Source of the DNA: Acidimicrobiia bacterium
Lineage (GTDB): Bacteria; Actinomycetota; Acidimicrobiia; Acidimicrobiales; Poriferisodalaceae
Length of the DNA stretch: 64,000 nucleotides
Assembly: GCA_022821985.1 (NCBI GenBank)
Contig: JAJECP010000004.1
Coordinates: 1 to 64,000 of the forward strand
Reading direction: 5' to 3'
Every line of letters begins with the position of its first letter. The stretch's first letter is position 1. This document shows, in pieces, positions 1-64,000 of the stretch. The position numbers and the translations under genes were made by a program. The notes beneath the pieces are model-generated. The model was not told the origin of the DNA. It did no database searches and was given only the letters and a program-made list of their open reading frames with translations.

Positions 1-37
1 ACATGACATCCACCACAGCCTTGGTCAGAGCACGCAT
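1..37 (-). CDS. Possible 5' end of a leftward gene, cut by the window edge
   Basis: Reading leftward from an ATG at 37, the frame is open to the window edge (M-R-A-L-T-K-A-V-V-D-V-M) and has a GGAGG-like sequence about 10 nt upstream. Only 12 codons are visible, so no family can be named. The frame also stays open upstream of the ATG, so the true start could lie further right. The rest of 38-136 shows nothing else I can support. Confidence 0.25.
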   Translation of the reverse strand, partial: MRALTKAVVDVM

Positions 38-136
38 GATGAAACCGGCCTCCACGGTCGTCAGGTCATCGACGACCCCACCAATACACCGGGGAACCAG
101 ACGACCCGTGGACGGCCACCTATCGGCGCGGCCTCT

Positions 137-142
137 TAGCCT
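137..142 (+). promoter_or_regulatory. -10 box (TAGCCT) of a leaderless transcript
   Basis: TAGCCT is followed by 8 nt and then ATG at 151. This is the spacing seen at many other starts in the window and places transcription initiation at or next to the ATG. No clear -35 element is visible. Confidence 0.5.
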
Positions 143-150
143 CTGACGCC

Positions 151-177
151 ATGCAACGGCACGGCGGCGCTTCGTGA
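151..177 (+). CDS. Eight-codon upstream ORF coupled to the aminotransferase
   Basis: ATG at 151 opens a short ORF (M-Q-R-H-G-G-A-S-stop). Its TGA at 175-177 overlaps the GTG at 174 as GTGA. The -10 box at 137-142 would make the ATG the leaderless start, so ribosomes terminating here could re-initiate on the aminotransferase. The ATG is not in the aminotransferase frame, so it is not simply an alternative start. Whether the peptide matters or is only a loading device is unknown. Confidence 0.4.
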   Translation: MQRHGGAS

Positions 178-1331
178 GCGGCTTGAAGGTCTCCGAGCGG
201 GCGGACATCGCGCCGTTCTTTGTGATGGAGATGATGCGGGCTGCCGCCGACCGGGAAGCTGCCGGCGGCGATGTGGTGCACATGGAGGTCGGCCAGCCAT
301 CCACTCCCGCGCCGGCCGGGGCGCGCGCTGCTGCCAAGGCGGCAATCGACAGCGACGTGCTGGGTTACACGTCGGCCGTGGGCATCGAACCGCTGCGCAC
401 GCGGCTGGTCCGGCACTACGCCGACTGGTACGGCCACGACACCCACGCCGACCGCGTCGTGGTCACCCAGGGGGCCAGCGGGGCATTCACGCTCGCGTTC
501 CTGGCGTGCTTCGAGGCCGGCGACCGGGTGGCGGTGACTGCGCCCGGCTATCCCTGCTACCGCAACACGCTCGAAGCACTGGACATCGAGGTCGTCGAGA
601 TTGCCGTCACGCCCGAGTCGGGCTTCCGGTTGAGCGCAGACATGGTCACGAGCGCCGGCCAGCTCGATGGGCTGGTCGTGGCTAGTCCCGCCAACCCGAC
701 CGGCACCATGCTCATGGCAGACGAACTCGGCCGGCTAGCCCGCTGGTGCCATGACGCCGGCGTGCGGCTGATCTCCGACGAGATCTACCACGGCATCGCC
801 TACGGAACCGAAGCCGCTACCGCTGCGGCGCACAGCCCGAGCGCGGTCGTGGTGAACAGCTTCTCCAAGTACTTCTCGATGACCGGTTGGCGGTTGGGCT
901 GGCTGGTGCTGCCGCCCGATCTGGTCTCACCCGTCGAGCGCCTCGCCCAGAACGCCACCATCGCCGCTTCCACGGTGAGCCAGCACGCCGCACTCGGCGC
1001 CTTCGACAGCATCGACGAGCTGGAAGCCAACGTCGCCCGCTACCGGGCGAACCGCCAGATCCTGCTCGACGGCCTGCCCGCAGCAGGGATCGATCGCATC
1101 GCCCCGCCTGACGGGGCGTTCTACATCTATGCCAACGTCGATCACCTCACCGACGACAGCGCTGAGCTGGCCGCGACCTGGCTCGCGGAACTCGGCATCG
1201 CCACCACGCCCGGCATCGACTTCGACCCCGCAGAGGGACATCGCTACATCCGGTTCTCGTTCGCAGGCAGCAACGACGACATGATCCAGACCGTCGAACG
1301 CCTCACCGCGTGGGCCAAGCATCGAGGTTGA
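174..1331 (+). CDS. Class I/II pyridoxal-phosphate aminotransferase
   Basis: A 385-residue fold-type I PLP enzyme of the aspartate aminotransferase superfamily, of normal length. Visible landmarks are the substrate-side motif SPANPTG with Asn near 174, SDEIYHG with Asp202 and Tyr205 (PLP ring contacts), and the Schiff-base lysine near 232 in SFSKYFSMTGWRLGW. The SMTGWRLGW segment is typical of the subgroup that transfers amino groups from aspartate, alanine or aromatic amino acids; the substrate cannot be fixed from sequence. The GTG start overlaps the stop of an eight-codon leader ORF (GTGA). A crotonase gene follows 43 nt downstream with its own promoter, so the two are probably not one operon. 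Confidence 0.85.
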   Translation: MSGLKVSERADIAPFFVMEMMRAAADREAAGGDVVHMEVGQPSTPAPAGARAAAKAAIDSDVLGYTSAVGIEPLRTRLVRHYADWYGHDTHADRVVVTQGASGAFTLAFLACFEAGDRVAVTAPGYPCYRNTLEALDIEVVEIAVTPESGFRLSADMVTSAGQLDGLVVASPANPTGTMLMADELGRLARWCHDAGVRLISDEIYHGIAYGTEAATAAAHSPSAVVVNSFSKYFSMTGWRLGWLVLPPDLVSPVERLAQNATIAASTVSQHAALGAFDSIDELEANVARYRANRQILLDGLPAAGIDRIAPPDGAFYIYANVDHLTDDSAELAATWLAELGIATTPGIDFDPAEGHRYIRFSFAGSNDDMIQTVERLTAWAKHRG

Positions 1332-1360
1332 GCCCTCGGGCGCAACCCGCGTCCCACCAC

Positions 1361-1366
1361 TAGCGT
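1361..1366 (+). promoter_or_regulatory. -10 box (TAGCGT), leaderless
   Basis: TAGCGT ends 8 nt before the ATG at 1375 of the crotonase gene. No Shine-Dalgarno is present, consistent with a leaderless mRNA. Confidence 0.55.
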
Positions 1367-1374
1367 CGCCACTC

Positions 1375-2169
1375 ATGGAATCGGCAGAACTGGAAACGCT
1401 CATCATCGACGCCGCGGACAACGGCGTCGTCACCATCACGATGAACCGGCCCAAGCGCCTCAACGCGGCGAGCCCGCAGATGTTCACCGATCTGCGCGAG
1501 ACGTGGAATGAGATCGGCGGTGATCCCACGGTGCGCTGCGTGGTGATGACCGGTGCGGGCGACGCCTTCTGCAGCGGCGCTGACCTGGCCGCCGATGGAG
1601 GCGACGGCCCACGGCGGCATGCGCTGCAGGGGCTGAACGTGATCCACCAGACCGTGTCGGCGCTGTACTCGATCATGGTGCCAGTCATCGCCAAGGTGAA
1701 CGGGGTGGCAGCCGGCGCCGGCATGAACCTCGCCCTCGCCTGCGACCTGATCGTGGCCTCCGACCAGGCTCGCTTCAGCGAGATCTTCGCCCGTCGTGGC
1801 CTGTCAGTCGACTTCGGTGGCACCTGGATCCTGCCTCGGCTCATCGGCCTGCACCGCGCCAAGGAGCTAGCGTTCTTCGCTGACGTCATCGATGCCAAGC
1901 AGGCCGAAGACTTCGGCATCGTCAACAAGGTGGTGCCCCACGGCGAGCTCGACGCATTCGTCGACGACTGGGCCGATCGTCTCGCGGCCGGGCCGCCCAT
2001 CGCCGTTGCGATGACCAAGCGCCTGCTCACCCTCAACGCCTCGGCCGACTTCGCCACTGCGCTCGAAGGCGAAGGCATGGCTCAGTCGCTCAACTTCACC
2101 ACCGAGGACACCAAGGAAGCCGTCCAGGCATTCCTCGAGAAGCGTCCGCCCACCTTCACCGGGCGGTAA
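1375..2169 (+). CDS. Enoyl-CoA hydratase/isomerase family protein
   Basis: A 264-residue crotonase-fold protein, normal for the family, acting on an acyl-CoA thioester in beta-oxidation or a related catabolic pathway. The first oxyanion-hole segment is DAFCSGADL near residue 65. The second is the glycine-rich NGVAAGAGMNLALACDL near 109-125. The C-terminal tail ends in the common AFLEKRPPTF signature, which also closes the second crotonase at 7286-8089, so the two are paralogues. The specific reaction (hydratase, isomerase or hydrolase) cannot be assigned. Transcription appears leaderless from the -10 box at 1361. Confidence 0.85.
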   Translation: MESAELETLIIDAADNGVVTITMNRPKRLNAASPQMFTDLRETWNEIGGDPTVRCVVMTGAGDAFCSGADLAADGGDGPRRHALQGLNVIHQTVSALYSIMVPVIAKVNGVAAGAGMNLALACDLIVASDQARFSEIFARRGLSVDFGGTWILPRLIGLHRAKELAFFADVIDAKQAEDFGIVNKVVPHGELDAFVDDWADRLAAGPPIAVAMTKRLLTLNASADFATALEGEGMAQSLNFTTEDTKEAVQAFLEKRPPTFTGR

Positions 2170-2205
2170 CCGCAGGCAGGCCCCAAGCGGCCGCCTAGCA
2201 GCGCG

Positions 2206-3408
2206 TCAGGCAAGTGCAGCTCGGGCCTCAGACCATGACTTGCCGGACTCCACGTCGATGTCGTGGGGCAAGCCCAGGACTCGCTCGGCGATGATGTTGC
2301 GCTGCACTTCCGAGGTGCCGCCGCCGATCGTGAGAGCCGGGCTGAACAGGTAGCCGCCGTGCCAGCCGTTCCAGCCCTCCACCACGGCTTGGGTCTTGGG
2401 GAATTCAGGTGATGTGCCCAGCGGGCCCGTGTTGGCGAGCAGTCCGTGAGCGCCGGCCAGATCCTTGGCCAGTCCCATGACGTGCTGGCCGTGATCGTCT
2501 GCCAACGCTTTGCGCACGCTGGCCTCGGGGCCGGGCTGGCGGCCGTGCAGGCGGGCGCTCAGCGTTCGCAGCCGGATGAGCCGCAGCACCTCGCCTTCGA
2601 TGTGCAGCCGTGCGGCCCGGTCGCGCATCACCGGATCTGACACGCCCCCGGCCGACCGGACCACGTCGAGCAGGTCTGCTGCGCTGGGGCCGCTGCCCCA
2701 CAACGCTCCTTCGCCCGAGAGCGACACTCGCTCGTTGCCCAGCGTGATCTTGGCCAGCCGCCAGCCGTCGTTCTCGTCGCCGATCCGGTTCTCCACCGGC
2801 AGCTCCATGTCGGTAAAGAACGTCTGGTTGAAGGAGTAGGCCGTGGTCATGTCGATGATCGGGCGCAACTCCAAGCCGGGTGTGTCCATCGGGCAGATGA
2901 AGTACGACACGCCGCGGTGCTTGGGCACGTCGGGATCGGTGCGGGCGATGAGGATGCCGAACTTGCTGCGGTGCGCTCCTGACGACCAGATCTTCGAGCC
3001 GTTCACGATGTACCGCTCGCCGTCTCGCACCGCTCGTGTGGCCAGGTTCGCCAGGTCTGAGCCGCTGTCGGGCTCGGAGAACAGCTGGCACCACACCTCC
3101 TCGCCGGTGAGGATCGGCCACAGGTAGCGCTCCTTCTGAGCGTCGGTGCCGCCGTAGATGATCGTCGGGCCTGCCCAGCCCAGTCCGATGCCGCCCGCCA
3201 GGCGCTTCACGCCGGCGGCGGCCAGCTCCTCGTCGATCAGCAGCTGGGTGATGGGGTCGGCGTCCAGCCCGTAGGGCTTCGGCCAGTGCGGTGCCACGTA
3301 TCCGGCGTGTGCCAGCGCTTCCTGGCTCGGATTTCCGTCGTGATCGTCGAGCCAGTCGCGCACAGCGACGCGGCGAGGATCGTCATCGTCCGGCCAGTCG
3401 AAGTCCAT
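2206..3408 (-). CDS. Acyl-CoA dehydrogenase
   Basis: A 400-residue flavin-dependent acyl-CoA dehydrogenase. The order is canonical: N-terminal helical domain; central beta domain with WCQLFSEPDSGSDLA, the flavin-contacting KIWSSGAH, and FTDMELPVENRIG; then the C-terminal helical domain ending with GGGTSEVQRNIIAERVLGLP, the usual FAD and ADP contact. The enzyme desaturates an acyl-CoA and passes electrons to ETF. It is the long type close to the FadE and steroid-side-chain enzymes of actinobacteria, but the substrate is not predictable. A TAGGGT box 6 nt before the ATG gives it its own leaderless promoter just after a strong hairpin at 3443-3472. It converges on the crotonase gene to its left, with 36 nt between stops. 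Confidence 0.88.
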   Translation of the reverse strand: MDFDWPDDDDPRRVAVRDWLDDHDGNPSQEALAHAGYVAPHWPKPYGLDADPITQLLIDEELAAAGVKRLAGGIGLGWAGPTIIYGGTDAQKERYLWPILTGEEVWCQLFSEPDSGSDLANLATRAVRDGERYIVNGSKIWSSGAHRSKFGILIARTDPDVPKHRGVSYFICPMDTPGLELRPIIDMTTAYSFNQTFFTDMELPVENRIGDENDGWRLAKITLGNERVSLSGEGALWGSGPSAADLLDVVRSAGGVSDPVMRDRAARLHIEGEVLRLIRLRTLSARLHGRQPGPEASVRKALADDHGQHVMGLAKDLAGAHGLLANTGPLGTSPEFPKTQAVVEGWNGWHGGYLFSPALTIGGGTSEVQRNIIAERVLGLPHDIDVESGKSWSEARAALA

Positions 3409-3414
3409 GTGCGG

Positions 3415-3420
3415 ACCCTA
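3415..3420 (-). promoter_or_regulatory. -10 box (TAGGGT) for the acyl-CoA dehydrogenase
   Basis: Read on the minus strand, TAGGGT lies 6 nt before the ATG at 3408, a leaderless arrangement. Confidence 0.5.
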
Positions 3421-3442
3421 GTGGTATGCCCTCAAACGCGAA

Positions 3443-3472
3443 CAGGCCCCCGCTCGACTGAGCAGGGGCCTG
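3443..3472 (-). terminator. Strong hairpin, likely transcription terminator
   Basis: CAGGCCCC (3443-3450) pairs with GGGGCCTG (3465-3472). An inner GCTC/GAGC stem (3452-3455 with 3460-3463) closes a four-base GACT loop, with a single C/A mismatch between the two stems. On the minus strand it is followed by a weak T-containing tract (TTCGCGTTT). It sits after the 3473-3715 gap and before the acyl-CoA dehydrogenase promoter, so it probably ends transcription from the P1 peptidase side or from a small RNA in the gap. Confidence 0.6.
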
Positions 3473-3715
3473 CTGCTACCCGAAGATCGTGTTCGCGCCT
3501 CCGCCGTTCGGCGGGGCAGCGGCCGCGTGAGGACCAGCACGCGGATCTTGTGGGGTTCGGTGGTCCGGGTTGGAGTCGCCACCTGATGGAGACGTCCCCT
3601 TCTCGGAAGCGGGTCGCCTCAGCGCCCGGCCACCTCCAGAGTCCTCTTGCGTTTCGGCATTGCTTGGACCACCCCCTTTCTCTGGTGCGTCCAGATTGCC
3701 ACAACTGCAACCGGA

Positions 3716-4636
3716 TTAGGAAACGATTTCCGAGCGGATCGCTCGGGCGACCGCCGCAGCCCCCAGCATCGCCACTAGGTCCGGCTGGGTGTCAACCTCG
3801 CCTGTGGCAAGCAGGAACAGCGCGTCACCGTCGAAATTCGTGTGCGGGGGCTCGATCGCGCGGGCAATGCCCGTGTGCGCGAGATCGACCGCTCGGCAGG
3901 CCTCTGGCTTGGTGAGCCGGGCATTCGTCACGAGACAGCCGATCGTCGTGTTGCCACGCTCGGGTGACTCGGGCTCTTCGGTGCCGCGCCCCGTGAACCC
4001 GGGTATCGCCTCGACCGGGTCATGCGGATAGCGCTCGGCCCCTGGCGGCGCCGTGCAGCCGGCCAGCACGGTCCCGTCAGTGTCGATGACATCGCCCAGG
4101 GCATTCACCGCCACCAGCGCGCCCACGACCACATCGCCCGAACGCTCCACAGCCGCGCCCAGCCAGCCGGGCACGGCGAAGTCCCGACCAGCGACCTTGC
4201 CGATCGTGCAGCCCCGCCCGACGCCGACCCGTCCCGTGGCAGGCTCGTCCGCGCTCGCGGCCTCGCAGGCAGCCCATCCCGCGGCCGCTGTGGGACGCTC
4301 GCTGTCCGGGGACTGGATGTCGTACACGACTGCCGCGCCCACGACCGGCACGATGCTGTCGCGAATGTCGAGCCCGCGGCCCTGGCTGGCGCACCAGCGA
4401 ACAACGCCGTCCGCCGCAGAGAGTCCGAAGACGCTGTTGCCGCACAGTACGACTCCATGGCACTCGACGCCGGCGCCCGTCGAACTGAGCGCAGCGGCCT
4501 CGCGAGTCCCCGGTGCACCGCCGCGCACGGCCATGGCACCCAGAGTGCCTGGCGGCGGGAGCACCACAGTCACCCCGGTGGCGGCGTCGTCATCGGTCCA
4601 CGAGCCGACCAGCACCGACGGCAATCCCAACGCCAT
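3716..4636 (-). CDS. P1 family (S58/DmpA-NylC type) Ntn peptidase or amidohydrolase
   Basis: A 306-residue member of the P1/DmpA family, whose precursors cleave themselves to expose an N-terminal nucleophile. Relatives include L-aminopeptidase D-esterase DmpA and the endo-type 6-aminohexanoate oligomer hydrolase NylC. The processing site is visible as RGNTTIGCLVTNARLTKPEA, with cleavage expected between Asn229 and Thr230 and Thr230 as catalytic nucleophile. The N-terminal CHGVVLCGNSVFGLSAADGV segment and the C-terminal FDGDALFLLATG segment are also family landmarks. No signal peptide is seen, so it is probably cytoplasmic. The likely substrate is an amide, cyclic amide or N-terminal-residue peptide. 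It has a leaderless -10 box at 4645-4650 and is separated from the SPFH gene by 81 nt. Confidence 0.82.
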   Translation of the reverse strand: MALGLPSVLVGSWTDDDAATGVTVVLPPPGTLGAMAVRGGAPGTREAAALSSTGAGVECHGVVLCGNSVFGLSAADGVVRWCASQGRGLDIRDSIVPVVGAAVVYDIQSPDSERPTAAAGWAACEAASADEPATGRVGVGRGCTIGKVAGRDFAVPGWLGAAVERSGDVVVGALVAVNALGDVIDTDGTVLAGCTAPPGAERYPHDPVEAIPGFTGRGTEEPESPERGNTTIGCLVTNARLTKPEACRAVDLAHTGIARAIEPPHTNFDGDALFLLATGEVDTQPDLVAMLGAAAVARAIRSEIVS

Positions 4637-4644
4637 GGCCGCGC

Positions 4645-4650
4645 ACCCTA
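4645..4650 (-). promoter_or_regulatory. -10 box (TAGGGT) for the P1 peptidase gene
   Basis: TAGGGT on the minus strand ends 8 nt before the ATG at 4636; no Shine-Dalgarno is visible. Confidence 0.5.
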
Positions 4651-4717
4651 CGCGTTGGACCGCTCGCCGGCCGCGCCGGTTCGGAGGCAGAGCCCGGCCG
4701 TCGGGAGCAATGGCGGG

Positions 4718-5671
4718 CTACTCCTCGGCGGCCCCGATCGGGGAAGCGGCGTCGGCTGTGCGCTCGCGGAACATCTCGCCCATTGCGGCCACTGCGCCGA
4801 GCACGCCGCTGGTGTCGAGCGGCAGGAAGATCTTGGTGGCCTGACCGTTCGCCACGCCCTGCAGCGCTTCGAGGTACTTGATGGCGATCAGGTCGTCAGT
4901 GGGGTCGCCGTTGTGGATCGCCAAGAACACTCGCTCAATGGCCTGGCCCTCGCCCTCGGCCACCGTGAGCTTCTGGTACTTGTCGGCATCAGCCACCCGC
5001 TTGATGGCCTCAGCTTCGCCCTCAGCCCGCAGGATCTGCGACTGCTTCACGCCCTCCGCCTGGAGGATCGCCGCACGCTTCTCGCCCTCGGCTTCGGTGA
5101 CTGCGGCACGCCGGTCGCGCTCGGCCTTCATCTGGCGGTGCATGGCAGTGGTCACATCGGCGGGCGGCTCGATCCGCTGGATCTCCACGCGGACCACACG
5201 CGTGCCCCACTTGTCGGTGGCGTCATCGAGGATCTGCCGCAGCTTGGAGTTGATGACCTCGCGGGACACCAGCGCATCGTCGAGCTGCAGGTCGCCGACC
5301 ACGTTGCGGAGGTTGGTCTGCGCCAGCTTCGTCACGGCGATGATGAAATTGCCGACCGCGTACTTCAGCTTCACCGGGTCGGTGGGCTCGTAGTAGATGA
5401 CGGCGTCGACGGTGACTGCCACATTGTCCTTGGTGATGACCTCCTGCGGCGGCACGTCCACGACCTGCTCGCGCATGTCCACCTTCAAGATGCGCTGCAC
5501 GAACGGGATCACGAAGCGCAGGCCCGGTTCGACCGTCATGCGGTACTTGCCCAGGAACTCGATGAGGCCCTGCTCGAAGGGGCGCACGATGCGCAGGCCC
5601 TTGGCCGCAATCACGAAGATTGCGAGCGCGATGATTGCCAGGAGGATCACTCCGGGGCTGATGCTGTCCAT
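4718..5671 (-). CDS. SPFH/Band 7 (stomatin-prohibitin) membrane scaffold protein
   Basis: A 317-residue SPFH protein. An N-terminal hydrophobic anchor (about residues 7-24) is followed by the slipin-type core: [51 protein letters not shown] and the [21 protein letters not shown] region. Next comes a charged Ala/Glu-rich coiled coil ([19 protein letters not shown]) that drives oligomerisation, then a short C-terminal tail. Family members form membrane microdomain rings and modulate proteases or transport. Its ATG overlaps the stop of the NfeD-like gene (TGATG), so the two are translationally coupled; SPFH/NfeD pairs are a common bacterial module. Confidence 0.9.
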
Positions 5672-6270
5672 CAGTCGCTCCTCGATGGTTCGGGCTCGGC
5701 TGCTTGCTGGCGCTGACCGGCGTCCGATTCGGACTCAGGCTCGGTTGCTGCTTCCTCGTCGACGTCGTCTGCTGCCACCGCCCCGGAGGCTGGCGCGCCG
5801 GCGGCGTCGCGACGCACGTAGTCGGGCGGTGGCGGCTCGAGGACTTCGACGTCGAGCTTGGTGCCGTGCAGTGCCGTGATTCGCACCAACGAGCCCTCCG
5901 CAACCGGCCCGCTCTCGGCAACGGCCCGCCATTCGTCCGACTCGACGCGCACGCGTCCGGTGTTGGCGACGAGATCGATGTCTTCGATGACGCGGGCCTC
6001 CATGCCGATGTAGCGGTTAGCCCCCACCGGCAGGTCGTCGGGGCGGTCCTGGCGGCCCATGAACCGGCGCAGCACCAGCATCGAAACCGCGGTGCCACCA
6101 AAGAACAGCAGCCATTGGACGGCACCGTGCAGGTCCAACCACGCCGCTGCCGCTGCGAGTGCGGCGCCCAGCGCGAACGGCAGGAGGAAGAAGCCGGCAG
6201 TGAAGATCTCGCCGATGCCCATCACCATGGTCACGGCGACCCACACCCACCGCCACAGTTCGTTGTCCAC
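5671..6270 (-). CDS. NfeD-like membrane protein, partner of the SPFH protein
   Basis: About 199 residues from a GTG at 6270 with GGGGGTC as ribosome site. The frame is open further upstream to 6642, but that stretch overlaps the Fpg gene and has shadow-like composition, so I reject the longer start. The N-terminal third is hydrophobic with two to three membrane segments (through about residue 65). The middle ([40 protein letters not shown]) is the OB-fold domain typical of short NfeD proteins. An acidic, low-complexity tail of about 50 residues follows. NfeD OB domains help organise partner SPFH assemblies. The stop overlaps the SPFH start by one base. Confidence 0.82.
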
Positions 6271-6328
6271 ACCGACCCCCGATCGCGCGATGGACTCGCT
6301 GCCAGTATGCCCCGCCCCAGCGAGGGTG

Positions 6329-7213
6329 TTAGCGCCTCTGGCAGAGGGGGCACCAGGTGCTGCTGCGCTGGTCGAGCACGCGGCGGCGCAGTTCGGTGCC
6401 GCAGCGCACGCACGGCTCGCCTGCGCGGCCGTAGCAGACGAAGTACTTCTGATTGTCGCCTGCACCTTCGAGGCTGTAGTAGTCGCGCAGGGTGCTGCCG
6501 CCCCGTTCGATGCTGGCGACCAATACATCTCGCAGCGCCGCCAGCAGCCGTTCGGCTCGCGGTTTCGAGATCGCCCGGGCGGACGGGTTGATGCGCGCCA
6601 GGAACAGCGCCTCGTCGGCGTAGATGTTGCCGATGCCCGCAACCAGCCGCTGGTTCAGCAACTGGGTCTTGATGCGCTGGCTAGACCGCCTGCTCGCCCA
6701 CCAGAACGCGGTTGCGTCCAAGCCCTCCTCCAGCGGCTCGGGACCCATGGCGGCAAGCGTCGGCAGGCCCCGGTAGTCGCCCCGGTCGCAGACGGCGATG
6801 CGGCCGAACCGGCGCACGTCGTGGAAGCAGAGCGTCTCGCCGTCGTCGAGGCGCCACCACGCACGCACATACGGGTCGGCGGCGCCGACTGCGCTCGGGG
6901 TCATGACTTCCGCCGCTGGTCCGTCAGTTGGGTGAGGAGGCGGCACGGCGCCGCGCGCTGCGCCAGCGTCGGCTGCCCTGGCGAAACACAGCCGCCCGGT
7001 CATGCCGAGATGCACGATCAGCTCGCGCCCGCAGTCGAGCTCTGCGATCAGATACTTGCCGCGTCGGCGCAGTGCCTCGATCTCGCTGCCCACCGCATCC
7101 ACCGCGGACGCGAACTTATGCGACGGGTGAGCCCAAGCCTCGGTGATGCGACGTCCGACCAGCGGCCCGGCCAACTGACGCCGGACCACTTCTACCTCCG
7201 GCAGCTCAGGCAT
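6329..7213 (-). CDS. mutM: Formamidopyrimidine-DNA glycosylase
   Basis: A 294-residue Fpg/MutM base-excision-repair enzyme that removes oxidised purines (8-oxoguanine, FapyG) and cuts the abasic site. It begins M-P-E-L-P-E-V-E, where Pro2 is the Schiff-base nucleophile and Glu3 the acid. LRRRGKYLIAEL carries the conserved beta-hairpin lysine. The C-terminal zinc finger is complete: Y-G-R-A-G-E-P-C-x2-C, then 16 residues, then C-P-L-C. A roughly 25-residue Ala/Gly/Pro insertion near residues 80-105 is unusual. A crotonase gene lies 72 nt upstream on the same strand and the NfeD gene 58 nt downstream. Confidence 0.93.
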   Translation of the reverse strand: MPELPEVEVVRRQLAGPLVGRRITEAWAHPSHKFASAVDAVGSEIEALRRRGKYLIAELDCGRELIVHLGMTGRLCFARAADAGAARGAVPPPHPTDGPAAEVMTPSAVGAADPYVRAWWRLDDGETLCFHDVRRFGRIAVCDRGDYRGLPTLAAMGPEPLEEGLDATAFWWASRRSSQRIKTQLLNQRLVAGIGNIYADEALFLARINPSARAISKPRAERLLAALRDVLVASIERGGSTLRDYYSLEGAGDNQKYFVCYGRAGEPCVRCGTELRRRVLDQRSSTWCPLCQRR

Positions 7214-7285
7214 CGACGAGTCGCTTGCGATCAGGAGGCACGGAGCGAAGCCGCCGCGGCCGAATCCGGCTTGCGCAAATGCGGC

Positions 7286-8089
7286 CTACCGGAACTTCGG
7301 CGGGCGCTTCTCCAAGAATGCGGCAACGGCCTCACGGTGATCGTCCGATGCACGAGCGATGTTCAGCGCCTCCAGCTCGCGGCGTTGCACCGCGCCCAGA
7401 TCGGTGTCGGATCCGTTGGCGGACAGCAGCTGCTTCGTGAGCTGCAGCATGGTGGGCGGGTTCTCCGCATAGCTGCTCGCCCGCGCCAGGGCCGCTTCCA
7501 GCACGTCGCCGTCGGTGACCTCGTCAACGAGGCCCATCTCGCCCGCTTCGGCGCCCATGACGATCCGGCCGGACAGCGCAAGGTCGGACGCCGCGCCCCA
7601 ACCGCAGCGCTGGATGAGGATGTGCGACGAGGCCAGTTCTGGCGTGACGCCCATCTTCACGAAACGGCACGACAGCTTGGCGTCACTATGGGCGATGAGG
7701 AAGTCCATCGACAGGATCATGGTGAGGCCGATGCCAATCGAGGCGCCGTTGATGGCCGCCACCATGGGCTTGGAGCTGCGCACGAGCTCGACCCAGTCGT
7801 CTGCGGCGGAGTCGTCGTGGGCCGCCGCTTCGCCCACGCTGCCGCCCGCTTCGTCGGCTGCGTCGATACGGGCCGCAAAGACCTCGCCGATGTCGGCGCC
7901 GGCGCAGAAGCCGCGACCCGCACCGGTAATGACGAACGCCCCGATCGACGGGTCGTCGTTGCCGGCCCGTACCGCGTGCGTCAGCTCCGATTGCATGCGC
8001 GGCGTCCAAGCGTTCAGCTTCTCCGGCCGGTTCAGCGTCAGCACCCGCACGTCGTCGCGGTCGGTCACGGTGATCTGCTCGTAGTCCAT
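7286..8089 (-). CDS. Enoyl-CoA hydratase/isomerase family protein (second copy)
   Basis: A 267-residue crotonase. It shows LNRPEKLNAW, the oxyanion motif GRGFCAGADI near residue 60, and the second motif AINGASIGIGLTMILSMDFL. It has an extra acidic Ala-rich loop (about residues 75-95, AADEAGGSVGEAAAHDDSAA) that the paralogue at 1375-2169 lacks. The C-terminus VAAFLEKRPPKF nearly matches that paralogue. The function is hydration or isomerisation of an enoyl-CoA; specificity is unknown. The ATG is preceded by GGGAGC, a normal ribosome site, unlike the leaderless copy. Confidence 0.85.
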   Translation of the reverse strand: MDYEQITVTDRDDVRVLTLNRPEKLNAWTPRMQSELTHAVRAGNDDPSIGAFVITGAGRGFCAGADIGEVFAARIDAADEAGGSVGEAAAHDDSAADDWVELVRSSKPMVAAINGASIGIGLTMILSMDFLIAHSDAKLSCRFVKMGVTPELASSHILIQRCGWGAASDLALSGRIVMGAEAGEMGLVDEVTDGDVLEAALARASSYAENPPTMLQLTKQLLSANGSDTDLGAVQRRELEALNIARASDDHREAVAAFLEKRPPKFR

Positions 8090-8140
8090 CTGGATGCTCC
8101 CAAGTTCGCAGGATCGGGCTACAGCATGGCCGCTGAGCGC

Positions 8141-8197
8141 GCAGCATTGCTCACACAGCGATCAGTGCTCAATGCGGCATCGCTCACGCAGCGATGC
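8141..8197 (-). repeat. Tandem hairpin-forming repeat at the RecB-like gene stop
   Basis: Two imperfect 22-nt units with a 33-nt period start at 8141 and 8174. The second forms a perfect stem, GCATCGCT (8177-8184) with AGCGATGC (8190-8197). The first is bounded by GCATTG (8144-8149) and CAATGC (8170-8175). The stop codon of the RecB-like gene (8184-8186) lies inside the second hairpin, so the element may act as its terminator or protect the mRNA 3' end. Confidence 0.5.
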
Positions 8198-9059
8198 CCG
8201 TCCTCCGCTGGTGCTCGAGTTGGCCTTCGGGGCAGTCGTCGCGGTAGGGACACCAGCTGCACAGCGGTCCGGTGGTCGGTTCGAAGCATCCCGTTGCAGC
8301 GGCCTCAGCGATCCGACCCCACGTGTCGCAATGTTCGTTGACCGCCGCCGTGACAGCGTCGGCATCGAATGAACGGGCGATCTCGGTGGGCCGGCGGTCG
8401 TCGCGGCCAGCACCCGTCTCGCCCAGATACAGCAGCCGAACTTCGCTCACGTCGTCGCCGACCGACTCCAGCGCAGCTGCATACAGCCAGACCTGCGACA
8501 GGCGGCTGTCGACGAAGCGTTGCGAGGGCGGGCGGCCGGTCTTGTAGTCGGTGACGCGCACACCCTCCGACACCCGGTCGACCAGGTCCACGATGCCCCG
8601 GAACGGCACGCCCTCCAGCGATGTGTGGACATCGCGCTCGCGGTCCACCACGTCAACCTCGGCGGGATCCACCAGTTGGAAATAGCCCTCGATGTCGGTC
8701 CATGCGTTCCATCGGAAGGCCCGTTCTTGGGCTTCAGGCAGTTCCAGCGCCGCAAAATCGGGGTTCTCCGCAAGCTGCGGCCACAGATCCCGGCAGATGG
8801 CACGAGCTCGCTCGAGCGTTCGCTGAGCGGGCGCGACCGCCAGCAGCTCCTCCAGCACGTGGTGCACGAATGTGCCGCGCAGCGCCGGCTCGCCGGGAGG
8901 ATCCGGCAGCTTGTCGACATAGCGGAACTTCCAACGCCTCGCGCATTGCCGGAAAGTCGATGCGCCCGAAGGACTCAGGCTCCGCGGAAGCTCAACCTTG
9001 GGCGCATCGTCGGCAGCGACGCTGCCGGTGCGGGGTTCCACCTTCACAGCGTGGCCCAT
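8184..9059 (-). CDS. RecB-family PD-(D/E)XK nuclease
   Basis: A 291-residue stand-alone nuclease of the RecB/AddB-Cas4 fold. LSPSGASTFRQCARRWKFRY opens the domain and supplies the first Cys of a probable Fe-S cluster. GTFVHHVLEEL carries the conserved His. FRGIVDLVDR gives the catalytic Asp, and VTDYKTGRP the D-x-K core. LCSWCPYRDDCPEG closes with the cysteine cluster. Such proteins act in single-strand or end processing during repair. There is no helicase partner next to it. The next gene upstream on the strand is a small membrane protein, so its partner, if any, is elsewhere. The stop codon sits in a hairpin. Confidence 0.85.
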   Translation of the reverse strand: MGHAVKVEPRTGSVAADDAPKVELPRSLSPSGASTFRQCARRWKFRYVDKLPDPPGEPALRGTFVHHVLEELLAVAPAQRTLERARAICRDLWPQLAENPDFAALELPEAQERAFRWNAWTDIEGYFQLVDPAEVDVVDRERDVHTSLEGVPFRGIVDLVDRVSEGVRVTDYKTGRPPSQRFVDSRLSQVWLYAAALESVGDDVSEVRLLYLGETGAGRDDRRPTEIARSFDADAVTAAVNEHCDTWGRIAEAAATGCFEPTTGPLCSWCPYRDDCPEGQLEHQRRTGIAA

Positions 9060-9086
9060 CCGGTCATCGGGCGCGTGGATGGTTTT

Positions 9087-9383
9087 CTAGCGACGTCGCC
9101 AGCGCCGCCAAAGCCACCACGCCACGACTGCCGCGATCAGCCATCCGACGGCGACTGCACCGCCGAACGCTGCAAGCAGGCGGCGATCGACCGGCTCGGC
9201 CTGGCGCGGCAGGAGGTGCGATGCAGGCGCGGGCGCCGGATCGGCATCGGTGTCGGCGACCGGAGCACCTGGGACGGTTGGGGCAGCTGGTGTCTCGGCG
9301 GCCTCAGCCGCGGGCAGGTCGCCCGGAAGCGCGGCCGTGCCGTCGACGCTCGGCCGTGGTCGGTTCGGGTCGTAGTTGGCCAT
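9087..9383 (-). CDS. Small Pro/Ala-rich protein with C-terminal membrane anchor
   Basis: A 98-residue protein of unrecognised family. I chose the ATG at 9383 (M-A-N-Y-D-P-N-R-P-R-P-S-V-D). The longer open frame up to 9575 runs through a dispersed intergenic repeat and is not credible. The first 60 residues are hydrophilic and rich in Pro, Ala and Asp. Residues about 74-91 (AAFGGAVAVGWLIAAVVAWW) form one membrane helix, followed by a basic tail L-W-R-R-W-R-R-R. The layout is that of a tail-anchored protein with the N-terminal part in the cytoplasm. It lies 161 nt downstream of the parA-like gene. Confidence 0.6.
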   Translation of the reverse strand: MANYDPNRPRPSVDGTAALPGDLPAAEAAETPAAPTVPGAPVADTDADPAPAPASHLLPRQAEPVDRRLLAAFGGAVAVGWLIAAVVAWWLWRRWRRR

Positions 9384-9432
9384 AGTCAAACCCTGCAGCG
9401 GCGAGCAATCCGAGCGTACCGCCGACCTGTCA

Positions 9433-9505
9433 GAGGCGAAGCCGTGGCCCGAGCGGCCCGTGAGCCCAATCGCATGAGAATGGGGAACAAGAGCGGGAAA
9501 CAACA
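9433..9505 (+). repeat. Dispersed intergenic repeat, copy A
   Basis: About 73 bp containing GCGAAGCCGTGGCCCGAGC, GGCCCGTGAGCCCAATCGC and GGGGAACAAGAGCGGGAAAC. Close copies lie at 34064-34134 (reverse), 36153-36210 and 16033-16140 (reverse, two units). Every copy is between genes. Confidence 0.75.
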
Positions 9506-9544
9506 GGCAGCGCGACGAGGAGGTTCGCCTATCCGCGCACAGGA

Positions 9545-10315
9545 TCAGGCCAATCGGCTCTGCAAGTCGGCCCACAGCTCGTCGAAGGCCAGCACTGCCT
9601 CGGGCGCACCAGGCCGGCGACCGAGCGCCCGCAACGGCTGCGACTGCCCGGAGGCCTCCGCTATGGCGGCCCTCTGCGGGACGGGTGGCAACAACTCTGC
9701 GCCGAAGCGCTCAGCGAGCTGCTGGGACCAATAGGCGTTGTCACGCGTGCGTCCTACACGGTTCAGCACGACCCCGGCAATGGTGGGCGTGCCCTGGCGT
9801 TGCGCGACTCGGCTGACGGTGGACCGCATGAGGTCGACGCCATCGGCAGCCCAGGCGGCCGGTTCGGTCACCACCAGGGCACGGTCGGCTGCGAACAGCC
9901 CATTGATGCACAGCAGGCCCAACGACGGCGGGCAGTCGATGAGCACGAGATCGTGGTTCGCGCCGGCGAGCGCGATGCGCAGACGATCCTGCGCACCCAC
10001 CAGGTCAGCGGCCATCTGCGGTTCCCGACTCGCCAGCGCATAGCTGCCCGGGACGAGTTGCGGACACGGCCCGTCGGGCGGCCAGCGAGCGTCGGTGATC
10101 GCCGAGAGCACAGCCCCCGGGGTCGGATCGGCGAGTGCGTCGTCGACGTTCGGCGACCCGTTCCACACTCCGAGGCCAGCCGACGCATTGGACTGCGGGT
10201 CGAGATCCACGACGAGCACGCTCAGCCCCGAAGCGCACGCTGCTTCGGCGATGCCGAGTGCGACCGTGGTCTTGCCCACGCCGCCCTTCTGATTGACCAC
10301 GGCCAGCGTCGTCAT
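9545..10315 (-). CDS. ParA/Soj-family ATPase
   Basis: A 256-residue ParA-type deviant Walker ATPase. The Walker A is V-V-N-Q-K-G-G-V-G-K-T-T at the N-terminus with both lysines of the deviant form. LSVLVVDLDPQSNASAGLG is the A' motif and DLVLIDCPPSLGLLCINGL the Walker B. Such ATPases segregate DNA or position cargo by binding nonspecific DNA in the ATP state. No parB lies next to it, and chromosomal parA is normally beside parB, so this may be an orphan ParA used for cargo positioning. The neighbours are mshC upstream and the small tail-anchored protein downstream. Confidence 0.85.
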   Translation of the reverse strand: MTTLAVVNQKGGVGKTTVALGIAEAACASGLSVLVVDLDPQSNASAGLGVWNGSPNVDDALADPTPGAVLSAITDARWPPDGPCPQLVPGSYALASREPQMAADLVGAQDRLRIALAGANHDLVLIDCPPSLGLLCINGLFAADRALVVTEPAAWAADGVDLMRSTVSRVAQRQGTPTIAGVVLNRVGRTRDNAYWSQQLAERFGAELLPPVPQRAAIAEASGQSQPLRALGRRPGAPEAVLAFDELWADLQSRLA

Positions 10316-10345
10316 GGCGAGTGCCTTACGAGCCTGCGCGCCGCG

Positions 10346-11554
10346 TCACGGCGCTGCGGTCGCCGGCGGTGACGACAAATCGATACCGCAGAGGGCTGCC
10401 GCTGCCACCAGCTCGCCTCGCAGCGCGCCGCCGGCGGCCCCGCGCTCGACGGCAGCGGCGGCGTCGAGCAGCGCAGTGCGGGCCATCGGCGCATTGAGGT
10501 CGTCATCCAGCACAGCCTGCACCTCGGCGAGCAGGCCAGATGACCCCTCGCCCGATCCGGCCGCGGGCGAGGCACCGGCGGCGGCTGACGCCAGCGTGTC
10601 CAGCTCGCGTTGAGCGGCGAAGCCCTCGGAATCGAACCACTCCCATTCCGTGCGGTAGTGGTGCGCCATGAGCGCCAGCCGGATGGCCCTGGGGTCGACG
10701 CGAGCACGCAGATCGGAGATGAAGACCAGGTTGCCGAGCGACTTCGACATCTTGTGCCCCTGGTAGGAGACGAGCCCCGCGTGCACCCAGTAGCGGGCCA
10801 GCGGAGCACCGTGCACAGCCTCGCTCTGGGCGATCTCGCACTCGTGGTGCGGGAACACCAGGTCGCCACCCCCGCCATGTATGTCGATGGTCTCGCCGAG
10901 CGCCGCGTAGCCCATGGCCGAGCACTCGATGTGCCAGCCAGGCCGTCCCGGGCCGAATGGTGAGGGCCACGACGGCTCGCCGTCGGCGCTGGCTTGCCAC
11001 AGCACGAAGTCGAGCGGGTTGCGCTGGCGGGGGTCGTCGGGGGTGCCGCCGCGCTCGGTGGCCAGCTCGGTCATGCGGTCGGCGCTGTAGCCGGACAGCT
11101 TCCCGAATTCAGGGAACGTGGTGACGTCAAAGAAGACCCGGTCGGCTGATACGTAGGCATGCCCAGCCTCAAGCAGCTTCGAAATCATGGCGATCATGGC
11201 GTCGATGGATCGGGTGGCCCGTGGCTCGTGCGCCGCAGGCCGTGTTCGAAGTGCAGCCATGTCAGCTTCGAAGCGGTCAATCTCCCGCTCGGCCAGCGAC
11301 AGGTAGTGCTCGCCCAGCTCGGCCGCCTTGGGCAGGATGCTGTCATCGACATCGGTGTAGTTGCGCACCAGCGTGACGGTGTGACCCATGTCTTCGAGCC
11401 GGCGGATCAGCAGGTCATAGGCCAGATACGTCGCGGCGTGCCCCAGATGGGTGGCGTCGTAGGGCGTGATGCCGCACACGTACATGCCGACGTGATCGTC
11501 GAGTTCCATCTCGACGATGGAGCGCTGCGCGGTGTCGTAGATGCGCATTCCCAC
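10346..11554 (-). CDS. mshC: L-cysteine:1D-myo-inositol 2-amino-2-deoxy-alpha-D-glucopyranoside ligase
   Basis: A 402-residue class I tRNA-synthetase-fold ligase that joins cysteine to GlcN-inositol in mycothiol biosynthesis, using ATP. It is told from cysteinyl-tRNA synthetase by [17 protein letters not shown] (CysS has G-P-T-V-Y). It also lacks the long C-terminal anticodon-binding domain. Other landmarks are [10 protein letters not shown] (zinc and cysteine site), [20 protein letters not shown] and the KMSKSLGN loop. The protein is slightly shorter than usual at the C-terminus. The start is GTG at 11554 with a leaderless -10 box at 11563-11568. Its presence shows a mycothiol-using actinobacterium. 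Confidence 0.9.
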
Positions 11555-11562
11555 GGCCCGAC

Positions 11563-11572
11563 ACGGTACTGT
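11563..11572. promoter_or_regulatory. Overlapping divergent -10 boxes
   Basis: The 10-bp core ACGGTACTGT holds TACCGT on the minus strand (11563-11568), 8 nt before the GTG of mshC at 11554. It also holds TACTGT on the plus strand (11567-11572), 8 nt before the GTG at 11581. The two boxes share two bases, so two RNA polymerases could not open both at once. Confidence 0.55.
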
Positions 11573-11580
11573 CGGAGCGG

Positions 11581-12759
11581 GTGGACAGGCGTGGAAGCGA
11601 CCGTGCGCTGCTCGAGCGGATCGCCCTCTACCGGCATCGCCGTGAGCTGCCGCCGCTGCAACCTGCGGTCATCGACGAGCTGGCCGAATGGCTGAAAACC
11701 CACGGCTCAGACCCGCTGACCTACGTGTGCAATCTCTTTGAGCGTCACCAAGTGGTCTTCGTGGGCCACCACACCCCCACACGCCGCGCCGGGCTGTTCC
11801 TGCAGGATCTCGTGGCAGCGGCGTACCGGTCGGGCGTGGGCATCGTGGCCATGGAGTACGCCTGCGTCGATGACCAGGCCCGGCTTGACGCGGTGGTCAC
11901 CGGCGCGACATTCGACGAGCAGCTAGCGCGAGACGCATTGCTCCGCTGGGGCATACGCCACAACTTCGCCTACCGCGAATACCTCAACGTGCTGAGCGCG
12001 GTCTGGGAGGTGAACCGTCGCTTCGCCAGTGGCGGGCCGCCCATGCGTGTCCTGGCGCTCGACTACGACCTCGACCTCGATGCCGTCACCGACACGGCCG
12101 ACCTGCGCACCTCGTACGCGTGGCCGCACTTGCGCAGCCGCGGACCGGTGTCGGCGCACATGTGCGACGTGCTGCTCGCCGAGGTCGTCGAGCCGGGTCA
12201 TCGCGCGCTCGTGCTCGCCCGCACAGCTCACGCGCTGACCCGGGCAAGGCGGCTGCCGCACCGGGTGTGGGATGCGATCGATGCCGAGATCGTCGGCGGT
12301 CACGTGGTGGGTGCGGCCAACCGTGTGTACGAGGTGGTGGCCGACCGTGCCGTCACCGTGCTGATCCACGAGCCGCTGCCGGCCGACGGCGAGCTGTGCG
12401 ACTACGCGCTGGTTGCCGACGGCGTGCTCGACGCGGCGTTTGCCATGCACGACGACCTGGCCGTGCCGCTCGCCTTCGACGTGGATCAGGGGCCCGCAGC
12501 CCGGCTCGGCTGCACGACGAGCCTCGATCGCGCGCCGCTCGGCAGCCTCGCCACCGGCTGGATCTACCTCGAACCCGACTACGAGCGCCGGGCGCCGACC
12601 CCGCTGCCCGAGCCGGTGCCTGCGGTGTACGTAGAACACGCCCGGCGGTATGCCCTCGATCCGGCGCTGCGAGACGAGAAATCAACCCCTGGCGACTTCG
12701 CAGCGGCCGTGTCCGAATCTGCAGCGGCAGCGGAACTGGCCTGGACACAGGTGCTCTAG
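11581..12759 (+). CDS. ChaN/TIKI-superfamily-like protein, tandem paralogue 1
   Basis: A 392-residue protein that I place tentatively in the haem-binding ChaN/TraB (TIKI, erythromycin-esterase-like) superfamily. The pattern is HQVVFVGHHT, then FLQDLVAAAYRSGVGIVAME, then DQARLD, then FAYREYLNVLSAVWEVN and RVLALDYDL. ChaN-type proteins carry G-E-x-H in the first strand; here it is G-H-H-T, so the usual acidic residue is missing. The end of the fold reads TGWIYLEPDYERR. No signal peptide or membrane segment is present. It is clearly homologous to the next gene and may be an enzyme or a ligand-binding protein. Transcription is leaderless from the shared divergent promoter with mshC. Confidence 0.6.
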   Translation: MDRRGSDRALLERIALYRHRRELPPLQPAVIDELAEWLKTHGSDPLTYVCNLFERHQVVFVGHHTPTRRAGLFLQDLVAAAYRSGVGIVAMEYACVDDQARLDAVVTGATFDEQLARDALLRWGIRHNFAYREYLNVLSAVWEVNRRFASGGPPMRVLALDYDLDLDAVTDTADLRTSYAWPHLRSRGPVSAHMCDVLLAEVVEPGHRALVLARTAHALTRARRLPHRVWDAIDAEIVGGHVVGAANRVYEVVADRAVTVLIHEPLPADGELCDYALVADGVLDAAFAMHDDLAVPLAFDVDQGPAARLGCTTSLDRAPLGSLATGWIYLEPDYERRAPTPLPEPVPAVYVEHARRYALDPALRDEKSTPGDFAAAVSESAAAAELAWTQVL

Positions 12760-12812
12760 CTCGGCTCCGGGTCGGCTCGCTGTCAGATTCCGGGCCGCCA
12801 GCGGGCAGACTC

Positions 12813-13970
12813 ATGGCGGTGCCGCCCGAAGACCCCACCGACGACGAGCGGCCCACGCCCGCGCTCCTGTCGCCTGAGGAGTATCTGGGCGACCTCTGCG
12901 GGCGCCACCAGATCGTGCTGCTCGGCGACCAGGTCGGGGTCCGACAGCACTTGGGATTCCTGGCGGGCACGCTCGCCGAGCTGGCCGACAACGGTGTGGA
13001 GAATCTCGCTTGGGAGTTCACCAACTCACGCCGTCAAGCCGAGCTTGATGCCCTGATCGACGCTCCCGAGTGGGACAGCCGAGCCTGCGCCGACCTGTTC
13101 GTCGATCTGCTCGGTGCCGGGTTCGGATACCAGGAATACGCCGATGTGCTGCACGCGGTCTGGAAGCACAACACCGCGGAGCGCCGTCGCGATGACGACC
13201 GACGGCCTATCCGCGTGATCGCGCTCGGCCTGCCCACCTACGTGGAAGACCCCGATCTGCTGGACGGTCGCTCTGCCGCCGAGCTGGGGCTGCGGAACTG
13301 GTCGCTCGGCGGGCACTACCGGGACATGTCCGCGTTTCACGCCGCCAGCGTGCTCACCGCCGAGGTACTCCGCCAGGGACAGCGTGCGCTCGTGTACATG
13401 AACGTCGCCGCCACCACCACCGGCCTCGTGGAATGGGTGGACGGCTCGCCGACAACCTCGGCGGGCAACCTCCTGTGGCGCTGGATGAGCGACGGCTGCC
13501 GACGAGTCGTGTTCCACGGCACCGTGGCCGACACCGCCGCCACCGAACGGGTCGAGGAACTGATCTCACGCTCGCCCGAGGGTCGTGGCGGTACCGACAT
13601 CCGCTTCGGCTTGGACTTGGCAGCCTCGACGCTCGGCAGTGTCGCGATGACGGGGGTGCGTGGCTCGCTCGACGGTGCCGATACCTCGCTGCGACTGCGC
13701 GAGGTGACCGACGGCTACGTCTATCTGGGGCCGCGAGCCGACTGGGAACCGTGCACGCTGATCGACGACCTGATCACCGACGAGAACTTCGCGAGTGCCG
13801 AAGCTCGTTACCGGGCACTCGATCCCCGCCCGGAGCCCTACACCCGCGACGAGCTCGACGAGGTGCGCCGTACCGGGCAGCAGGAGCTGTCGGCGGCCTG
13901 GCCGCCGCTGCCGGAACCGCCCGAGGAGCCGAAGCGCCGTTTCGCGCGCTTCCGCACGGGCAACCAGTAG
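12813..13970 (+). CDS. ChaN/TIKI-superfamily-like protein, tandem paralogue 2
   Basis: About 385 residues from ATG at 12813. The open frame extends to 12120 but that part is a shadow of the previous gene. It shares every landmark with its neighbour: HQIVLLGDQV, FLAGTLAELADNGVENLAWE, RQAELDALI, FGYQEYADVLHAVWKHN, RVIALGLPTY and DGYVYLGPRADWE. The first-strand motif is G-D-Q-V, so it differs from both the G-E-x-H consensus and the upstream copy. The C-terminal 40 residues are Pro/Glu/Arg-rich. The two genes are 53 nt apart and probably arose by tandem duplication followed by divergence. A phosphatase-like gene follows 8 nt later. Confidence 0.6.
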   Translation: MAVPPEDPTDDERPTPALLSPEEYLGDLCGRHQIVLLGDQVGVRQHLGFLAGTLAELADNGVENLAWEFTNSRRQAELDALIDAPEWDSRACADLFVDLLGAGFGYQEYADVLHAVWKHNTAERRRDDDRRPIRVIALGLPTYVEDPDLLDGRSAAELGLRNWSLGGHYRDMSAFHAASVLTAEVLRQGQRALVYMNVAATTTGLVEWVDGSPTTSAGNLLWRWMSDGCRRVVFHGTVADTAATERVEELISRSPEGRGGTDIRFGLDLAASTLGSVAMTGVRGSLDGADTSLRLREVTDGYVYLGPRADWEPCTLIDDLITDENFASAEARYRALDPRPEPYTRDELDEVRRTGQQELSAAWPPLPEPPEEPKRRFARFRTGNQ

Positions 13971-13978
13971 CCACGACC

Positions 13979-14500
13979 GTGCTGCACCGCATCGACGAAA
14001 TCCCGCTTCGGGCTGCTGAGGTGGCCGGTCGCCTGTTCGTGACCAACTTCTCGGCAGTCGGTCCCGATCCGGGGGGCGCACTGGATCGCGTGAATGCTTC
14101 GGTCGTGGCGTGCATGCTGACTCGCCACGAGATCGAGCTGCGCTATCCCGACTACGGCGAGTGGCTCGATTCCCACAGCGACGCGGCCAGCAGCCCCCGT
14201 GCGTTGTGGCTGCCTACGCCTGACGGCGGTGTCACGACGGATGCGCCGGTGCTCGAACTCGTGGAGGTTGTCGTTTCAGCGCTGGATCGCGGCGACAGCG
14301 TGCTCGTGCACTGCGGAGCAGGCATGGCGCGCACGGCCGTGATCGGGATCCTGACCATGGTGGCCTTCGGTGCCGACCCGGTGGCAGCCGCTATCGACTT
14401 CCGGGCGGCCCGTCCTGGCGGCGGTCCCGACGGCCCGCCCCAAGAACAGCAGATCGCCCGCCTCGTCCCCAAGGCCCAGCAGCTGCGCCTCGCTAGCTGA
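13979..14500 (+). CDS. Protein tyrosine/dual-specificity phosphatase-like protein
   Basis: About 173 residues from a GTG at 13979, chosen because the previous gene stops at 13970. The P-loop V-H-C-G-A-G-M-A-R-T-A-V fits the cysteine phosphatase signature C-x5-R followed by Thr or Ser. An upstream Asp-containing loop (PDYGEWLDSHSD) could supply the general acid. The C-terminal part (AIDFRAARPGGGPDGPPQEQ) resembles the arginine-rich helix that follows the P-loop in these enzymes. Substrates could be phosphotyrosine or a small phosphorylated ligand. The 8-nt spacing suggests it is co-transcribed with the two ChaN-like genes. It converges on the NUDIX gene. Confidence 0.72.
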   Translation: MLHRIDEIPLRAAEVAGRLFVTNFSAVGPDPGGALDRVNASVVACMLTRHEIELRYPDYGEWLDSHSDAASSPRALWLPTPDGGVTTDAPVLELVEVVVSALDRGDSVLVHCGAGMARTAVIGILTMVAFGADPVAAAIDFRAARPGGGPDGPPQEQQIARLVPKAQQLRLAS

Positions 14501-14506
14501 TACGGC

Positions 14507-15325
14507 TCAACCGACGTCGGCGGCGTGGGTGCCGTCGTGTTCTTCCCAGCGCCAGCCCGAGCGGACCATGATGCAGCGGCGGCGCGGGCCGGGGGCATCG
14601 AGGTCACCGTCAGGAAAGGCAGCGTCACCGAAGTACACGGCAATGTGGCCGGGGTCGGATTCCGGCGACTTGATGATCTGGGTGTGGAAGCACGTATGGC
14701 CGTCGATCGAGGCCAACACATCGGCAGAGCGTGTGAAACCTGACAGCCAGGTGAGCGTCACGAACGTGGGCGTGACGAACTCGATCTCGCCCGCTGCTCG
14801 ACGCTCCAACGCCGCCGCAGGTGACACCCAGGCATGGTCGAGGATCTCGCTTCCGTCGACGCGTACCGCATCGAGGTCGGCTGGTGCCTCGCACACGAAG
14901 AAATGCGTCGAGAATCGCTTGGGGCGAATCGGCGGCGGCAGCCAGTGTGCGAAATGGGTCAGCTCGGCACCCGACAAGTCGATACCGGCCTCTTCGTGAG
15001 CTTCCCGAACTGCTGCCGTGCGAAAGCCGCGCCGGTCGCCGTCATGCAGGTCATCTGCGCCGGCGCTGCGTGGGTCGCACGGGGCCACCACATCGCCGGG
15101 CGTGTCACGATCGGGCGGGTCCACTCGGCCACCGGGAAACACCCACATGCCGCCGAAGAAGCCACGCGAGTTGCGCCGCAGCATGAGCACCTCGATGTGC
15201 GCGCCTGCGTCGCTTTCCGCGGCGTCGAAACCGTGACCTGGCGCAGCCGCAGGCGTGCCGTCGCGCAGCACCACGACCGTCGCCGCGTCGATCGGTGCCG
15301 GCGGTGTTGTGGGGGAATCACTCAT
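14507..15325 (-). CDS. NUDIX hydrolase, NUDT19/CoA-diphosphatase-like
   Basis: A 272-residue NUDIX protein. The box is split by an insertion: GGMWVFPGGRVDPPD near residue 55, followed about 35 residues later by FRTAAVREAHEEAGIDL, which holds the metal-binding R-E-x2-E-E. This long-insert arrangement and the roughly 270-residue length match eukaryotic NUDT7/19-type acyl-CoA diphosphatases and their actinobacterial relatives, so cleavage of CoA esters or a nucleoside diphosphate derivative is likely. It is encoded 9 nt downstream of the HAD-like gene and is probably in the same transcript. Confidence 0.78.
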   Translation of the reverse strand: MSDSPTTPPAPIDAATVVVLRDGTPAAAPGHGFDAAESDAGAHIEVLMLRRNSRGFFGGMWVFPGGRVDPPDRDTPGDVVAPCDPRSAGADDLHDGDRRGFRTAAVREAHEEAGIDLSGAELTHFAHWLPPPIRPKRFSTHFFVCEAPADLDAVRVDGSEILDHAWVSPAAALERRAAGEIEFVTPTFVTLTWLSGFTRSADVLASIDGHTCFHTQIIKSPESDPGHIAVYFGDAAFPDGDLDAPGPRRRCIMVRSGWRWEEHDGTHAADVG

Positions 15326-15334
15326 GCGCCCGGC

Positions 15335-15985
15335 CTACGCGGTATCCCGGGTTCGCAACTCCAAGCGATCGGAGCCAGCGTCCATGCCGGGCAGCGGGCG
15401 CGAGACGTAGCCGCTGTGCTTCGCCAGCAGCTCCACCACCATCTCTTCGGCTTCGGCCCAGTTGTGTGCCCGTGGTCCTTCCACCTGGGCGTTGTAGGGC
15501 TGGTCGAAGGTGATCGCGTACCCGCCCGCGGCACGGATGTCGATCACGTTGTGGGGAGCGTCTTCGATGTAGGCGTCGGCGTTCACCATCGCCTTGTCGG
15601 CCACGAAGCAGATATCGCGGTACGGGATGCGCTCGCGGTCGAGCCACTCGACCGTGTCGCTCACGGTGACACGGTGGCCCCAGCTCACGTACAGGCGGTG
15701 GGTGACGATCCGTATCCACACGCCTGCGTCAGACAGCCGCCACAGCGCTTCAGAGCACCCCTCCATCGGCTTCATCTCACGGAACATGCGGTAGTCGATG
15801 ACGGCGATGCGATGGAGCTCTTCGAACTCGCCGTCGGCGAGGCCCCACTCGGTGAAGTTCCAACCACGCACCAGCGGCAACGAGTCCTCCGGAACTCCGC
15901 GCTCGGCGGCCACCACGCGACGGAAGGCCTCGGTGTGCATCCCGCACACGCCGTCGAGGTCCACTGCAAGCACGAACGCAGGCAT
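15335..15985 (-). CDS. HAD-superfamily 5'-nucleotidase-like phosphatase
   Basis: A 216-residue haloacid-dehalogenase fold protein. Motif I is A-V-D-L-D-G-V near residues 7-13, motif II is RIVTHRL, and motif III/IV is the DICFVADKAMVNADAYIEDA region. The layout fits the cytosolic deoxyribonucleotidase (NT5C) group, which removes phosphate from (deoxy)nucleoside monophosphates. It pairs with the NUDIX gene and the two may form a nucleotide-housekeeping operon. A TAGGTT box lies 6 nt before the ATG (15992-15997). Confidence 0.72.
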   Translation of the reverse strand: MPAFVLAVDLDGVCGMHTEAFRRVVAAERGVPEDSLPLVRGWNFTEWGLADGEFEELHRIAVIDYRMFREMKPMEGCSEALWRLSDAGVWIRIVTHRLYVSWGHRVTVSDTVEWLDRERIPYRDICFVADKAMVNADAYIEDAPHNVIDIRAAGGYAITFDQPYNAQVEGPRAHNWAEAEEMVVELLAKHSGYVSRPLPGMDAGSDRLELRTRDTA

Positions 15986-15991
15986 TGCAGC

Positions 15992-15997
15992 AACCTA
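15992..15997 (-). promoter_or_regulatory. -10 box (TAGGTT) for the HAD/NUDIX pair
   Basis: On the minus strand TAGGTT lies 6 nt before the ATG at 15985, a leaderless arrangement. Confidence 0.5.
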
Positions 15998-16032
15998 ACA
16001 ACCAGCGCCTGATCGGCCCGGTTGCGTCACCT

Positions 16033-16140
16033 GTTGCCTTCCGCTCATATTGGCTGCGCTCACGGGCCGCTCTGGCCACGGCTTCGCGCCGCATTTGCCG
16101 CTGATGTTCGCTTCGCTCACGGGCCGCTGAGGCCCGGGCT
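16033..16140 (-). repeat. Dispersed intergenic repeat, copy D (two partial units in tandem)
   Basis: Read on the minus strand, 16087-16033 holds GCGAAGCCGTGGCCAGAGC, GGCCCGTGAGCGCAGCCAAT and GAGCGGAAGGCAAC. The span 16140-16091 holds a second, 5'-shortened unit with GCGGCCCGTGAGCGAAGCG. Both match copies A-C. The element lies between the HAD gene and the nitrile hydratase operon and may contribute to the leader of either. Confidence 0.65.
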
Positions 16141-16168
16141 CAGCCTCCAGGTGCAATGCTGGTCGGCC

Positions 16169-16924
16169 ATGCCGCCAGATGCAGACGAATCCGCGCCCGC
16201 GGCGCGAAGCGTGCACGATCTCGGGGGCGCCTCCGGGTATGGACCGGTGCCTCACGACCCTGATGAGCTGCCGTTTCACGCCGACTGGGAACGGCGTGTG
16301 TTCGGTCTGCTGGGCGCGGTGACAGCTTCGACGGCTCGACGACCGGGCGAGTTCCGCTACGTCCTCGAGCGCTTGGACGCATCCGACTACTTCGACAACG
16401 GCTACTACGGACGCTGGCTCGCAGGCTTCGAGGTGCTGCTCGGCGAATACGGGTTGATCGGTCCAGACGAAGTCAGCAGTGCCGTCGCTCGGCGAGCCAA
16501 CGTGACCCCCGAAGAAGCTGCCGGAGCCTCGCCGGTCCAGCGCGCCGCACCCGTCGCTGCCCGCGATCCGGCCGCGATGCCCCCAGACCGGCCCACGCCG
16601 GAACCACGGCATCGAACCGTCAGGCGAGAGTTGGCAGATCCGCCCCGATTCAGCATCGGCGAGCGCGTCGTCGCTCCAGCATCAGTGCAGCCCGGCCATA
16701 CACGACTGCCCGACTACGTGGCAGGTAAACAGGGCACGGTCACCAAGCTGCATCCGGCGGAAGTGCTGCCCGACAGCACTGCCCACGACCTCGGCGAGCG
16801 GCCACAGCACGTCTATTGCGTGGGCTACGACGCCCAGACGCTGTGGGGTAACGAGGCAGACCCGAATGCGACTGTCCACGTCGACCTGTACGAGTGCTAC
16901 CTGACGGCAGCCGAGGGCGGCTGA
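16169..16924 (+). CDS. nthB: Nitrile hydratase subunit beta
   Basis: About 251 residues from ATG at 16169; an in-frame GTG at 16151 is possible. The N-terminal segment VHDLGGASGYGPV and HADWERRVFGLLGA match the beta subunit's helical domain. ASDYFDNGYYGRWLAGFEVLL is the interface with alpha. The C-terminal SH3-like barrel has PRFSIGERVVA, HTRLPDYVAGKQGTV and VYCVGYDAQTLWG. The middle has a Pro/Ala-rich linker of about 40 residues. With the alpha subunit it forms the heterodimer that hydrates nitriles to amides. It is the first gene of a six-gene operon, 33 nt before alpha. The beta-alpha order is typical of cobalt-type enzymes. No separate activator gene is seen. Confidence 0.9.
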   Translation: MPPDADESAPAARSVHDLGGASGYGPVPHDPDELPFHADWERRVFGLLGAVTASTARRPGEFRYVLERLDASDYFDNGYYGRWLAGFEVLLGEYGLIGPDEVSSAVARRANVTPEEAAGASPVQRAAPVAARDPAAMPPDRPTPEPRHRTVRRELADPPRFSIGERVVAPASVQPGHTRLPDYVAGKQGTVTKLHPAEVLPDSTAHDLGERPQHVYCVGYDAQTLWGNEADPNATVHVDLYECYLTAAEGG

Positions 16925-16957
16925 CGCGATGGCAGCAGGCTGACCAGGGAGGAACCG

Positions 16958-17602
16958 ATGCACGACGACCATGCCGGCGGCAGCAGCCACGGCGATCACG
17001 ACCACCGCAACCGTCACCTTGCATCATCGCCGGAAATCCGCGTCGAGGCGCTGGAAGACCTGCTGGTGGAACGCGGTATCGCCGACCGGGGACGGATCGA
17101 CGCCATCATCGAGCGGTTCGAGCACGACATCAGCCCGATGATCGGCGCCAGATTGGTGGCCCAGGCGTGGCTTGATCCTGGCTTGCGACAGCAGCTGCTG
17201 ATCGACGCCGATGCCGTCTTGGCCGGCATGGACATCCGCGGCGCCGAGATCGAGCACATCGAGGTAAAGGCCAACGAGCCCGGCGTCCACAACGTGGTCG
17301 TCTGCACCCTGTGCTCGTGCTACCCGTGGGCGCTGCTCGGGCTGCCGCCGAACTGGTACAAGAGCCCCGAGTACCGGGCTCGCGTGGTGCGCGAGCCTCG
17401 GTCGGTGCTGGCCGAGATGGGCTTGGAGCTCGACCCGAGCACCGAGGTGCGCGTCTGGGACTCCAGCTCCGAGACCCGGTTCCTGGTGCTGCCGGAGCGG
17501 CCCGCGGGCACTGAGGGATGGCCCGTCGAACGCTTGGCCGATCTGGTGACGAGGGATTCGATGATCGGCGTGGACCGCGCTGCCGATCCCGGCAGCGAGT
17601 AA
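16958..17602 (+). CDS. nthA: Nitrile hydratase subunit alpha, cobalt type
   Basis: A 214-residue catalytic subunit. The metal-binding claw is V-C-T-L-C-S-C-Y-P-W, with Cys116, Cys119, Ser120 and Cys121. Thr at the second position and Tyr after the claw indicate the Co(III) form rather than the Fe form (C-S-L-C-S-C-T). LLGLPPNWYKSPEYRARVVRE and the Arg residues that hold the oxidised cysteines are present. The N-terminus has an unusual His/Asp-rich stretch (HDDHAGGSSHGDHDH) that could bind metal. Thiocyanate hydrolase is a related alternative, but the two-subunit arrangement favours nitrile hydratase. The next gene, 52 nt away, is the UGSC selenoprotein. Confidence 0.92.
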   Translation: MHDDHAGGSSHGDHDHRNRHLASSPEIRVEALEDLLVERGIADRGRIDAIIERFEHDISPMIGARLVAQAWLDPGLRQQLLIDADAVLAGMDIRGAEIEHIEVKANEPGVHNVVVCTLCSCYPWALLGLPPNWYKSPEYRARVVREPRSVLAEMGLELDPSTEVRVWDSSSETRFLVLPERPAGTEGWPVERLADLVTRDSMIGVDRAADPGSE

Positions 17603-17654
17603 ACCTGCGAGCGCACAGCACGCGTGGCTGCCGCGCGGGTGTCAGACTGGACCC

Positions 17655-18194
17655 ATGAGCACCCTCACCTTCCACGATCCGCGAGGCGAGGCCAAGACTG
17701 CGCCTGAGCCCTACACGCTCAGCACACCACTCGATCAGCCGATCACGATCGGCCTGGTCGCCAATGGCTTCCCCGACAGTGTCCGCTTCCTCGACCACGT
17801 CGAGAAGGCGCTGGCCGAACGGCTGCCGTCGGCGTCGTTCAACCGCTACGACAAGGGCGACGCTTCGTCGGTCGTCGGCAAAGGGATGCTCAGCGACATC
17901 AGCGCCGAGTGCGGTGCGGTGATCGCTGCGTACGGCCATTGAGGCAGCTGCACATCTGGCACCGTGCGTGACAGCATCACCACCGCCCGAGCGGGCATCC
18001 CGTCCATTGCGCTCGTCACCGACGCGTTCTGGCCCCAGGGCGACTTCGTGGCCAACGCCACCGGCATGCCGACCGTTCCCCGTGTCCGCCTGCCGCACCC
18101 GGTAGCGGGCAGCGGCGAGGACAACATGGCCAAGGTTGCCGCCGACATCGCGCCGCAGATCATCGCGATCCTGACCGGCGCCGCTGCCAACTAG
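17655..18194 (+). CDS. UGSC-family selenoprotein (in-frame TGA = selenocysteine)
   Basis: One continuous 179-residue protein interrupted by a TGA at 17940-17942. The sequence around it reads G-A-V-I-A-A-Y-G-H-U-G-S-C-T-S-G-T-V, so the TGA is Sec96 and the partner is Cys99, exactly the U-G-S-C motif that names the family. Upstream are PITIGLVANGFPDSVRFLDH and FNRYDKGDASS. Downstream are RDSITTARAGIPSIALVTDA and the C-terminal ADIAPQIIAIL, all of which continue in frame to TAG at 18194. The fold resembles the glycine/sarcosine/betaine reductase B-type redox proteins. No frameshift is needed. A hairpin just after the TGA may be a SECIS. It is encoded between nitrile hydratase and a large partner gene 7 nt downstream, so it should act on the same substrate or redox path. 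Reading 17655-17942 as a complete 95-residue protein would be an error. Confidence 0.88.
17947..17975 (+). promoter_or_regulatory. Possible bacterial SECIS hairpin after the UGSC-gene TGA
   Basis: GCTGCAC (17947-17953) can pair with GTG (17968-17970) and CAGC (17972-17975) with one bulged A at 17971, enclosing a 14-nt apical part that contains CTGG. It starts 4 nt after the TGA, where bacterial SECIS elements lie. The structure is only moderately strong and could be chance in GC-rich coding sequence. Confidence 0.35.
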
Positions 18195-18201
18195 ACCAGC
18201 C

Positions 18202-19326
18202 GTGACACTGCTGGAGGCCCGCAGCGAGGCCGACGCGCTCGAGCAGCTTCACGCGCTCGGGCTCACCGACGGCCTGCCGGTCGTGATCCCCACGCCGGAG
18301 CGGGTGGCGATGATGGCGCTCGCCACCGGGCTCGACCCCGATCTCGAACTGGGCGTCATGGGACCCGCGCACGGCGTGGCGAGCGTGGAGAAGGTGGCCA
18401 CCGCTGCGGTGATGGCCGGCTGCCTGCCCGACCACATTCCCGTCGTGGTGGCCGCCGTGCGGGCGGTGTGCCAGCCCGAGTTCGACCTCACCGAGATGCA
18501 GAGCACCACCCACTGCACCGCGCCGCTCATCGTGGTGTGCGGGCCGGCACGGCACCAGTGCGGCGAGGTGGCGTCGGGATTCGGAGCGCTCGGGCCCGGC
18601 CATCGTGCCAACGCTTCGATCGGCCGGGCGCTGCGGCTGGCGATGATGAACATCGGCGGAGCCCGGCCCGGCGTGTCGGACATGGCGCTGCACGGCCATC
18701 CCGGCAAGTTCACCTACTGCCTCGCCGAGGACACCGAGAACAGCCCGTTCGCGCCGCTGCACACCGCCTACGGCTACGCCGAAGATGACAGCGCCGTGGT
18801 GGTGGTCGGTGCCGAGGCGCCGCATTCGACGATCTTCACCGGCGATGCCGACGATCCCGAATCGGCCAGCCGGCTGCTGAACGTGATTGCTGCCGTCATG
18901 GCCAACCCGGGCAGCAACAACGCCCACCTGCGACACGGTGCCGTCACCGTGATCATGAATCCCGATCACACGACGGTGTTGGCTCGCGCCGGGCTGACCC
19001 GCGAGGACATTCAGGCCGAGCTGGCTGCCCGCGCAACCAATACCGCGGCCACGCTCGCCCATGTCGGGTCGGCCTTCTACCTCGACCGGGATGGCCCGCC
19101 TGATGAGCCGGTCCCGATCCTGAAAGACCCCAGCAGGATCGTGGTGTTCCAGGCGGGCGGCTCGGGTCTCTACACGATGGTGATGCCGTCGTGGTGCGCC
19201 GGCCCTCACCAGAACCCAGTCGTCCATGCCGAGATCGATCTGGACCAAGCGTGCGAGGTGCCTTGGGCCGATGCTCTCGGCATCGGCCAACCAGACACAG
19301 CCGATGTTTCAGGAGGAGCTGCCTGA
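18202..19326 (+). CDS. Large conserved partner of the UGSC selenoprotein
   Basis: A 374-residue soluble protein from a GTG 7 nt after the selenoprotein stop. I cannot name a biochemical family. Recognisable conserved-looking segments are [17 protein letters not shown] near the start, [40 protein letters not shown] with three cysteines around residues 108-121, and [19 protein letters not shown]. From memory, proteins with a T-D-G-L-P-V-V-x-P-T opening accompany or are fused to UGSC domains; I cannot check this here. The tight spacing argues for a complex with the selenoprotein. Its cysteines could receive or deliver electrons. The stop overlaps the MaoC start (TGATG). Confidence 0.6.
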
Positions 19327-19820
19327 TGAGCGATGCGCCCCGCCCACACGGCGGACGGTGGTTCGAAGAGCTGACGCCGGGTCTGGTGATCCATCATCGA
19401 CTGCGCCGCACGATCACCGAGGCCGACAACGTCATGTTCACCACCATGACGATGAACCCGGCGGCCCTGCATCTCGACTTTGAGTACGCACGCACCGAGA
19501 CCCAGTTCGGCAAGCCGCTCGTGAACTCGATGTTCACAGCCGCGGTAGTGGTCGGCATCTCGGTCCACGAGACCACCCACGGCACCACCGTGGCCAACCT
19601 CGGCTTCGAGCGGATGGACTTCCCTGCTCCCGTCTTCCACGGCGACACGCTGCGCGTCGAGAGCGAAGTGGTCTCGGCACGCCCGTCCAAGAGCAAGCCC
19701 GACCAGGGCATCATCCTGTTCGAGCACCGCGCCTACAACCAGGACGACACGCTGGTCGCCATCATGCGCCGCAACGCCCTCATGTGGCGCCAGCCGGCGG
19801 AAGCCGAGACCGGCGCCTGA
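19326..19820 (+). CDS. MaoC-family (hotdog-fold) dehydratase
   Basis: A 164-residue MaoC-like protein whose ATG overlaps the previous stop by one base. The R-hydratase motif is visible as [13 protein letters not shown], supplying the Asp/His-type catalytic pair; [11 protein letters not shown] and [18 protein letters not shown] complete the hotdog fold. It resembles mesaconyl-CoA hydratase and related acyl-CoA dehydratases, which add water to an enoyl-CoA. As the fifth gene of the nitrile hydratase/selenoprotein operon, it suggests that the nitrile-derived acid or amide is processed as a CoA ester. Confidence 0.82.
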
Positions 19821-19867
19821 ACACCCTGGAGGGCAGCGGCGTCGTCGCGCGTGCATCCTTGACCGCC

Positions 19868-20887
19868 GTGAGCCCCGGCCCCGCGCCCGATCCCATCGCA
19901 CTGCGGCGCGACGCGCAGCAGCTCGCGGACCAGGTGCTGTTCGAGCGTGCCTTGGACGTGGACGAGGCGGGCGAGGTTCCCGGGCACAATCTGGACCTGT
20001 TCCGTGACGCTGGGCTGTACGGACTGTGGACGCCGACCGACGTGGGTGGCTGCGGATTCGACGAGCTCGAGCGACTGCCGATTCTCGAAGCGCTGGCGGG
20101 CGGCTGCCTCACGACGGCGTTCGTGTGGGCGCAGCACGGGGGCGGCTCGGCGAACGCCGCGCGGATGCCAGCCGGATCGCCGCTGCATGAGCGCTGGGCT
20201 CAGGCGCTCGCCACCGGCGCGCAGCGCAGCGGTGTGGCGTTCGCCCATGTGCTGCGGCCCGAGCCGTGCCTGTTCGCCGAGCGCTCCGGTGGTGGCTGGT
20301 ATCTGCGTGGCGTCGCACCGTTCGTCACCGGGTGGGGTCACATCGACGCAGTGCTGGTTGCCGCTCACGAGGCCGACCGGCTCGTGTGGATGCTCATCCC
20401 GGCCACCGAGGAGCCCACGCTGACATCGCGCCGGCTGCGGCTTGCCGCAGTGGACTCGTCGGTGACCGTGGAGCTGCACTTCGACGGGCACCCCGTCGGC
20501 GACGACGAGGTGGTGGAGGTCATCGACTACAGCAACTGGCTGTCGTTCTACCGCCAAGGCCTGCGAACCAACGGCGCCCTCATGCTGGGCGTGGCATCCC
20601 GCGCACTCAAGCTTTTCGGGCCCTCGCCACTGGATGCCAAGCTGGACGCGGCTCGCAGCGCGCTCTACGCGGCCGAGGTCGACGAGATGCCCGAACGCCG
20701 CGCGCAGGTCGGACATGTGGGCATCCGGGCAACCAGCGCGCTTGTCTCATCGGTCGGCGGCCGAGCGATCACGCTCGCCCATCATGCCCAGCGACTCGCC
20801 CGAGAAGCGCTGTTTCTGCTCGTCCAGGGCCAGACCGCCGAGATCCGGGCAGGCCACCTGCGCCGCCTCGGCGCCACCGACAGCTAG
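19868..20887 (+). CDS. Acyl-CoA dehydrogenase-like flavoprotein
   Basis: About 339 residues from a GTG at 19868; an earlier in-frame start would overlap the MaoC gene. The N-terminal domain (LADQVLFERALDVDEAGEVP, FRDAGLYGLWTPTDVGGCGF) and beta domain (RSGVAFAHVLRPEPCLFAER, GWYLRGVAPFVTGWGHIDAV) follow the family. The C-terminal part is shorter than in standard enzymes and lacks the usual GGGTSEVQR-type closing motif, having AREALFLLVQGQTAEIRAGH instead. It may be a divergent oxidase or monooxygenase of the same fold. It is the last gene of the operon, followed by a 184-nt gap. Confidence 0.72.
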   Translation: MSPGPAPDPIALRRDAQQLADQVLFERALDVDEAGEVPGHNLDLFRDAGLYGLWTPTDVGGCGFDELERLPILEALAGGCLTTAFVWAQHGGGSANAARMPAGSPLHERWAQALATGAQRSGVAFAHVLRPEPCLFAERSGGGWYLRGVAPFVTGWGHIDAVLVAAHEADRLVWMLIPATEEPTLTSRRLRLAAVDSSVTVELHFDGHPVGDDEVVEVIDYSNWLSFYRQGLRTNGALMLGVASRALKLFGPSPLDAKLDAARSALYAAEVDEMPERRAQVGHVGIRATSALVSSVGGRAITLAHHAQRLAREALFLLVQGQTAEIRAGHLRRLGATDS

Positions 20888-21004
20888 AGCACTCGCACGC
20901 CGCTCCACGGCGTACGAGCAGTGCGTTCCCCGCTGCACCACGGGTTGAGCTGCTTGACCGCACGCGACGCGGGGATTCGCACTTGCTTCTCAGGCTGATC
21001 TGAG

Positions 21005-21054
21005 GGTTCTCACAGGTTCGGTCGTCATCTTCTGGTGTGTCCATACAGGCACAC
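21005..21054 (+). promoter_or_regulatory. Promoter region with possible OmpR-type operator
   Basis: Direct repeats GGTTC at 21005-21009 and 21015-21019 (10-bp period) fit binding by an OmpR/PhoB-family dimer. An inverted repeat GTGTG (21035-21039)/CACAC (21050-21054) flanks a CATACA sequence that could be the -10 region. An AGGAG ribosome site precedes the ATG at 21072. The adjacent response regulator is the obvious candidate to bind here. Confidence 0.35.
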
Positions 21055-21071
21055 CCGAGAGGAGCACGGAC

Positions 21072-21617
21072 ATGATCACCCGACCCGACGGCCGCAGCGA
21101 GGCGGCCGAACGACATCCCCCGCCACGCGGGCGACGATGGTCGCTGCTGGCCTGGGCGCTCGCCACGCTGCTGGGCATCGCTGCGGCGTTCACCTTCAGC
21201 ACCGGCGCGGCATCTGCGCAGGCGTCTGGCACGAGCGTCGACATACAGCAGGGCCAGATGCTCGACGATGACCCGCTGCACGACGGCCACGAAGAGGAAC
21301 CCGGCACCGAAGGCCACGACGGGCACGAGCTCCACGGCGACGACAGCGACCATGACGGCGACGACGAGTGCGATCACGAGCATGAGGATGACCCGCTGCA
21401 CGACGGCCACGAAGAGGAGCCCGGCACCGAGGGCCACGACGGGCACGAGCTCCACGGCGACGACAGCGACGATGAGTGCGGTCACGATGACGGCCACGAG
21501 CATGACGATGATCCGCTGCACGACGGCCACGAGGAAGAGCCCGGCACCGAGGGCCACGACGGGCACGAGCTCGACGGCGACGACAGCGACCACGACGACG
21601 GTCACGGCCACCACTAG
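21072..21617 (+). CDS. Secreted His/Asp/Glu-rich repeat protein, likely metal binding
   Basis: A 181-residue exported protein with no recognised family. The N-terminus has R-G-R-R-W followed by a hydrophobic core (LLAWALATLLGIAAAFTF) and a cleavage-like GAASAQA. The mature part is almost entirely His, Asp, Glu and Gly. It has three copies of a 28-residue unit (DDPLHDGHEEEPGTEGHDGH then ELHGDDSD) at an exact 40-residue period, separated by variable His/Asp/Cys-containing linkers (DECDHEHE, DECGHDDGHEHD). This composition suits binding of Zn, Ni, Cu or Ca. It converges on a two-component system whose regulator could control it. The mature protein is very acidic and probably unstructured without metal. 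Confidence 0.75.
   Translation: MITRPDGRSEAAERHPPPRGRRWSLLAWALATLLGIAAAFTFSTGAASAQASGTSVDIQQGQMLDDDPLHDGHEEEPGTEGHDGHELHGDDSDHDGDDECDHEHEDDPLHDGHEEEPGTEGHDGHELHGDDSDDECGHDDGHEHDDDPLHDGHEEEPGTEGHDGHELDGDDSDHDDGHGHH
21267..21590 (+). repeat. Three 84-bp direct repeats at exact 120-bp period
   Basis: Units at 21267-21350, 21387-21470 and 21507-21590 differ at only a few bases (GATGACCCGCTGCACGACGG is the opening of the first two; the third has GATGATCCG). The spacers are 36 bp and diverged. The near-identity at DNA level implies recent duplication or gene conversion, and copy number may vary between strains. Confidence 0.85.
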
Positions 21618-21659
21618 GGAGGAACAGCCACCACGCACCTGACCGGCCACACAAGCGGG

Positions 21660-23072
21660 TCAGCGAGGTTCCCCACCTCGCTGGCCTGCTTCGGCGCGTT
21701 GCGGCAGGCGAATCGTCACCGTGGTGCCCCTGCCCAACTCGCTCTCGATCCTCAGCGCGCCGTCATGCCTGGTGATGATCGAATCGGCGATGGCGAGCCC
21801 GAGGCCGCTGCCTCCGTGGCCGCTCGTGCGGGCGGCATCGGCGCGGTAGAAGCGCTCGGTCAGCCGGGGCAGGTCAGCCGCATCGATGCCGCTGCCCGTG
21901 TCGGCCACCACGACGACGGCATCCGGGCCGTCGGTGGAGATCCGCAGGGCGACAGATGCGCTGTCGTCGGTGTGGACCAAGGCGTTGCGGACGATGTTGC
22001 CGAAAGCCTGATGGAGCCGGTCGGCGTCTGCGAGCACGATCAGCTCGTCGGGCGCCTCAAGCCGCAGCGACCGCTCCGGGTCGGTCGCCTGGGTGTCGGT
22101 GATGAGATCGCGCGCCACTGCCACGAGGTCGACGTCCTGGCGCACCCACGCAGCCTCCTGGTCGAGCAGGGCAAGGTCCGCCATGTCGTCGATCAGACGC
22201 GCCATGCGTTCGGCTTCCTGCTCGGTGCGCCGCAGCGCATCCTCACGCGCTTCGGCTTCGGTGAATGCGCCGATCCGATGGAGCTCGTTGAAGCCCCGGA
22301 TCGTCGTGAGCGGTGTCCGCAGCTCGTGCGATGCATCGGCGATGAAACGTCGGAGTTCTGCTTCGGCTGCTTCCCGGCGTGCCACGGCCGATTCGATCGA
22401 GCCCGCCATGGAGTTGAAGGCGCGCGCCATATCGGCGGCTTCGGTGCGCGAGCCGTTTGACTCCGGCAGCCGGACGCTCAGGTCGCCGGCCCCGAGGCCC
22501 CGGGCGGATGCGGCAGTGTCCTTCAGCGGCCGCACACCGAGGCGGATGACCCACCAGCCGACCGCTCCGAGCACCAGACTCGCGGCAACGAGCCCCGCGA
22601 GCCCGATCCATCTCAGCCACGAGACGATCTCGGCCACGCCGGTCAGCGGGAGCGCCCGGATCAGATGCCCGCCATCTGCTTCCATCACCAGCACCCGGTA
22701 GCGCCCGTTCGCCCCGTCCAGCGTGAAGGGCACCCCGACCTCGGCCGCCGCGATCCGCGGCAGATCACGCTCGATATCGGGGCCCAGCGCAACGCCTGTG
22801 GGATCGGAGATGTCGACGAGCTGCCCATCGGCCCTCAACAGCGCCTCGAAGGGGTCCGAGAAATGGCTGTGCACGTGCTGCAGGTGGTCGTCGTGGAAGT
22901 CGTCCTCAACGCCGTCGTCGGCGTGGGAGAAATTGTCACGCAGCTCGTCGTCGAACTGCGAGATCAGCCCGACGCGCAGCAGCATCAGCATCGCAATACC
23001 TAGCGCTGCGACCGCGACGCCGATGATGACGAGCGCGCTGACCACCCGCGCCCGGAGCGTGAGATTCCTCAC
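21660..23072 (-). CDS. Sensor histidine kinase
   Basis: About 470 residues from a GTG at 23072; the longer open frame to 23327 overlaps the response regulator and is rejected. The order is membrane helix (about 10-32), extracytoplasmic sensor loop, second helix (about 165-190), HAMP, HisKA and HATPase. The phospho-accepting His is near residue 249 in DASHELRTPLTTIRGF. The ATP-binding boxes are NIVRNALVHTD, DTGSGID and GHGGSGLGLAI. The sensor loop contains FSHADDGVEDDFHDDHLQHV and HSHFSDPF, a His/Asp cluster that looks like a metal-binding site and echoes the composition of the neighbouring secreted protein. The start overlaps the regulator stop (GTGA), so they are coupled. Confidence 0.9.
   Translation of the reverse strand: MRNLTLRARVVSALVIIGVAVAALGIAMLMLLRVGLISQFDDELRDNFSHADDGVEDDFHDDHLQHVHSHFSDPFEALLRADGQLVDISDPTGVALGPDIERDLPRIAAAEVGVPFTLDGANGRYRVLVMEADGGHLIRALPLTGVAEIVSWLRWIGLAGLVAASLVLGAVGWWVIRLGVRPLKDTAASARGLGAGDLSVRLPESNGSRTEAADMARAFNSMAGSIESAVARREAAEAELRRFIADASHELRTPLTTIRGFNELHRIGAFTEAEAREDALRRTEQEAERMARLIDDMADLALLDQEAAWVRQDVDLVAVARDLITDTQATDPERSLRLEAPDELIVLADADRLHQAFGNIVRNALVHTDDSASVALRISTDGPDAVVVVADTGSGIDAADLPRLTERFYRADAARTSGHGGSGLGLAIADSIITRHDGALRIESELGRGTTVTIRLPQRAEAGQRGGEPR
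21661..21683. terminator. Hairpin between convergent genes
   Basis: CAGCGAGG (21661-21668) pairs perfectly with CCTCGCTG (21676-21683) around a 7-nt loop. It covers the histidine kinase stop and lies 43 nt past the His-rich gene stop, so it could terminate transcription from the left. There is no clear T tract. Confidence 0.45.
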
Positions 23073-23752
23073 GTCTCCACTCGCATCACATACCCGAATC
23101 CCCGCACCGTGTGGATCAGCTTCGGGCCACCGATCTCGATCTTGCGCCGCAGGTAGCTGATGTACGTCTCGGCGACGCTGGCCCGGCCGCCGAAGTCGTA
23201 CTCCCAGACATGTTCCAGCAGTTGCGCTTTCGACAGCACACGGCCTGCGTTTGTCATCAGGCAGACCAGCAGGCGGAACTCGGTCGGCGACAGCGAGATG
23301 TCCACCTCGCCGCGGCGCACCGTGCATGCATCGAGATCCACAACGAGATCGTCAAGCTCCAGGTGAGCGGGACCGACCTTGGGTGCGATGCGCCGGAAGA
23401 TCGCCTCGATCCGGGCGATGAGCTCGTCGAGGTTGAACGGCTTGGGCAGGTAGTCGTCTGCGCCGAGCGACAGTCCGCGGACTCGATCGCTCACGTCGTC
23501 CCGTGCGCTGAGCAGCAGCACCGGCGTTGCGTCGTCGCGAGATCGAAGGCTGCGCAGCACTTCCAGCCCGTCGGGCCGGGGAATGGTGATGTCGAGCACG
23601 ACGAGATCGGGCCGCTCCTCGGTCACTGCTGCCAGTGCCTCACGGCCGTTGACCGCCTCGGTCACTTCGAAGCCGTAGTGGCGAAGCGCGGCAGCCAGCA
23701 TGACGCGCAGGTTCTCCTCGTCGTCGACGACGAGCAAGGATCGAGCCGCCAC
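23069..23752 (-). CDS. OmpR/PhoB-family response regulator
   Basis: About 227 residues from a GTG at 23752; the frame continues upstream into the SMP-30 gene region as a shadow. The receiver domain has the acidic pair DDE at 10-12, the phospho-accepting Asp54 in LVVLDITIPRPDG and the switch lysine in LPKPF. The C-terminal winged helix has SLSPTEFRLLVCLMTNAGRV and ASVAETYISYLRRKIEIGG with the HTVRGFGYVMR ending. It is phosphorylated by the coupled kinase and likely regulates the His-rich secreted protein and itself. Confidence 0.92.
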   Translation of the reverse strand: MAARSLLVVDDEENLRVMLAAALRHYGFEVTEAVNGREALAAVTEERPDLVVLDITIPRPDGLEVLRSLRSRDDATPVLLLSARDDVSDRVRGLSLGADDYLPKPFNLDELIARIEAIFRRIAPKVGPAHLELDDLVVDLDACTVRRGEVDISLSPTEFRLLVCLMTNAGRVLSKAQLLEHVWEYDFGGRASVAETYISYLRRKIEIGGPKLIHTVRGFGYVMRVET

Positions 23753-23799
23753 GACGCCAGTGTCGCAGCCGTTCCTCAGAATTCGCTGTGAGTCTGCGA

Positions 23800-24642
23800 C
23801 TACGGCAGGCCGGCTCCGGGAATGTCGACCCGGACGGTCTCGATGCGGCCGAGGGCGGGGGCGTCGTCGGGTGGACGCGAGGTGGGCGCGGTGACCATGT
23901 AGAGGGTGCGGCGATCGTCGTCGCCGAGCATGCAGGCGAAGCAGTTCAGCTCCAGCTCGATGACATCGGTGACCTCGCCGCCGTCGACCACGCGGAAGCA
24001 GCTCGCGTTGAGGGGGTCGGCAACCCAGATGCCGCCGGCTTCGTCCAGGCAGATGCCGTCGGGCACCCGCTCGCCCAGATCGGCGAACGTCCGCCGGCCG
24101 CTCAGCGAGCCGTCGGGGTCGATGTCGAACGCGGTCATCCGGCGTCCGTAGCTCTCCGCCACCACCATGTGGCGCCCGCTGGGGTCGATGACGGTGCCGT
24201 TGGGGAAGTCGAATCCGTCGGGCCCAGGCCGCGCCGTGCCGTCCGGGCTCACGATCGCCAAGGTCGCCTGGGCGAACGTCTCCCCTGCACTGTCGTCGAA
24301 CCCGAAGTTGCCGACGTACGCCGTGCCGTCGGCGGCAACCACCATGTCGTTGCACGGCCCGCCGGCGATGCCCGACAGGTCGGCGTGCAGCGACTCGTTG
24401 CCGTCGGCGTCGAGTCGGCGAAGCTGCCGGTCGAGCATCGAGACAAACAGCAGATCCCCGTTGGGCAGCCAGCCCAACCCCGACGGCTGGGTGGGCACCG
24501 TGTGAATCAGCTCTTCGTTGCCGTCGGGAGTCACGGTGTAGATGCCGTGTCGGTAGAAGTCGCTGTACCAGAGCCGGTCGCTGCGCCAGCGCGGTCCCTC
24601 CCCGAATCGCAGCCCCGTCACCACCACATCAGTTGTCGTCAT
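23800..24642 (-). CDS. SMP-30/gluconolactonase/LRE family protein
   Basis: A 280-residue six-bladed beta-propeller. GLRFGEGPRWRSDRLWYSDF carries the metal-binding Glu near residue 14. GGPCNDMVVAADGTAYVGNF carries the conserved N-D pair, and GICLDEAGGIWVADPLNASC the metal-binding Asp. Family members are calcium- or zinc-dependent lactonases (gluconolactonase, regucalcin, diisopropylfluorophosphatase). The substrate is probably a sugar or other lactone. No signal peptide is present. A TAGCGT box lies 8 nt before the ATG. The gene is 78 nt from the P450 gene on the same strand, with its own promoter. Confidence 0.85.
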   Translation of the reverse strand: MTTTDVVVTGLRFGEGPRWRSDRLWYSDFYRHGIYTVTPDGNEELIHTVPTQPSGLGWLPNGDLLFVSMLDRQLRRLDADGNESLHADLSGIAGGPCNDMVVAADGTAYVGNFGFDDSAGETFAQATLAIVSPDGTARPGPDGFDFPNGTVIDPSGRHMVVAESYGRRMTAFDIDPDGSLSGRRTFADLGERVPDGICLDEAGGIWVADPLNASCFRVVDGGEVTDVIELELNCFACMLGDDDRRTLYMVTAPTSRPPDDAPALGRIETVRVDIPGAGLP

Positions 24643-24650
24643 GGCCGCCG

Positions 24651-24656
24651 ACGCTA
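24651..24656 (-). promoter_or_regulatory. -10 box (TAGCGT) for the SMP-30 gene
   Basis: On the minus strand TAGCGT lies 8 nt before the ATG at 24642, a leaderless arrangement. Confidence 0.5.
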
Positions 24657-24720
24657 GTCCCGCACGCAGATCGCACTTGAGGGCACCAGTCGTGTCCAGA
24701 TACCCGACGCTGCGGGTGGA

Positions 24721-26013
24721 TCACGCGCGGGGTGCCACCATCTGGTGCTTGATGGGACCGACGTGCAAGTGGCCGATGCGCGACTGCTCGCCGTCGAGCT
24801 GCAGGCCGTCGAGCAAGGGCGCCACCACACGGAAGAACGCGCGCAGCTCCCAGCGGGCCAGGTGCACTCCCAGGCAGAAGTGGGCGCCGTGGCCGAAGGC
24901 GAGGTGGTCGTTGGGCGTGCGCCCGATGTCGAAGCGGTAGGGCTCGGGGAACTGGCGCTCGTCGCGGTTGGCCGAGGGGTACCACACCCCCACGTGCTCC
25001 CCGGCCTTGATCGTTTGGCCTCGCAGCTCGGTGTCTTTGGTGCAGGTGCGCGCGAACTGGATGACCGGCGAGGTCCAGCGCAGGATCTCCTCCACGGCCG
25101 ATTCCACGGCATCGGGGTCGTCGATGCGCTGGTTGAGCAGTTCGAGCTGATCACGGTGCTCCAGCAGGGCGATCACCCCGCCGCTCGCGGCGTTGCGAGT
25201 TGTCTCGTTGCCCGCAGCGATCATCAAGCGCAGGTAGCCCACGAGCTGCTGCGGCGTCAGCGGGCCTGATTCGATCTCCGACCGCAGCAGGATGCTCACC
25301 AAGTCGCGGCCGTCGGTGCCGTCACGCCGGCGCTCGCGGATCAGCTCGCCGATCCACGTGTCGAACTCGCGGATCATGCGCGCCCGCATTTCGTCGCGGG
25401 GCTCGCCGGGTCGGCAGAACCTCTCCAGATCGGGATCGTCGAACAGCACCGATGTCCAGGCGTGCACCTGTTCCCAGTCGTCGGCCGATACGCCCACCAT
25501 CTCGCAGATGGCGGCCAGCGGCAGCTTCACCGCCAGGTCTTCCACCACGTCGGCCGTGCCCTCGTCGGCCACCTTGGCGATGAACTCGTCCGCGAAGCGC
25601 TGAGCGTGCAGCTCAAGCGACTCGGATCTGCTGCGCATCGCCTTCGGCGTGAACTCCGGCACCACCAGCCGGCGCAGGTCCCAGTGGTCGGGACGGTCCT
25701 TGAAGATGAAGTCCGGCGGCTCGTCGGGATCCCAGCCGATCTCGATGGCACGCTGGCGGTACTTGGTCCAGAAGCGGGCATCCCGGTCGGCGTCGGCGAG
25801 GCGCAGGCGACCGCCGCCGTTGATGAACGTCTTGTTCTGGCCCGAGATCCACTTCACGTCCTCGTAGCGGGTGATGGCCCAGAACGGGACGATGTTGTCG
25901 CGCACATACCAGTAGACGGGCGCCTCGTCGCGCAGCAGATCCCATTCGGCCCACGGGTAGCCCTCGGCGGCGTACCGCTCGGTGTCGTGGATGACCGCCT
26001 CGTCGACCTGCAT
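24721..26013 (-). CDS. Cytochrome P450
   Basis: About 430 residues from the ATG at 26013, which has AGGAG 8 nt upstream; the longer frame to 26151 overlaps the divergent gene's leader. Landmarks are the I-helix MIAAGNETTRNAASGG (oxygen activation, acidic Glu before two Thr), the K-helix E-E-I-L-R-W (E-x-x-R) and the haem-ligand loop FGHGAHFCLGVHLARWEL. It is soluble, like other bacterial class I P450s, and is closest in feel to CYP families acting on steroids, fatty acids or terpenes in actinobacteria. The redox partner ferredoxin is not adjacent. Confidence 0.92.
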   Translation of the reverse strand: MQVDEAVIHDTERYAAEGYPWAEWDLLRDEAPVYWYVRDNIVPFWAITRYEDVKWISGQNKTFINGGGRLRLADADRDARFWTKYRQRAIEIGWDPDEPPDFIFKDRPDHWDLRRLVVPEFTPKAMRSRSESLELHAQRFADEFIAKVADEGTADVVEDLAVKLPLAAICEMVGVSADDWEQVHAWTSVLFDDPDLERFCRPGEPRDEMRARMIREFDTWIGELIRERRRDGTDGRDLVSILLRSEIESGPLTPQQLVGYLRLMIAAGNETTRNAASGGVIALLEHRDQLELLNQRIDDPDAVESAVEEILRWTSPVIQFARTCTKDTELRGQTIKAGEHVGVWYPSANRDERQFPEPYRFDIGRTPNDHLAFGHGAHFCLGVHLARWELRAFFRVVAPLLDGLQLDGEQSRIGHLHVGPIKHQMVAPRA

Positions 26014-26129
26014 CAATCCGTACTCCTGCCCGCCGGTGGACGTCGTCGTCAACGGTAGCGACGCGCTCGGTGCCGGTGCCGGGCGAGGTGGACCGGGTGC
26101 GCCTCGGACGGCGAAGCAATACTGACGCG

Positions 26130-27113
26130 ATGACCGAACAGTCCGCAGCACTGCCCGTCGTGTGGTTCGATCGGCCAGCCGGCCGGCTGCAGCGCGAGCT
26201 GCTGGACGGACGGGCCGAGATCGCCGACGTGCGCGGCGATGATCCCCTCGAAGGCATCGAACGGGCGCACGGCGCCATCGTGGGCGCCGCCATCCGCTAC
26301 GACCGCACCGTGTATGAGCGTGCCCCGCTGCTGAAGGTGATCGCCCGGGCCGGCATCGGGTTCGACAATCTCGATCTCGACGACGCCACAGCGTTCGGCA
26401 TTGCCGCCTGCAACACGCCCGACGGCCCGACGGTCTCCACCGCCGAGCAGGCCGTCGCGCTCATCTTCGCCATCACGAAGGGTCTCAAGGAATCGGCCGT
26501 CCGGCTCGAAGCCGCCGAGGGCGACTACTGGGCGCGCCACGGGCATCTCGAACTGGCCGGCTCGACGCTCGCATTAGTGGGACTCGGACGCATCGGCGGC
26601 TACGTGGCCCGGGTGATGTCGGCCGTCGGCATGGAGATCGTGGCGTATGACCCGTATGCGGGCGACGAGCGATTTGCGGAACTAGGGGCGCAGCGGGCGG
26701 CGACGCCCAATGACGCAGTGGCTGACGCGCATGTCGTGTCGGTGCACGCGCCGCTCAGCGACGCCACGCACCATCTGGTGAACGCCGAACTCCTCGCTGC
26801 GATGCGCGACGGCGTGTACCTGGTCAACACATCTCGCGGCGGACTTGTCGACCAGGACGCCTTGCTGGCGGCGCTCGATGCAGGCAAGGTGCGAGGCGCC
26901 GGTTTGGACGTGACCGAGCCGGAGCCGCTGCCGCGAGGCCACCCGCTGCTGGGTCGCCCTGACGTGGTGGTGACCCCGCACGTGGCCTCCGCCACGGTCG
27001 CCGGCCGCCGCCGCATCTTCACCCACGCAGTGTCGGAGGTCATGACCGCACTCGACGGCAACCAGCCACCCAACATGCTCAACCCCCAAGCTTGGCCCGG
27101 CCGCAACGCCTGA
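26130..27113 (+). CDS. D-isomer-specific 2-hydroxyacid dehydrogenase
   Basis: A 327-residue NAD-dependent dehydrogenase of the phosphoglycerate/hydroxypyruvate/formate dehydrogenase family. VIARAGIGFDNLDL and TPDGPTVSTAEQAV belong to the substrate domain. LVGLGRIGGYVARVMSAVGM is the nucleotide-binding loop. NTSRGGLVDQDALLAAL holds the catalytic Arg, LDVTEPEPLP the Glu and VVVTPHVAS the His. There is no ACT or ASB regulatory domain, so it is the short form rather than typical SerA. The start is the ATG at 26130. It is divergent from the P450 gene. Confidence 0.87.
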   Translation: MTEQSAALPVVWFDRPAGRLQRELLDGRAEIADVRGDDPLEGIERAHGAIVGAAIRYDRTVYERAPLLKVIARAGIGFDNLDLDDATAFGIAACNTPDGPTVSTAEQAVALIFAITKGLKESAVRLEAAEGDYWARHGHLELAGSTLALVGLGRIGGYVARVMSAVGMEIVAYDPYAGDERFAELGAQRAATPNDAVADAHVVSVHAPLSDATHHLVNAELLAAMRDGVYLVNTSRGGLVDQDALLAALDAGKVRGAGLDVTEPEPLPRGHPLLGRPDVVVTPHVASATVAGRRRIFTHAVSEVMTALDGNQPPNMLNPQAWPGRNA

Positions 27114-27117
27114 CTCC

Positions 27118-27123
27118 TAACCT
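27118..27123 (+). promoter_or_regulatory. -10 box (TAACCT) for the helicase gene
   Basis: TAACCT lies 3 nt before the ATG at 27127 and 9 nt before an in-frame ATG at 27133. By comparison with the other leaderless starts, the second ATG is the better start. Confidence 0.4.
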
Positions 27124-27126
27124 CCG

Positions 27127-30839
<3,713 letters not shown>

Positions 30840-30871
30840 TCACTACCAGCAAGCGAGCCAAGCGAGTCATC

Positions 30872-32092
30872 GTGGCCGATTTCCAGCAGCACGAGTCGAT
30901 CGCGACGCTGCATCGCCTTGGCGACCGATCTGTCGAGAGCCTCGAAAGCGAACTATTCGACTACTCGCGCCGCAGGCCCATCGCGCTGATCATCCCGGCG
31001 CTGTACAGCGAGCTGCAGGGTCCGGCGCTCGGCAACATCGTCGACGAGATCGCCAAGGTCAACTACATCGACGAGATCATCGTGGGTATCGACCGGGCCG
31101 ACGAGGCCCAGTTTGCGAGCGCCAGGCAGTTCTTTGCACGGCTGCCGCAGCGCACCCGCCTGCTGTGGAACGACGGCCCGCGACTGCGCAAGATCGACGA
31201 GGTGCTCGCCGACAGGGTGCTCGCACCGACGGAGCCGGGCAAGGGCCGCAATGTCTGGTACTGCCTCGGCTATTTCCTGGCCTCGGGACGCTGCGAGAAC
31301 GTCGCCCTGCACGATGCCGACATCCTCACCTACGACCGCGGCCTGTTGGCACGCCTGCTGTACCCGATCCTGCATCCCACATTCGGGTACTCATTCTCCA
31401 AGGGGTACTACTACCGGGCCGGCGAGGGTCCCTCCGGTCGGCTCAACGGCCGGGTGGTGCGTCTGCTGGTGACGCCACTGCTGCGGGCCCTGCGCGCGAC
31501 GATCGGCGAGCACGACTACCTGCGCTACCTCGGCGCCTTCCGCTACCCGCTGGCAGGCGAGTTCGCCATGAAGCTGGACATGACCCGCAGCATCCGCATC
31601 CCCAGCGATTGGGGCCTCGAGATCGGCGTGCTGTCGGAGGTGTACCGCATCTACCAGGGTCGCCGGATCTGCCAGGTGGATCTCTGCGGGCGCTACGACC
31701 ACAAGCATCAGGATCTGTCGCTCGACGACGCCAACGCGGGCCTGCACAAGATGAGCCGCGACATCGCCAAGGCCATCTACCGCAAGCTGGCCATCGACGG
31801 CACCACGCTGGGAACCGAGATCTTCCGCACCGTGAAGGCCGTCTACTACCGCAACGCTCTCGACCTGGTCAGCCACTACCGCAACGACGCCACGTTCAAC
31901 GGCTTCGACTTCGACCTGCACGCCGAGGAGACGGCCGTGGAGCTGTTCGCCTCGGCCATCATGGAAGCCGGCGACGAGTTCCTGAACGACCCGATGGGCA
32001 CACCGTTCATCCCGAACTGGTCACGCGTGCAGAGCGCCGTGCCCGATGTGCTCGGCCAGCTCTACGACGCGGTCGAGCTCGACAACGCCTGA
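30872..32092 (+). CDS. Glucosyl-3-phosphoglycerate synthase-like glycosyltransferase
   Basis: A 406-residue GT-A fold enzyme resembling GT81 glucosyl-3-phosphoglycerate synthase (GpgS). RPIALIIPALYSELQGPAL is the nucleotide-sugar strand and IDEIIVGIDRADEAQFASA the next. The D-x-D is VALHDADIL around residue 150. GYSFSKGYYYRAG and YPLAGEFAMKLDMTRSIRIP, with WGLEIGVLSEVYR, are typical of the family. It would transfer glucose from a nucleotide sugar to 3-phosphoglycerate, making the precursor of the compatible solute glucosylglycerate. The start is GTG. It faces a GH13_18 gene with a 44-nt gap, a genomic link that supports a glucosylglycerate role. Mannosyl-phosphoglycerate synthase is the main alternative. 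Confidence 0.8.
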   Translation: MADFQQHESIATLHRLGDRSVESLESELFDYSRRRPIALIIPALYSELQGPALGNIVDEIAKVNYIDEIIVGIDRADEAQFASARQFFARLPQRTRLLWNDGPRLRKIDEVLADRVLAPTEPGKGRNVWYCLGYFLASGRCENVALHDADILTYDRGLLARLLYPILHPTFGYSFSKGYYYRAGEGPSGRLNGRVVRLLVTPLLRALRATIGEHDYLRYLGAFRYPLAGEFAMKLDMTRSIRIPSDWGLEIGVLSEVYRIYQGRRICQVDLCGRYDHKHQDLSLDDANAGLHKMSRDIAKAIYRKLAIDGTTLGTEIFRTVKAVYYRNALDLVSHYRNDATFNGFDFDLHAEETAVELFASAIMEAGDEFLNDPMGTPFIPNWSRVQSAVPDVLGQLYDAVELDNA

Positions 32093-32136
32093 GCCTCGCA
32101 GCGGCGAGCCCTGCCGGGCGGCTCGATGGCGAAGAG

Positions 32137-33999
32137 CTACAGGTTCGTCGGCCGGTGTGCGTGCGCGGGCTCCCGCCGCTCGGATTCCAGGCACAGCCAC
32201 ATCGTCTGTCCGGCCGCCAGATCCACACGGTCCGACGGACCGTGCAGTGCACCGTCCAGCAGATCTGTGCAGCCGGCCTCGCCGAACTGCCTGCCTGCGC
32301 TGCCTGGCGGGCAGAGCGAAGACAGCACCTCGAGATCCACCGTGAGATGGGTGTGGCCGACATTGGTCACCGACACCACCGTCTGGCCGCTCTGTGCGTC
32401 GCCGCGCATCACCCCCAGTGCCTGCGGCCCCAGGTCCAGCGACACCTGTGGGCTGTCGGGGTGAAAGGCCGGTTGCGCACGACGGATGAGCATGCGGTGC
32501 ACGAGCTCCACCAGGGTTCTGCGCCGGATCCCGTCCTGCGCGCCGAGCAAGTCGACCGCCTCGTCCAAGGTGACCTTGCGCCGGTTGATCGTGCGCTTGT
32601 TCTGCTCCACCGGGGGCAGGCCGTGCTCGGTGACGATGCGCGGCGGCTCGCTGATCGGCGTCCAGTAGCTGGGGGTGCCCAATAGTGCGTGCACGTAGAG
32701 GGCGGGAACGCCGGCGAGGCTCAGCATGATCGTGTGCGCGGCGAGGAATTGCGCGACGCCCAGCGGGTCTCCATCGCCGGCGAAGAGATCCCACAGCGAG
32801 ACGTTCAGCTCGTAGGCCTTGGGTCCCGCAGGCGTGTCGAACTCCGAATGCGTGCCGCCCGCGCTGTGTGCCGCGGCGATGAGCCGGTTGATCTCGGCGG
32901 CGCTCAGCAGCCCCTCCACCGGGCGCAGCCCGATGCCATCGTGGCTGGCGATGAAATTGAAGAACGACGTTCCCGCAGGCGGCGTCTCCAGCTTGCCCAG
33001 CCATTGCTGCATCGCCACCGACGAGCCCGACAGCATCGTGTGAGCCACCAGCGGCGGCAGGCTGAAGTTGTAGACGAGGTGGGCTTCGTCGCCGCCGCCC
33101 CAATACGCCACGTTCTGGTCGTGCGGCACATTGGTCTCGGTGATGATGACCGAGTCGGGACAGCGTGCGTCGAGCAGCGTCCGCAGCAGCTTCACAAACT
33201 CGTGGGTCTGCGGCAGATTCACGCAGGAAGTTCCGAGCTCCTTCCAGAGATAGGCGATGGCGTCGAGCCGGAACCACCGCACTCCCGCGTCGACGAGGTG
33301 GGCCACGGTGCGCAGCAAGTCGAGCAGGACCTCAGGCTCAGCGAAGTCCAGATCGATCTGGTCGAAGCTGAAGGTGCACCACAGCAGCCGGGGGCCGTCA
33401 GGGGTCTCGATTTCGCGCAGCAGCGGCGTGGTGCGGGGACGCACCACGCTCGACAGGTCGTCTTCGGGCTCGGCGGTGAGCAGGAAGCGGCTGCCCGGCT
33501 CGTGCCCATTGCAGAACTGCTCCATCCACGGGTGATCTGCGCTCACATGGTTCACGACCAGGTCGGCCATAACCGTGTAGGTCTCGGCGAGGTCGGTGAT
33601 GTCGTCCCAGGAGCCCAGGCGAGGGTCCACCGCGCGGTGGTCGGTGATGGCGAAGCCGCCGTCGGAGCTCGCCGGGTAGAAGGGCAGCACATGCACGACC
33701 GACACGACGTCGCCCGTCAGGTCGTCGAGCAGGTCGTGCATCGTCTGCATCGGCACCTTGCCCGCTTCGGTGATCGAGTCGGCGTAGGTGATCACCGCCA
33801 CGTCGTGCTCATCCCACCGCGGGCCGCCCGCTACAGCGTCCTCAGTGCCGTCGAGCCCGAGCGTCGAGAGCACCTCGTCGATGAGACGATCGGTAGGCAC
33901 CGCCGGATAGATGAACTCGAGGTGGCGCCTGACCCGGCTGCGGAGATCCCCCTCGGTCACGACGTACGGACCCCAATCATCAGACCGGTCACCGGCCAA
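32137..33999 (-). CDS. GH13_18 phosphorylase (sucrose or glucosylglycerate phosphorylase-like)
   Basis: A 620-residue GH13 enzyme. VVHVLPFYPASSDGGFAITD is the sucrose-phosphorylase-like opening with the FYPSSxDxGF signature. Catalytic residues are the Asp nucleophile in WFRLDAIAYLWKELG, the Glu acid/base in VIITETNVPHD and the HD pair in FIASHDGIGLRP. The short C-terminal beta domain is intact. GH13_18 enzymes phosphorolyse sucrose or glucosylglycerate with retention. The gpgS-like neighbour, transcribed towards it, makes glucosylglycerate phosphorylase the most economical reading: one gene builds the solute backbone, the other breaks it to glucose 1-phosphate and glycerate. No signal peptide is present. 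Confidence 0.83.
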   Translation of the reverse strand: MAGDRSDDWGPYVVTEGDLRSRVRRHLEFIYPAVPTDRLIDEVLSTLGLDGTEDAVAGGPRWDEHDVAVITYADSITEAGKVPMQTMHDLLDDLTGDVVSVVHVLPFYPASSDGGFAITDHRAVDPRLGSWDDITDLAETYTVMADLVVNHVSADHPWMEQFCNGHEPGSRFLLTAEPEDDLSSVVRPRTTPLLREIETPDGPRLLWCTFSFDQIDLDFAEPEVLLDLLRTVAHLVDAGVRWFRLDAIAYLWKELGTSCVNLPQTHEFVKLLRTLLDARCPDSVIITETNVPHDQNVAYWGGGDEAHLVYNFSLPPLVAHTMLSGSSVAMQQWLGKLETPPAGTSFFNFIASHDGIGLRPVEGLLSAAEINRLIAAAHSAGGTHSEFDTPAGPKAYELNVSLWDLFAGDGDPLGVAQFLAAHTIMLSLAGVPALYVHALLGTPSYWTPISEPPRIVTEHGLPPVEQNKRTINRRKVTLDEAVDLLGAQDGIRRRTLVELVHRMLIRRAQPAFHPDSPQVSLDLGPQALGVMRGDAQSGQTVVSVTNVGHTHLTVDLEVLSSLCPPGSAGRQFGEAGCTDLLDGALHGPSDRVDLAAGQTMWLCLESERREPAHAHRPTNL

Positions 34000-34063
34000 T
34001 CGGGTGCGGAACCGTCCTCTGAACGTGCGCGGATTGGCGGCACTTCCCGCTGATGCACCTATC

Positions 34064-34134
34064 GATCCCGCTCTTGTTCCCCATACCTATGCGATTGGGC
34101 TCACGGGCCGCTTGGTCCACGGCTCCGCCTCTGG
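34064..34134 (-). repeat. Dispersed intergenic repeat, copy B
   Basis: Reverse-complement copy of the element at 9433-9505, with GGCCCGTGAGCCCAATCGCA and GGGGAACAAGAGCGGGAT conserved and only a handful of differences. It lies in the 198-nt gap between the GH13 gene and the amine oxidase. Confidence 0.75.
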
Positions 34135-34185
34135 GCGAGATTAGTGACGTTCATCGCGCCGACCGCGTATGCGCGGTGCACCGCG

Positions 34186-34191
34186 TAGCGT
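34186..34191 (+). promoter_or_regulatory. -10 box (TAGCGT) for the amine oxidase
   Basis: TAGCGT ends 6 nt before the ATG at 34198, a leaderless arrangement. Confidence 0.55.
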
Positions 34192-34197
34192 GAGGCC

Positions 34198-36141
34198 ATG
34201 GCCGACACACTGCTGGAAACACCGGTCGAGGGAGCGGACACGCCCTCGGTTCACCCGCTGTCGATGATGACCGAAGCGGAGGCCCACGCCGCCATCGAGG
34301 TGTTGCGTCGCAGCGGGCGCATCGGCGCGGATGCGCGCTTTCACGGCTTCTGCATCTGGGAACCGCCCAAGGCCGAAGTGGCAGCGTGGACACCGGGCAC
34401 CGCCACGGACCGGCGATTCGAGGTGGTGGTGCACGAGAACGGCGAGGTGCATATCGCCGTGGTGTCGGTGACCCGCGGCGAGGTGGACTCGTGGACGCAC
34501 CATCCCGGCGTGGTGCCACGGGTGGGCATGGCGGAGCTGTTCGCCGTGATGGACGCCTGCCGGAAGGACCCGGGGTTCGCCGCTGCGCTGGCCAAGCGCG
34601 GCATCACCGATCCGTCGCAAGTACAGATCGACCCGTGGCCCACCGGCGACTACGACTTCGACTTCGAAATCGGCCGGCGCGTGCAGCGCTGCATCGCCTT
34701 CTGGCGTCCGAACCCCGCCGACAACGGCTACGCGTACCCGCTCGACGGATTGATGGTCCACATCGATGTCGACACCCTCGAAGTGCTGCGCGTCACCGAT
34801 TTCGACCAATGGCCGGTGGCCTCTGAGCGTGGCAACTACGACGTCGACTCGGTCACTGAGGACTTCGGGCCCATGCGCACCGATCTGCGCCCGATCGAGA
34901 TCACCCAGCCCGAGGGCACCAGCTTCACCCTCGAAGACAACGAGCTGTGCTGGCAGAAGTGGTCGATGCGCGTCGTCATGGACGACACCGAGGGCTTGGT
35001 GCTGCACCACATTGCATACGACGACGGGGGCCGGGTACGGCCCATCATCGACCGGGCGTCGCTGGCCGAGATGGTGGTGCCCTACGGCGACACCCGGCCA
35101 TCGCAAACGTTCAAGCACGCGCTCGACTCGGGCGAGTTCGGCCTCGGCCTGATGAACAACTCGTTGCAGCTCGGCTGCGACTGCCTGGGCGAGATCGTCT
35201 ACCTCGACTCGACGCAGGTGTTCGACGACGGCTCGGTGGTGACCACGCCGAACGCCATCTGCATCCACGAGGAGGACTTCGGCATCGGCTGGAAGCACTT
35301 CGACTGGAACGCGGACACCACCGAGGTGCGCCGCTCGCGCCGCCTGGTGGTGAGCGCCATCCACACGGTCGGCAACTACGAGTACGGGTTCTTCTGGTAC
35401 TTCTACGTCGACGGCACAATCCGCTACGAGGTGAAGCTGACCGGCATCCTCACCACGCGGTCACACCGCGACGGCGACGACCTGACATTCGCCCGCCAGG
35501 TGGCGCCACACGTGTCGGCCCCGATCCACCAGCACATCTTCTGCGTGCGGCTGGACATGGCGGTGGACGGCAACGCCAACCGGGTCGTGGAGGTGAACAC
35601 CGAGGCGCTGCCGCCGGGGCCGGACAACCCGTACGGCACTGCGTTCGCTGCGCGGGAAACCGTGCTCGAGAGCGAGCTGGCAGCCCGGCGCAACACCAAC
35701 TCGGCGTCGAGCCGCTACTGGCGCATCCAGAGCACGGATCACATCAACCGGCTAGGGAATCCGACCGCCTTCCGGTTGCTGCCGCCGCCCACCGCCACGA
35801 TGTTTGCTGCGAACGACAGCCCGCATTCCGAGCGTGCCACGTTTGCACGGCACAACCTGTGGGTGTCGCCGACCCGACCCGACGAGCGCTACGGCGCCGG
35901 ACGGTTCCCCACCCAGCGCAACGCCGGCGACGGCCTGGAGCGCTACACGGAGGGCGACCGTTCGGTGGTCGACACCGACATCACGGTGTGGCACACGTTC
36001 GGCATCACCCACGATGCGCGGCCCGAGGATTTCCCGGTGATGCCCACCGAGTACATCGGCTTCGGGCTGGTGCCCGACGGCTTCTTCGACCGCAACCCGA
36101 TGCTGGACGTGCCGCCGTCATCCAACGGCCACTGCGCCTGA
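34198..36141 (+). CDS. Copper-containing primary-amine oxidase
   Basis: A 647-residue copper amine oxidase that oxidises primary amines to aldehydes with release of ammonia and hydrogen peroxide. The topaquinone precursor is Tyr394 in H-T-V-G-N-Y-E-Y (T-x-x-N-Y-E). The catalytic base Asp lies in ALDSGEFGLG near residue 308. Copper ligands are the H-x-H of PIHQHIFCVRLD (about residues 444-446) and a third His in TFGITHDARPEDFP near 604. The N-terminal N2 and N3 domains are present and there is no signal peptide. It resembles tyramine or phenethylamine oxidases of actinobacteria. A monooxygenase-like gene follows after a dispersed repeat copy. Confidence 0.92.
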   Translation: MADTLLETPVEGADTPSVHPLSMMTEAEAHAAIEVLRRSGRIGADARFHGFCIWEPPKAEVAAWTPGTATDRRFEVVVHENGEVHIAVVSVTRGEVDSWTHHPGVVPRVGMAELFAVMDACRKDPGFAAALAKRGITDPSQVQIDPWPTGDYDFDFEIGRRVQRCIAFWRPNPADNGYAYPLDGLMVHIDVDTLEVLRVTDFDQWPVASERGNYDVDSVTEDFGPMRTDLRPIEITQPEGTSFTLEDNELCWQKWSMRVVMDDTEGLVLHHIAYDDGGRVRPIIDRASLAEMVVPYGDTRPSQTFKHALDSGEFGLGLMNNSLQLGCDCLGEIVYLDSTQVFDDGSVVTTPNAICIHEEDFGIGWKHFDWNADTTEVRRSRRLVVSAIHTVGNYEYGFFWYFYVDGTIRYEVKLTGILTTRSHRDGDDLTFARQVAPHVSAPIHQHIFCVRLDMAVDGNANRVVEVNTEALPPGPDNPYGTAFAARETVLESELAARRNTNSASSRYWRIQSTDHINRLGNPTAFRLLPPPTATMFAANDSPHSERATFARHNLWVSPTRPDERYGAGRFPTQRNAGDGLERYTEGDRSVVDTDITVWHTFGITHDARPEDFPVMPTEYIGFGLVPDGFFDRNPMLDVPPSSNGHCA

Positions 36142-36152
36142 GGCTGAGCCGT

Positions 36153-36210
36153 CAGGCGAAGCCGGGGCCCGAGCGGCCCGTGAGCGCAGCGAACAAGAGC
36201 GGGAAACAAC
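36153..36210 (+). repeat. Dispersed intergenic repeat, copy C
   Basis: GCGAAGCCGGGGCCCGAGCG, GCCCGTGAGCGCAGCG and AACAAGAGCGGGAAACAAC. It lacks the CCCAATCGCAT insert of copies A and B and matches copy D more closely, so two subtypes exist. Confidence 0.75.
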
Positions 36211-36238
36211 TGATAAGCCGACAGGTCCCGCCGCGGCC

Positions 36239-36244
36239 TACTGT
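36239..36244 (+). promoter_or_regulatory. -10 box (TACTGT)
   Basis: TACTGT ends 6 nt before the ATG at 36251, a leaderless arrangement just downstream of repeat copy C. Confidence 0.5.
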
Positions 36245-36250
36245 GGCCGG

Positions 36251-37534
36251 ATGGCGGGAGCACCCGAAGCCGACGAGCCCAATCCGACATCCGCAGCAGG
36301 CGAACCCGACGATCTCGGGCTGACAGGCCTTGAACTGGTCGAGCACTTTTCCCCGGCACCCACCGAGGGCCTGCGGATCGCGCCGTTCCTGGACGCGATC
36401 GAGGCGCAGGCGGAAACGGCAGACCGGACCCGGTCGGTGTCGTCGGATGTCATCGAGGCCATCCGCGGCACCGACTTCATGCGCATGTCGGCCACACGCA
36501 ATATCGGCGGCGTCGAGGAGACCATGCTGCACATGGGCCGCGAGCTCGAAGCGGTGGCAGCCCGCTGCCCGAGCCTGGCGTGGTGCCTGTGGAACCACCT
36601 GTGCGTCTTCCACCTGTTCGTCGGCTCGGTGGGCCCAGAACAGCAGGACTTCCTCACCCACGTCGTGACCAACGGCCAGTGGGTGTCGTTCCCCGGCGGT
36701 GCCCGCAGTTCCGTCTACGGCCGGGTCGAAGGCGACCAGGCCATCCTGAACGGCACCGGCCGCTGGGGCACCGGCGCCCGCTACGCCGACTACTGCGGGG
36801 TGGCCTTCGCGATCACCGGCGACGACGGCAAACCGGTGAGGCCGATGGACATCCGCTTCACCATCCTGCCCACCACCACCGAAGGCATGAAGATCGACCC
36901 GTCGTGGGACGGCGCCGGGCTGCGGGCATCGGCCACCGACGATGTCCACTACACCGACGTGCCCGTCAATCTCAGCGACTGCGTGGCCTGGTTCGGCGCC
37001 AACCGTGCGGAGTCGCTGCGCACAGTGCCGGTGGTGCATCACCGCTACCGCGAGGACTGGGTGGGCATCTCCGACCTGTGGCTCTCGTTCATGGCGGTGG
37101 GCCTTGTGCGTCGGGCGCTCGCCGAGGCTGCTGACGCGGCCGGCGGCCGGCGGGTGATCATCGGCGGCAAGATGGTCGACCGGCCCACCGTGCAGGTCAA
37201 CTTCGGTCGGGCGGCATCGCTGCTGGCAGCCGCCGCCGCGGCAACCGAAGCCGCCTGCAATGAGGTCGACCGCCGCATCGCCGCCGGTGTCGTGCCCGAC
37301 GAGGCCGACTACCTGCGGCAGATGGCAGTCACCACGATGGCCGTGGAGCAGCTCGACGAGGCCATGTCCTTGCTGCACCGCACCCAGGGCGGCACCGCGC
37401 TGCGAGAAGGCGGCGCGTTCGACCGTCGCTATCGCGACTTCCGCGCCATGCCGGTGCACATCAACGTGCACCAAGACCGGGTCACCCACCAGCTCGGGCG
37501 ACACCTCCTCGGTCTCGAACTCAACCCGTTCTGA
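36251..37534 (+). CDS. Acyl-CoA dehydrogenase-fold flavin-dependent monooxygenase
   Basis: A 427-residue member of the HpaB/HsaA/DszC branch, which shares the acyl-CoA dehydrogenase fold but uses reduced flavin and oxygen to hydroxylate. CPSLAWCLWNHLCVFHLFVG, WVSFPGGARSSVYGRVEGD, LNGTGRWGTGARYADYCGVA and DVHYTDVPVNLSDCVAWFGA mark the flavin and substrate domains. The C-terminal helical part has LHRTQGGTALREGGAFDRRY and ends RDFRAMPVHINVHQD, a pattern of this branch. The acyl-CoA dehydrogenase base is not evident. The substrate may be an aromatic or N-heterocyclic amine product of the oxidase upstream, but this is only inferred from position. A separate flavin reductase would be needed and is not adjacent. 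Confidence 0.75.
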   Translation: MAGAPEADEPNPTSAAGEPDDLGLTGLELVEHFSPAPTEGLRIAPFLDAIEAQAETADRTRSVSSDVIEAIRGTDFMRMSATRNIGGVEETMLHMGRELEAVAARCPSLAWCLWNHLCVFHLFVGSVGPEQQDFLTHVVTNGQWVSFPGGARSSVYGRVEGDQAILNGTGRWGTGARYADYCGVAFAITGDDGKPVRPMDIRFTILPTTTEGMKIDPSWDGAGLRASATDDVHYTDVPVNLSDCVAWFGANRAESLRTVPVVHHRYREDWVGISDLWLSFMAVGLVRRALAEAADAAGGRRVIIGGKMVDRPTVQVNFGRAASLLAAAAAATEAACNEVDRRIAAGVVPDEADYLRQMAVTTMAVEQLDEAMSLLHRTQGGTALREGGAFDRRYRDFRAMPVHINVHQDRVTHQLGRHLLGLELNPF

Positions 37535-37573
37535 ACGTCACTCAGACCGCGAGTCCCCCACCGGCTCGGCTCG

Positions 37574-40500
37574 TCAGGCGTCGGGGCGGGTCGGCTTGCC
37601 GCCGTGGACCGTGGGCTCGGCGCACCACTGGTAGCGCAGCGTCTCAAGCGGCTCCAGCACGGAATCCGGCAACGCGAGAACGTCGCAGAGGAGTGCTTCA
37701 TCAAGGTCTCGGCGTGTCGGATCGCGGAAGGCCTCGTTGGCCGGGAGAAACTCGCGAATTCGGAAGCGACCAAAAATCTCCTCGCATTCGGCGAGTTGCG
37801 CAGAATCGAGAAGGCGCACGTCCAGGACGGGAATCTCCTCGACGCGTCCGATGGAAAGGCGAGCGCGGCCCGTGTGTTGTCGCGACGAAACCCACCAGCG
37901 CGCGAGCAGACCCAAGGTTGTATTGCCCCACAGCAGCAACGGCACTTCCCAACTCGGCGAATTGGGAACACAAGAAGGCCAAGCCATGCCGCCGATACAG
38001 CGTGGGGACCGGCAAAAGCCGATGCGCTGGCTGTTGAGCCGGAAATCGAGGTTGACATGGAGGGTCCCCGAAGCTCGATCCCAGACTCGGCGGGCATCCT
38101 CGTCAGTCGCATCGGGCGCCAGTTCGCCGTAACTGTCGGGCAGCACTTCCAATCGGCTTTCCCTGCCCGATGCAGTGGCGTGCGCCCAAAGCACCGGGTA
38201 CGAGGCAGCCTTCCATGCGTCGCCTTGGAAGTCGGCCATGCGAATGCGGAATGGCGCTGCGTACGCACCGGTACCCCGCTTCAGTGCCGCTTCGGTACGA
38301 GGCCGCACCCCGATCGCCGCGTTGCCGGGGCCAATTTCGCCCAACGATCCGAGGGGTGCTATCGGGATCGGCCGCTCTGGTGTGCGTGGGAGCCGCAGCG
38401 TTCCCCGAGCCAAGGCCGCAGCACTCAGTGCCACGTCGAACTCGCTCACTTGCCCGTAGCCGCCGTCGGACATGCCGCCCCGGAACCACACGCCTACCCG
38501 GTCGTCCCCGACGCGCAGATCGCCGTATTCGGCATCGGCGAGGCGCGCTTCTTCGATTCGCCGGGCCAGTTCGAACGCTTCTGCGCTGTTAGCGGGCCTG
38601 TCCGACAATGCGATCCAGCACACGGAGTTGCGCCGTTTGGCTTCCTGCGCTTCAGCTTGGTCACAAGCATCGGAAGCGCCGCCGTCCTGCCGGCGCTCCG
38701 AGCGGGTCGCTACCACGAGGACTTCCGCCATGGCCGTGTCGTCAGAAAACGCGCGGTCGGTGGAACCATGAGCGGACAGCGACACCACGAGCAAGTCGTC
38801 GTAGCTCGCATCGAGCAGAGCGCGTGCCTTGCCCCACGCACTCGTTGCGCAGAACGTGGCCGGCAAGACGAACGCGACGGTGCCGCCCGGCCGGATCTTG
38901 ACGTGAGCCAAGTCGATGAAGTAGCTGGCGAGGCCAGCATGACCGTGGCCTGCGGATGGGGCAGCGCCTCGGTACAGGGCGATGTTCGAGAGACGTTCGC
39001 TCATGGCGGCTTGCTCAGCCTCGGAGTTGCCGAAGCCCGCGAACGCCGGTCGCGGCACGCCCACTCGTTCGCCTTCCTGACCCACCGTCCGCACATACGG
39101 CGGATTCATGATGATCAGATCGGCCGCACTGTGCGTGAGAACGAACCTGTGCTCGCTGTCGTCTGTCGTGCGCTCGCCCGATCCGGCTGCAAGCGAGCGC
39201 CCCGTACCAAAGAGCGACGCTGCCTCCACATCGTCGATGAGTTCCAAAGAGCCAATGGACGCAACTGCCATGTCATTGTCAGGAGCGCCAGGGTCTGGCG
39301 ACGCGACAGCCGATCCGTAGGGCATGAGATGGATGTTGGTATCGCCGAATGGCACCGAGGGATGAACTGCCGACAGCAAGGACGCAGTCACATGAACCGC
39401 CGCAGGCATGATGTCGGCGCCGACGAAGACATGCTCCATGAATGCCGAGTGCATCTGGCTGTCATCGACTCCGGCCTGCCTGCTTCGCGAGGCGACATGG
39501 CGGTAGGCAGCCGACAGCAGCGCTCCCGTCCCGCAAGCAAGGTCTGCAACACGCAGTGCTCGCAACTCAGCCTCGCTGCCGAAATCGCAAGTGAGCCGGC
39601 TGCCGGCCAGTTCCGCAAGCAGCGAGGCCGATGCCGGGCGTGTGTAGAAGGTGGCCAAGAACTTGCGGTCGGCAATGAGGCGCCCGAAGATCTGTCCGGT
39701 CATGTCCTGCGTGGTGGCGATGCCGAGGCCGACGAGTTCATCGGCGACCTTGGCAAGACGGTCAAGCACATTCCGGCACACGTTGGCCGGCAGCGGCAGC
39801 AGAACTCGGCTCGCGATCTCGAAGATCGGCCAATAGTTGATCTCGAGAATCCTGCGCCATGCGGCGTGAAGGTCTGCAGGCGCCAAGTGCCCACCGCTGC
39901 GCAACTGGGCAATGCTCGGAATGTCCGCATGCATCGGTGCGATCGCGCTGTGAAAGACCAACGCATTGGTGACGATGGTCATAGCCATGCGCATCGTCTG
40001 TTCCGAGTCGTCCTGATGGAGGGCGGCGCTGACTTCCACAAGTGTCGCCGCACGTTCCCCGGCGAGTTGAGCCCGCATCAGCCCGGCCGCCTGAGAAACG
40101 CCGGACTCGAACACCTCGAGCGCCCTCGCCATCTGCCGTTCTGAGACGGCGACACACTCGATGAGGCGAGCCAGTGCACCGAGGTCCCCGGTGATCCATC
40201 CGGCTGCCGGGAACCGCCTCGGAGCGTCGCCCTCCGTAAGCGACAAGACGCAGTACTCCAACCGAGCGATGGCGAGCGCCGCATCGAGGCGGGCCTGCGG
40301 GATCTTCGCGAGTTCTTGAGGGAGCCGGACAGCCACGGCCTGCTCAATTGGATCGCCAGTCGCGGCCAACTCCATGCCGAGCCGCGAGACAGCATCCTCT
40401 TCGACTTCACGTGCAGGCAGGTATTCAGTCTCCACAACGACTGGCAAGCCGCCGGGCATGCGAAGCACGACATCCGGCGCCTGGGCAGCTGCGTCCGCGA

Positions 40501-40609
40501 ATACCCGCGTCGATTCCGCCTCAACCGACCATCGAGGATGCAGCCGGTCGAGCGCAGCAGCGAGCCGATCGTTCACCGTCGTCTCTCGCGTCCGTCCTGT
40601 CTTGTCCAT
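37574..40609 (-). CDS. Solitary N6-adenine DNA methylase with nuclease-like N-terminus
   Basis: About 1011 residues from the ATG at 40609 (GGGAG 10 nt upstream); the frame stays open to 40705. The N-terminal region includes APDVVLRMPGGLPVVVETEY, a strand-turn-strand with Asp and Glu-x-Glu like a degenerate PD-(D/E)XK nuclease. Motif I is VADLACGTGALLSAAYRHV near residue 356 and motif IV N-P-P-Y-V-R-T near 500. VAFVLPATFCATSAWGKARA and a roughly 400-residue C-terminal part (target-recognition-like) follow. It resembles Eco57I-type IIG or BREX/Pgl-type methylases. No separate restriction, specificity or BREX genes are adjacent. Base composition is less GC-biased than its neighbours, as expected of a transferred defence gene. 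Confidence 0.75.
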   Translation of the reverse strand: MDKTGRTRETTVNDRLAAALDRLHPRWSVEAESTRVFADAAAQAPDVVLRMPGGLPVVVETEYLPAREVEEDAVSRLGMELAATGDPIEQAVAVRLPQELAKIPQARLDAALAIARLEYCVLSLTEGDAPRRFPAAGWITGDLGALARLIECVAVSERQMARALEVFESGVSQAAGLMRAQLAGERAATLVEVSAALHQDDSEQTMRMAMTIVTNALVFHSAIAPMHADIPSIAQLRSGGHLAPADLHAAWRRILEINYWPIFEIASRVLLPLPANVCRNVLDRLAKVADELVGLGIATTQDMTGQIFGRLIADRKFLATFYTRPASASLLAELAGSRLTCDFGSEAELRALRVADLACGTGALLSAAYRHVASRSRQAGVDDSQMHSAFMEHVFVGADIMPAAVHVTASLLSAVHPSVPFGDTNIHLMPYGSAVASPDPGAPDNDMAVASIGSLELIDDVEAASLFGTGRSLAAGSGERTTDDSEHRFVLTHSAADLIIMNPPYVRTVGQEGERVGVPRPAFAGFGNSEAEQAAMSERLSNIALYRGAAPSAGHGHAGLASYFIDLAHVKIRPGGTVAFVLPATFCATSAWGKARALLDASYDDLLVVSLSAHGSTDRAFSDDTAMAEVLVVATRSERRQDGGASDACDQAEAQEAKRRNSVCWIALSDRPANSAEAFELARRIEEARLADAEYGDLRVGDDRVGVWFRGGMSDGGYGQVSEFDVALSAAALARGTLRLPRTPERPIPIAPLGSLGEIGPGNAAIGVRPRTEAALKRGTGAYAAPFRIRMADFQGDAWKAASYPVLWAHATASGRESRLEVLPDSYGELAPDATDEDARRVWDRASGTLHVNLDFRLNSQRIGFCRSPRCIGGMAWPSCVPNSPSWEVPLLLWGNTTLGLLARWWVSSRQHTGRARLSIGRVEEIPVLDVRLLDSAQLAECEEIFGRFRIREFLPANEAFRDPTRRDLDEALLCDVLALPDSVLEPLETLRYQWCAEPTVHGGKPTRPDA

Positions 40610-40823
40610 TGTCGAACGACTCCCGCGCACGTGGTGACAGCCCCGGCCTTGCTGCCGTCGCCCGGCCGCATCCGTTCGCCCGAAGATAAACCTGTGCTGT
40701 GACATCCAGCGGCATGAGTGCCCACCATCGTGCAGACGGTCTCGCCCAGACGACCGCTGCCGGGCGCTGAATCAACGACTGCGGCAACTGCGGACGGTGG
40801 CTGCGGGTCCAGATGGGCAAGAT

Positions 40824-40829
40824 TAGGCT
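40824..40829 (+). promoter_or_regulatory. -10 box (TAGGCT) for the nucleoside importer operon
   Basis: TAGGCT lies about 50 nt before the ATG at 40882, giving a short leader with a strong purine-rich ribosome site (GAGAGGGAG). This is the leadered type, unlike most starts nearby. The rest of 40610-40823 shows no gene or clear signal. Confidence 0.4.
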
Positions 40830-40881
40830 CGATGACGATCGTCCCGAGGCTGCCTCGCGGGCGCGAACGGAGAGGGAGATC

Positions 40882-42072
40882 ATGCGTTCGAGGACTCTGA
40901 CACGGCTAGCCATAGCGCTCGCCTCGATAGCGCTCGTGAGCGCCGCTTGCGGCAGCGACGACGACGAGGCCGCCGACGCGACTGCGGCCCCGGCGACCAC
41001 CGCAGCACCAGCAACGACGGCCCCGCCGGCCGACGAGCCGGAGCCCGAACCCGAGGGAATGTCGGCGGAGGACATCACCGCGGCCTTCATCCTCGTGGGA
41101 CCGGTGGGCGATGCCGGCTGGAACTGGGCTCACGACCAAGGGCGCATCTTCGCAGCGGAGCAGACCGGGGCAACGACGCTGTTCGTCGAGAGCATCCCGG
41201 AGAACGCTGAGGCATTCAAGGAAGTCGCCATCGACTTCATCGAGAACGAGGACGCCAACATCATCTTCGGCACGTCGTTCGGCTACATGGATCCGATGGA
41301 GGAGCTGGCCGCCGACTATCCCGACGTGGTGTTCGAGCACGCGTCGGGCTACAAGATGAACGACACCAACTTCGGCAACTTCTTCGGCCGCATGTATCAG
41401 CCGCGTTACCTGTCGGGCATGGCAGCCGGTGCCATGACGCAGAGCGGCCAAATCGGCTACGTCGCTGCGTTCCCCATTCCTGAGGTGATCCGCGGCATCA
41501 ACGCCTTCACCCTCGGCGTGCGTGAGACCAACCCATCGGCCGAGGTCCACGTCAACTGGACCTTCACTTGGTTCGATCCGGCTGTCGAAGGCGATACGGC
41601 CTCGGCGCTGCTCGAAGCCGGCGCCGACGTGATCGCTATGCACCAAGACTCGACCGCTGCCGGCGTCGCAGCCCAGGACGCCGGGGCTCGCTGGGTGGCG
41701 TACAACTCCGACATGCGCGACTTCGCCCCGGAGGCATTCATCACGGCGCCGATCTGGCACTGGGGTCCGCGCTATGCCCGCACCATCGAAGCTGTGGCGG
41801 CCGGCACCTACACACCAGGCGCGTACTGGGGCGGCATGGACGACGGCATCGTGCAGCTCGCTGAGCTGTCTGCCGATGTGCCCGGCGACGTCGCCGACCG
41901 CATCGCCGAAGCCGCCGAGCAGATCCGCTCCGGCACCTGGGATGTCTTCACCGGCCCGATCAACGGCCAAGACGGCACCGAGATGGTCGCTGCGGGCGAG
42001 ACCATGGAAGACGGGCCGATGCTAGGCATGGACTGGTTCGTCGAAGGCGTGGTGGGTGACGCCAGCCCCTGA
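40882..42072 (+). CDS. BMP-family nucleoside-binding lipoprotein
   Basis: A 396-residue lipoprotein, the binding component of a purine-nucleoside-type ABC importer. The signal LTRLAIALASIALVSAACGS ends in the lipobox A-A-C. A low-complexity Ala/Thr/Pro/Glu linker (about residues 30-62) follows. The mature fold begins AAFILVGPVGDAGWNWAHDQ and has FGTSFGYMDPMEELAADYPD, GNFFGRMYQPRYLSGMAAGA and DVIAMHQDSTAAGVAAQDAG, all typical of BmpA/Med proteins. A Trp-rich C-terminus (PIWHWGPRYARTIEAVAAGT) matches the family. The start is the ATG with GGGAG, not the upstream in-frame ATG at 40813. Confidence 0.92.
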   Translation: MRSRTLTRLAIALASIALVSAACGSDDDEAADATAAPATTAAPATTAPPADEPEPEPEGMSAEDITAAFILVGPVGDAGWNWAHDQGRIFAAEQTGATTLFVESIPENAEAFKEVAIDFIENEDANIIFGTSFGYMDPMEELAADYPDVVFEHASGYKMNDTNFGNFFGRMYQPRYLSGMAAGAMTQSGQIGYVAAFPIPEVIRGINAFTLGVRETNPSAEVHVNWTFTWFDPAVEGDTASALLEAGADVIAMHQDSTAAGVAAQDAGARWVAYNSDMRDFAPEAFITAPIWHWGPRYARTIEAVAAGTYTPGAYWGGMDDGIVQLAELSADVPGDVADRIAEAAEQIRSGTWDVFTGPINGQDGTEMVAAGETMEDGPMLGMDWFVEGVVGDASP

Positions 42073-42100
42073 TCCGACTGGGCGAACCGAACTGAATCCG

Positions 42101-43645
42101 ATGTCGGTGCCGGGGGATGCTGCGGTGTCCCCCGGCACCGGCGACGGCCGCGTCGTCGTCGACCTGCGGGGCATCCGCAAGGAGTTCCCTGGCGTCGTCG
42201 CGTGCGACGGCGCGAACCTCACCGTCCGCGCAGGCACAATTCACGCGCTGCTCGGCGAGAATGGCGCCGGCAAGACCTCACTGGTGAATGTGCTGGGAGG
42301 CGTCTACCTGCCCGACGCCGGCGAGATCTGGGTGCATGGCGCCCAACGCCAGTTCCATTCGCCGGCCGACGCCATCGCAGCGGGCATCGGCATGGTTCAT
42401 CAAGAGTTCCGGCTGGTACCGACGCTCACCGTGTTCGAGAACGTGGTGCTGGGCTCGGCGCCCCGCTATCTCGACATGGGCCAGATCATCGAGCGAGTCT
42501 CCCACCTGGCGGCTACGTATTCGCTCCAGATCGACCCGTCCCGACCCGTATGGCAGCTCTCGGTGGGTGAGCGCCAACGGGTCGAGATCCTCAAGGCACT
42601 GTGGCGTGACGCCGATGTGCTGGTGCTGGACGAGCCGACGGCGGTGCTGACCCCCGCCGAGGCGGCCGCTCTCGGCCTGACATTGCGCTCCATGGCCGAC
42701 CGAGGCCGTTCGGTCATCTACATCAGCCACAAGCTGGACGAGGTGCTGTCGGTGTGCGACGAGGCAACCGTGCTGCGCAACGGGGTGACCGTGGCACAGC
42801 CGCGCAGTCTCGTCGGGATCGATCGCTCCGACCTCGCCGAGATGATGGTGGGCGAGGCGGCAGCGGCGATCCAGCGGCCGACCGATCAGCCCAGCGGCGA
42901 CGTCGTGCTCGAGCTGGCGGGCATCTCGGCGCTCAGCGACCGCGGGCTGCCGGCGCTGCACGCTGTTGACATCGACGTGCGAGCAGGCGAGATCGTCGGC
43001 ATTGCAGGCGTCTCGGGCAACGGGCAACGGGAGCTGGCGGAGACCATCGCCGGACTGCGCCCGACCACCGCGGGCACGATGCAGCTCGCAGGCGTCGAGG
43101 TCACAGGCGCATCCCCCCGCGCTCGGTCGCGTGCCGGGCTGGCCTATGTTCCCGAGGATCGGCTCGGCGTCGGCTTGGCGCCCACGATGTCGGTGGTCGA
43201 CAACGCTGTCGTGCGGTCATACCGGTCGATGCGGCGCAGAATGATGCTGGACCTGCAGAGCTGCGAGGACTTCTGTCGGCGCCTCATCGAGCGTTTCGGC
43301 GTGCAGGTGGGACGCCTGCACGAACCCATCAGCGCCCTGTCGGGCGGCAATCTCCAGCGCCTGCTGCTCGGACGGGAGCTGACCGGCGAGCCCAAGGTGC
43401 TCGTGGCGGCACAGCCGACCCGCGGCCTCGACGTGGCAGGCATCGCCGCCATCCAGTCGCAGATCGTCGCTCAGCGTGCCGCTGGCGTGGGCGTGCTGCT
43501 GATCTCGGAAGACCTCGACGAGCTGCTCGCCCTGTCAGACCGGCTCATCGTGATGTATGAGGGTCAGGTGGCGGCCCGCATGGATCCGACACAGGCCACC
43601 CGGGCCGAAGTGGGCGCCGCCATGGCCGGAACGGCGACGGCGTGA
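42101..43645 (+). CDS. Nucleoside ABC transporter ATP-binding protein (two ABC domains)
   Basis: About 514 residues from the ATG at 42101, since the earlier frame start at 42056 lies inside the previous gene. The first domain has Walker A L-G-E-N-G-A-G-K-T-S, signature QLSVGERQRVEIL and Walker B VLVLDEPTAVL. The second has the degenerate Walker A GVSGNGQRELAE, signature ALSGGNLQRLLLGREL and Walker B KVLVAAQPTRGLD. This asymmetry is normal for nucleoside and sugar importers, in which the second site is often inactive. It energises the two permeases that follow; GTG of the first permease overlaps its stop (GTGA). Confidence 0.92.
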   Translation: MSVPGDAAVSPGTGDGRVVVDLRGIRKEFPGVVACDGANLTVRAGTIHALLGENGAGKTSLVNVLGGVYLPDAGEIWVHGAQRQFHSPADAIAAGIGMVHQEFRLVPTLTVFENVVLGSAPRYLDMGQIIERVSHLAATYSLQIDPSRPVWQLSVGERQRVEILKALWRDADVLVLDEPTAVLTPAEAAALGLTLRSMADRGRSVIYISHKLDEVLSVCDEATVLRNGVTVAQPRSLVGIDRSDLAEMMVGEAAAAIQRPTDQPSGDVVLELAGISALSDRGLPALHAVDIDVRAGEIVGIAGVSGNGQRELAETIAGLRPTTAGTMQLAGVEVTGASPRARSRAGLAYVPEDRLGVGLAPTMSVVDNAVVRSYRSMRRRMMLDLQSCEDFCRRLIERFGVQVGRLHEPISALSGGNLQRLLLGRELTGEPKVLVAAQPTRGLDVAGIAAIQSQIVAQRAAGVGVLLISEDLDELLALSDRLIVMYEGQVAARMDPTQATRAEVGAAMAGTATA

Positions 43646-44862
43646 CTGAGCCGACCCACGCCCCGCTGCACACCGTTGCCCGCGGGCGGGCGCGCTGGCA
43701 TCGCATCATCGTGCGGCCGGTGCTGCAGCGGCGTGCCCGGGTAGCGCCGGCCGCTCAGGCCATCGCATTCGTGATCGGCATCGTGCTGGCGCTGATCGCC
43801 GGCGCCATGCTGCTGTGGGGCTCGGGCAACGATCCTGCGACGGTCTATCAGCGCATGGCCGAGTCATCGCTCGGCGGGTTCGACGCGTTGTCGCGGACGC
43901 TGCTGCGCGCCACACCGCTGGCGATCGCCGGGCTGGCGGTAGCGGTGGCCGGCTCGATGGGCCTGTGGAACATCGGCGCCGAGGGCCAGATGATGGCGGG
44001 TGCCACCGTCGCGGCCGGATTCGCCATGGTGGCCGGCGACCTGCCGGGGCCGGTGCTGATCGTGCTGATGCTGGTTGCCGGTGCCGTGGGCGGCGTGGTG
44101 CTCGTGGTGGGACCCGCGCTGGCTCGCGCCTACCTCGGCGTGAGCGAGATCATCACCACGCTGATGCTGGTCGAAGTGGCGATACGCATCGTGGAATGGC
44201 TCAAGGTGGGTCCGTGGAAGGACCCTGAATCGTTCGGCTTTGCCCAGATCTCCCCCTTGCCAGACCAAGCATCACTGCCGGGCCTGTTCGGCCAAGTCCA
44301 CATCGGCGTGCTGTTCGCAGCGGCGCTGCTGCTGGCGTTCTGGCTGGCCGTCTCGCGCACGGCGTGGGGCTACGAGCTGCGCATGGCGGGTTCGTCTCCG
44401 GCGACTGCTCGCTATGCCGGCATCTCGCTGCAGCGCAAGGTGCTGACGGCGCTGCTGCTGTCCGGCGGACTGGCGGGCCTGGCGGGAGCAATCGAACTGA
44501 CCGGCACCGCCACCCGGCTCGAACCGGGACTGTCGAGCGGCTATGGCTTCGCCGGGATCATCGTGGCAGCGCTGGCGCTGATGCGGCCATCGGGCGTGGC
44601 CGTCGTCGCGTTCGTGTTCGGAGCGGTGCTGCGGGGCGGCCAGTCCATCCAGACGCTCGGCGTGACGAGCTCGATCGCCACGATCCTGCAGGCCATGATC
44701 CTCATCGGCGCGCTGGTGGCGGCAGTGCTGCTCAACTACCGCGTCCGCTGGGTGCGGCCGGTCGGCCACCCCTCCGAGAAATCCGCACCCCAGGCTGGGC
44801 CTGCACCGGGCGGAGCACCCCCTTCGGAGGGCTCTTCGCATCCGGAGGCATCGGGTGTCTGA
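43642..44862 (+). CDS. Nucleoside ABC transporter permease 1
   Basis: A 406-residue integral membrane protein of the BPD_transp_2 family, with about eight hydrophobic segments. AIAFVIGIVLALIAGAMLLW is the first helix, and the conserved permease loop is GLWNIGAEGQMMAGATVAAG. It has a long polar N-terminus and a Pro-rich C-terminal tail (after about residue 368). Its GTG start overlaps the ATPase stop by 4 nt and its 3' end overlaps the second permease by 8 nt. Confidence 0.9.
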   Translation: MTEPTHAPLHTVARGRARWHRIIVRPVLQRRARVAPAAQAIAFVIGIVLALIAGAMLLWGSGNDPATVYQRMAESSLGGFDALSRTLLRATPLAIAGLAVAVAGSMGLWNIGAEGQMMAGATVAAGFAMVAGDLPGPVLIVLMLVAGAVGGVVLVVGPALARAYLGVSEIITTLMLVEVAIRIVEWLKVGPWKDPESFGFAQISPLPDQASLPGLFGQVHIGVLFAAALLLAFWLAVSRTAWGYELRMAGSSPATARYAGISLQRKVLTALLLSGGLAGLAGAIELTGTATRLEPGLSSGYGFAGIIVAALALMRPSGVAVVAFVFGAVLRGGQSIQTLGVTSSIATILQAMILIGALVAAVLLNYRVRWVRPVGHPSEKSAPQAGPAPGGAPPSEGSSHPEASGV

Positions 44863-45811
44863 GGACGCTGTCATCGGCCTGCTCGTGGCGACCGTGCAGT
44901 TCGCCACGCTGGTGTACCTGGCCGGTCTGGGCGAGCTCATCGCCGAGCGTTCCGGCGTGCTCAACCTCGGGGTTGAGGGGATGATGGCCATGGGCGCGGT
45001 GACGGGGTTCATGGCGGCGATCGCCACCGGTCGCCCATGGATCGGCTTCGCCGTCGCGGCCCTCGTCGGCATGGCAACGGCGGGCGTTCATGCGCTGGTC
45101 AGCGTGATCATGGGTGCCGGGCAGGTCGTGTCGGGCCTCGCGATCACTATCGGGGGCTTGGGATTCGCAGCATTCATCGGCCAGGATGCGGTGCGCGAGC
45201 GCGCCGATGCGGTGTTCACCGATCAGAGCATCGTGGGCCTGTCCGACATTCCGTGGGCCGGGCCGATCCTGTTCGACCAGCCCCCGGTCGTGTATCTCGC
45301 CGGCATCCTCGGGATAGCTGCGTGGTTCGTGCTCACGCGCACCCGACTCGGCTTGGCCCTGCGGGCTGTAGGAGAGTCGGCGTCCACCACCGACTCGGTC
45401 GGTCATTCCGTGACAATGCTCCGCTCAAGCGCCGTGCTGGTCGGCGGCGCCTTCGCAGGCGCCGCCGGCGCTTTCCTGTCGCTCTACATGGCCGCCGGGT
45501 GGACCGAAGGCCTCATCGCGGGCCGTGGCTGGATCGCGGTGGCGCTCGTCATCTTCGGAGCGTGGCGGCCTGGACGTCTGGCTGCCGGCTCGCTGCTGTT
45601 CGGCTTCACGCTGGCCTTGCAGCCCCGGGTCCAGACCTTCGACCTAAGCATCTTCGGGTTGGAGGTCAACACGATCTCGCCGGCGCTGCTCGGCATCCTG
45701 CCGTTCCTGCTGACCGTGGTGGTGCTGATCGCCATCAGCTTCCGGGCCCGGCACCGGCCGAGCCCCGCACCCGCAGCACTGACCCTGCCCTACCGCCGCG
45801 AGGAGCGCTGA
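44855..45811 (+). CDS. Nucleoside ABC transporter permease 2
   Basis: A 318-residue membrane protein of the same permease family, with LIAERSGVLNLGVEGMMAMG as the conserved loop (compare the GLWNIGAEGQMM of permease 1) and GAGQVVSGLAITIGGLGFAA. Together with the first permease it forms the heterodimeric channel of a BmpA/NupABC-type importer. The GTG start lies within the end of the previous gene. No regulator is adjacent. Confidence 0.9.
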   Translation: MSEDAVIGLLVATVQFATLVYLAGLGELIAERSGVLNLGVEGMMAMGAVTGFMAAIATGRPWIGFAVAALVGMATAGVHALVSVIMGAGQVVSGLAITIGGLGFAAFIGQDAVRERADAVFTDQSIVGLSDIPWAGPILFDQPPVVYLAGILGIAAWFVLTRTRLGLALRAVGESASTTDSVGHSVTMLRSSAVLVGGAFAGAAGAFLSLYMAAGWTEGLIAGRGWIAVALVIFGAWRPGRLAAGSLLFGFTLALQPRVQTFDLSIFGLEVNTISPALLGILPFLLTVVVLIAISFRARHRPSPAPAALTLPYRREER

Positions 45812-45867
45812 AGGCGCGCATTCCCACCCGTGCGAGCATCTTGAAGTGGCCTGACGCGACTGCCAAG

Positions 45868-45873
45868 TAGGTT
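45868..45873 (+). promoter_or_regulatory. -10 box (TAGGTT)
   Basis: TAGGTT ends 7 nt before the GTG at 45881, a leaderless arrangement. Confidence 0.5.
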
Positions 45874-45880
45874 TCGGCAG

Positions 45881-46207
45881 GTGACAGACGGCAACACCCA
45901 TGAAGCGCTGCCCGACGGCACGAAGCTGCAGATCCGGCTGCCGCCGGAACTCGAAGCAGGTGTCTGGTCGAACTTTGCCGTGGTACGCCACTCGCCCTAC
46001 GAGTTCACCCTCGACTTCATCCGGCTGGACTTCAGCGGCAAGCAGTCGCCCCGGCGGGGCGTCGTCGTGCAGCGGGTCAACATGTCGCCGCAGTTCGTCG
46101 AGCAGCTCATCAACGCGCTCACCGACAACATGTCCAAGTTCGCCTCGAACCTTGCGCCGTCCAGCCTCGAATCCTTAGGCGAGTCCGGCGACGACGCCGA
46201 GGGGTAA
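45881..46207 (+). CDS. DUF3467-like small protein
   Basis: A 108-residue soluble protein of the DUF3467 type, recognised from WSNFAVVRHSPYEFTLDFIR, LDFSGKQSPRRGVVVQRVNM and SPQFVEQLINALTDNM. The family is small and beta-rich with no assigned reaction. It has a leaderless GTG start. It converges on the cold-shock gene, with stops only a few nucleotides apart and a small inverted repeat (AAGC...GCTT, 46206-46225) over both stops. Confidence 0.72.
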   Translation: MTDGNTHEALPDGTKLQIRLPPELEAGVWSNFAVVRHSPYEFTLDFIRLDFSGKQSPRRGVVVQRVNMSPQFVEQLINALTDNMSKFASNLAPSSLESLGESGDDAEG

Positions 46208-46213
46208 GCGGCC

Positions 46214-46411
46214 CTAGAGGGGCTTGACGTTCTGAGCTTCGTCGCCCTTGCGGCCTGGTCCGATATCGAACTCGACCTCCTGCCCTGCATCCAACGTCCG
46301 GTAGTTCTCGCCGACGATGTTGGAGAAGTGGACGAAGACGTCATCGGCGCCTTCACGGGAGATAAAGCCGAAGCCCTTCTCGTTGTTGAAGAACTTGACT
46401 GTTCCGCGCAT
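46214..46411 (-). CDS. Cold-shock domain protein
   Basis: A 65-residue CspA-family protein, full length. RNP1 is K-G-F-G-F-I and RNP2 is V-F-V-H-F, the single-strand nucleic-acid binding motifs. It starts [20 protein letters not shown] and ends [10 protein letters not shown]. It acts as an RNA chaperone. The start is chosen at 46411 because the Csp fold begins there and GAGAGG sits 9 nt upstream; the longer open frame is a shadow. Confidence 0.93.
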
Positions 46412-46481
46412 GTTGTGCCTCTCGAAGCTCGGCCTGGCCGGCCCGGCCAAGGGCCGCAAGGGTACGGCGGGAAGGCTGCGA

Positions 46482-47465
46482 TCAGGCCCGCGCGTGCGCG
46501 CCGGGCACAAATTCGGCCAAGAACTTGAGCGTGGCCTCGACAAATATGTCGTTGCGGTCACCGGCCACCATGTGCGCCGCGCCGCCCACATTGGCGTAGT
46601 GCGCATGCGGCACCGTCTCGAGGAACGACTGGGCGCCTTCCTCTGACAGCACATCGCTCATGCCGCCCCGCACCAGCAGGGTCGGCAGCGTCAGCTGCTC
46701 GGCGGCGGCCTGCTGGCGGGGGATGCGCTCGGCGAAGCTGCGAGGCCGGTGCATGAAGGCGGGATCCCAGTGCCAGCGGTAGCGGCCGTCGGGCCAGAGA
46801 CGGACATTCTTGGCGAGCCCGTCCAGATTCCTGGGCCGCTTGCGATGCGGCTGGTAGTTCGCAATGGCTTCGGCCACCTCGTCGAGCGATGCGAACCCAT
46901 CGGCGCCCTGGGCCATGAAGTCTCGGATCTTGCGCACGCCGGCAGCTTCGATCTGCGGCGCCGTGTCCACGAGCACGAGCGCAAGTGCGTCCACCGCACC
47001 CTCGCCGACTGCGGTCAGCGAGGTTCCCCCGCCCATCGATGCGCCGACGAGTACCGGCCGCTCGCCGAAGTGCTCCACGATCGCCACCAGGTCGGCCACC
47101 GATGCCTCGGTGGTGTAGTCGCCGTCGGGCGCCCAGTCCGAGTCGCCATGACCCCGGGCGTCGAGGCACACGGCCCGGTAGCCGCCGTCGGCGAGGGCTT
47201 GGCCCGCTCCCTTCCAGGCATGGCGGGTCTGGCCACCGCCGTGCTGCAGCAGCACCAGCGGACCATCGTCGCCGTAGGTGTCGGCGGCGACGATCACGCC
47301 TCCCGACGCCTCGATCATCAGGTCGGGGATGAGCGTGTCGGTGATGCGCTCGCCGTGCTCGGAGGGGTGCGAATAGACATCGGCGCCGGCCGGCTCGGAG
47401 GGCACGAAGTCAGGCGCGTCGGCGTCTGCGGGATCGAACAGCGGCTTGCGCTGGTCATCAGTCAT
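46482..47465 (-). CDS. Alpha/beta hydrolase
   Basis: A 327-residue alpha/beta-hydrolase. The oxyanion segment is [17 protein letters not shown], the nucleophile elbow is V-G-A-S-M-G-G-G-T (G-x-S-x-G), and the catalytic His is in [15 protein letters not shown] near the C-terminus; the acid is probably in [11 protein letters not shown]. It is related to esterase and epoxide-hydrolase-like enzymes of diverse specificity. There is no signal peptide. It follows the GrdB-like selenoprotein gene by 72 nt on the same strand with an AAAGG ribosome site, so they may be co-transcribed and functionally linked. Confidence 0.85.
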
Positions 47466-47537
47466 GTGCGGCCTTTCGTTCGCTCGGGCGCCACGCGCGG
47501 CATCGCCGGCCGGCCCTGCCGCCGGTGCCCGGGCTGT

Positions 47538-48488
47538 TCAGCTGTTCCGGGCGCGGCCGTCGGCTTTCGCGGCCGCCTGATCGCGCCGGCGCTCCTCGCC
47601 GGCTGCGGCGAGAGCAGCACGATTCGAGTCGTCGACGCGCATGAAATGATCACGCCAGCCGTCGTTGTCCCCCGCGTCCCACACGAACGGCGTCTGCACC
47701 GTCGTACGCGGCATCCAAGCGTGCTCGAGCAGGTCCAGGGCCGTGCCCACAATGGCGCTCTGCATGGCCGCATCTCCGGGCTTGCCAGTCGGGTTCCCCA
47801 AGGGGAAGTCGGTGAACACGAAGCGAGCAACGCCGCATTCCTCGACGATGTCGCGGGCGCTGCCGGCCACCACGGTGGGAATGCCGGCTTCTTCCAGATG
47901 TCGAGCGATCAGACCGATCGTCTGGTGGCAGACCGGTCAGAGCGGTACCAGGAAGGCGACGTCCACGCCGTCTTCGCGCATCCACTCCTCGATGCGGGGC
48001 GAATCGTTGCGCTGGGTACGGCGGTGGCTGTAGTCGGTGGGGATCCCGTAGAAGCGTTCAGACAGGGCACCGATGCGTCCCTCGGCCTCGAACTCGCGCA
48101 GCCGGTTGATGGGCAGGTAGGTGTCGAGATCGTCGGTGTGGGTGTTGTCCTTGTCCCAGAAGAGATCGCTGTTGTACAGGCCGTCGAGGGCGTCGTCGCA
48201 GCGGGCGGCGTAGGGCTGCTTGGGTCGGGCCACCGGCACGCCGGCAGGCTCGCGGCCCTTCTCGAAGAACGACGTGGTCACGAGGCCGACGGTGCACTCC
48301 GACAGCGGCTTCGGCAGCGGAGCGAACGCCACGTCGTGGCTGTACGCCCATTGGTACGGCTGCGGGTAGCCGTGCGCTGCGTAGTACTCGCGCGACTTGT
48401 CGATGTAGCTGAGGTACGACCGGTGCGCTCGCCGCCCATCCGGCTTGCGTCCGTTCGTCGTCCGCTGGGGCCGTTCTGTCAACGCCAT
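47538..48488 (-). CDS. GrdB-like selenoprotein (in-frame TGA = selenocysteine, U-P-V-C)
   Basis: A single 316-residue reading frame if the TGA at 47937-47939 is read as Sec184. The local sequence is D-V-A-F-L-V-P-L-U-P-V-C-H-Q-T-I-G-L-I, giving a U-x-x-C redox pair with Cys187. The N-terminal part has YLSYIDKSREYYAAHGYPQP, CTVGLVTTSFFEKGREP and LPINRLREFEAEGRIGALSE. The part after the TGA has ARHLEEAGIPTVVAGSARDI and FTDFPLGNPTGKPGDA. All of this fits the selenoprotein B family of glycine/sarcosine/betaine reductases and its Cys-containing relatives. Annotating it as two genes (47937-48488 and 47538-47873) would be wrong. AGGAG precedes the ATG. A clear hairpin follows the TGA. An alpha/beta hydrolase is next in line. 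Confidence 0.87.
47914..47936 (-). promoter_or_regulatory. Possible SECIS hairpin after the GrdB-like TGA
   Basis: Immediately after the TGA, GTCTG (47933-47929) pairs perfectly with CAGAC (47924-47920) around a CCAC tetraloop. CCG (47936-47934) can pair with CGG (47916-47914) across a GAT bulge. Its position directly after the Sec codon and its compact size suit a bacterial SECIS. Coding constraint overlaps it, so conservation of pairing would need to be tested. Confidence 0.45.
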
Positions 48489-48558
48489 CGTGTCTCCTGT
48501 GCTGGTCGCGCCCCATGACTGTACGCGCCCCGCCCCGCCGGTTGCCGGGTGTCGCTCT

Positions 48559-48564
48559 TAGCCT
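48559..48564 (+). promoter_or_regulatory. -10 box (TAGCCT) for the globin gene
   Basis: TAGCCT ends 7 nt before the GTG at 48572, a leaderless arrangement. Confidence 0.5.
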
Positions 48565-48571
48565 GAGCGCT

Positions 48572-49075
48572 GTGAACGACGCCAACGCCTCCGGAGCGGA
48601 TCAAGCCGCATCATCCGGTGACAGCACCGCTTGGGGCGCCGGTGGCTTGACGCTGGGCGGCAGCCTGGCCGAGGCCGTCGAGCAGCCGCCAACGGTGTTC
48701 GCCGCAGTCGGTGGGCAGCAGTTCTTCGACGATCTGGTGGATCGCTTCTACGATGCAGTCGAGCAGGACGAGCTGCTCCGGCCGATGTATCCCGCCGACA
48801 TGGGGCCCTCCCGGCAGCGTTTGGCGGGCTTTCTGGCCCAGTACTGGGGCGGGCCTGCCGACTACAGCGCCGAGCGCGGCCACCCGCGACTGCGTATGCG
48901 GCACATGCCTTTCACCATCGGGCCGGCCGAACGCAATGCCTGGATGCGGCACATGGTTGCCTCGCTCGAAGCGGCTCGCCTGCCGGACGGTTCACCGCTC
49001 GACCCCGACATCGCTCAGGCCATGTTCGCCCACTTCGACAACGCCGCCACCCACCTCATCAACCAACCCAGCTAG
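48572..49075 (+). CDS. Truncated haemoglobin (GlbO/group 2 type)
   Basis: About 167 residues from a leaderless GTG at 48572. The globin core is FAAVGGQQFFDDLVDRFYDA (helices A-B), MYPADMGPSRQRLAGFLAQY (C-E) and LRMRHMPFTIGPAERNAWMR with the proximal His (F8). The Gly-Gly before the E helix (QYWGGPADYS) fits truncated globins. About 45 disordered residues precede it. The role is oxygen or NO chemistry. It is divergent from the selenoprotein gene. A SCO6745-like gene follows 18 nt later. Confidence 0.87.
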   Translation: MNDANASGADQAASSGDSTAWGAGGLTLGGSLAEAVEQPPTVFAAVGGQQFFDDLVDRFYDAVEQDELLRPMYPADMGPSRQRLAGFLAQYWGGPADYSAERGHPRLRMRHMPFTIGPAERNAWMRHMVASLEAARLPDGSPLDPDIAQAMFAHFDNAATHLINQPS

Positions 49076-49093
49076 CGGGACGGGGAGACAGTC

Positions 49094-49954
49094 ATGCGAC
49101 GGGCGCGCCAGCTGTGGGAGTGCGTGGAGCGGTATCACCAGCTCTGCTACTGGGCGCCGGAGGTCCGAGAGACCGGCGCGGCAGCGGGGTTGAAGGGCTT
49201 CTGGATGAATTACTTCGCGACCCGCTCGGCGCCGTTGGGACCCGTGCCGGCGAGCGTTGTGGAATCGCTGTTCTTCTACTACGCACCAGCGCGTGTGCGG
49301 CGGGCGATCCCCGATGCCTGGACGTTCTCGGCTCCGGAGGACGTGCTGGCAGCGCGCTACGAGGGCATGGACGCCGCGTTGAGGCGCGAGCTGGACGAGT
49401 CGGTCGGCAGCGATTCGATTCGCCGCAGCACCGAGACCGTGCGGGCTGCTTGCGATGCGGCCGACCCTGTCGGGCGGGTGCTGTTCGCAGGGTGGGCATC
49501 GCTGCACTGGCCTGACGAGCCGCACCTTGCGCTGTGGCACGGATGCACTCTGTTGCGGGAATACCGCAGCGGATGCCACCTGATCGCTCTAGCAGCGGCC
49601 GGTCTGGACGGCTGCGAGTCCGTGGTCTCCCAGGTCGCCGTCGACGAGGCACCCCGTGAGTGGATTCAAGAAGAAGCCGGCTGGACCGAGACAGAGGCAG
49701 CAGACGCCTACGAGCGCCTCCGCAGCCGCGGCTGGGTGGATGCCGACGGGCAGGCCACTGCTGCAGGCTCCACCGGGCGTGCCGAGGTCGAAGCCATGAC
49801 CGACCGGCTCGACGGCGTCCACTGGGCAGCGATCGGCGACGATGCTGCCGATGCCCTGCTGGCAGACATGGCGCCAATCAACGCCGTGCTGCCGAAGGAC
49901 GACCAGATCGACTGGCGAGAGCTCTACCCCGCCAACGACGGCGCGGGGGGGTGA
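49094..49954 (+). CDS. SCO6745-family helix-turn-helix-like protein
   Basis: A 286-residue protein of a family common in actinobacteria and of unknown function. ARQLWECVERYHQLCYWAPE opens the fold, and GLKGFWMNYFATRSAPLGPV and FYYAPARVRRAIPDAW are the conserved core. The second half (TETEAADAYERLRSRGWVDA) looks like a winged helix. Names in databases describe it as a regulator, but no DNA target is known. GGGGAG lies just upstream. It follows the truncated globin and precedes the SRPBCC gene on the same strand. Confidence 0.72.
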   Translation: MRRARQLWECVERYHQLCYWAPEVRETGAAAGLKGFWMNYFATRSAPLGPVPASVVESLFFYYAPARVRRAIPDAWTFSAPEDVLAARYEGMDAALRRELDESVGSDSIRRSTETVRAACDAADPVGRVLFAGWASLHWPDEPHLALWHGCTLLREYRSGCHLIALAAAGLDGCESVVSQVAVDEAPREWIQEEAGWTETEAADAYERLRSRGWVDADGQATAAGSTGRAEVEAMTDRLDGVHWAAIGDDAADALLADMAPINAVLPKDDQIDWRELYPANDGAGG

Positions 49955-49976
49955 GGCATCTGCAAGGCTGCGGCCC

Positions 49977-50477
49977 ATGAGTGAGCAGCTTCCCGGGCAC
50001 GTTGACGACCCGGTGATGTCCCATAGCGAGTCGATCGACATAGATGCCCCGCCGCAGAAGGTGTGGGAGATGGTGACGGCGCTGGACCGCTACGGCGAGT
50101 GGAGCAACGAGAACACCGGCGGGTACTGGCGCAAGGGACCCGATGGCGTGCCCGGCACCGGGCAGGTCGGCGACATGTTCGTCGGCATCAACCGGCTCGA
50201 CGGCGAGGAGTGGAAGGCGCCGGTCGAGATCATCCGCCGAGTCGAGAACGAGGATTTCGCCTTCGTGACCGGCGGCCTCGAATACAACATCGTCCTGTGG
50301 CGCTACCAGCTAGCGCCCAAGGGTGCGGGCACCACACTGACCGAGACCTGGACGCTCCGCAAGCTCTCGCCGCGCATGGTCGAGTTCGGGCAGAAAGAAC
50401 TCGACTACCGGGCCGGCAACGCCCGCGCGGGCATCCGCGCCACGCTCGCAGCGATGAAGGCGGCCGCAGAGGCTTGA
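49977..50477 (+). CDS. SRPBCC (polyketide-cyclase/START-like) protein
   Basis: A 166-residue SRPBCC fold protein from the ATG at 49977; the open frame to 49842 is a shadow. ESIDIDAPPQKVWEMVTALD is the typical first strand and helix, and EWSNENTGGYWRKGPDG and TTLTETWTLRKLSPRMVEFG complete the hydrophobic pocket. Members bind lipids or aromatic polyketide-like ligands, or act as cyclases. It converges on the EthD-domain gene. Confidence 0.8.
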   Translation: MSEQLPGHVDDPVMSHSESIDIDAPPQKVWEMVTALDRYGEWSNENTGGYWRKGPDGVPGTGQVGDMFVGINRLDGEEWKAPVEIIRRVENEDFAFVTGGLEYNIVLWRYQLAPKGAGTTLTETWTLRKLSPRMVEFGQKELDYRAGNARAGIRATLAAMKAAAEA

Positions 50478-50496
50478 CGCCCCGGGAGGCAGCCGA

Positions 50497-51231
50497 TCAG
50501 CCAGGAATGCCGATCATCTGCGCGGTTGCGTGCATGTTCACCAGGCGGTCGAAGTCGACGAATTCGCTGAAGCCGTCTTCGGTGATGGTCGCCCGGTAGT
50601 CGTCCCAGCCCTGCGGATTGCGGAAGTACAGCTCGGCCATGCCCAGGTAGGACTCGTTCGCGGGGTCCTGGCTGTGGTTCACCACGTAGCGCAGGCCGCC
50701 GATCTCGCCCATGACGCCTCGCACGTTGGGCGCATGCGCTTCCAGCCAATGGCGGAACGCCTCGTCGTAGTCGATCCCGTCCCGGGCGGGCACCAGGAAC
50801 GACACCTTGAAGAAGCCCGACCGCGTCGCCGGGAACGGCTCGTTGAGGGTGTTCGGCACGACGGGCAGCTCGCCGTCGATCACCACGTACTCGGTGGTTG
50901 CCCACCCCACGTACGGCTCGGCCTTCTGCTGGAACGTGTCCCGGGGCACCGTGCCGTGCGGCTCGGGCGGGTTCGGGATCGCCCGGTCGAACCAGAGCTG
51001 CGCCATGCCATCCCAAGGCACGACCTTGCCGGGCCGCTGATCGAACAGCGTCGCTATGTACTTCGTGGCGTGAACCTTGCCGTCGGCGGCGGCGCGCTCC
51101 TGGCCGGCGATCACGTCGGGCATGTGATTCTTGAACCAGTTCGCGACCAGCTCGTCGCGAGTGGCTTCCGGCCGACGCTTGATGAGGAAGATCATCTTGG
51201 CGCCGGGTGTTGTTGCGATGGCCGATGACAT
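50497..51231 (-). CDS. EthD-domain protein (two ferredoxin-like halves)
   Basis: About 244 residues from the ATG at 51231, preceded by a strong AGGAGG; the frame to 51336 is not coding. The first half starts KMIFLIKRRPEATRDELVAN with WFKNHMPDVI, the second SGFFKVSFLVPARDGIDYDE with HWLEAHAPNV; both are EthD/dimeric alpha-beta barrel segments. Family members include a protein needed for ethyl tert-butyl ether degradation and various dimeric oxygenases. The duplication within one chain replaces the usual homodimer. The catalytic role is unknown. Confidence 0.75.
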   Translation of the reverse strand: MSSAIATTPGAKMIFLIKRRPEATRDELVANWFKNHMPDVIAGQERAAADGKVHATKYIATLFDQRPGKVVPWDGMAQLWFDRAIPNPPEPHGTVPRDTFQQKAEPYVGWATTEYVVIDGELPVVPNTLNEPFPATRSGFFKVSFLVPARDGIDYDEAFRHWLEAHAPNVRGVMGEIGGLRYVVNHSQDPANESYLGMAELYFRNPQGWDDYRATITEDGFSEFVDFDRLVNMHATAQMIGIPG

Positions 51232-51355
51232 CGGTGCCTCCTGGGCTGCGAACCTCGGGCGGGTCTCGCCCTGCCTGCCGCGATCCTGCCACTTGGCCCC
51301 GGGCCGCCGCAGCGCTGGGCTGCCGCGAGGCCGCAATCATCCGATCTGGCAACGC

Positions 51356-52528
51356 CTAGTCGGCCAGTTCCGTTGTGAGCGCCTTGGCGAGCAGTTCGTA
51401 GTCGTCGGGCTGGTTGTAGAGGTGGGCCGAGATGCGCAGGACGCGGTCGGGCGGCGCCGGCCAAGTGAACACCGGCACCTCGATGCGGTGGCGATCGCGC
51501 AGCGCCGCCATGAGCGGGTCGAAGATCGCCGAGCCCGCGTTGCCTGCCGGCGGCAGCGGAACGCTGGCAATGGCGCCGATCATGTCCGCTGGTGCCGGCG
51601 GCTCGATGCCGAGCGCCTCGATGAGCACGTCGCGACCGGTCAGGCAGAGTTCGCGGATTGCCGCCTTCACCCCCGGCCAGCCTTCGGGGTGCATGGCCTC
51701 GACTGCGGCCAGAGCATCGGCGATGGTCAGCCAGGCCGCCGGATCATGGGTGCCGGTCCAGTCGAACTGGGCATGCAGATGCCCCCCTTCCGACGGCCAG
51801 CCGCCGTTGTAGCCGTGGCTGATGACCGCATGGTGCACGCCGTCGCGCCGATCGGGCCGCACCCACAGGAACGCCGCTCCCTTGGCCGAGCACATCCACT
51901 TGTGGCAGTTGGCCGTGACGTACGAGGCGCCCAACGCCGTCACGTCGAAGTCGATCATGCCGGGGGCGTGTGCCGCATCAACGAGCACCCGCACATCGGG
52001 CTCCAGCCGCGCCACCAGCTCGTCCAACGGCATGACCAGGCCCGTCGCCGAAGTGACCGCGTCAACCAGCAGGATGCGCGTGCGGTCAGTGACCGCACTG
52101 AGAACGGCGTCGACCACCTCGCTGCGGTCGTCGAGGGGGAACGGCACTGCTGCGGTGGTGACCACTGCGCCGGCACGGGACGCCGACACGATGGCGGCAT
52201 TCGTGCAGGCGTTGTACTCGTGATCGGTCACCAGAATCTCATCGCCGGGCGCCAAGCTCGGCTCCAGCGAACGCAGCACCGAGTTCACACCCGCCGTGGC
52301 GTTCGTGACGAACACGAGTCCTGCGGGGTCGGCACCGACGAACTGCGCCACAGCCGACCGCGTGTCGTCTAGCCGTTCCTGGTACTCGCCCTCAAGGAAG
52401 AACCGGGTCGGGTTGGCCTCGATGTGGGCGCGGATGGCCTGCTGCGCGTCGAGCACGCCCGCAGGGGTTGCGCCGAACGAGCCGTGATTGAGATGCAGCA
52501 CTTCTGGGTCCAGCAGCCATGCAGTCAC
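51356..52528 (-). CDS. Class V aminotransferase/isopenicillin N epimerase-like
   Basis: About 390 residues from a leaderless GTG at 52528; the open frame to 52792 runs into the pyruvate carboxylase gene and is a shadow. VLHLNHGSFGATPAGVLDAQ is the family start. VFVTNATAGVNSVLRSL is the PLP phosphate loop, VDAAHAPGMIDFDVTALG the Asp-containing strand, and VTANCHKWMCSAKGAAFLWV holds the Schiff-base Lys. The fold suits cysteine desulfurase-like or isopenicillin N epimerase-like enzymes; without a SufU/IscU-type partner or penicillin genes nearby, the substrate is unknown. It is divergent from pyc. Confidence 0.83.
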   Translation of the reverse strand: MTAWLLDPEVLHLNHGSFGATPAGVLDAQQAIRAHIEANPTRFFLEGEYQERLDDTRSAVAQFVGADPAGLVFVTNATAGVNSVLRSLEPSLAPGDEILVTDHEYNACTNAAIVSASRAGAVVTTAAVPFPLDDRSEVVDAVLSAVTDRTRILLVDAVTSATGLVMPLDELVARLEPDVRVLVDAAHAPGMIDFDVTALGASYVTANCHKWMCSAKGAAFLWVRPDRRDGVHHAVISHGYNGGWPSEGGHLHAQFDWTGTHDPAAWLTIADALAAVEAMHPEGWPGVKAAIRELCLTGRDVLIEALGIEPPAPADMIGAIASVPLPPAGNAGSAIFDPLMAALRDRHRIEVPVFTWPAPPDRVLRISAHLYNQPDDYELLAKALTTELAD

Positions 52529-52535
52529 GCAGAGC

Positions 52536-52541
52536 ACGCTA
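52536..52541 (-). promoter_or_regulatory. -10 box (TAGCGT) for the class V aminotransferase
   Basis: On the minus strand TAGCGT lies 7 nt before the GTG at 52528, a leaderless arrangement. Confidence 0.5.
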
Positions 52542-52631
52542 CGGCAGCGGCTCGCCGCAGCGAAGTGATTAAGGACAGGAATCAGGCGCGAACATGTTGA
52601 CCGGACACGGGAGATGTCCACGGGAGATGTG

Positions 52632-55600
52632 ATGAAGAAGCTGCTGGTAGCGAACCGGGGAGAGATCGCCATCCGAGCCTTTCGCGCCGCGACCCAGCTC
52701 GGCATCCGGACTGTGGCGATCCTTCCCGTCGAGGAGGAACGCAGCGGCGCCCTGCATCGCATCAAGGCCGACGAGGCATACGTCATCGGCACCGAGGGCC
52801 GGCCGGTCCGGGCCTACCTCGACCACGAGGCCATCGTGGCCAAAGCGGTGGAAGTTGGCGCCGACGCCATCTACCCGGGTTACGGATTCCTGTCCGAGAG
52901 CCCAGATCTCGCCGATGCGTGCGCAGCGGCCGGCATCACCTTCGTGGGGCCCAGCGCCGGAGCGCTGCGCCTGACCGGCAACAAGATGCGAGCACGCGAG
53001 GCGGCCGAAGCCGCCGACCTGCCGGTGCTGCGACAATCACCGCCCGTCGACGACGACGCTGCCGAATCCGACATCACGAGCGCAGCGTCAGCGATCGGCT
53101 TCCCGCTGTTCGTGAAGGCCGCATCGGGCGGCGGCGGGCGCGGCATGCGCCGCGTGGAGCGCCCCGAGAACTTGACCGAGGCGGTCGAGGCCGCTCGCCG
53201 GGAAGCCCACAGCGCCTTCGGCGACGGCACCGTCTTCCTCGAAGAGGCGATGACCGACGTGCGCCACATCGAGGTGCAGGTGCTGGCCGACGCCGGCGGC
53301 AACGTCGTGCACCTCTACGAGCGGGACTGCTCGGTGCAGCGGCGCTTCCAGAAAGTGGTCGAGATGGCGCCCGCCCGCGACCTCGACCCAGCGGTGCGGC
53401 AGCAACTGCTCGCCGATGCCGTCCGCTTCGCGGAGGCCATCGGCTACGTCAACGCGGGCACGGTGGAGTTCTTGGTGGAGCCCAGCGGTCGGCACGTCTT
53501 CATCGAGATGAACCCTCGTATCCAGGTGGAGCACACGGTGACCGAAGAAGTCACCGACATCGACCTCGTCGAGTCGCAGCTGCGCGTCGCCGCCGGTGCC
53601 ACGCTCGACGATCTCGGGCTGTCCCAGGACCGCATCAGCGTGCGCGGATTCGCGATGCAGTGCCGGGTGACCGCCGAGAACCCCGCCAACGACTTCCGTC
53701 CCGACACCGGCCGCATCGTGGCCTACCGACCCGCCAGCGGCGCTGGCGTGCGTCTGGACGGCTGCGTGTACCAGGGCGTGGAGATCACCCCGCACTTCGA
53801 CTCGATGATCGAGAAGATCACCTGCCGTGGCCCCGATTTCGACACCGTGGTCCGGCGCATGCAGCGCACCCTGGCCGAGTACCGGGTGCGGGGCGTGTCG
53901 ACCAACCAGCCGTACCTCCAAGCGATCCTGGTTGATGCCCAGTTCCAATCCGAGCCCGTCACCACCACGTTCATCGACGACCGACCCGAGCTGACCGCCG
54001 CCTCTGTCGGCGCCGACCGGGCCACCAGGCTGCTGCGCTACCTGGCCGACGTGACCGTCCACCAACCCCACGGACCGGCTCCCACCCATGTCGATCCCGC
54101 CACCAAGCTCGCACCGACGCCGCGCACGCCGCCGGATGGGTCCAAGCAGCGGCTCGACGAACTCGGGCCTGCGGGCTTCGCAGCCGACCTGCGGGCGACG
54201 AGCACGGTGGCCGTCACCGACACCACACTGCGCGACGCCCACCAGTCGATCCTGGCCACGCGGCTGCGCACGATCGACCTGGTGGCCGGCGCTGGCCAGA
54301 TGGCCCACTTCATGCCGCAGCTGCTCAGCCTGGAGTGCTGGGGCGGCGCCACCTTCGACGTGGCGCTGCGGTTCCTGCACGAAGATCCGTGGGAACGGCT
54401 GCGGCGCATACGTGCGGCAGCACCCAACATCTGCACCCAGATGCTCCTCCGAGGGCGCAACACGGTGGGCTACTCGCCGTATCCCGACACGGTCGCCCAC
54501 GAGTTCGTGGCCGAGGCGGCCGCGTGCGGGATGGACATCTTCCGGGTGTTCGACGCGTTCAACTCCATCGACCAGATGCGGCCCGCCATAGAAGCCGTCA
54601 TCGGGGCCGGCGCCGTGGCAGAGGGCGCCATCTGCTACTCGGGCAACCTGACCAGTCCCGACGAGGACCTGTACACCCTCGACTACTACCTGAGCGTGGC
54701 CGAGCAGCTCGACGCCGCCGGAGTCCACATTCTGTGCATCAAGGACATGGCGGGGCTGCTGCGCCCGCCGGCCGCAGAGACGCTCGTGAGCGCGCTGCGG
54801 GATCGATTCGCTCAGCCAGTGCACCTGCACACCCACGACACCGGCGGCGGTCAGCTTGCTACCTACCTCGCAGCTGTCGACGCCGGCGTGGATGCCATCG
54901 ACGGTGCTGCCCCGCCCTTGTCGGGGATGACCTCCCAGCCGTCCATCGCCTCGATCGTGGCGATGACCGACGACACCGACCGGGCCACTGGGCTCAGCCT
55001 CGACGCGATCGGCGACTTGGAGCCCTACTGGGAAGCAGTGCGGCACGTGTACGCGCCATTCGAAGCCGGCCTGCCGTCGCCCACGGGCACCGTCTACCGC
55101 CACGAGATACCCGGCGGGCAGCTGTCGAACCTGCGGTCGCAGGCACGGGCGCTGGGCCTCGGGCACCGCTTCGAGGAAGTCGAGCGCCTGTATGCGGCGT
55201 GCAACGACCTGCTCGGCCGCCCCATCAAGGTCACACCGTCGTCGAAGGTTGTCGGCGACCTCGCCCTGCACCTCGTGGCCTCGGGCGTCTCGCCCGCCGA
55301 GCTGGCTGGCGACCCGGCCGGGGCCGATCTGCCCGACAGCGTCATCGGCTTCTTGCATGGCGAACTCGGCACCCCGCCGGGCGGCTTCCCCGAACCCTTC
55401 CGGACCCACGCCACCGAGGGCCGCGACTGGGCGCCCATGACCAAGGACCTCACCAACGACGACCTAGCCGGCTTGGCGGCCGATCGCGCCGCCACGCTGA
55501 ATCGGCTGCTGTTCCCCACGCCCTCGGCTGCCCAGGACGAGAACACCCACCGTTACGGCGACCTGTCGGTGCTGCCGTCGCTGCTGTTCTGGTACGGGCT

Positions 55601-56054
55601 GGACCCTCACGACGACGACACAGCCGTGGTGCTCGGCCCGGGCGTACGGCTGCTGCTGGGCCTGCGGTCCATCGGCGAGCCGAACGACGAGGGCATTCGC
55701 CTGGTGAGCTTCCGGGTGAACGGCCAGCCCCGTGACATCGACACCCTCGACCGCACCGTGGCCGTCGATCGGCCCGAGCACGCCAGGGCTGACCCCAGCG
55801 TTCCGGGTCACGTGGCGGCACCGTTCCGGGGCTCAGTGAACGTGTCGGTGTCCGAAGGCGATCAGGTGGAAGCCGGAGACACGGTTGCGGTCATCGAGGC
55901 CATGAAGATGGAGTCGTCCATCTCTGCGCCCGTCACCGGCACGGTCATCTCGGTTGCCGCAGCCTCGGGGTCGCTGCTCGAACCCGGCGACCTGATCGCG
56001 GAGATCCGACCGGCCGGCCGGTCGGGCAGCCCGGAAAGCGAACACGACGGCTAG
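52632..56054 (+). CDS. pyc: Pyruvate carboxylase
   Basis: About 1140 residues from the ATG at 52632 (GGGAG 7 nt upstream; an in-frame ATG at 52614 is possible). The N-terminal biotin carboxylase has KLLVANRGEIAIRAFRAATQ, ATP-grasp motif VKAASGGGGRGMRRV and VFIEMNPRIQVEHTVTEEV. The carboxyltransferase begins VAVTDTTLRDAHQSILATRL and has NICTQMLLRGRNTVGYSPY and the metal-binding VHLHTHDTGGGQLA. The biotinyl domain ends IEAMKMESSISAPV, with biotin on Lys1092. It is a single-chain, full-length enzyme that refills oxaloacetate from pyruvate and bicarbonate. The stop lies only 31 nt from the end of the convergent secreted protein gene. Confidence 0.96.
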   Translation: MKKLLVANRGEIAIRAFRAATQLGIRTVAILPVEEERSGALHRIKADEAYVIGTEGRPVRAYLDHEAIVAKAVEVGADAIYPGYGFLSESPDLADACAAAGITFVGPSAGALRLTGNKMRAREAAEAADLPVLRQSPPVDDDAAESDITSAASAIGFPLFVKAASGGGGRGMRRVERPENLTEAVEAARREAHSAFGDGTVFLEEAMTDVRHIEVQVLADAGGNVVHLYERDCSVQRRFQKVVEMAPARDLDPAVRQQLLADAVRFAEAIGYVNAGTVEFLVEPSGRHVFIEMNPRIQVEHTVTEEVTDIDLVESQLRVAAGATLDDLGLSQDRISVRGFAMQCRVTAENPANDFRPDTGRIVAYRPASGAGVRLDGCVYQGVEITPHFDSMIEKITCRGPDFDTVVRRMQRTLAEYRVRGVSTNQPYLQAILVDAQFQSEPVTTTFIDDRPELTAASVGADRATRLLRYLADVTVHQPHGPAPTHVDPATKLAPTPRTPPDGSKQRLDELGPAGFAADLRATSTVAVTDTTLRDAHQSILATRLRTIDLVAGAGQMAHFMPQLLSLECWGGATFDVALRFLHEDPWERLRRIRAAAPNICTQMLLRGRNTVGYSPYPDTVAHEFVAEAAACGMDIFRVFDAFNSIDQMRPAIEAVIGAGAVAEGAICYSGNLTSPDEDLYTLDYYLSVAEQLDAAGVHILCIKDMAGLLRPPAAETLVSALRDRFAQPVHLHTHDTGGGQLATYLAAVDAGVDAIDGAAPPLSGMTSQPSIASIVAMTDDTDRATGLSLDAIGDLEPYWEAVRHVYAPFEAGLPSPTGTVYRHEIPGGQLSNLRSQARALGLGHRFEEVERLYAACNDLLGRPIKVTPSSKVVGDLALHLVASGVSPAELAGDPAGADLPDSVIGFLHGELGTPPGGFPEPFRTHATEGRDWAPMTKDLTNDDLAGLAADRAATLNRLLFPTPSAAQDENTHRYGDLSVLPSLLFWYGLDPHDDDTAVVLGPGVRLLLGLRSIGEPNDEGIRLVSFRVNGQPRDIDTLDRTVAVDRPEHARADPSVPGHVAAPFRGSVNVSVSEGDQVEAGDTVAVIEAMKMESSISAPVTGTVISVAAASGSLLEPGDLIAEIRPAGRSGSPESEHDG

Positions 56055-56085
56055 GGCTGCTCGGCGGTGGGTGTGCCGAGGGGTG

Positions 56086-59000
56086 TCAGTCGTTGTCGGT
56101 GATGGTGCCCTGTGCCTGGCTGTCGGCAAGTGTGGCGTGGGCGGTGTCGGACAGGATCAGCTTGAGCACGAAGGTCTCTTCTCCCTCGCCGGGGGTGCGG
56201 TCATCGATGAGCGACACCTGCACGGTCTTTGCGGTGTCGCCCGCAGCGAAAGTGACCCGGCCCCAGTCGGGCAGGTAGTCGGCGTAGGGCATCGCGGTGC
56301 CCGGGTTGGCGGCGTAGTACACCGTCACAGCGGCGCTGCTGGCCGCGCTGAGCCTCACGGTGAACTCGACCGCGCCGTCGCCCTCGCCCGCGGTCGCGTC
56401 GCCCACCGATATCGACGGCTTCGACAGCGATGGCGGCGGCGGTGCGGGGTCGTCGTCATCGGCCACCGCCACCGTCGCAGCAGCCGCTGTCTGGGACACG
56501 CTGTAACCCGCGCCTGTGTCGAGCGTGACCGTCACCGACCCGTCAGCCTCATCCGTCGAGTCGTTCGCCGTCGCCACCGTGACCGTGACGCTGCCAGACG
56601 AGGGGACCGTCACTTGACGCGCCCCTGCGGCGACACCGAAATCGCCGGACTGCGCGACAGTCACATCCACCCTCAACGGCGCCGACGGAGCCGGGTCGGC
56701 CGTGACAGTGAAGACCGCGTCGTCGCCCTCGCCGATATCGGCACCCGCTGTGACGCTGACCTCAGGCGTCGCGGCCGCCGGAGGCGGTGCGGGGTCATCG
56801 TCGTCTTGGACCCCGACCGTGGCTGCGGCGGCGCTCGCGGACACCGTGTAGCCGCTGCCGGCATCGACAGTGGCGGTCACCGACCCGTCAGCCTCATCCG
56901 CGGTGTCGTTGGCCGTCGCCACGGTGAACGTGGCTGTGCCAGACATGGGGACCGTGACCGACCGCGAACCCGGCGACACACCGAAATCACCCACCTGAAC
57001 CACAGTCACATCCACTGTCAACGGTGCCGACGGCGCCGGATCAGCCGTGACCGCAAAGGTGGCGTCGCCGCCCTCTGTCACATCAGCCCCTGCCGAGATG
57101 CTGACCTCCGGCATCGCAGCCGGCGGGTCGGCACACTGCCCGAGAGCCCCCAGAGTGCGCGTGACGCGGTCCCAGCGGCTGGGGATGAACTGGCTCTCGT
57201 TGGCGCGGGACTGCTCCACGGTCATCGCGGTCTCGCCGGTGTCGGCGCCCAACGCGGCCAGCACCCGATTCCACCGCAACACATGCGCCGCCCCCGAATG
57301 GCCGTCACGCCAGCCCGTCACCTCCACCACCGTCACCGCATCAGACGGCAAACCCGGCACACACACCGACGGCGCATCGTCATCGGCGACAGCGACCGAC
57401 GCCGAGCCCGCCGACGCGGACACCGTGTAACCGCTGCCGCCGCTGAGAGTCGCTGTCACCGACCCGTCAGCCTCATCAGCAGCATCGCCGGCCGTCGCCA
57501 CAATGAGCACAGCGCTGCCCGACGTCGGGACAGTGACCGTACGCAAGCCAGACGACACGCCGAAATCGCCCGCCGCCGTGACCGCCACAGTCACATCCAA
57601 CCCCGCCGACGGCGCCGGATCGACAGTCACGGTGAACACCGCGTCGCCGCCCTCAGTGATCCCCGCGCCCGCAGCGACGCTGACCTCGGGCACATCGTCA
57701 TCGGCGACCGCGACCGTCGCTGCGCCCGCCGTCTCGGACACCGTGTAGCCGCTGCCAGCGCTGAGAGTCGCTGTCACCGACCCGTCAGCCTCATCAGCCG
57801 AGTCGTCTGCGGTGGCGACAGTCAAGGTGGCGGTGCCGGTGGTCGGGACGGTGACGGTGTGCGAGCCAGGTGTGACACCGAAGTCGCCCGACTGCGTGAC
57901 CGCCACCGTCACGTCCAAAGCCGCCGACGGTGCCGGATCGACAGTGACAGTGAAGGTGGCGTCGCCGCCCTCAGTCACCCCGGCGCCGGCAGCGATGCTG
58001 ACCTCGGGATCGGGCTGCACCGCCGTCTGCGCCCCGATGCCGGCGACCGTCAGCGTGAACGGCCCCGCCGTCGACGAGCGGTACGTCGTCGCCTCGATGG
58101 TGTAGTCGCCTGCCGCGAGCCGGCGACTGATCCGCGAGTTGTACCCGTCGCCGCCGTCGTCGTTGAACACCAGCACAGCACCCGACTTCCGACCCGAACC
58201 GGCACGCAGATACAGATACGTGTCCGCCGACGACTCCAGATCGACCCTCACCCGGCTCGGGGCGTCCAACGAGAACGAATAGAACCGCGCAAACCGGCCA
58301 GCACGCACCGACGAAACACACCCCGCAGCCCACTCCCCGGCGACGCTCCCGTCGCCCGACAACGCCACCACACACGGATCGCCCGCCGACACCGGACCAT
58401 CGTCATCAGCCACCGCGACCGTCGCAGCGCCCGCTGTCGCGGAGACCGCGTAGCCCGTACCGGCGCTGACCCTCGCGGTGACCGACCCGTCGGCCTCATC
58501 CGCGGCGTCGCCGGTGGTGGCCACCGTCAGGGTGGCGCTGCCCGAGGCGGGGACCGTGACCGTATGCGAACCCGGCGACACACCGAAATCACCCGACTGG
58601 GCGACCGCCACCTTCACATCCAACGCCGCCGACGGCGCCGGAACAGCAGACACCGTGAACACCGCATCGCCGCCCTCGGTGATGTCGGCGCCAGCCGCGA
58701 TGCTGACTTTCGGAGTGTCATCGTCCTTTACGATGGCCGCTGCTGAATTGTGATTGCCGATGTCGTAGGCGTCGCTGGACGCAAGACTGACGGTGACGAT
58801 ACTGTCGCGCTCGACTTCGTCATCTGCCTCGGTCTGCACAGAAGACGTTGCACTCGTCTGACCGGCGGGGATGGTCACGGAGGTCGGTCCGCCGCTGATC
58901 AGCATCTCGCCGGTCTCGCTCCATCTCAGATTGACGCTGAGAGGCACCGCTGTAATTCCGCCGCTGCGAGCGACAACGATGTCCACAGGTGTGCCCTCTG

Positions 59001-61449
59001 TCACTACCCAGTTCCTGGCGAAGGCGACGCTCACGGTCGGCTTTGCCATACCGAGCGGTTCGGCGAAAATCCAAGGACGGGCCTGCTTGATCGCCAGCCG
59101 GTTGTCTGCTGTGATCTTGAATTCGACTTCAATCGCGAAGTCTTGGCCGCTCTCTACCTCATACAGTGTCTCGAAGCGATCGTGGATGGTCTTGAGATTG
59201 CTGCGCAATTGCCGCATGTGAGCATCGCTCATGAGCGGCCGGTCAGAGGCCGCAAGGCTCGATCGTGACAGCACCGTCGCGGCGCCGTTGGCGTCGAGGA
59301 GCAACTGCTCAGGCTGAGAATACGCTTCAGGGTTGGTGACCAGGTCTTCGCCGACCTGGGCGTTGACGTAATACACATCGTCTTGAAGCATGATCGGGTC
59401 ATGGCTGACGGCCACACCGTTGACGAGTTCGTCGGAGTAGTTCGGGTGCACGAGCACGCCCATCGAGACCGTCGCGTGATCGACACGATGAAAATCGCGT
59501 TCGAGAAAAGCACGATAGTTCCACAAGCTGGCCCAAACGCCCTTGATCGACTTGTCGATGCCGTCATCGGCCGTCTCGTCAGGATCCTGGGTCTTCGAGC
59601 TGTACAGGCCGGCGCCGCTGAACGACGGCAGATCCTCGTTGTTCGTGCTCGAACGGTAACGCAGCGACTGGCCGTCCGGATAGGCAGCATGCATAGTGGT
59701 CAGAGCATCGATGATGAACTGGGGAGTAGTGGCATCCTTGATGGCGTCACGCAAATCGTCCAGCATCTCCTCCTGGACGTCATAGTCAGCCTGGAACCTG
59801 GCATGCGCCAGCATCTGCGTAACGGCGCTCGCCAGCGTCGTCCCGGCCGCGAGCGTGATCTTCTCGTCATCAGGCCATTTCTTCTTGCCGAGAAGCGTCG
59901 CTTCCGAAACCGTCGCCTGCTTCATGAACTCGTCATAGAAATAGAACGGAACCGCGAACCCGACCGGCGTCGTCCCATCAGGCAAGGACAGCTGCGCGAG
60001 CTCAGCGACATTGGCGGCTTTGACACCGAATGCTGTCCAATCAGCGAACTCCACATCGGCAAGCGACGCAATCTCCATGACACTCAAATCACGCTGCAGC
60101 ATCTGCGTCTGTGTCGGACGCAGCTTCTCGAAATGGGCGTCCACTTCCGCTTTGGTCGCCTCCCGAATCGTATAGCCGTCCGCCGTCACAGCAAAATAGA
60201 CATGACTGCCGATCAAGCCGACAACGGACTCATCATCGAGCACATCCCGAATGAACGCATTGGGCAGACCATTCTGGACAGCCCGCAGATTCACATGCGA
60301 CAACGGCGTCTGAGGCACTGTCGTAATCGTTCCCGCAACACGAGGCAGATCATTCGGCAGCGAACCATAAATGGCTACGTCCCGCAAGCCAGGACGCTCG
60401 CCATCCTCCATCAACCGCAGGCGCCCGTATCCCTCCGCAGCGTTGAGCGGAACATAGGCGACGTCAGGGCGCAATTGATGATCGAGCAGAACACTGACTC
60501 TGGTCGCGTCAATAAGTGCTCGGTTGCTTTCATAGTAGTCGAGTATTCCCCGGGAGCCGAGATAATGGCTCAGATTGTTGTCGACGACAGGCATCACCGA
60601 CGCCAAGATCTCATGGTAACGCTCAATGGTCGAGACGGTGACGAAGTGCTGACCTGGATTGAAGAAATAGCGATATACGCCGAGCGTCCCGTCGGGCGCA
60701 ACTACGTTCGGTTCCCAGATCAGATGGCCAGTGACAGTTTTTCCGAATCCCTTATTCCAGAGGCCTATTGTCCTGGCAAAACTTCCATGTGTTTGGTGCT
60801 TGTGAGTATTCTGGAAATACACAGCTGGCTGGCTGGTGTCAAGATCGGTAATCCAGAACTTTATGAGCTTGCGGCCCTTGAACTCTGGCAGTGCAAGCCC
60901 CATGAAATCATTGTCCCAGTCGCCCTGATATGACAGCGCCAAGAAAGCCTCATGCGAGTCGATGACAATTCGGCCGTCTTCTCTGTTAATCTGTTGGCCA
61001 GCATTGAGAGGATGATATGCACCCACATCCGCCAACTCGGTGAGGTCGTCCACACAATCGCCGTCGATATCTGCGGGGTGCGAGACTGAGTATTTCTCGA
61101 CGCGATAATGATCGGCGCCCAGCGGTCGGAGAGAATCAGTGAGCGTGGTTGTGCCAGAAACGCCCCGCGTAACGGAGATCGGGACGCTGATGACGGTATT
61201 CCTGGTGCGCCTGATCAAGCGGTAGAGCACGAAATAGTCGTCTGTGGTGGAGGCCACTTGGATGGGCACATCAGTCACGGCGACTGATGTCGGGACGGGC
61301 GCGACATGATCGGGTGCGCACGATCCCTGGGACTGGCTGCCGGCCGCCGAAGCGGGGGGGGGCAGCACCAAGCTGGATGCCAACACCAAAACCGGCAGCA
61401 GCCAAGCCGAATCGTGACGACGCCGGGGCAAGGCACTCAACATCCGCAA
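56086..61449 (-). CDS. Secreted multidomain protein: dikinase-like domains, PPC and Calx-beta repeats
   Basis: A 1787-residue exported protein. The signal (SAWLLPVLVLASSLVLPPPA, cleavage near ASAA) is followed by a calcium-type loop D-I-D-G-D-C-V-D-D. A swivelling-histidine-like segment, TTVPQTPLSHVNLRAVQNG with His near 385, precedes an ATP-grasp-like segment LRYRSSTNNEDLPSFSGAG (about 594-612). This His-then-ATP order matches alpha-glucan water dikinases more than PEP synthase. From about 780 come six or more Calx-beta-type repeats (VSIAAGADVTEGGDA, DEADGSVTATL, VAVADDD), one PPC-like domain (RFARFYSFSLDAPSRVRVDL) and a spacer with WNRVLAALGAD. The start is TTG at 61449 or ATG at 61443, with GGAGAG upstream. 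Function unknown; catalysis outside the cell would need external ATP. Confidence 0.8.
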   Translation of the reverse strand: MRMLSALPRRRHDSAWLLPVLVLASSLVLPPPASAAGSQSQGSCAPDHVAPVPTSVAVTDVPIQVASTTDDYFVLYRLIRRTRNTVISVPISVTRGVSGTTTLTDSLRPLGADHYRVEKYSVSHPADIDGDCVDDLTELADVGAYHPLNAGQQINREDGRIVIDSHEAFLALSYQGDWDNDFMGLALPEFKGRKLIKFWITDLDTSQPAVYFQNTHKHQTHGSFARTIGLWNKGFGKTVTGHLIWEPNVVAPDGTLGVYRYFFNPGQHFVTVSTIERYHEILASVMPVVDNNLSHYLGSRGILDYYESNRALIDATRVSVLLDHQLRPDVAYVPLNAAEGYGRLRLMEDGERPGLRDVAIYGSLPNDLPRVAGTITTVPQTPLSHVNLRAVQNGLPNAFIRDVLDDESVVGLIGSHVYFAVTADGYTIREATKAEVDAHFEKLRPTQTQMLQRDLSVMEIASLADVEFADWTAFGVKAANVAELAQLSLPDGTTPVGFAVPFYFYDEFMKQATVSEATLLGKKKWPDDEKITLAAGTTLASAVTQMLAHARFQADYDVQEEMLDDLRDAIKDATTPQFIIDALTTMHAAYPDGQSLRYRSSTNNEDLPSFSGAGLYSSKTQDPDETADDGIDKSIKGVWASLWNYRAFLERDFHRVDHATVSMGVLVHPNYSDELVNGVAVSHDPIMLQDDVYYVNAQVGEDLVTNPEAYSQPEQLLLDANGAATVLSRSSLAASDRPLMSDAHMRQLRSNLKTIHDRFETLYEVESGQDFAIEVEFKITADNRLAIKQARPWIFAEPLGMAKPTVSVAFARNWVVTEGTPVDIVVARSGGITAVPLSVNLRWSETGEMLISGGPTSVTIPAGQTSATSSVQTEADDEVERDSIVTVSLASSDAYDIGNHNSAAAIVKDDDTPKVSIAAGADITEGGDAVFTVSAVPAPSAALDVKVAVAQSGDFGVSPGSHTVTVPASGSATLTVATTGDAADEADGSVTARVSAGTGYAVSATAGAATVAVADDDGPVSAGDPCVVALSGDGSVAGEWAAGCVSSVRAGRFARFYSFSLDAPSRVRVDLESSADTYLYLRAGSGRKSGAVLVFNDDGGDGYNSRISRRLAAGDYTIEATTYRSSTAGPFTLTVAGIGAQTAVQPDPEVSIAAGAGVTEGGDATFTVTVDPAPSAALDVTVAVTQSGDFGVTPGSHTVTVPTTGTATLTVATADDSADEADGSVTATLSAGSGYTVSETAGAATVAVADDDVPEVSVAAGAGITEGGDAVFTVTVDPAPSAGLDVTVAVTAAGDFGVSSGLRTVTVPTSGSAVLIVATAGDAADEADGSVTATLSGGSGYTVSASAGSASVAVADDDAPSVCVPGLPSDAVTVVEVTGWRDGHSGAAHVLRWNRVLAALGADTGETAMTVEQSRANESQFIPSRWDRVTRTLGALGQCADPPAAMPEVSISAGADVTEGGDATFAVTADPAPSAPLTVDVTVVQVGDFGVSPGSRSVTVPMSGTATFTVATANDTADEADGSVTATVDAGSGYTVSASAAAATVGVQDDDDPAPPPAAATPEVSVTAGADIGEGDDAVFTVTADPAPSAPLRVDVTVAQSGDFGVAAGARQVTVPSSGSVTVTVATANDSTDEADGSVTVTLDTGAGYSVSQTAAAATVAVADDDDPAPPPPSLSKPSISVGDATAGEGDGAVEFTVRLSAASSAAVTVYYAANPGTAMPYADYLPDWGRVTFAAGDTAKTVQVSLIDDRTPGEGEETFVLKLILSDTAHATLADSQAQGTITDND

Positions 61450-61597
61450 GGCATGCTCTCCTTCAGCGACAACGAGCCCCGCACGCTATCGGCGACGAGC
61501 CGCTCCCCATCCCACTGACCTTCGACGGCGTCCGGTCGAATGCCCAGCGTCCGCGCACTAGTGTTCGGAGCAGGAGCCCAAGGGGCAGAATTGCGAC

Positions 61598-62899
61598 ATG
61601 GCGGCAGATAGGACACAGCCGGTAGCTGACTGGAAACAAGCGGAGGCTGAGTTCTGGGCTCCCCAACGCAACGCCGTCGACGCATCCTTCGCCATGCAGC
61701 CGGCGGTGTACGCCGACGAGGACTACTTCGCTGCTGAGCAGGAGCGACTGTTCGGCCGAGCGTGGGTTGCGGTGGCCCTGGCTGAACAGGTTGCACAGCC
61801 GGGCCGGCTGCTCGTGCGCTCAGTGGGCGGACGTTCGGTGTTGCTGACCCGATCCGACGCCGGGCTGGGTGGCTTTCTGAATTCCTGCCGCCACCGCGGC
61901 ACCGAGCTGGCCGAACGCGATTGCGACATCGCGAACACGATTCGCTGCCCGTACCACCGGTGGCATTACAGCGCTGACGGGCGGCTCGTAGCGGCACCCC
62001 TGTTCGACGAAGTGCCCAGAGATGACTTCGACATGGCCGACTACGGGCTGATTCGGGTGCGCACCGAGGCCTGGGGTCCGCTCGTGTTCGTCTGTCTCAA
62101 CGACGACACGCCGCCGCTCATGGAGTGGCTTGGCGATCTGCCCGAACGGCTCGCCGCCTACGGATTCTCCGAGTGGCGCTCGACCGGGCTCGACGGGTCG
62201 GCACGCACGTTCGACGTGGCGGCCAACTGGAAGCTCATCGTGGAGAACTTCGCGGAGTACTACCACCTTCCCTGGGTGCACCCGGAGCTGGCCAAGGTGT
62301 CCCGAGTGCCCGACCACTACCGCTACCAGGGTCCGGGCATGTACTGCGGCCAGACCACCACACCCGTGTCGGGCGACGAGCGTGACGACTGGCTGACGCT
62401 GCCTCCCGCCGCCGGGCTCGACGATTCTGATGCCGCCAGCGGCAGGTTCGTGGCCCTGTTCCCCAACGTGACCCTCGCGGTGCTGCCGAGCCACATGTTC
62501 CTGATGGTGCTGCAGCCGCTCGCCGCGGGCCGCACGCTCGAGCACTGCACGTTCCTGTTCCCGCCAGGCCCGATGACCGCAGCCGAGCCGTCGGCCGAGC
62601 TGCAGGAGTCGTTCGAGATCACACGCCGCTTCTGGATCGAGGTGAACGACGAGGACATCGACATCTGCGAACGGGCTCAGCGCGGCATCTCGCTGGGCGG
62701 CGCACCTCCCGGACCGCTGGCCCCCCGCTTCGAGGAACCGCTCAACCGCTTCCACAAGATGACCGCCGACCTGATGACGCTCCCCTCCGTTGCCGACCTG
62801 ACGGTGCCGTCGGGCGACCGGCCCGGAGGCGTCGACCTGTACGGCAGCGAGCCGAATCCCCTGCCGCCGGCCATCGAACTTGACCCTGTGACGCGCTAG
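61598..62899 (+). CDS. Rieske-type ring-hydroxylating/demethylating oxygenase, alpha subunit
   Basis: A 433-residue Rieske non-haem iron oxygenase. The [2Fe-2S] ligands are C-R-H-R-G and, 17 residues on, C-P-Y-H-R-W-H. The mononuclear iron site is NFAEYYHLPWVHPEL (E-x2-H-x4-H), with NWKLIVENFAEYYH giving the bridging Asp/Glu region. The length and the NWKLIVEN motif suit the GbcA/stachydrine-demethylase group that removes N-methyl groups from betaines, or aromatic-ring dioxygenases. The next gene resembles dimethylglycine/sarcosine dehydrogenase, so N-methyl catabolism is the favoured reading. A reductase is not adjacent. Confidence 0.85.
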   Translation: MAADRTQPVADWKQAEAEFWAPQRNAVDASFAMQPAVYADEDYFAAEQERLFGRAWVAVALAEQVAQPGRLLVRSVGGRSVLLTRSDAGLGGFLNSCRHRGTELAERDCDIANTIRCPYHRWHYSADGRLVAAPLFDEVPRDDFDMADYGLIRVRTEAWGPLVFVCLNDDTPPLMEWLGDLPERLAAYGFSEWRSTGLDGSARTFDVAANWKLIVENFAEYYHLPWVHPELAKVSRVPDHYRYQGPGMYCGQTTTPVSGDERDDWLTLPPAAGLDDSDAASGRFVALFPNVTLAVLPSHMFLMVLQPLAAGRTLEHCTFLFPPGPMTAAEPSAELQESFEITRRFWIEVNDEDIDICERAQRGISLGGAPPGPLAPRFEEPLNRFHKMTADLMTLPSVADLTVPSGDRPGGVDLYGSEPNPLPPAIELDPVTR

Positions 62900-62934
62900 A
62901 TGCAGGCTGCAGCGGCCTGCGAGACTGCACAGCC

Positions 62935-64000
62935 GTGACTGATCGCGTGCAAGCCGTCGTCATCGGCGGCGGCGTCGTGGGCGCTTCGGTGCTGTTTCAC
63001 CTGACCCGCGCCGGCTGGACCGATGTGGTGCTGCTCGAACGCTCCGAGCTCACCGCGGGTTCGACCTGGCATGCCGCCGGCGGCATGCATCCCATCAACT
63101 CCGACCCCACGGTGGCCAAGCTGCAGAAGTACACGATCGAGCTGTACCGCGAGATCGAAGAGCTCTCGGGCCAGGACTGCGGCATCCACCTCACCGGCGC
63201 AGTCTTCCTGGCAGACACCGCCGAGCGCCTCGACTGGCTGCGGATGACCGACGCACGCGGCAAGTACCTCGGCATTGCCTCGGAGATGATCTCGGCGGAA
63301 GAAGCCGCCCGGCTCATGCCGATCATCGATCCCAGCCAATTCGCCGGAGCGATGTACGACTACGAGCACGGCCACGTCGATCCGACCGGCGTGACCTACG
63401 CGTACGCCAGGGCGGCGATGGCAGCGGGCGCACAGGTCCGTCGCCACACCTGGGCGCGCCGCATCGAGCGGACGCCGCACGGCACCTGGCGTGTCGGGTT
63501 GTACGACACGTCCAGAGGCGATCTCGCCGGCGCATCGGACCCAGCCGCCGAGTGCGACGACTGGCTGGAAGCGACCCACGTGGTGAACGCGGGCGGGCTG
63601 TGGGCACGCGAGGTGGGCCGCATGGTCGGTCTCGAGCTGCCCGTGCTGGCGATGGAGCACACCTACGTCATCACCGAGCCCATTGACGAGATCGTCGCTC
63701 ACAACGAGCGCTCCGGCGCCGAGCTGATGGGTTCCATCGACTTCGGCGGCGAGATCTACACGCGCCAGGAGGGCCAAGGCCTGCTGGTGGGCACCTACGA
63801 GCAGGCGGCCGTGGCGTGGCAGCGCCAGCAGACTCCATGGGACTTCGACAAGCGCCTGCTGACCCCCGACCTGGAACGGATCGCACCGTCGCTGGACACT
63901 GCGTTCAAGCACTTCCCCGTGCTGGCCGACGCCGGCATCGCCCGGGTAGTCAATGGACCGTTCACGTTCGCCCCCGACGGCAACCCCCTCGTCGGCCCCA
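62935..64000 (+). CDS. Dimethylglycine/sarcosine dehydrogenase-like FAD enzyme (3' end outside window)
   Basis: At least 355 residues from a GTG at 62935; the frame is open to the last base, so the gene continues to the right. AVVIGGGVVGASVLFHLTRA is the FAD-binding G-x-G-x2-G of the D-amino-acid oxidase fold. GSTWHAAGGMHPIN is the covalent-FAD-type region, and VVNAGGLWAREVGRMVGLEL and PFTFAPDGNPLVGP follow the dimethylglycine/sarcosine dehydrogenase pattern. Full-length relatives are about 810-830 residues with a C-terminal folate-binding GcvT-like domain that would lie beyond the window. With the Rieske enzyme it suggests stepwise demethylation of a betaine. Confidence 0.85.
   Translation, partial: MTDRVQAVVIGGGVVGASVLFHLTRAGWTDVVLLERSELTAGSTWHAAGGMHPINSDPTVAKLQKYTIELYREIEELSGQDCGIHLTGAVFLADTAERLDWLRMTDARGKYLGIASEMISAEEAARLMPIIDPSQFAGAMYDYEHGHVDPTGVTYAYARAAMAAGAQVRRHTWARRIERTPHGTWRVGLYDTSRGDLAGASDPAAECDDWLEATHVVNAGGLWAREVGRMVGLELPVLAMEHTYVITEPIDEIVAHNERSGAELMGSIDFGGEIYTRQEGQGLLVGTYEQAAVAWQRQQTPWDFDKRLLTPDLERIAPSLDTAFKHFPVLADAGIARVVNGPFTFAPDGNPLVGP

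Follow-up and report, generated by a model that had tools for sequence, protein, structure and literature searches.

A UGSC-family selenoprotein gene of an Acidimicrobiia genome, its constant partner protein and a putative distant link to the GrdB/PrdB selenocysteine domain

The DNA analysed here is a stretch of 64,000 nucleotides (the window) from an Acidimicrobiia bacterium whose genome assembly, 3.31 Mb in 41 contigs, is 90% complete. Genes for the beta and alpha subunits of a nitrile hydratase, a UGSC-family selenoprotein, a large protein that we call the partner, a MaoC-type hydratase and an acyl-CoA dehydrogenase-like protein follow one another in it (table 1). Because all lie on the + strand and either overlap or are separated by at most 52 nt, they probably form one operon; the probable ATG of the MaoC gene overlaps the stop codon of the partner gene. 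The alpha subunit carries CTLCSC, which we take to be the nitrile hydratase alpha motif. Of 95 UGSC loci mapped (the near copies L062, L067, L068 and L079 left out), eight have nitrile hydratase genes near UGSC, all of them of the window's own subfamily and in some genera divergently oriented. The operon may point to the breakdown, in this organism, of a nitrile- or acyl-CoA-linked compound; no literature associating a selenoprotein with nitrile hydratase in this way was found by title and abstract. A further frame on the + strand (21072-21617) encodes a protein whose signal-like start is followed by repeats in which His, Asp and Glu abound; it is perhaps metal-binding. Neither an Rfam match at gathering scores nor, with ARAGORN, a tRNA was found in the window.

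Table 1. Coordinates of the genes and features of the UGSC locus, numbered from the first nucleotide of the window
Feature	Position	Strand	Evidence and remarks
Nitrile hydratase beta subunit	16022..16924	+	profile match begins at residue 63; start codon uncertain
Nitrile hydratase alpha subunit, CTLCSC motif	16958..17602	+	profile match
UGSC-family selenoprotein gene, 179 residues, Sec96	17655..18194	+	frame, PF24696 match, homologues
U-G-S-C tetrad codons TGA GGC AGC TGC	17940..17951	+	translation, homologues
SECIS-like hairpin	17956..17974	+	CUG/CAG stem, G-A mismatch, CAC/GUG stem; comparative
Partner protein, 374 aa, no Pfam/NCBIfam family	18202..19326	+	near or fused to UGSC in 18 of 18 other loci
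MaoC-type hydratase	19326..19820	+	PF01575, scanned as 19296-19817; start inferred from overlap
Acyl-CoA dehydrogenase-like protein	19784..20887	+	profile match; overlaps MaoC gene

The translated selenoprotein frame ends at a TAG stop and contains a single TGA, codon 96 (17940-17942), with 95 codons on its 5' side and 83 sense codons on its 3' side. In its context, ...AAYGH-U-G-S-C-TSGTVRD..., the TGA supplies the U of U-G-S-C, and the first-pass annotation was right that the tetrad begins exactly at this codon. It had also described the sequence past the TGA as conserved-looking, which comparison with four relatives bears out. Against three copies from other genera of the same taxonomic family (L063, L064, L065) and one from the Acidimicrobiales (L070), residue identity is 77-82% over 66 positions before the TGA and 73-74% over 74 positions after it, and 51-63% of the codons for identical residues differ synonymously. 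Since residues have been kept in all four while codons differ synonymously, the region 3' of the TGA evolves as coding sequence. A copy from the same genus (L061) is 91% identical before the TGA and 95% after it. The expectation of a gene divided in two by a standard caller also held in part: the list of open reading frames has a 95-aa frame (17655-17942) and a 76-aa frame (17964-18194), as foreseen, but the latter, called unrelated at the time, continues the same frame from a GTG inside it. A standard caller would split this gene and its four paralogues alike.

The gene almost certainly belongs to the known UGSC selenoprotein family, of which it is itself a new member. The Pfam family PF24696 (UGSC) matches residues 7-174 across the TGA (profile positions 3-171 of 172) with 152.4 bits (E 1.7e-44) against a cut-off of 25 bits, whereas the NCBIfam equivalog NF041046 scores 111.8 bits (E 2.8e-32), under the NCBI cut-off of 125. 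In our view this shortfall limits what can be named automatically and not the homology, and because of it the gene is perhaps a side branch of the family. That the family is an established one, as was assumed from the motif, agrees with the two models and with the marine selenoproteome literature, where the name used is 'UGSC-containing protein'. Homologues align with the full translation and not just with the first 95 residues. UGSC is present in five copies in the host genome, all of them with a single in-frame TGA, and the same TGA occurs in 83 of 96 UGSC matches (98 loci, near copies included). Cysteine replaces selenocysteine (Sec) in seven of the 96 copies, and six depart from the expected motif: two read C-G-G-C, three have the second Cys or a neighbor changed, and one (L131) is the sole case with neither Sec nor Cys at the motif site.

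Bacterial SECIS elements generally place the loop G some 16-37 nt past the UGA. In the window a hairpin with the loop CGUGC (17963-17967) lies 20 nt past the TGA. We compared 28 sequences that have the TGA and are of the same type as the window's, pairwise less than 97% identical over 360 nt and drawn from three phyla (Acidimicrobiia and other Actinomycetota, Gammaproteobacteria and one Dehalococcoidia). Not one synonymous difference is seen among the 28 in codons U+6 to U+10 (GGC ACC GTG CGT GAC), a stretch singled out only after the folds had been inspected; outside the span U+1 to U+11, the 59 codons that can be compared have a mean synonymous difference of 0.60, none at or below 0.1, and codons U+1 to U+4 vary synonymously at 0.30-0.71. 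The stem is 98.2% paired, against at most 40.5% for registers slid by one to three positions, and the pair 18-34 is U-A in 11 sequences, C-G in 16 and G-G in one. A second form, with the loop xGUxx in most sequences and two bases nearer the TGA, was found in the 47 distinct remaining TGA sequences, L139 being set aside as it folds like the first type. Pairing in this form reaches 94.2%, and 32 cells are compensatory, compared with at most 86.3% and 19 in 500 shuffles and at most 49% and 9 in slid registers. Single-sequence folding energy was rejected as evidence for the element, not being significant: for the window hairpin alone it is not unusual (z 0.54), and over 82 sequences its mean z is about -1 against plain shuffles. 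Taken together, the comparative evidence argues strongly for a SECIS element within the coding sequence just 3' of the TGA.

The machinery for selenocysteine that the first-pass annotation proposed to look for is present in the host genome in full, over curated cut-offs: selA (383 bits) and selB (274 bits) are adjacent, selD scores 355 bits, and a tRNA-Sec scores 66.3 bits, with the anticodon given by ARAGORN as TCA (UCA). A second place barely exceeds the tRNA-Sec cut-off (48.4 against 47). This model taken alone is the least specific, because it is over its cut-off in 5 of 14 control genomes, in which selA exceeds its own in one, selB in two and selD in two. A UGSC match occurs in 49 of 61 genomes (the host and 60 relatives), and selA is over its cut-off in 46 of the 47 genomes with a TGA-type UGSC, compared with two of the 12 without UGSC (G045, G050); the single exception among the 47, G037, is 84% complete. 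Two genomes were left out of this table, namely G055, which has a Cys-type UGSC and selA, and G054, which has a UGSC fragment and no selA. The association has a Fisher p of 1e-8 with kinship ignored. Judged from these genomic data, the UGA at 17940-17942 is decoded as Sec by the host's SelA, SelB, SelD and tRNA-Sec.

Other frames in the same genome have the look of selenoprotein genes. On the - strand of the window a PrdB/GRDB-like frame (47538-48488; TGA stop at 47540-47538) has a TGA at 47939-47937 in ...AFLVPL-U-PVC-HQTIGL... and is a second selenoprotein candidate; it scores weakly on PF07355, at 19.7 bits and below the cut-off, and the homologues fetched from the phylum have U at that site, except that L176 has C. 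Elsewhere in the genome, GRDB-type C-terminal matches lie at G000:C37:39259-39630 (L170, with U in U-P-V-C) and at G000:C23:49474-49974, and selD itself (G000:C10:4396-5349, L018) carries one in-frame TGA. This organism may thus have a large selenoproteome.

The partner matches no Pfam or NCBIfam family and has no relative among PDB sequences; where inspected records annotate it, the name given is 'hypothetical protein'. In every one of 18 other loci (L049-L066), a partner, generally of about 350 residues, lies near UGSC on the same strand or is fused to it; these loci were chosen by UGSC without regard to the partner, and four of them are the other copies of the host genome. The arrangement ranges from overlap to gaps of about 1.1 kb (L049, L056), and both proteins are encoded in one frame in L052 and L057, among others, as well as in a 629-residue frame of the host genome (G000:C1:32366). 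When genomes were scanned with just the partner as query, at least 444 relatives came up, and UGSC is present at 75 of the best 80, the others being L101 (cut at the partner's start), L102, L109, L111 and L118. Among the matches listed, the nearest relatives of the partner gene are in Acidimicrobiia metagenome bins (96-97%), and the best 80 of the at least 444 relatives span Actinomycetota, Chloroflexi, Proteobacteria, Rokubacteria, Acidobacteriota, Nitrospinota and others; the UGSC/partner pair is also present in haloarchaea, on plasmids. Plasmid pBEN of Paracoccus versutus DSM 17099 carries a UGSC copy with an in-frame U-G-S-C (L188), directly followed by the partner. In 84 sequences the partner residues D23, G24, G73, G114, R142, E176 and G319 never vary, and C74 and C173 hardly do. 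Its structure model is confident (pLDDT 93.5), and three identities were considered and rejected: class I fumarase (best Foldseek E 3.7e-4, but TM 0.23-0.25), cyclic amide hydrolase (Foldseek from E 2.4e-3, not counted) and GrdE, to which there is no recognizable kinship (hhalign probability 0.24). Given that adjacency is constant and that fusions occur, we infer that UGSC and the partner would form a two-component enzyme, as a physical complex. A fusion of UGSC with a domain named Unknown_1 has been reported in PMC2398784, and Unknown_1 is likely the same protein as the partner described here.

The UGSC protein has no match among PDB sequences and was modelled with Cys in place of Sec (pLDDT 92.2, pTM 0.88). 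The model is a doubly wound alpha/beta domain in which five strands alternate with five helices (b-a-b-a-b-a-b-a-b-a), residue 96 standing just before the helix that follows strand three. Fourteen solved structures match it with Foldseek at E 0.001 or better, namely flavorubredoxin and flavodiiron proteins, azoreductase, flavodoxin and one EF-Tu-type chain (best E 2.6e-4, TM 0.44-0.49). As far as the model can be trusted, what UGSC has in common with flavodoxin-like structures is the fold and not close kinship.

The placement of the active site is reminiscent of GrdB and PrdB-like proteins, whose motifs in genomes of the window's phylum read ...AILTSTUGTGTRCG...ERAGIPT... (GrdB) and ...VLLTPSUPLCHRSVG...GIPT... 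(PrdB-like). When a profile of 95 UGSC sequences was aligned with one of 25 GrdB/PrdB-like Sec domains (five of 30 loci, L147, L154, L155, L156 and L173, were left out, their domain being cut, absent or unreadable), hhalign placed Sec on Sec with a probability of 90.8 and an E of 1.2e-6, calculated for a database of one, over 70 columns or half the domain. The probability is 87.3 with the tetrad masked, 83.0 against the GrdB set alone, 81.4 against the PrdB-like set alone and 84.0 with only the 19 sequences of set A2; 30 column shuffles gave at most 6.5 and the reversed profile 0.5. The UGSC profile reaches at most 2.9 with 20 neighboring families and 1.4 with GrdE. The GrdB/PrdB profile, for its part, has a background of 44 with GrdE and 22.5 with short-chain dehydrogenases, from which it follows that moderate probabilities can arise between alpha/beta proteins. 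NCBIfam models for GrdB, GrdF, GrdH and 'various selenoprotein B' match some UGSC members (best E 1.2e-6): at E 0.001, TIGR01917 matches 6 of 75, GrdF three, GrdH two and TIGR01918 three, and at E 10 the numbers are 9, 9, 4 and 5 of 19. The window protein itself matched no GrdB model, either in NCBIfam to E 10 (TIGR01917 and TIGR01918 included) or in Pfam to E 0.001 (PF07355 included), and a sequence search of the PDB found no GrdB or PrdB structure. At the profile level, and for the family as a whole, UGSC thus appears to be a distant relative of the GrdB/PrdB selenocysteine domain. In the accessible portions of the literature on UGSC selenoproteins, nothing was found that connects the family with glycine reductase.

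We favor, with moderate confidence, the hypothesis that the UGSC selenoprotein, its UGA read as Sec with the help of the SECIS element, and the partner constitute a two-component enzyme in which UGSC is the catalytic half, with a GrdB/PrdB-like active site and selenoether chemistry. Glycine reductase, whose Sec forms a selenoether that is released via a Cys, as described in PMC10298544, provides the analogy, by which both the chemistry and the class of substrate are suggested. The partner would hold a small carboxylate-type substrate, perhaps taking the role of GrdE in substrate binding. From the first turn of the helix that follows strand three, the selenolate of Sec would attack a carbon of the substrate and displace a heteroatom group, leaving a selenoether on Sec. 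The second Cys of U-G-S-C would then break the Se-C bond, and the selenenyl sulfide so formed would be reduced again by a donor of the thioredoxin type. As to this donor, the gene order in Arthrobacter sp. ERGS1:01 (L186, a Cys homologue) is trxB-trxA-partner-UGSC, and in Neorhizobium galegae a trxB-like stretch in two pieces lies 3' of the partner; genes for malonyl-CoA decarboxylase and synthase stand ahead of the pair there. A search with one Arthrobacter query gave trxB-like matches in two of 98 genome loci (L075, on the opposite strand, and L121, partial) and trxA in none, so thioredoxin is at most suggested as the reductant. The N. galegae locus (L187, CP090555.1) has C-S-T-C in place of U-G-S-C, and its malonyl-CoA genes are a possible lead to the substrate. 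More tentatively, and with rather less than even confidence, we propose that UGSC and its partner represent a widespread third branch of the GrdB/PrdB group, thioredoxin-fed and Sec-dependent, that cleaves carbon-heteroatom bonds outside the anaerobic clostridial world, perhaps with different substrates for the five copies.

The active-site kinship could instead be confined to a loop. UGSC would then be a flavodoxin-like selenoprotein of another activity that, paired with the partner, transfers or binds a group (for instance metal, sulfur or acyl), and its likeness to GrdB would lie in the active-site loop alone. The neighborhoods, being diverse, fit such a reading: UGSC genes lie near CoA-transferases, short-chain and acyl-CoA dehydrogenases, TctC receptors and thiamine enzymes (the CoA-transferases and some others presumably so, as their names were assigned from sequence starts). 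Phosphosulfolactate synthase-like genes, found near UGSC in three loci of unrelated hosts (L144, a 26% tblastn match, L185 and L186), can be cited for it as well, and they possibly hint at sulfonated carboxylates. So can the partner, which resembles nothing known, and the failure to find GrdE (PF09338) in the host genome at 90% completeness; with a partner that is not GrdE-like either, the pyruvoyl part of the known Grd enzymes is missing. Against these stand the alignment of Sec on Sec, the significant profile scores and the low controls, and we consider this alternative rather unlikely.

A U-x-x-C motif is typical of thioredoxin-fold oxidoreductases; on the other side, thioredoxins do not usually have a large protein as a constant companion. 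That UGSC is a thioredoxin-fold thiol/selenol oxidoreductase with a general redox role, as selenoproteome papers suggest, seems to us a good deal less probable still. PMC13188914 names UGSC in one sentence together with thioredoxin-fold proteins, but the confident model, with its strict alternation of five strands and five helices, does not have the thioredoxin order, no thioredoxin-fold protein is among the best 50 of 1662 Foldseek matches, and the profiles point to GrdB. Judged by the predicted model, this fold is unsupported for UGSC and was set aside.

There is very little chance that the codon is read in a variant code, as Trp or Cys and not as Sec. The seven Cys homologues would be compatible with such a code, but no TGA occurs inside any of 75 partner frames, 12 matches ran into one at their end, and the genome has a tRNA-Sec, an adjacent selA-selB pair and the hairpin past the TGA. 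We give next to no weight to a pseudogene or sequencing error in which the TGA, in frame and apt to make a standard caller split the gene, is a true stop and just a 95-residue piece is made, in view of the coding and SECIS constraint 3' of the TGA and the complete Sec machinery, and an assembly error is very unlikely because the same TGA recurs in independent relatives, in 83 of the 96 matches and in all five copies of the host genome.

The UGSC family was already known and its function unexplained; new here are the constant partner, the predicted fold and the putative link to GrdB/PrdB. With a partner at its side, another fold in place of the thioredoxin one and an active site linked to GrdB, an abundant orphan selenoprotein becomes a testable two-protein enzyme, and, if the hypothesis is true, Sec-dependent reductive cleavage extends beyond the anaerobic fermenters of amino acids. 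UGSC occurs widely in lineages regarded as aerobic, whereas Grd and Prd are known from anaerobes.

In comparison with known systems, the protein of the window resembles the UGSC family (PF24696/NF041046) in its full-length domain, the U-G-S-C tetrad, the in-frame TGA, the presence of the Sec machinery and a second protein fused or adjacent, and it differs from the account in the family's literature in that the published guess of a thioredoxin-like fold is unsupported by the model. The fusion with Unknown_1 (PMC2398784) is likewise a conserved domain joined to UGSC, as in the host genome and others. UGSC differs from GrdB in being a single domain of 180 residues without the N-terminal half of that protein, and from the Grd and Prd systems in a partner that is not GrdE-like and in a host in which no GrdE was found. 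What UGSC shares with GrdB, GrdF, GrdH and PrdB is a strand followed by Sec at the start of a helix within a tetrad (U-G-T-G or U-P-L-C in those proteins), then a GIP turn and a strand, together with a significant match between the family profiles and, in one relative, a thioredoxin pair adjoining UGSC.
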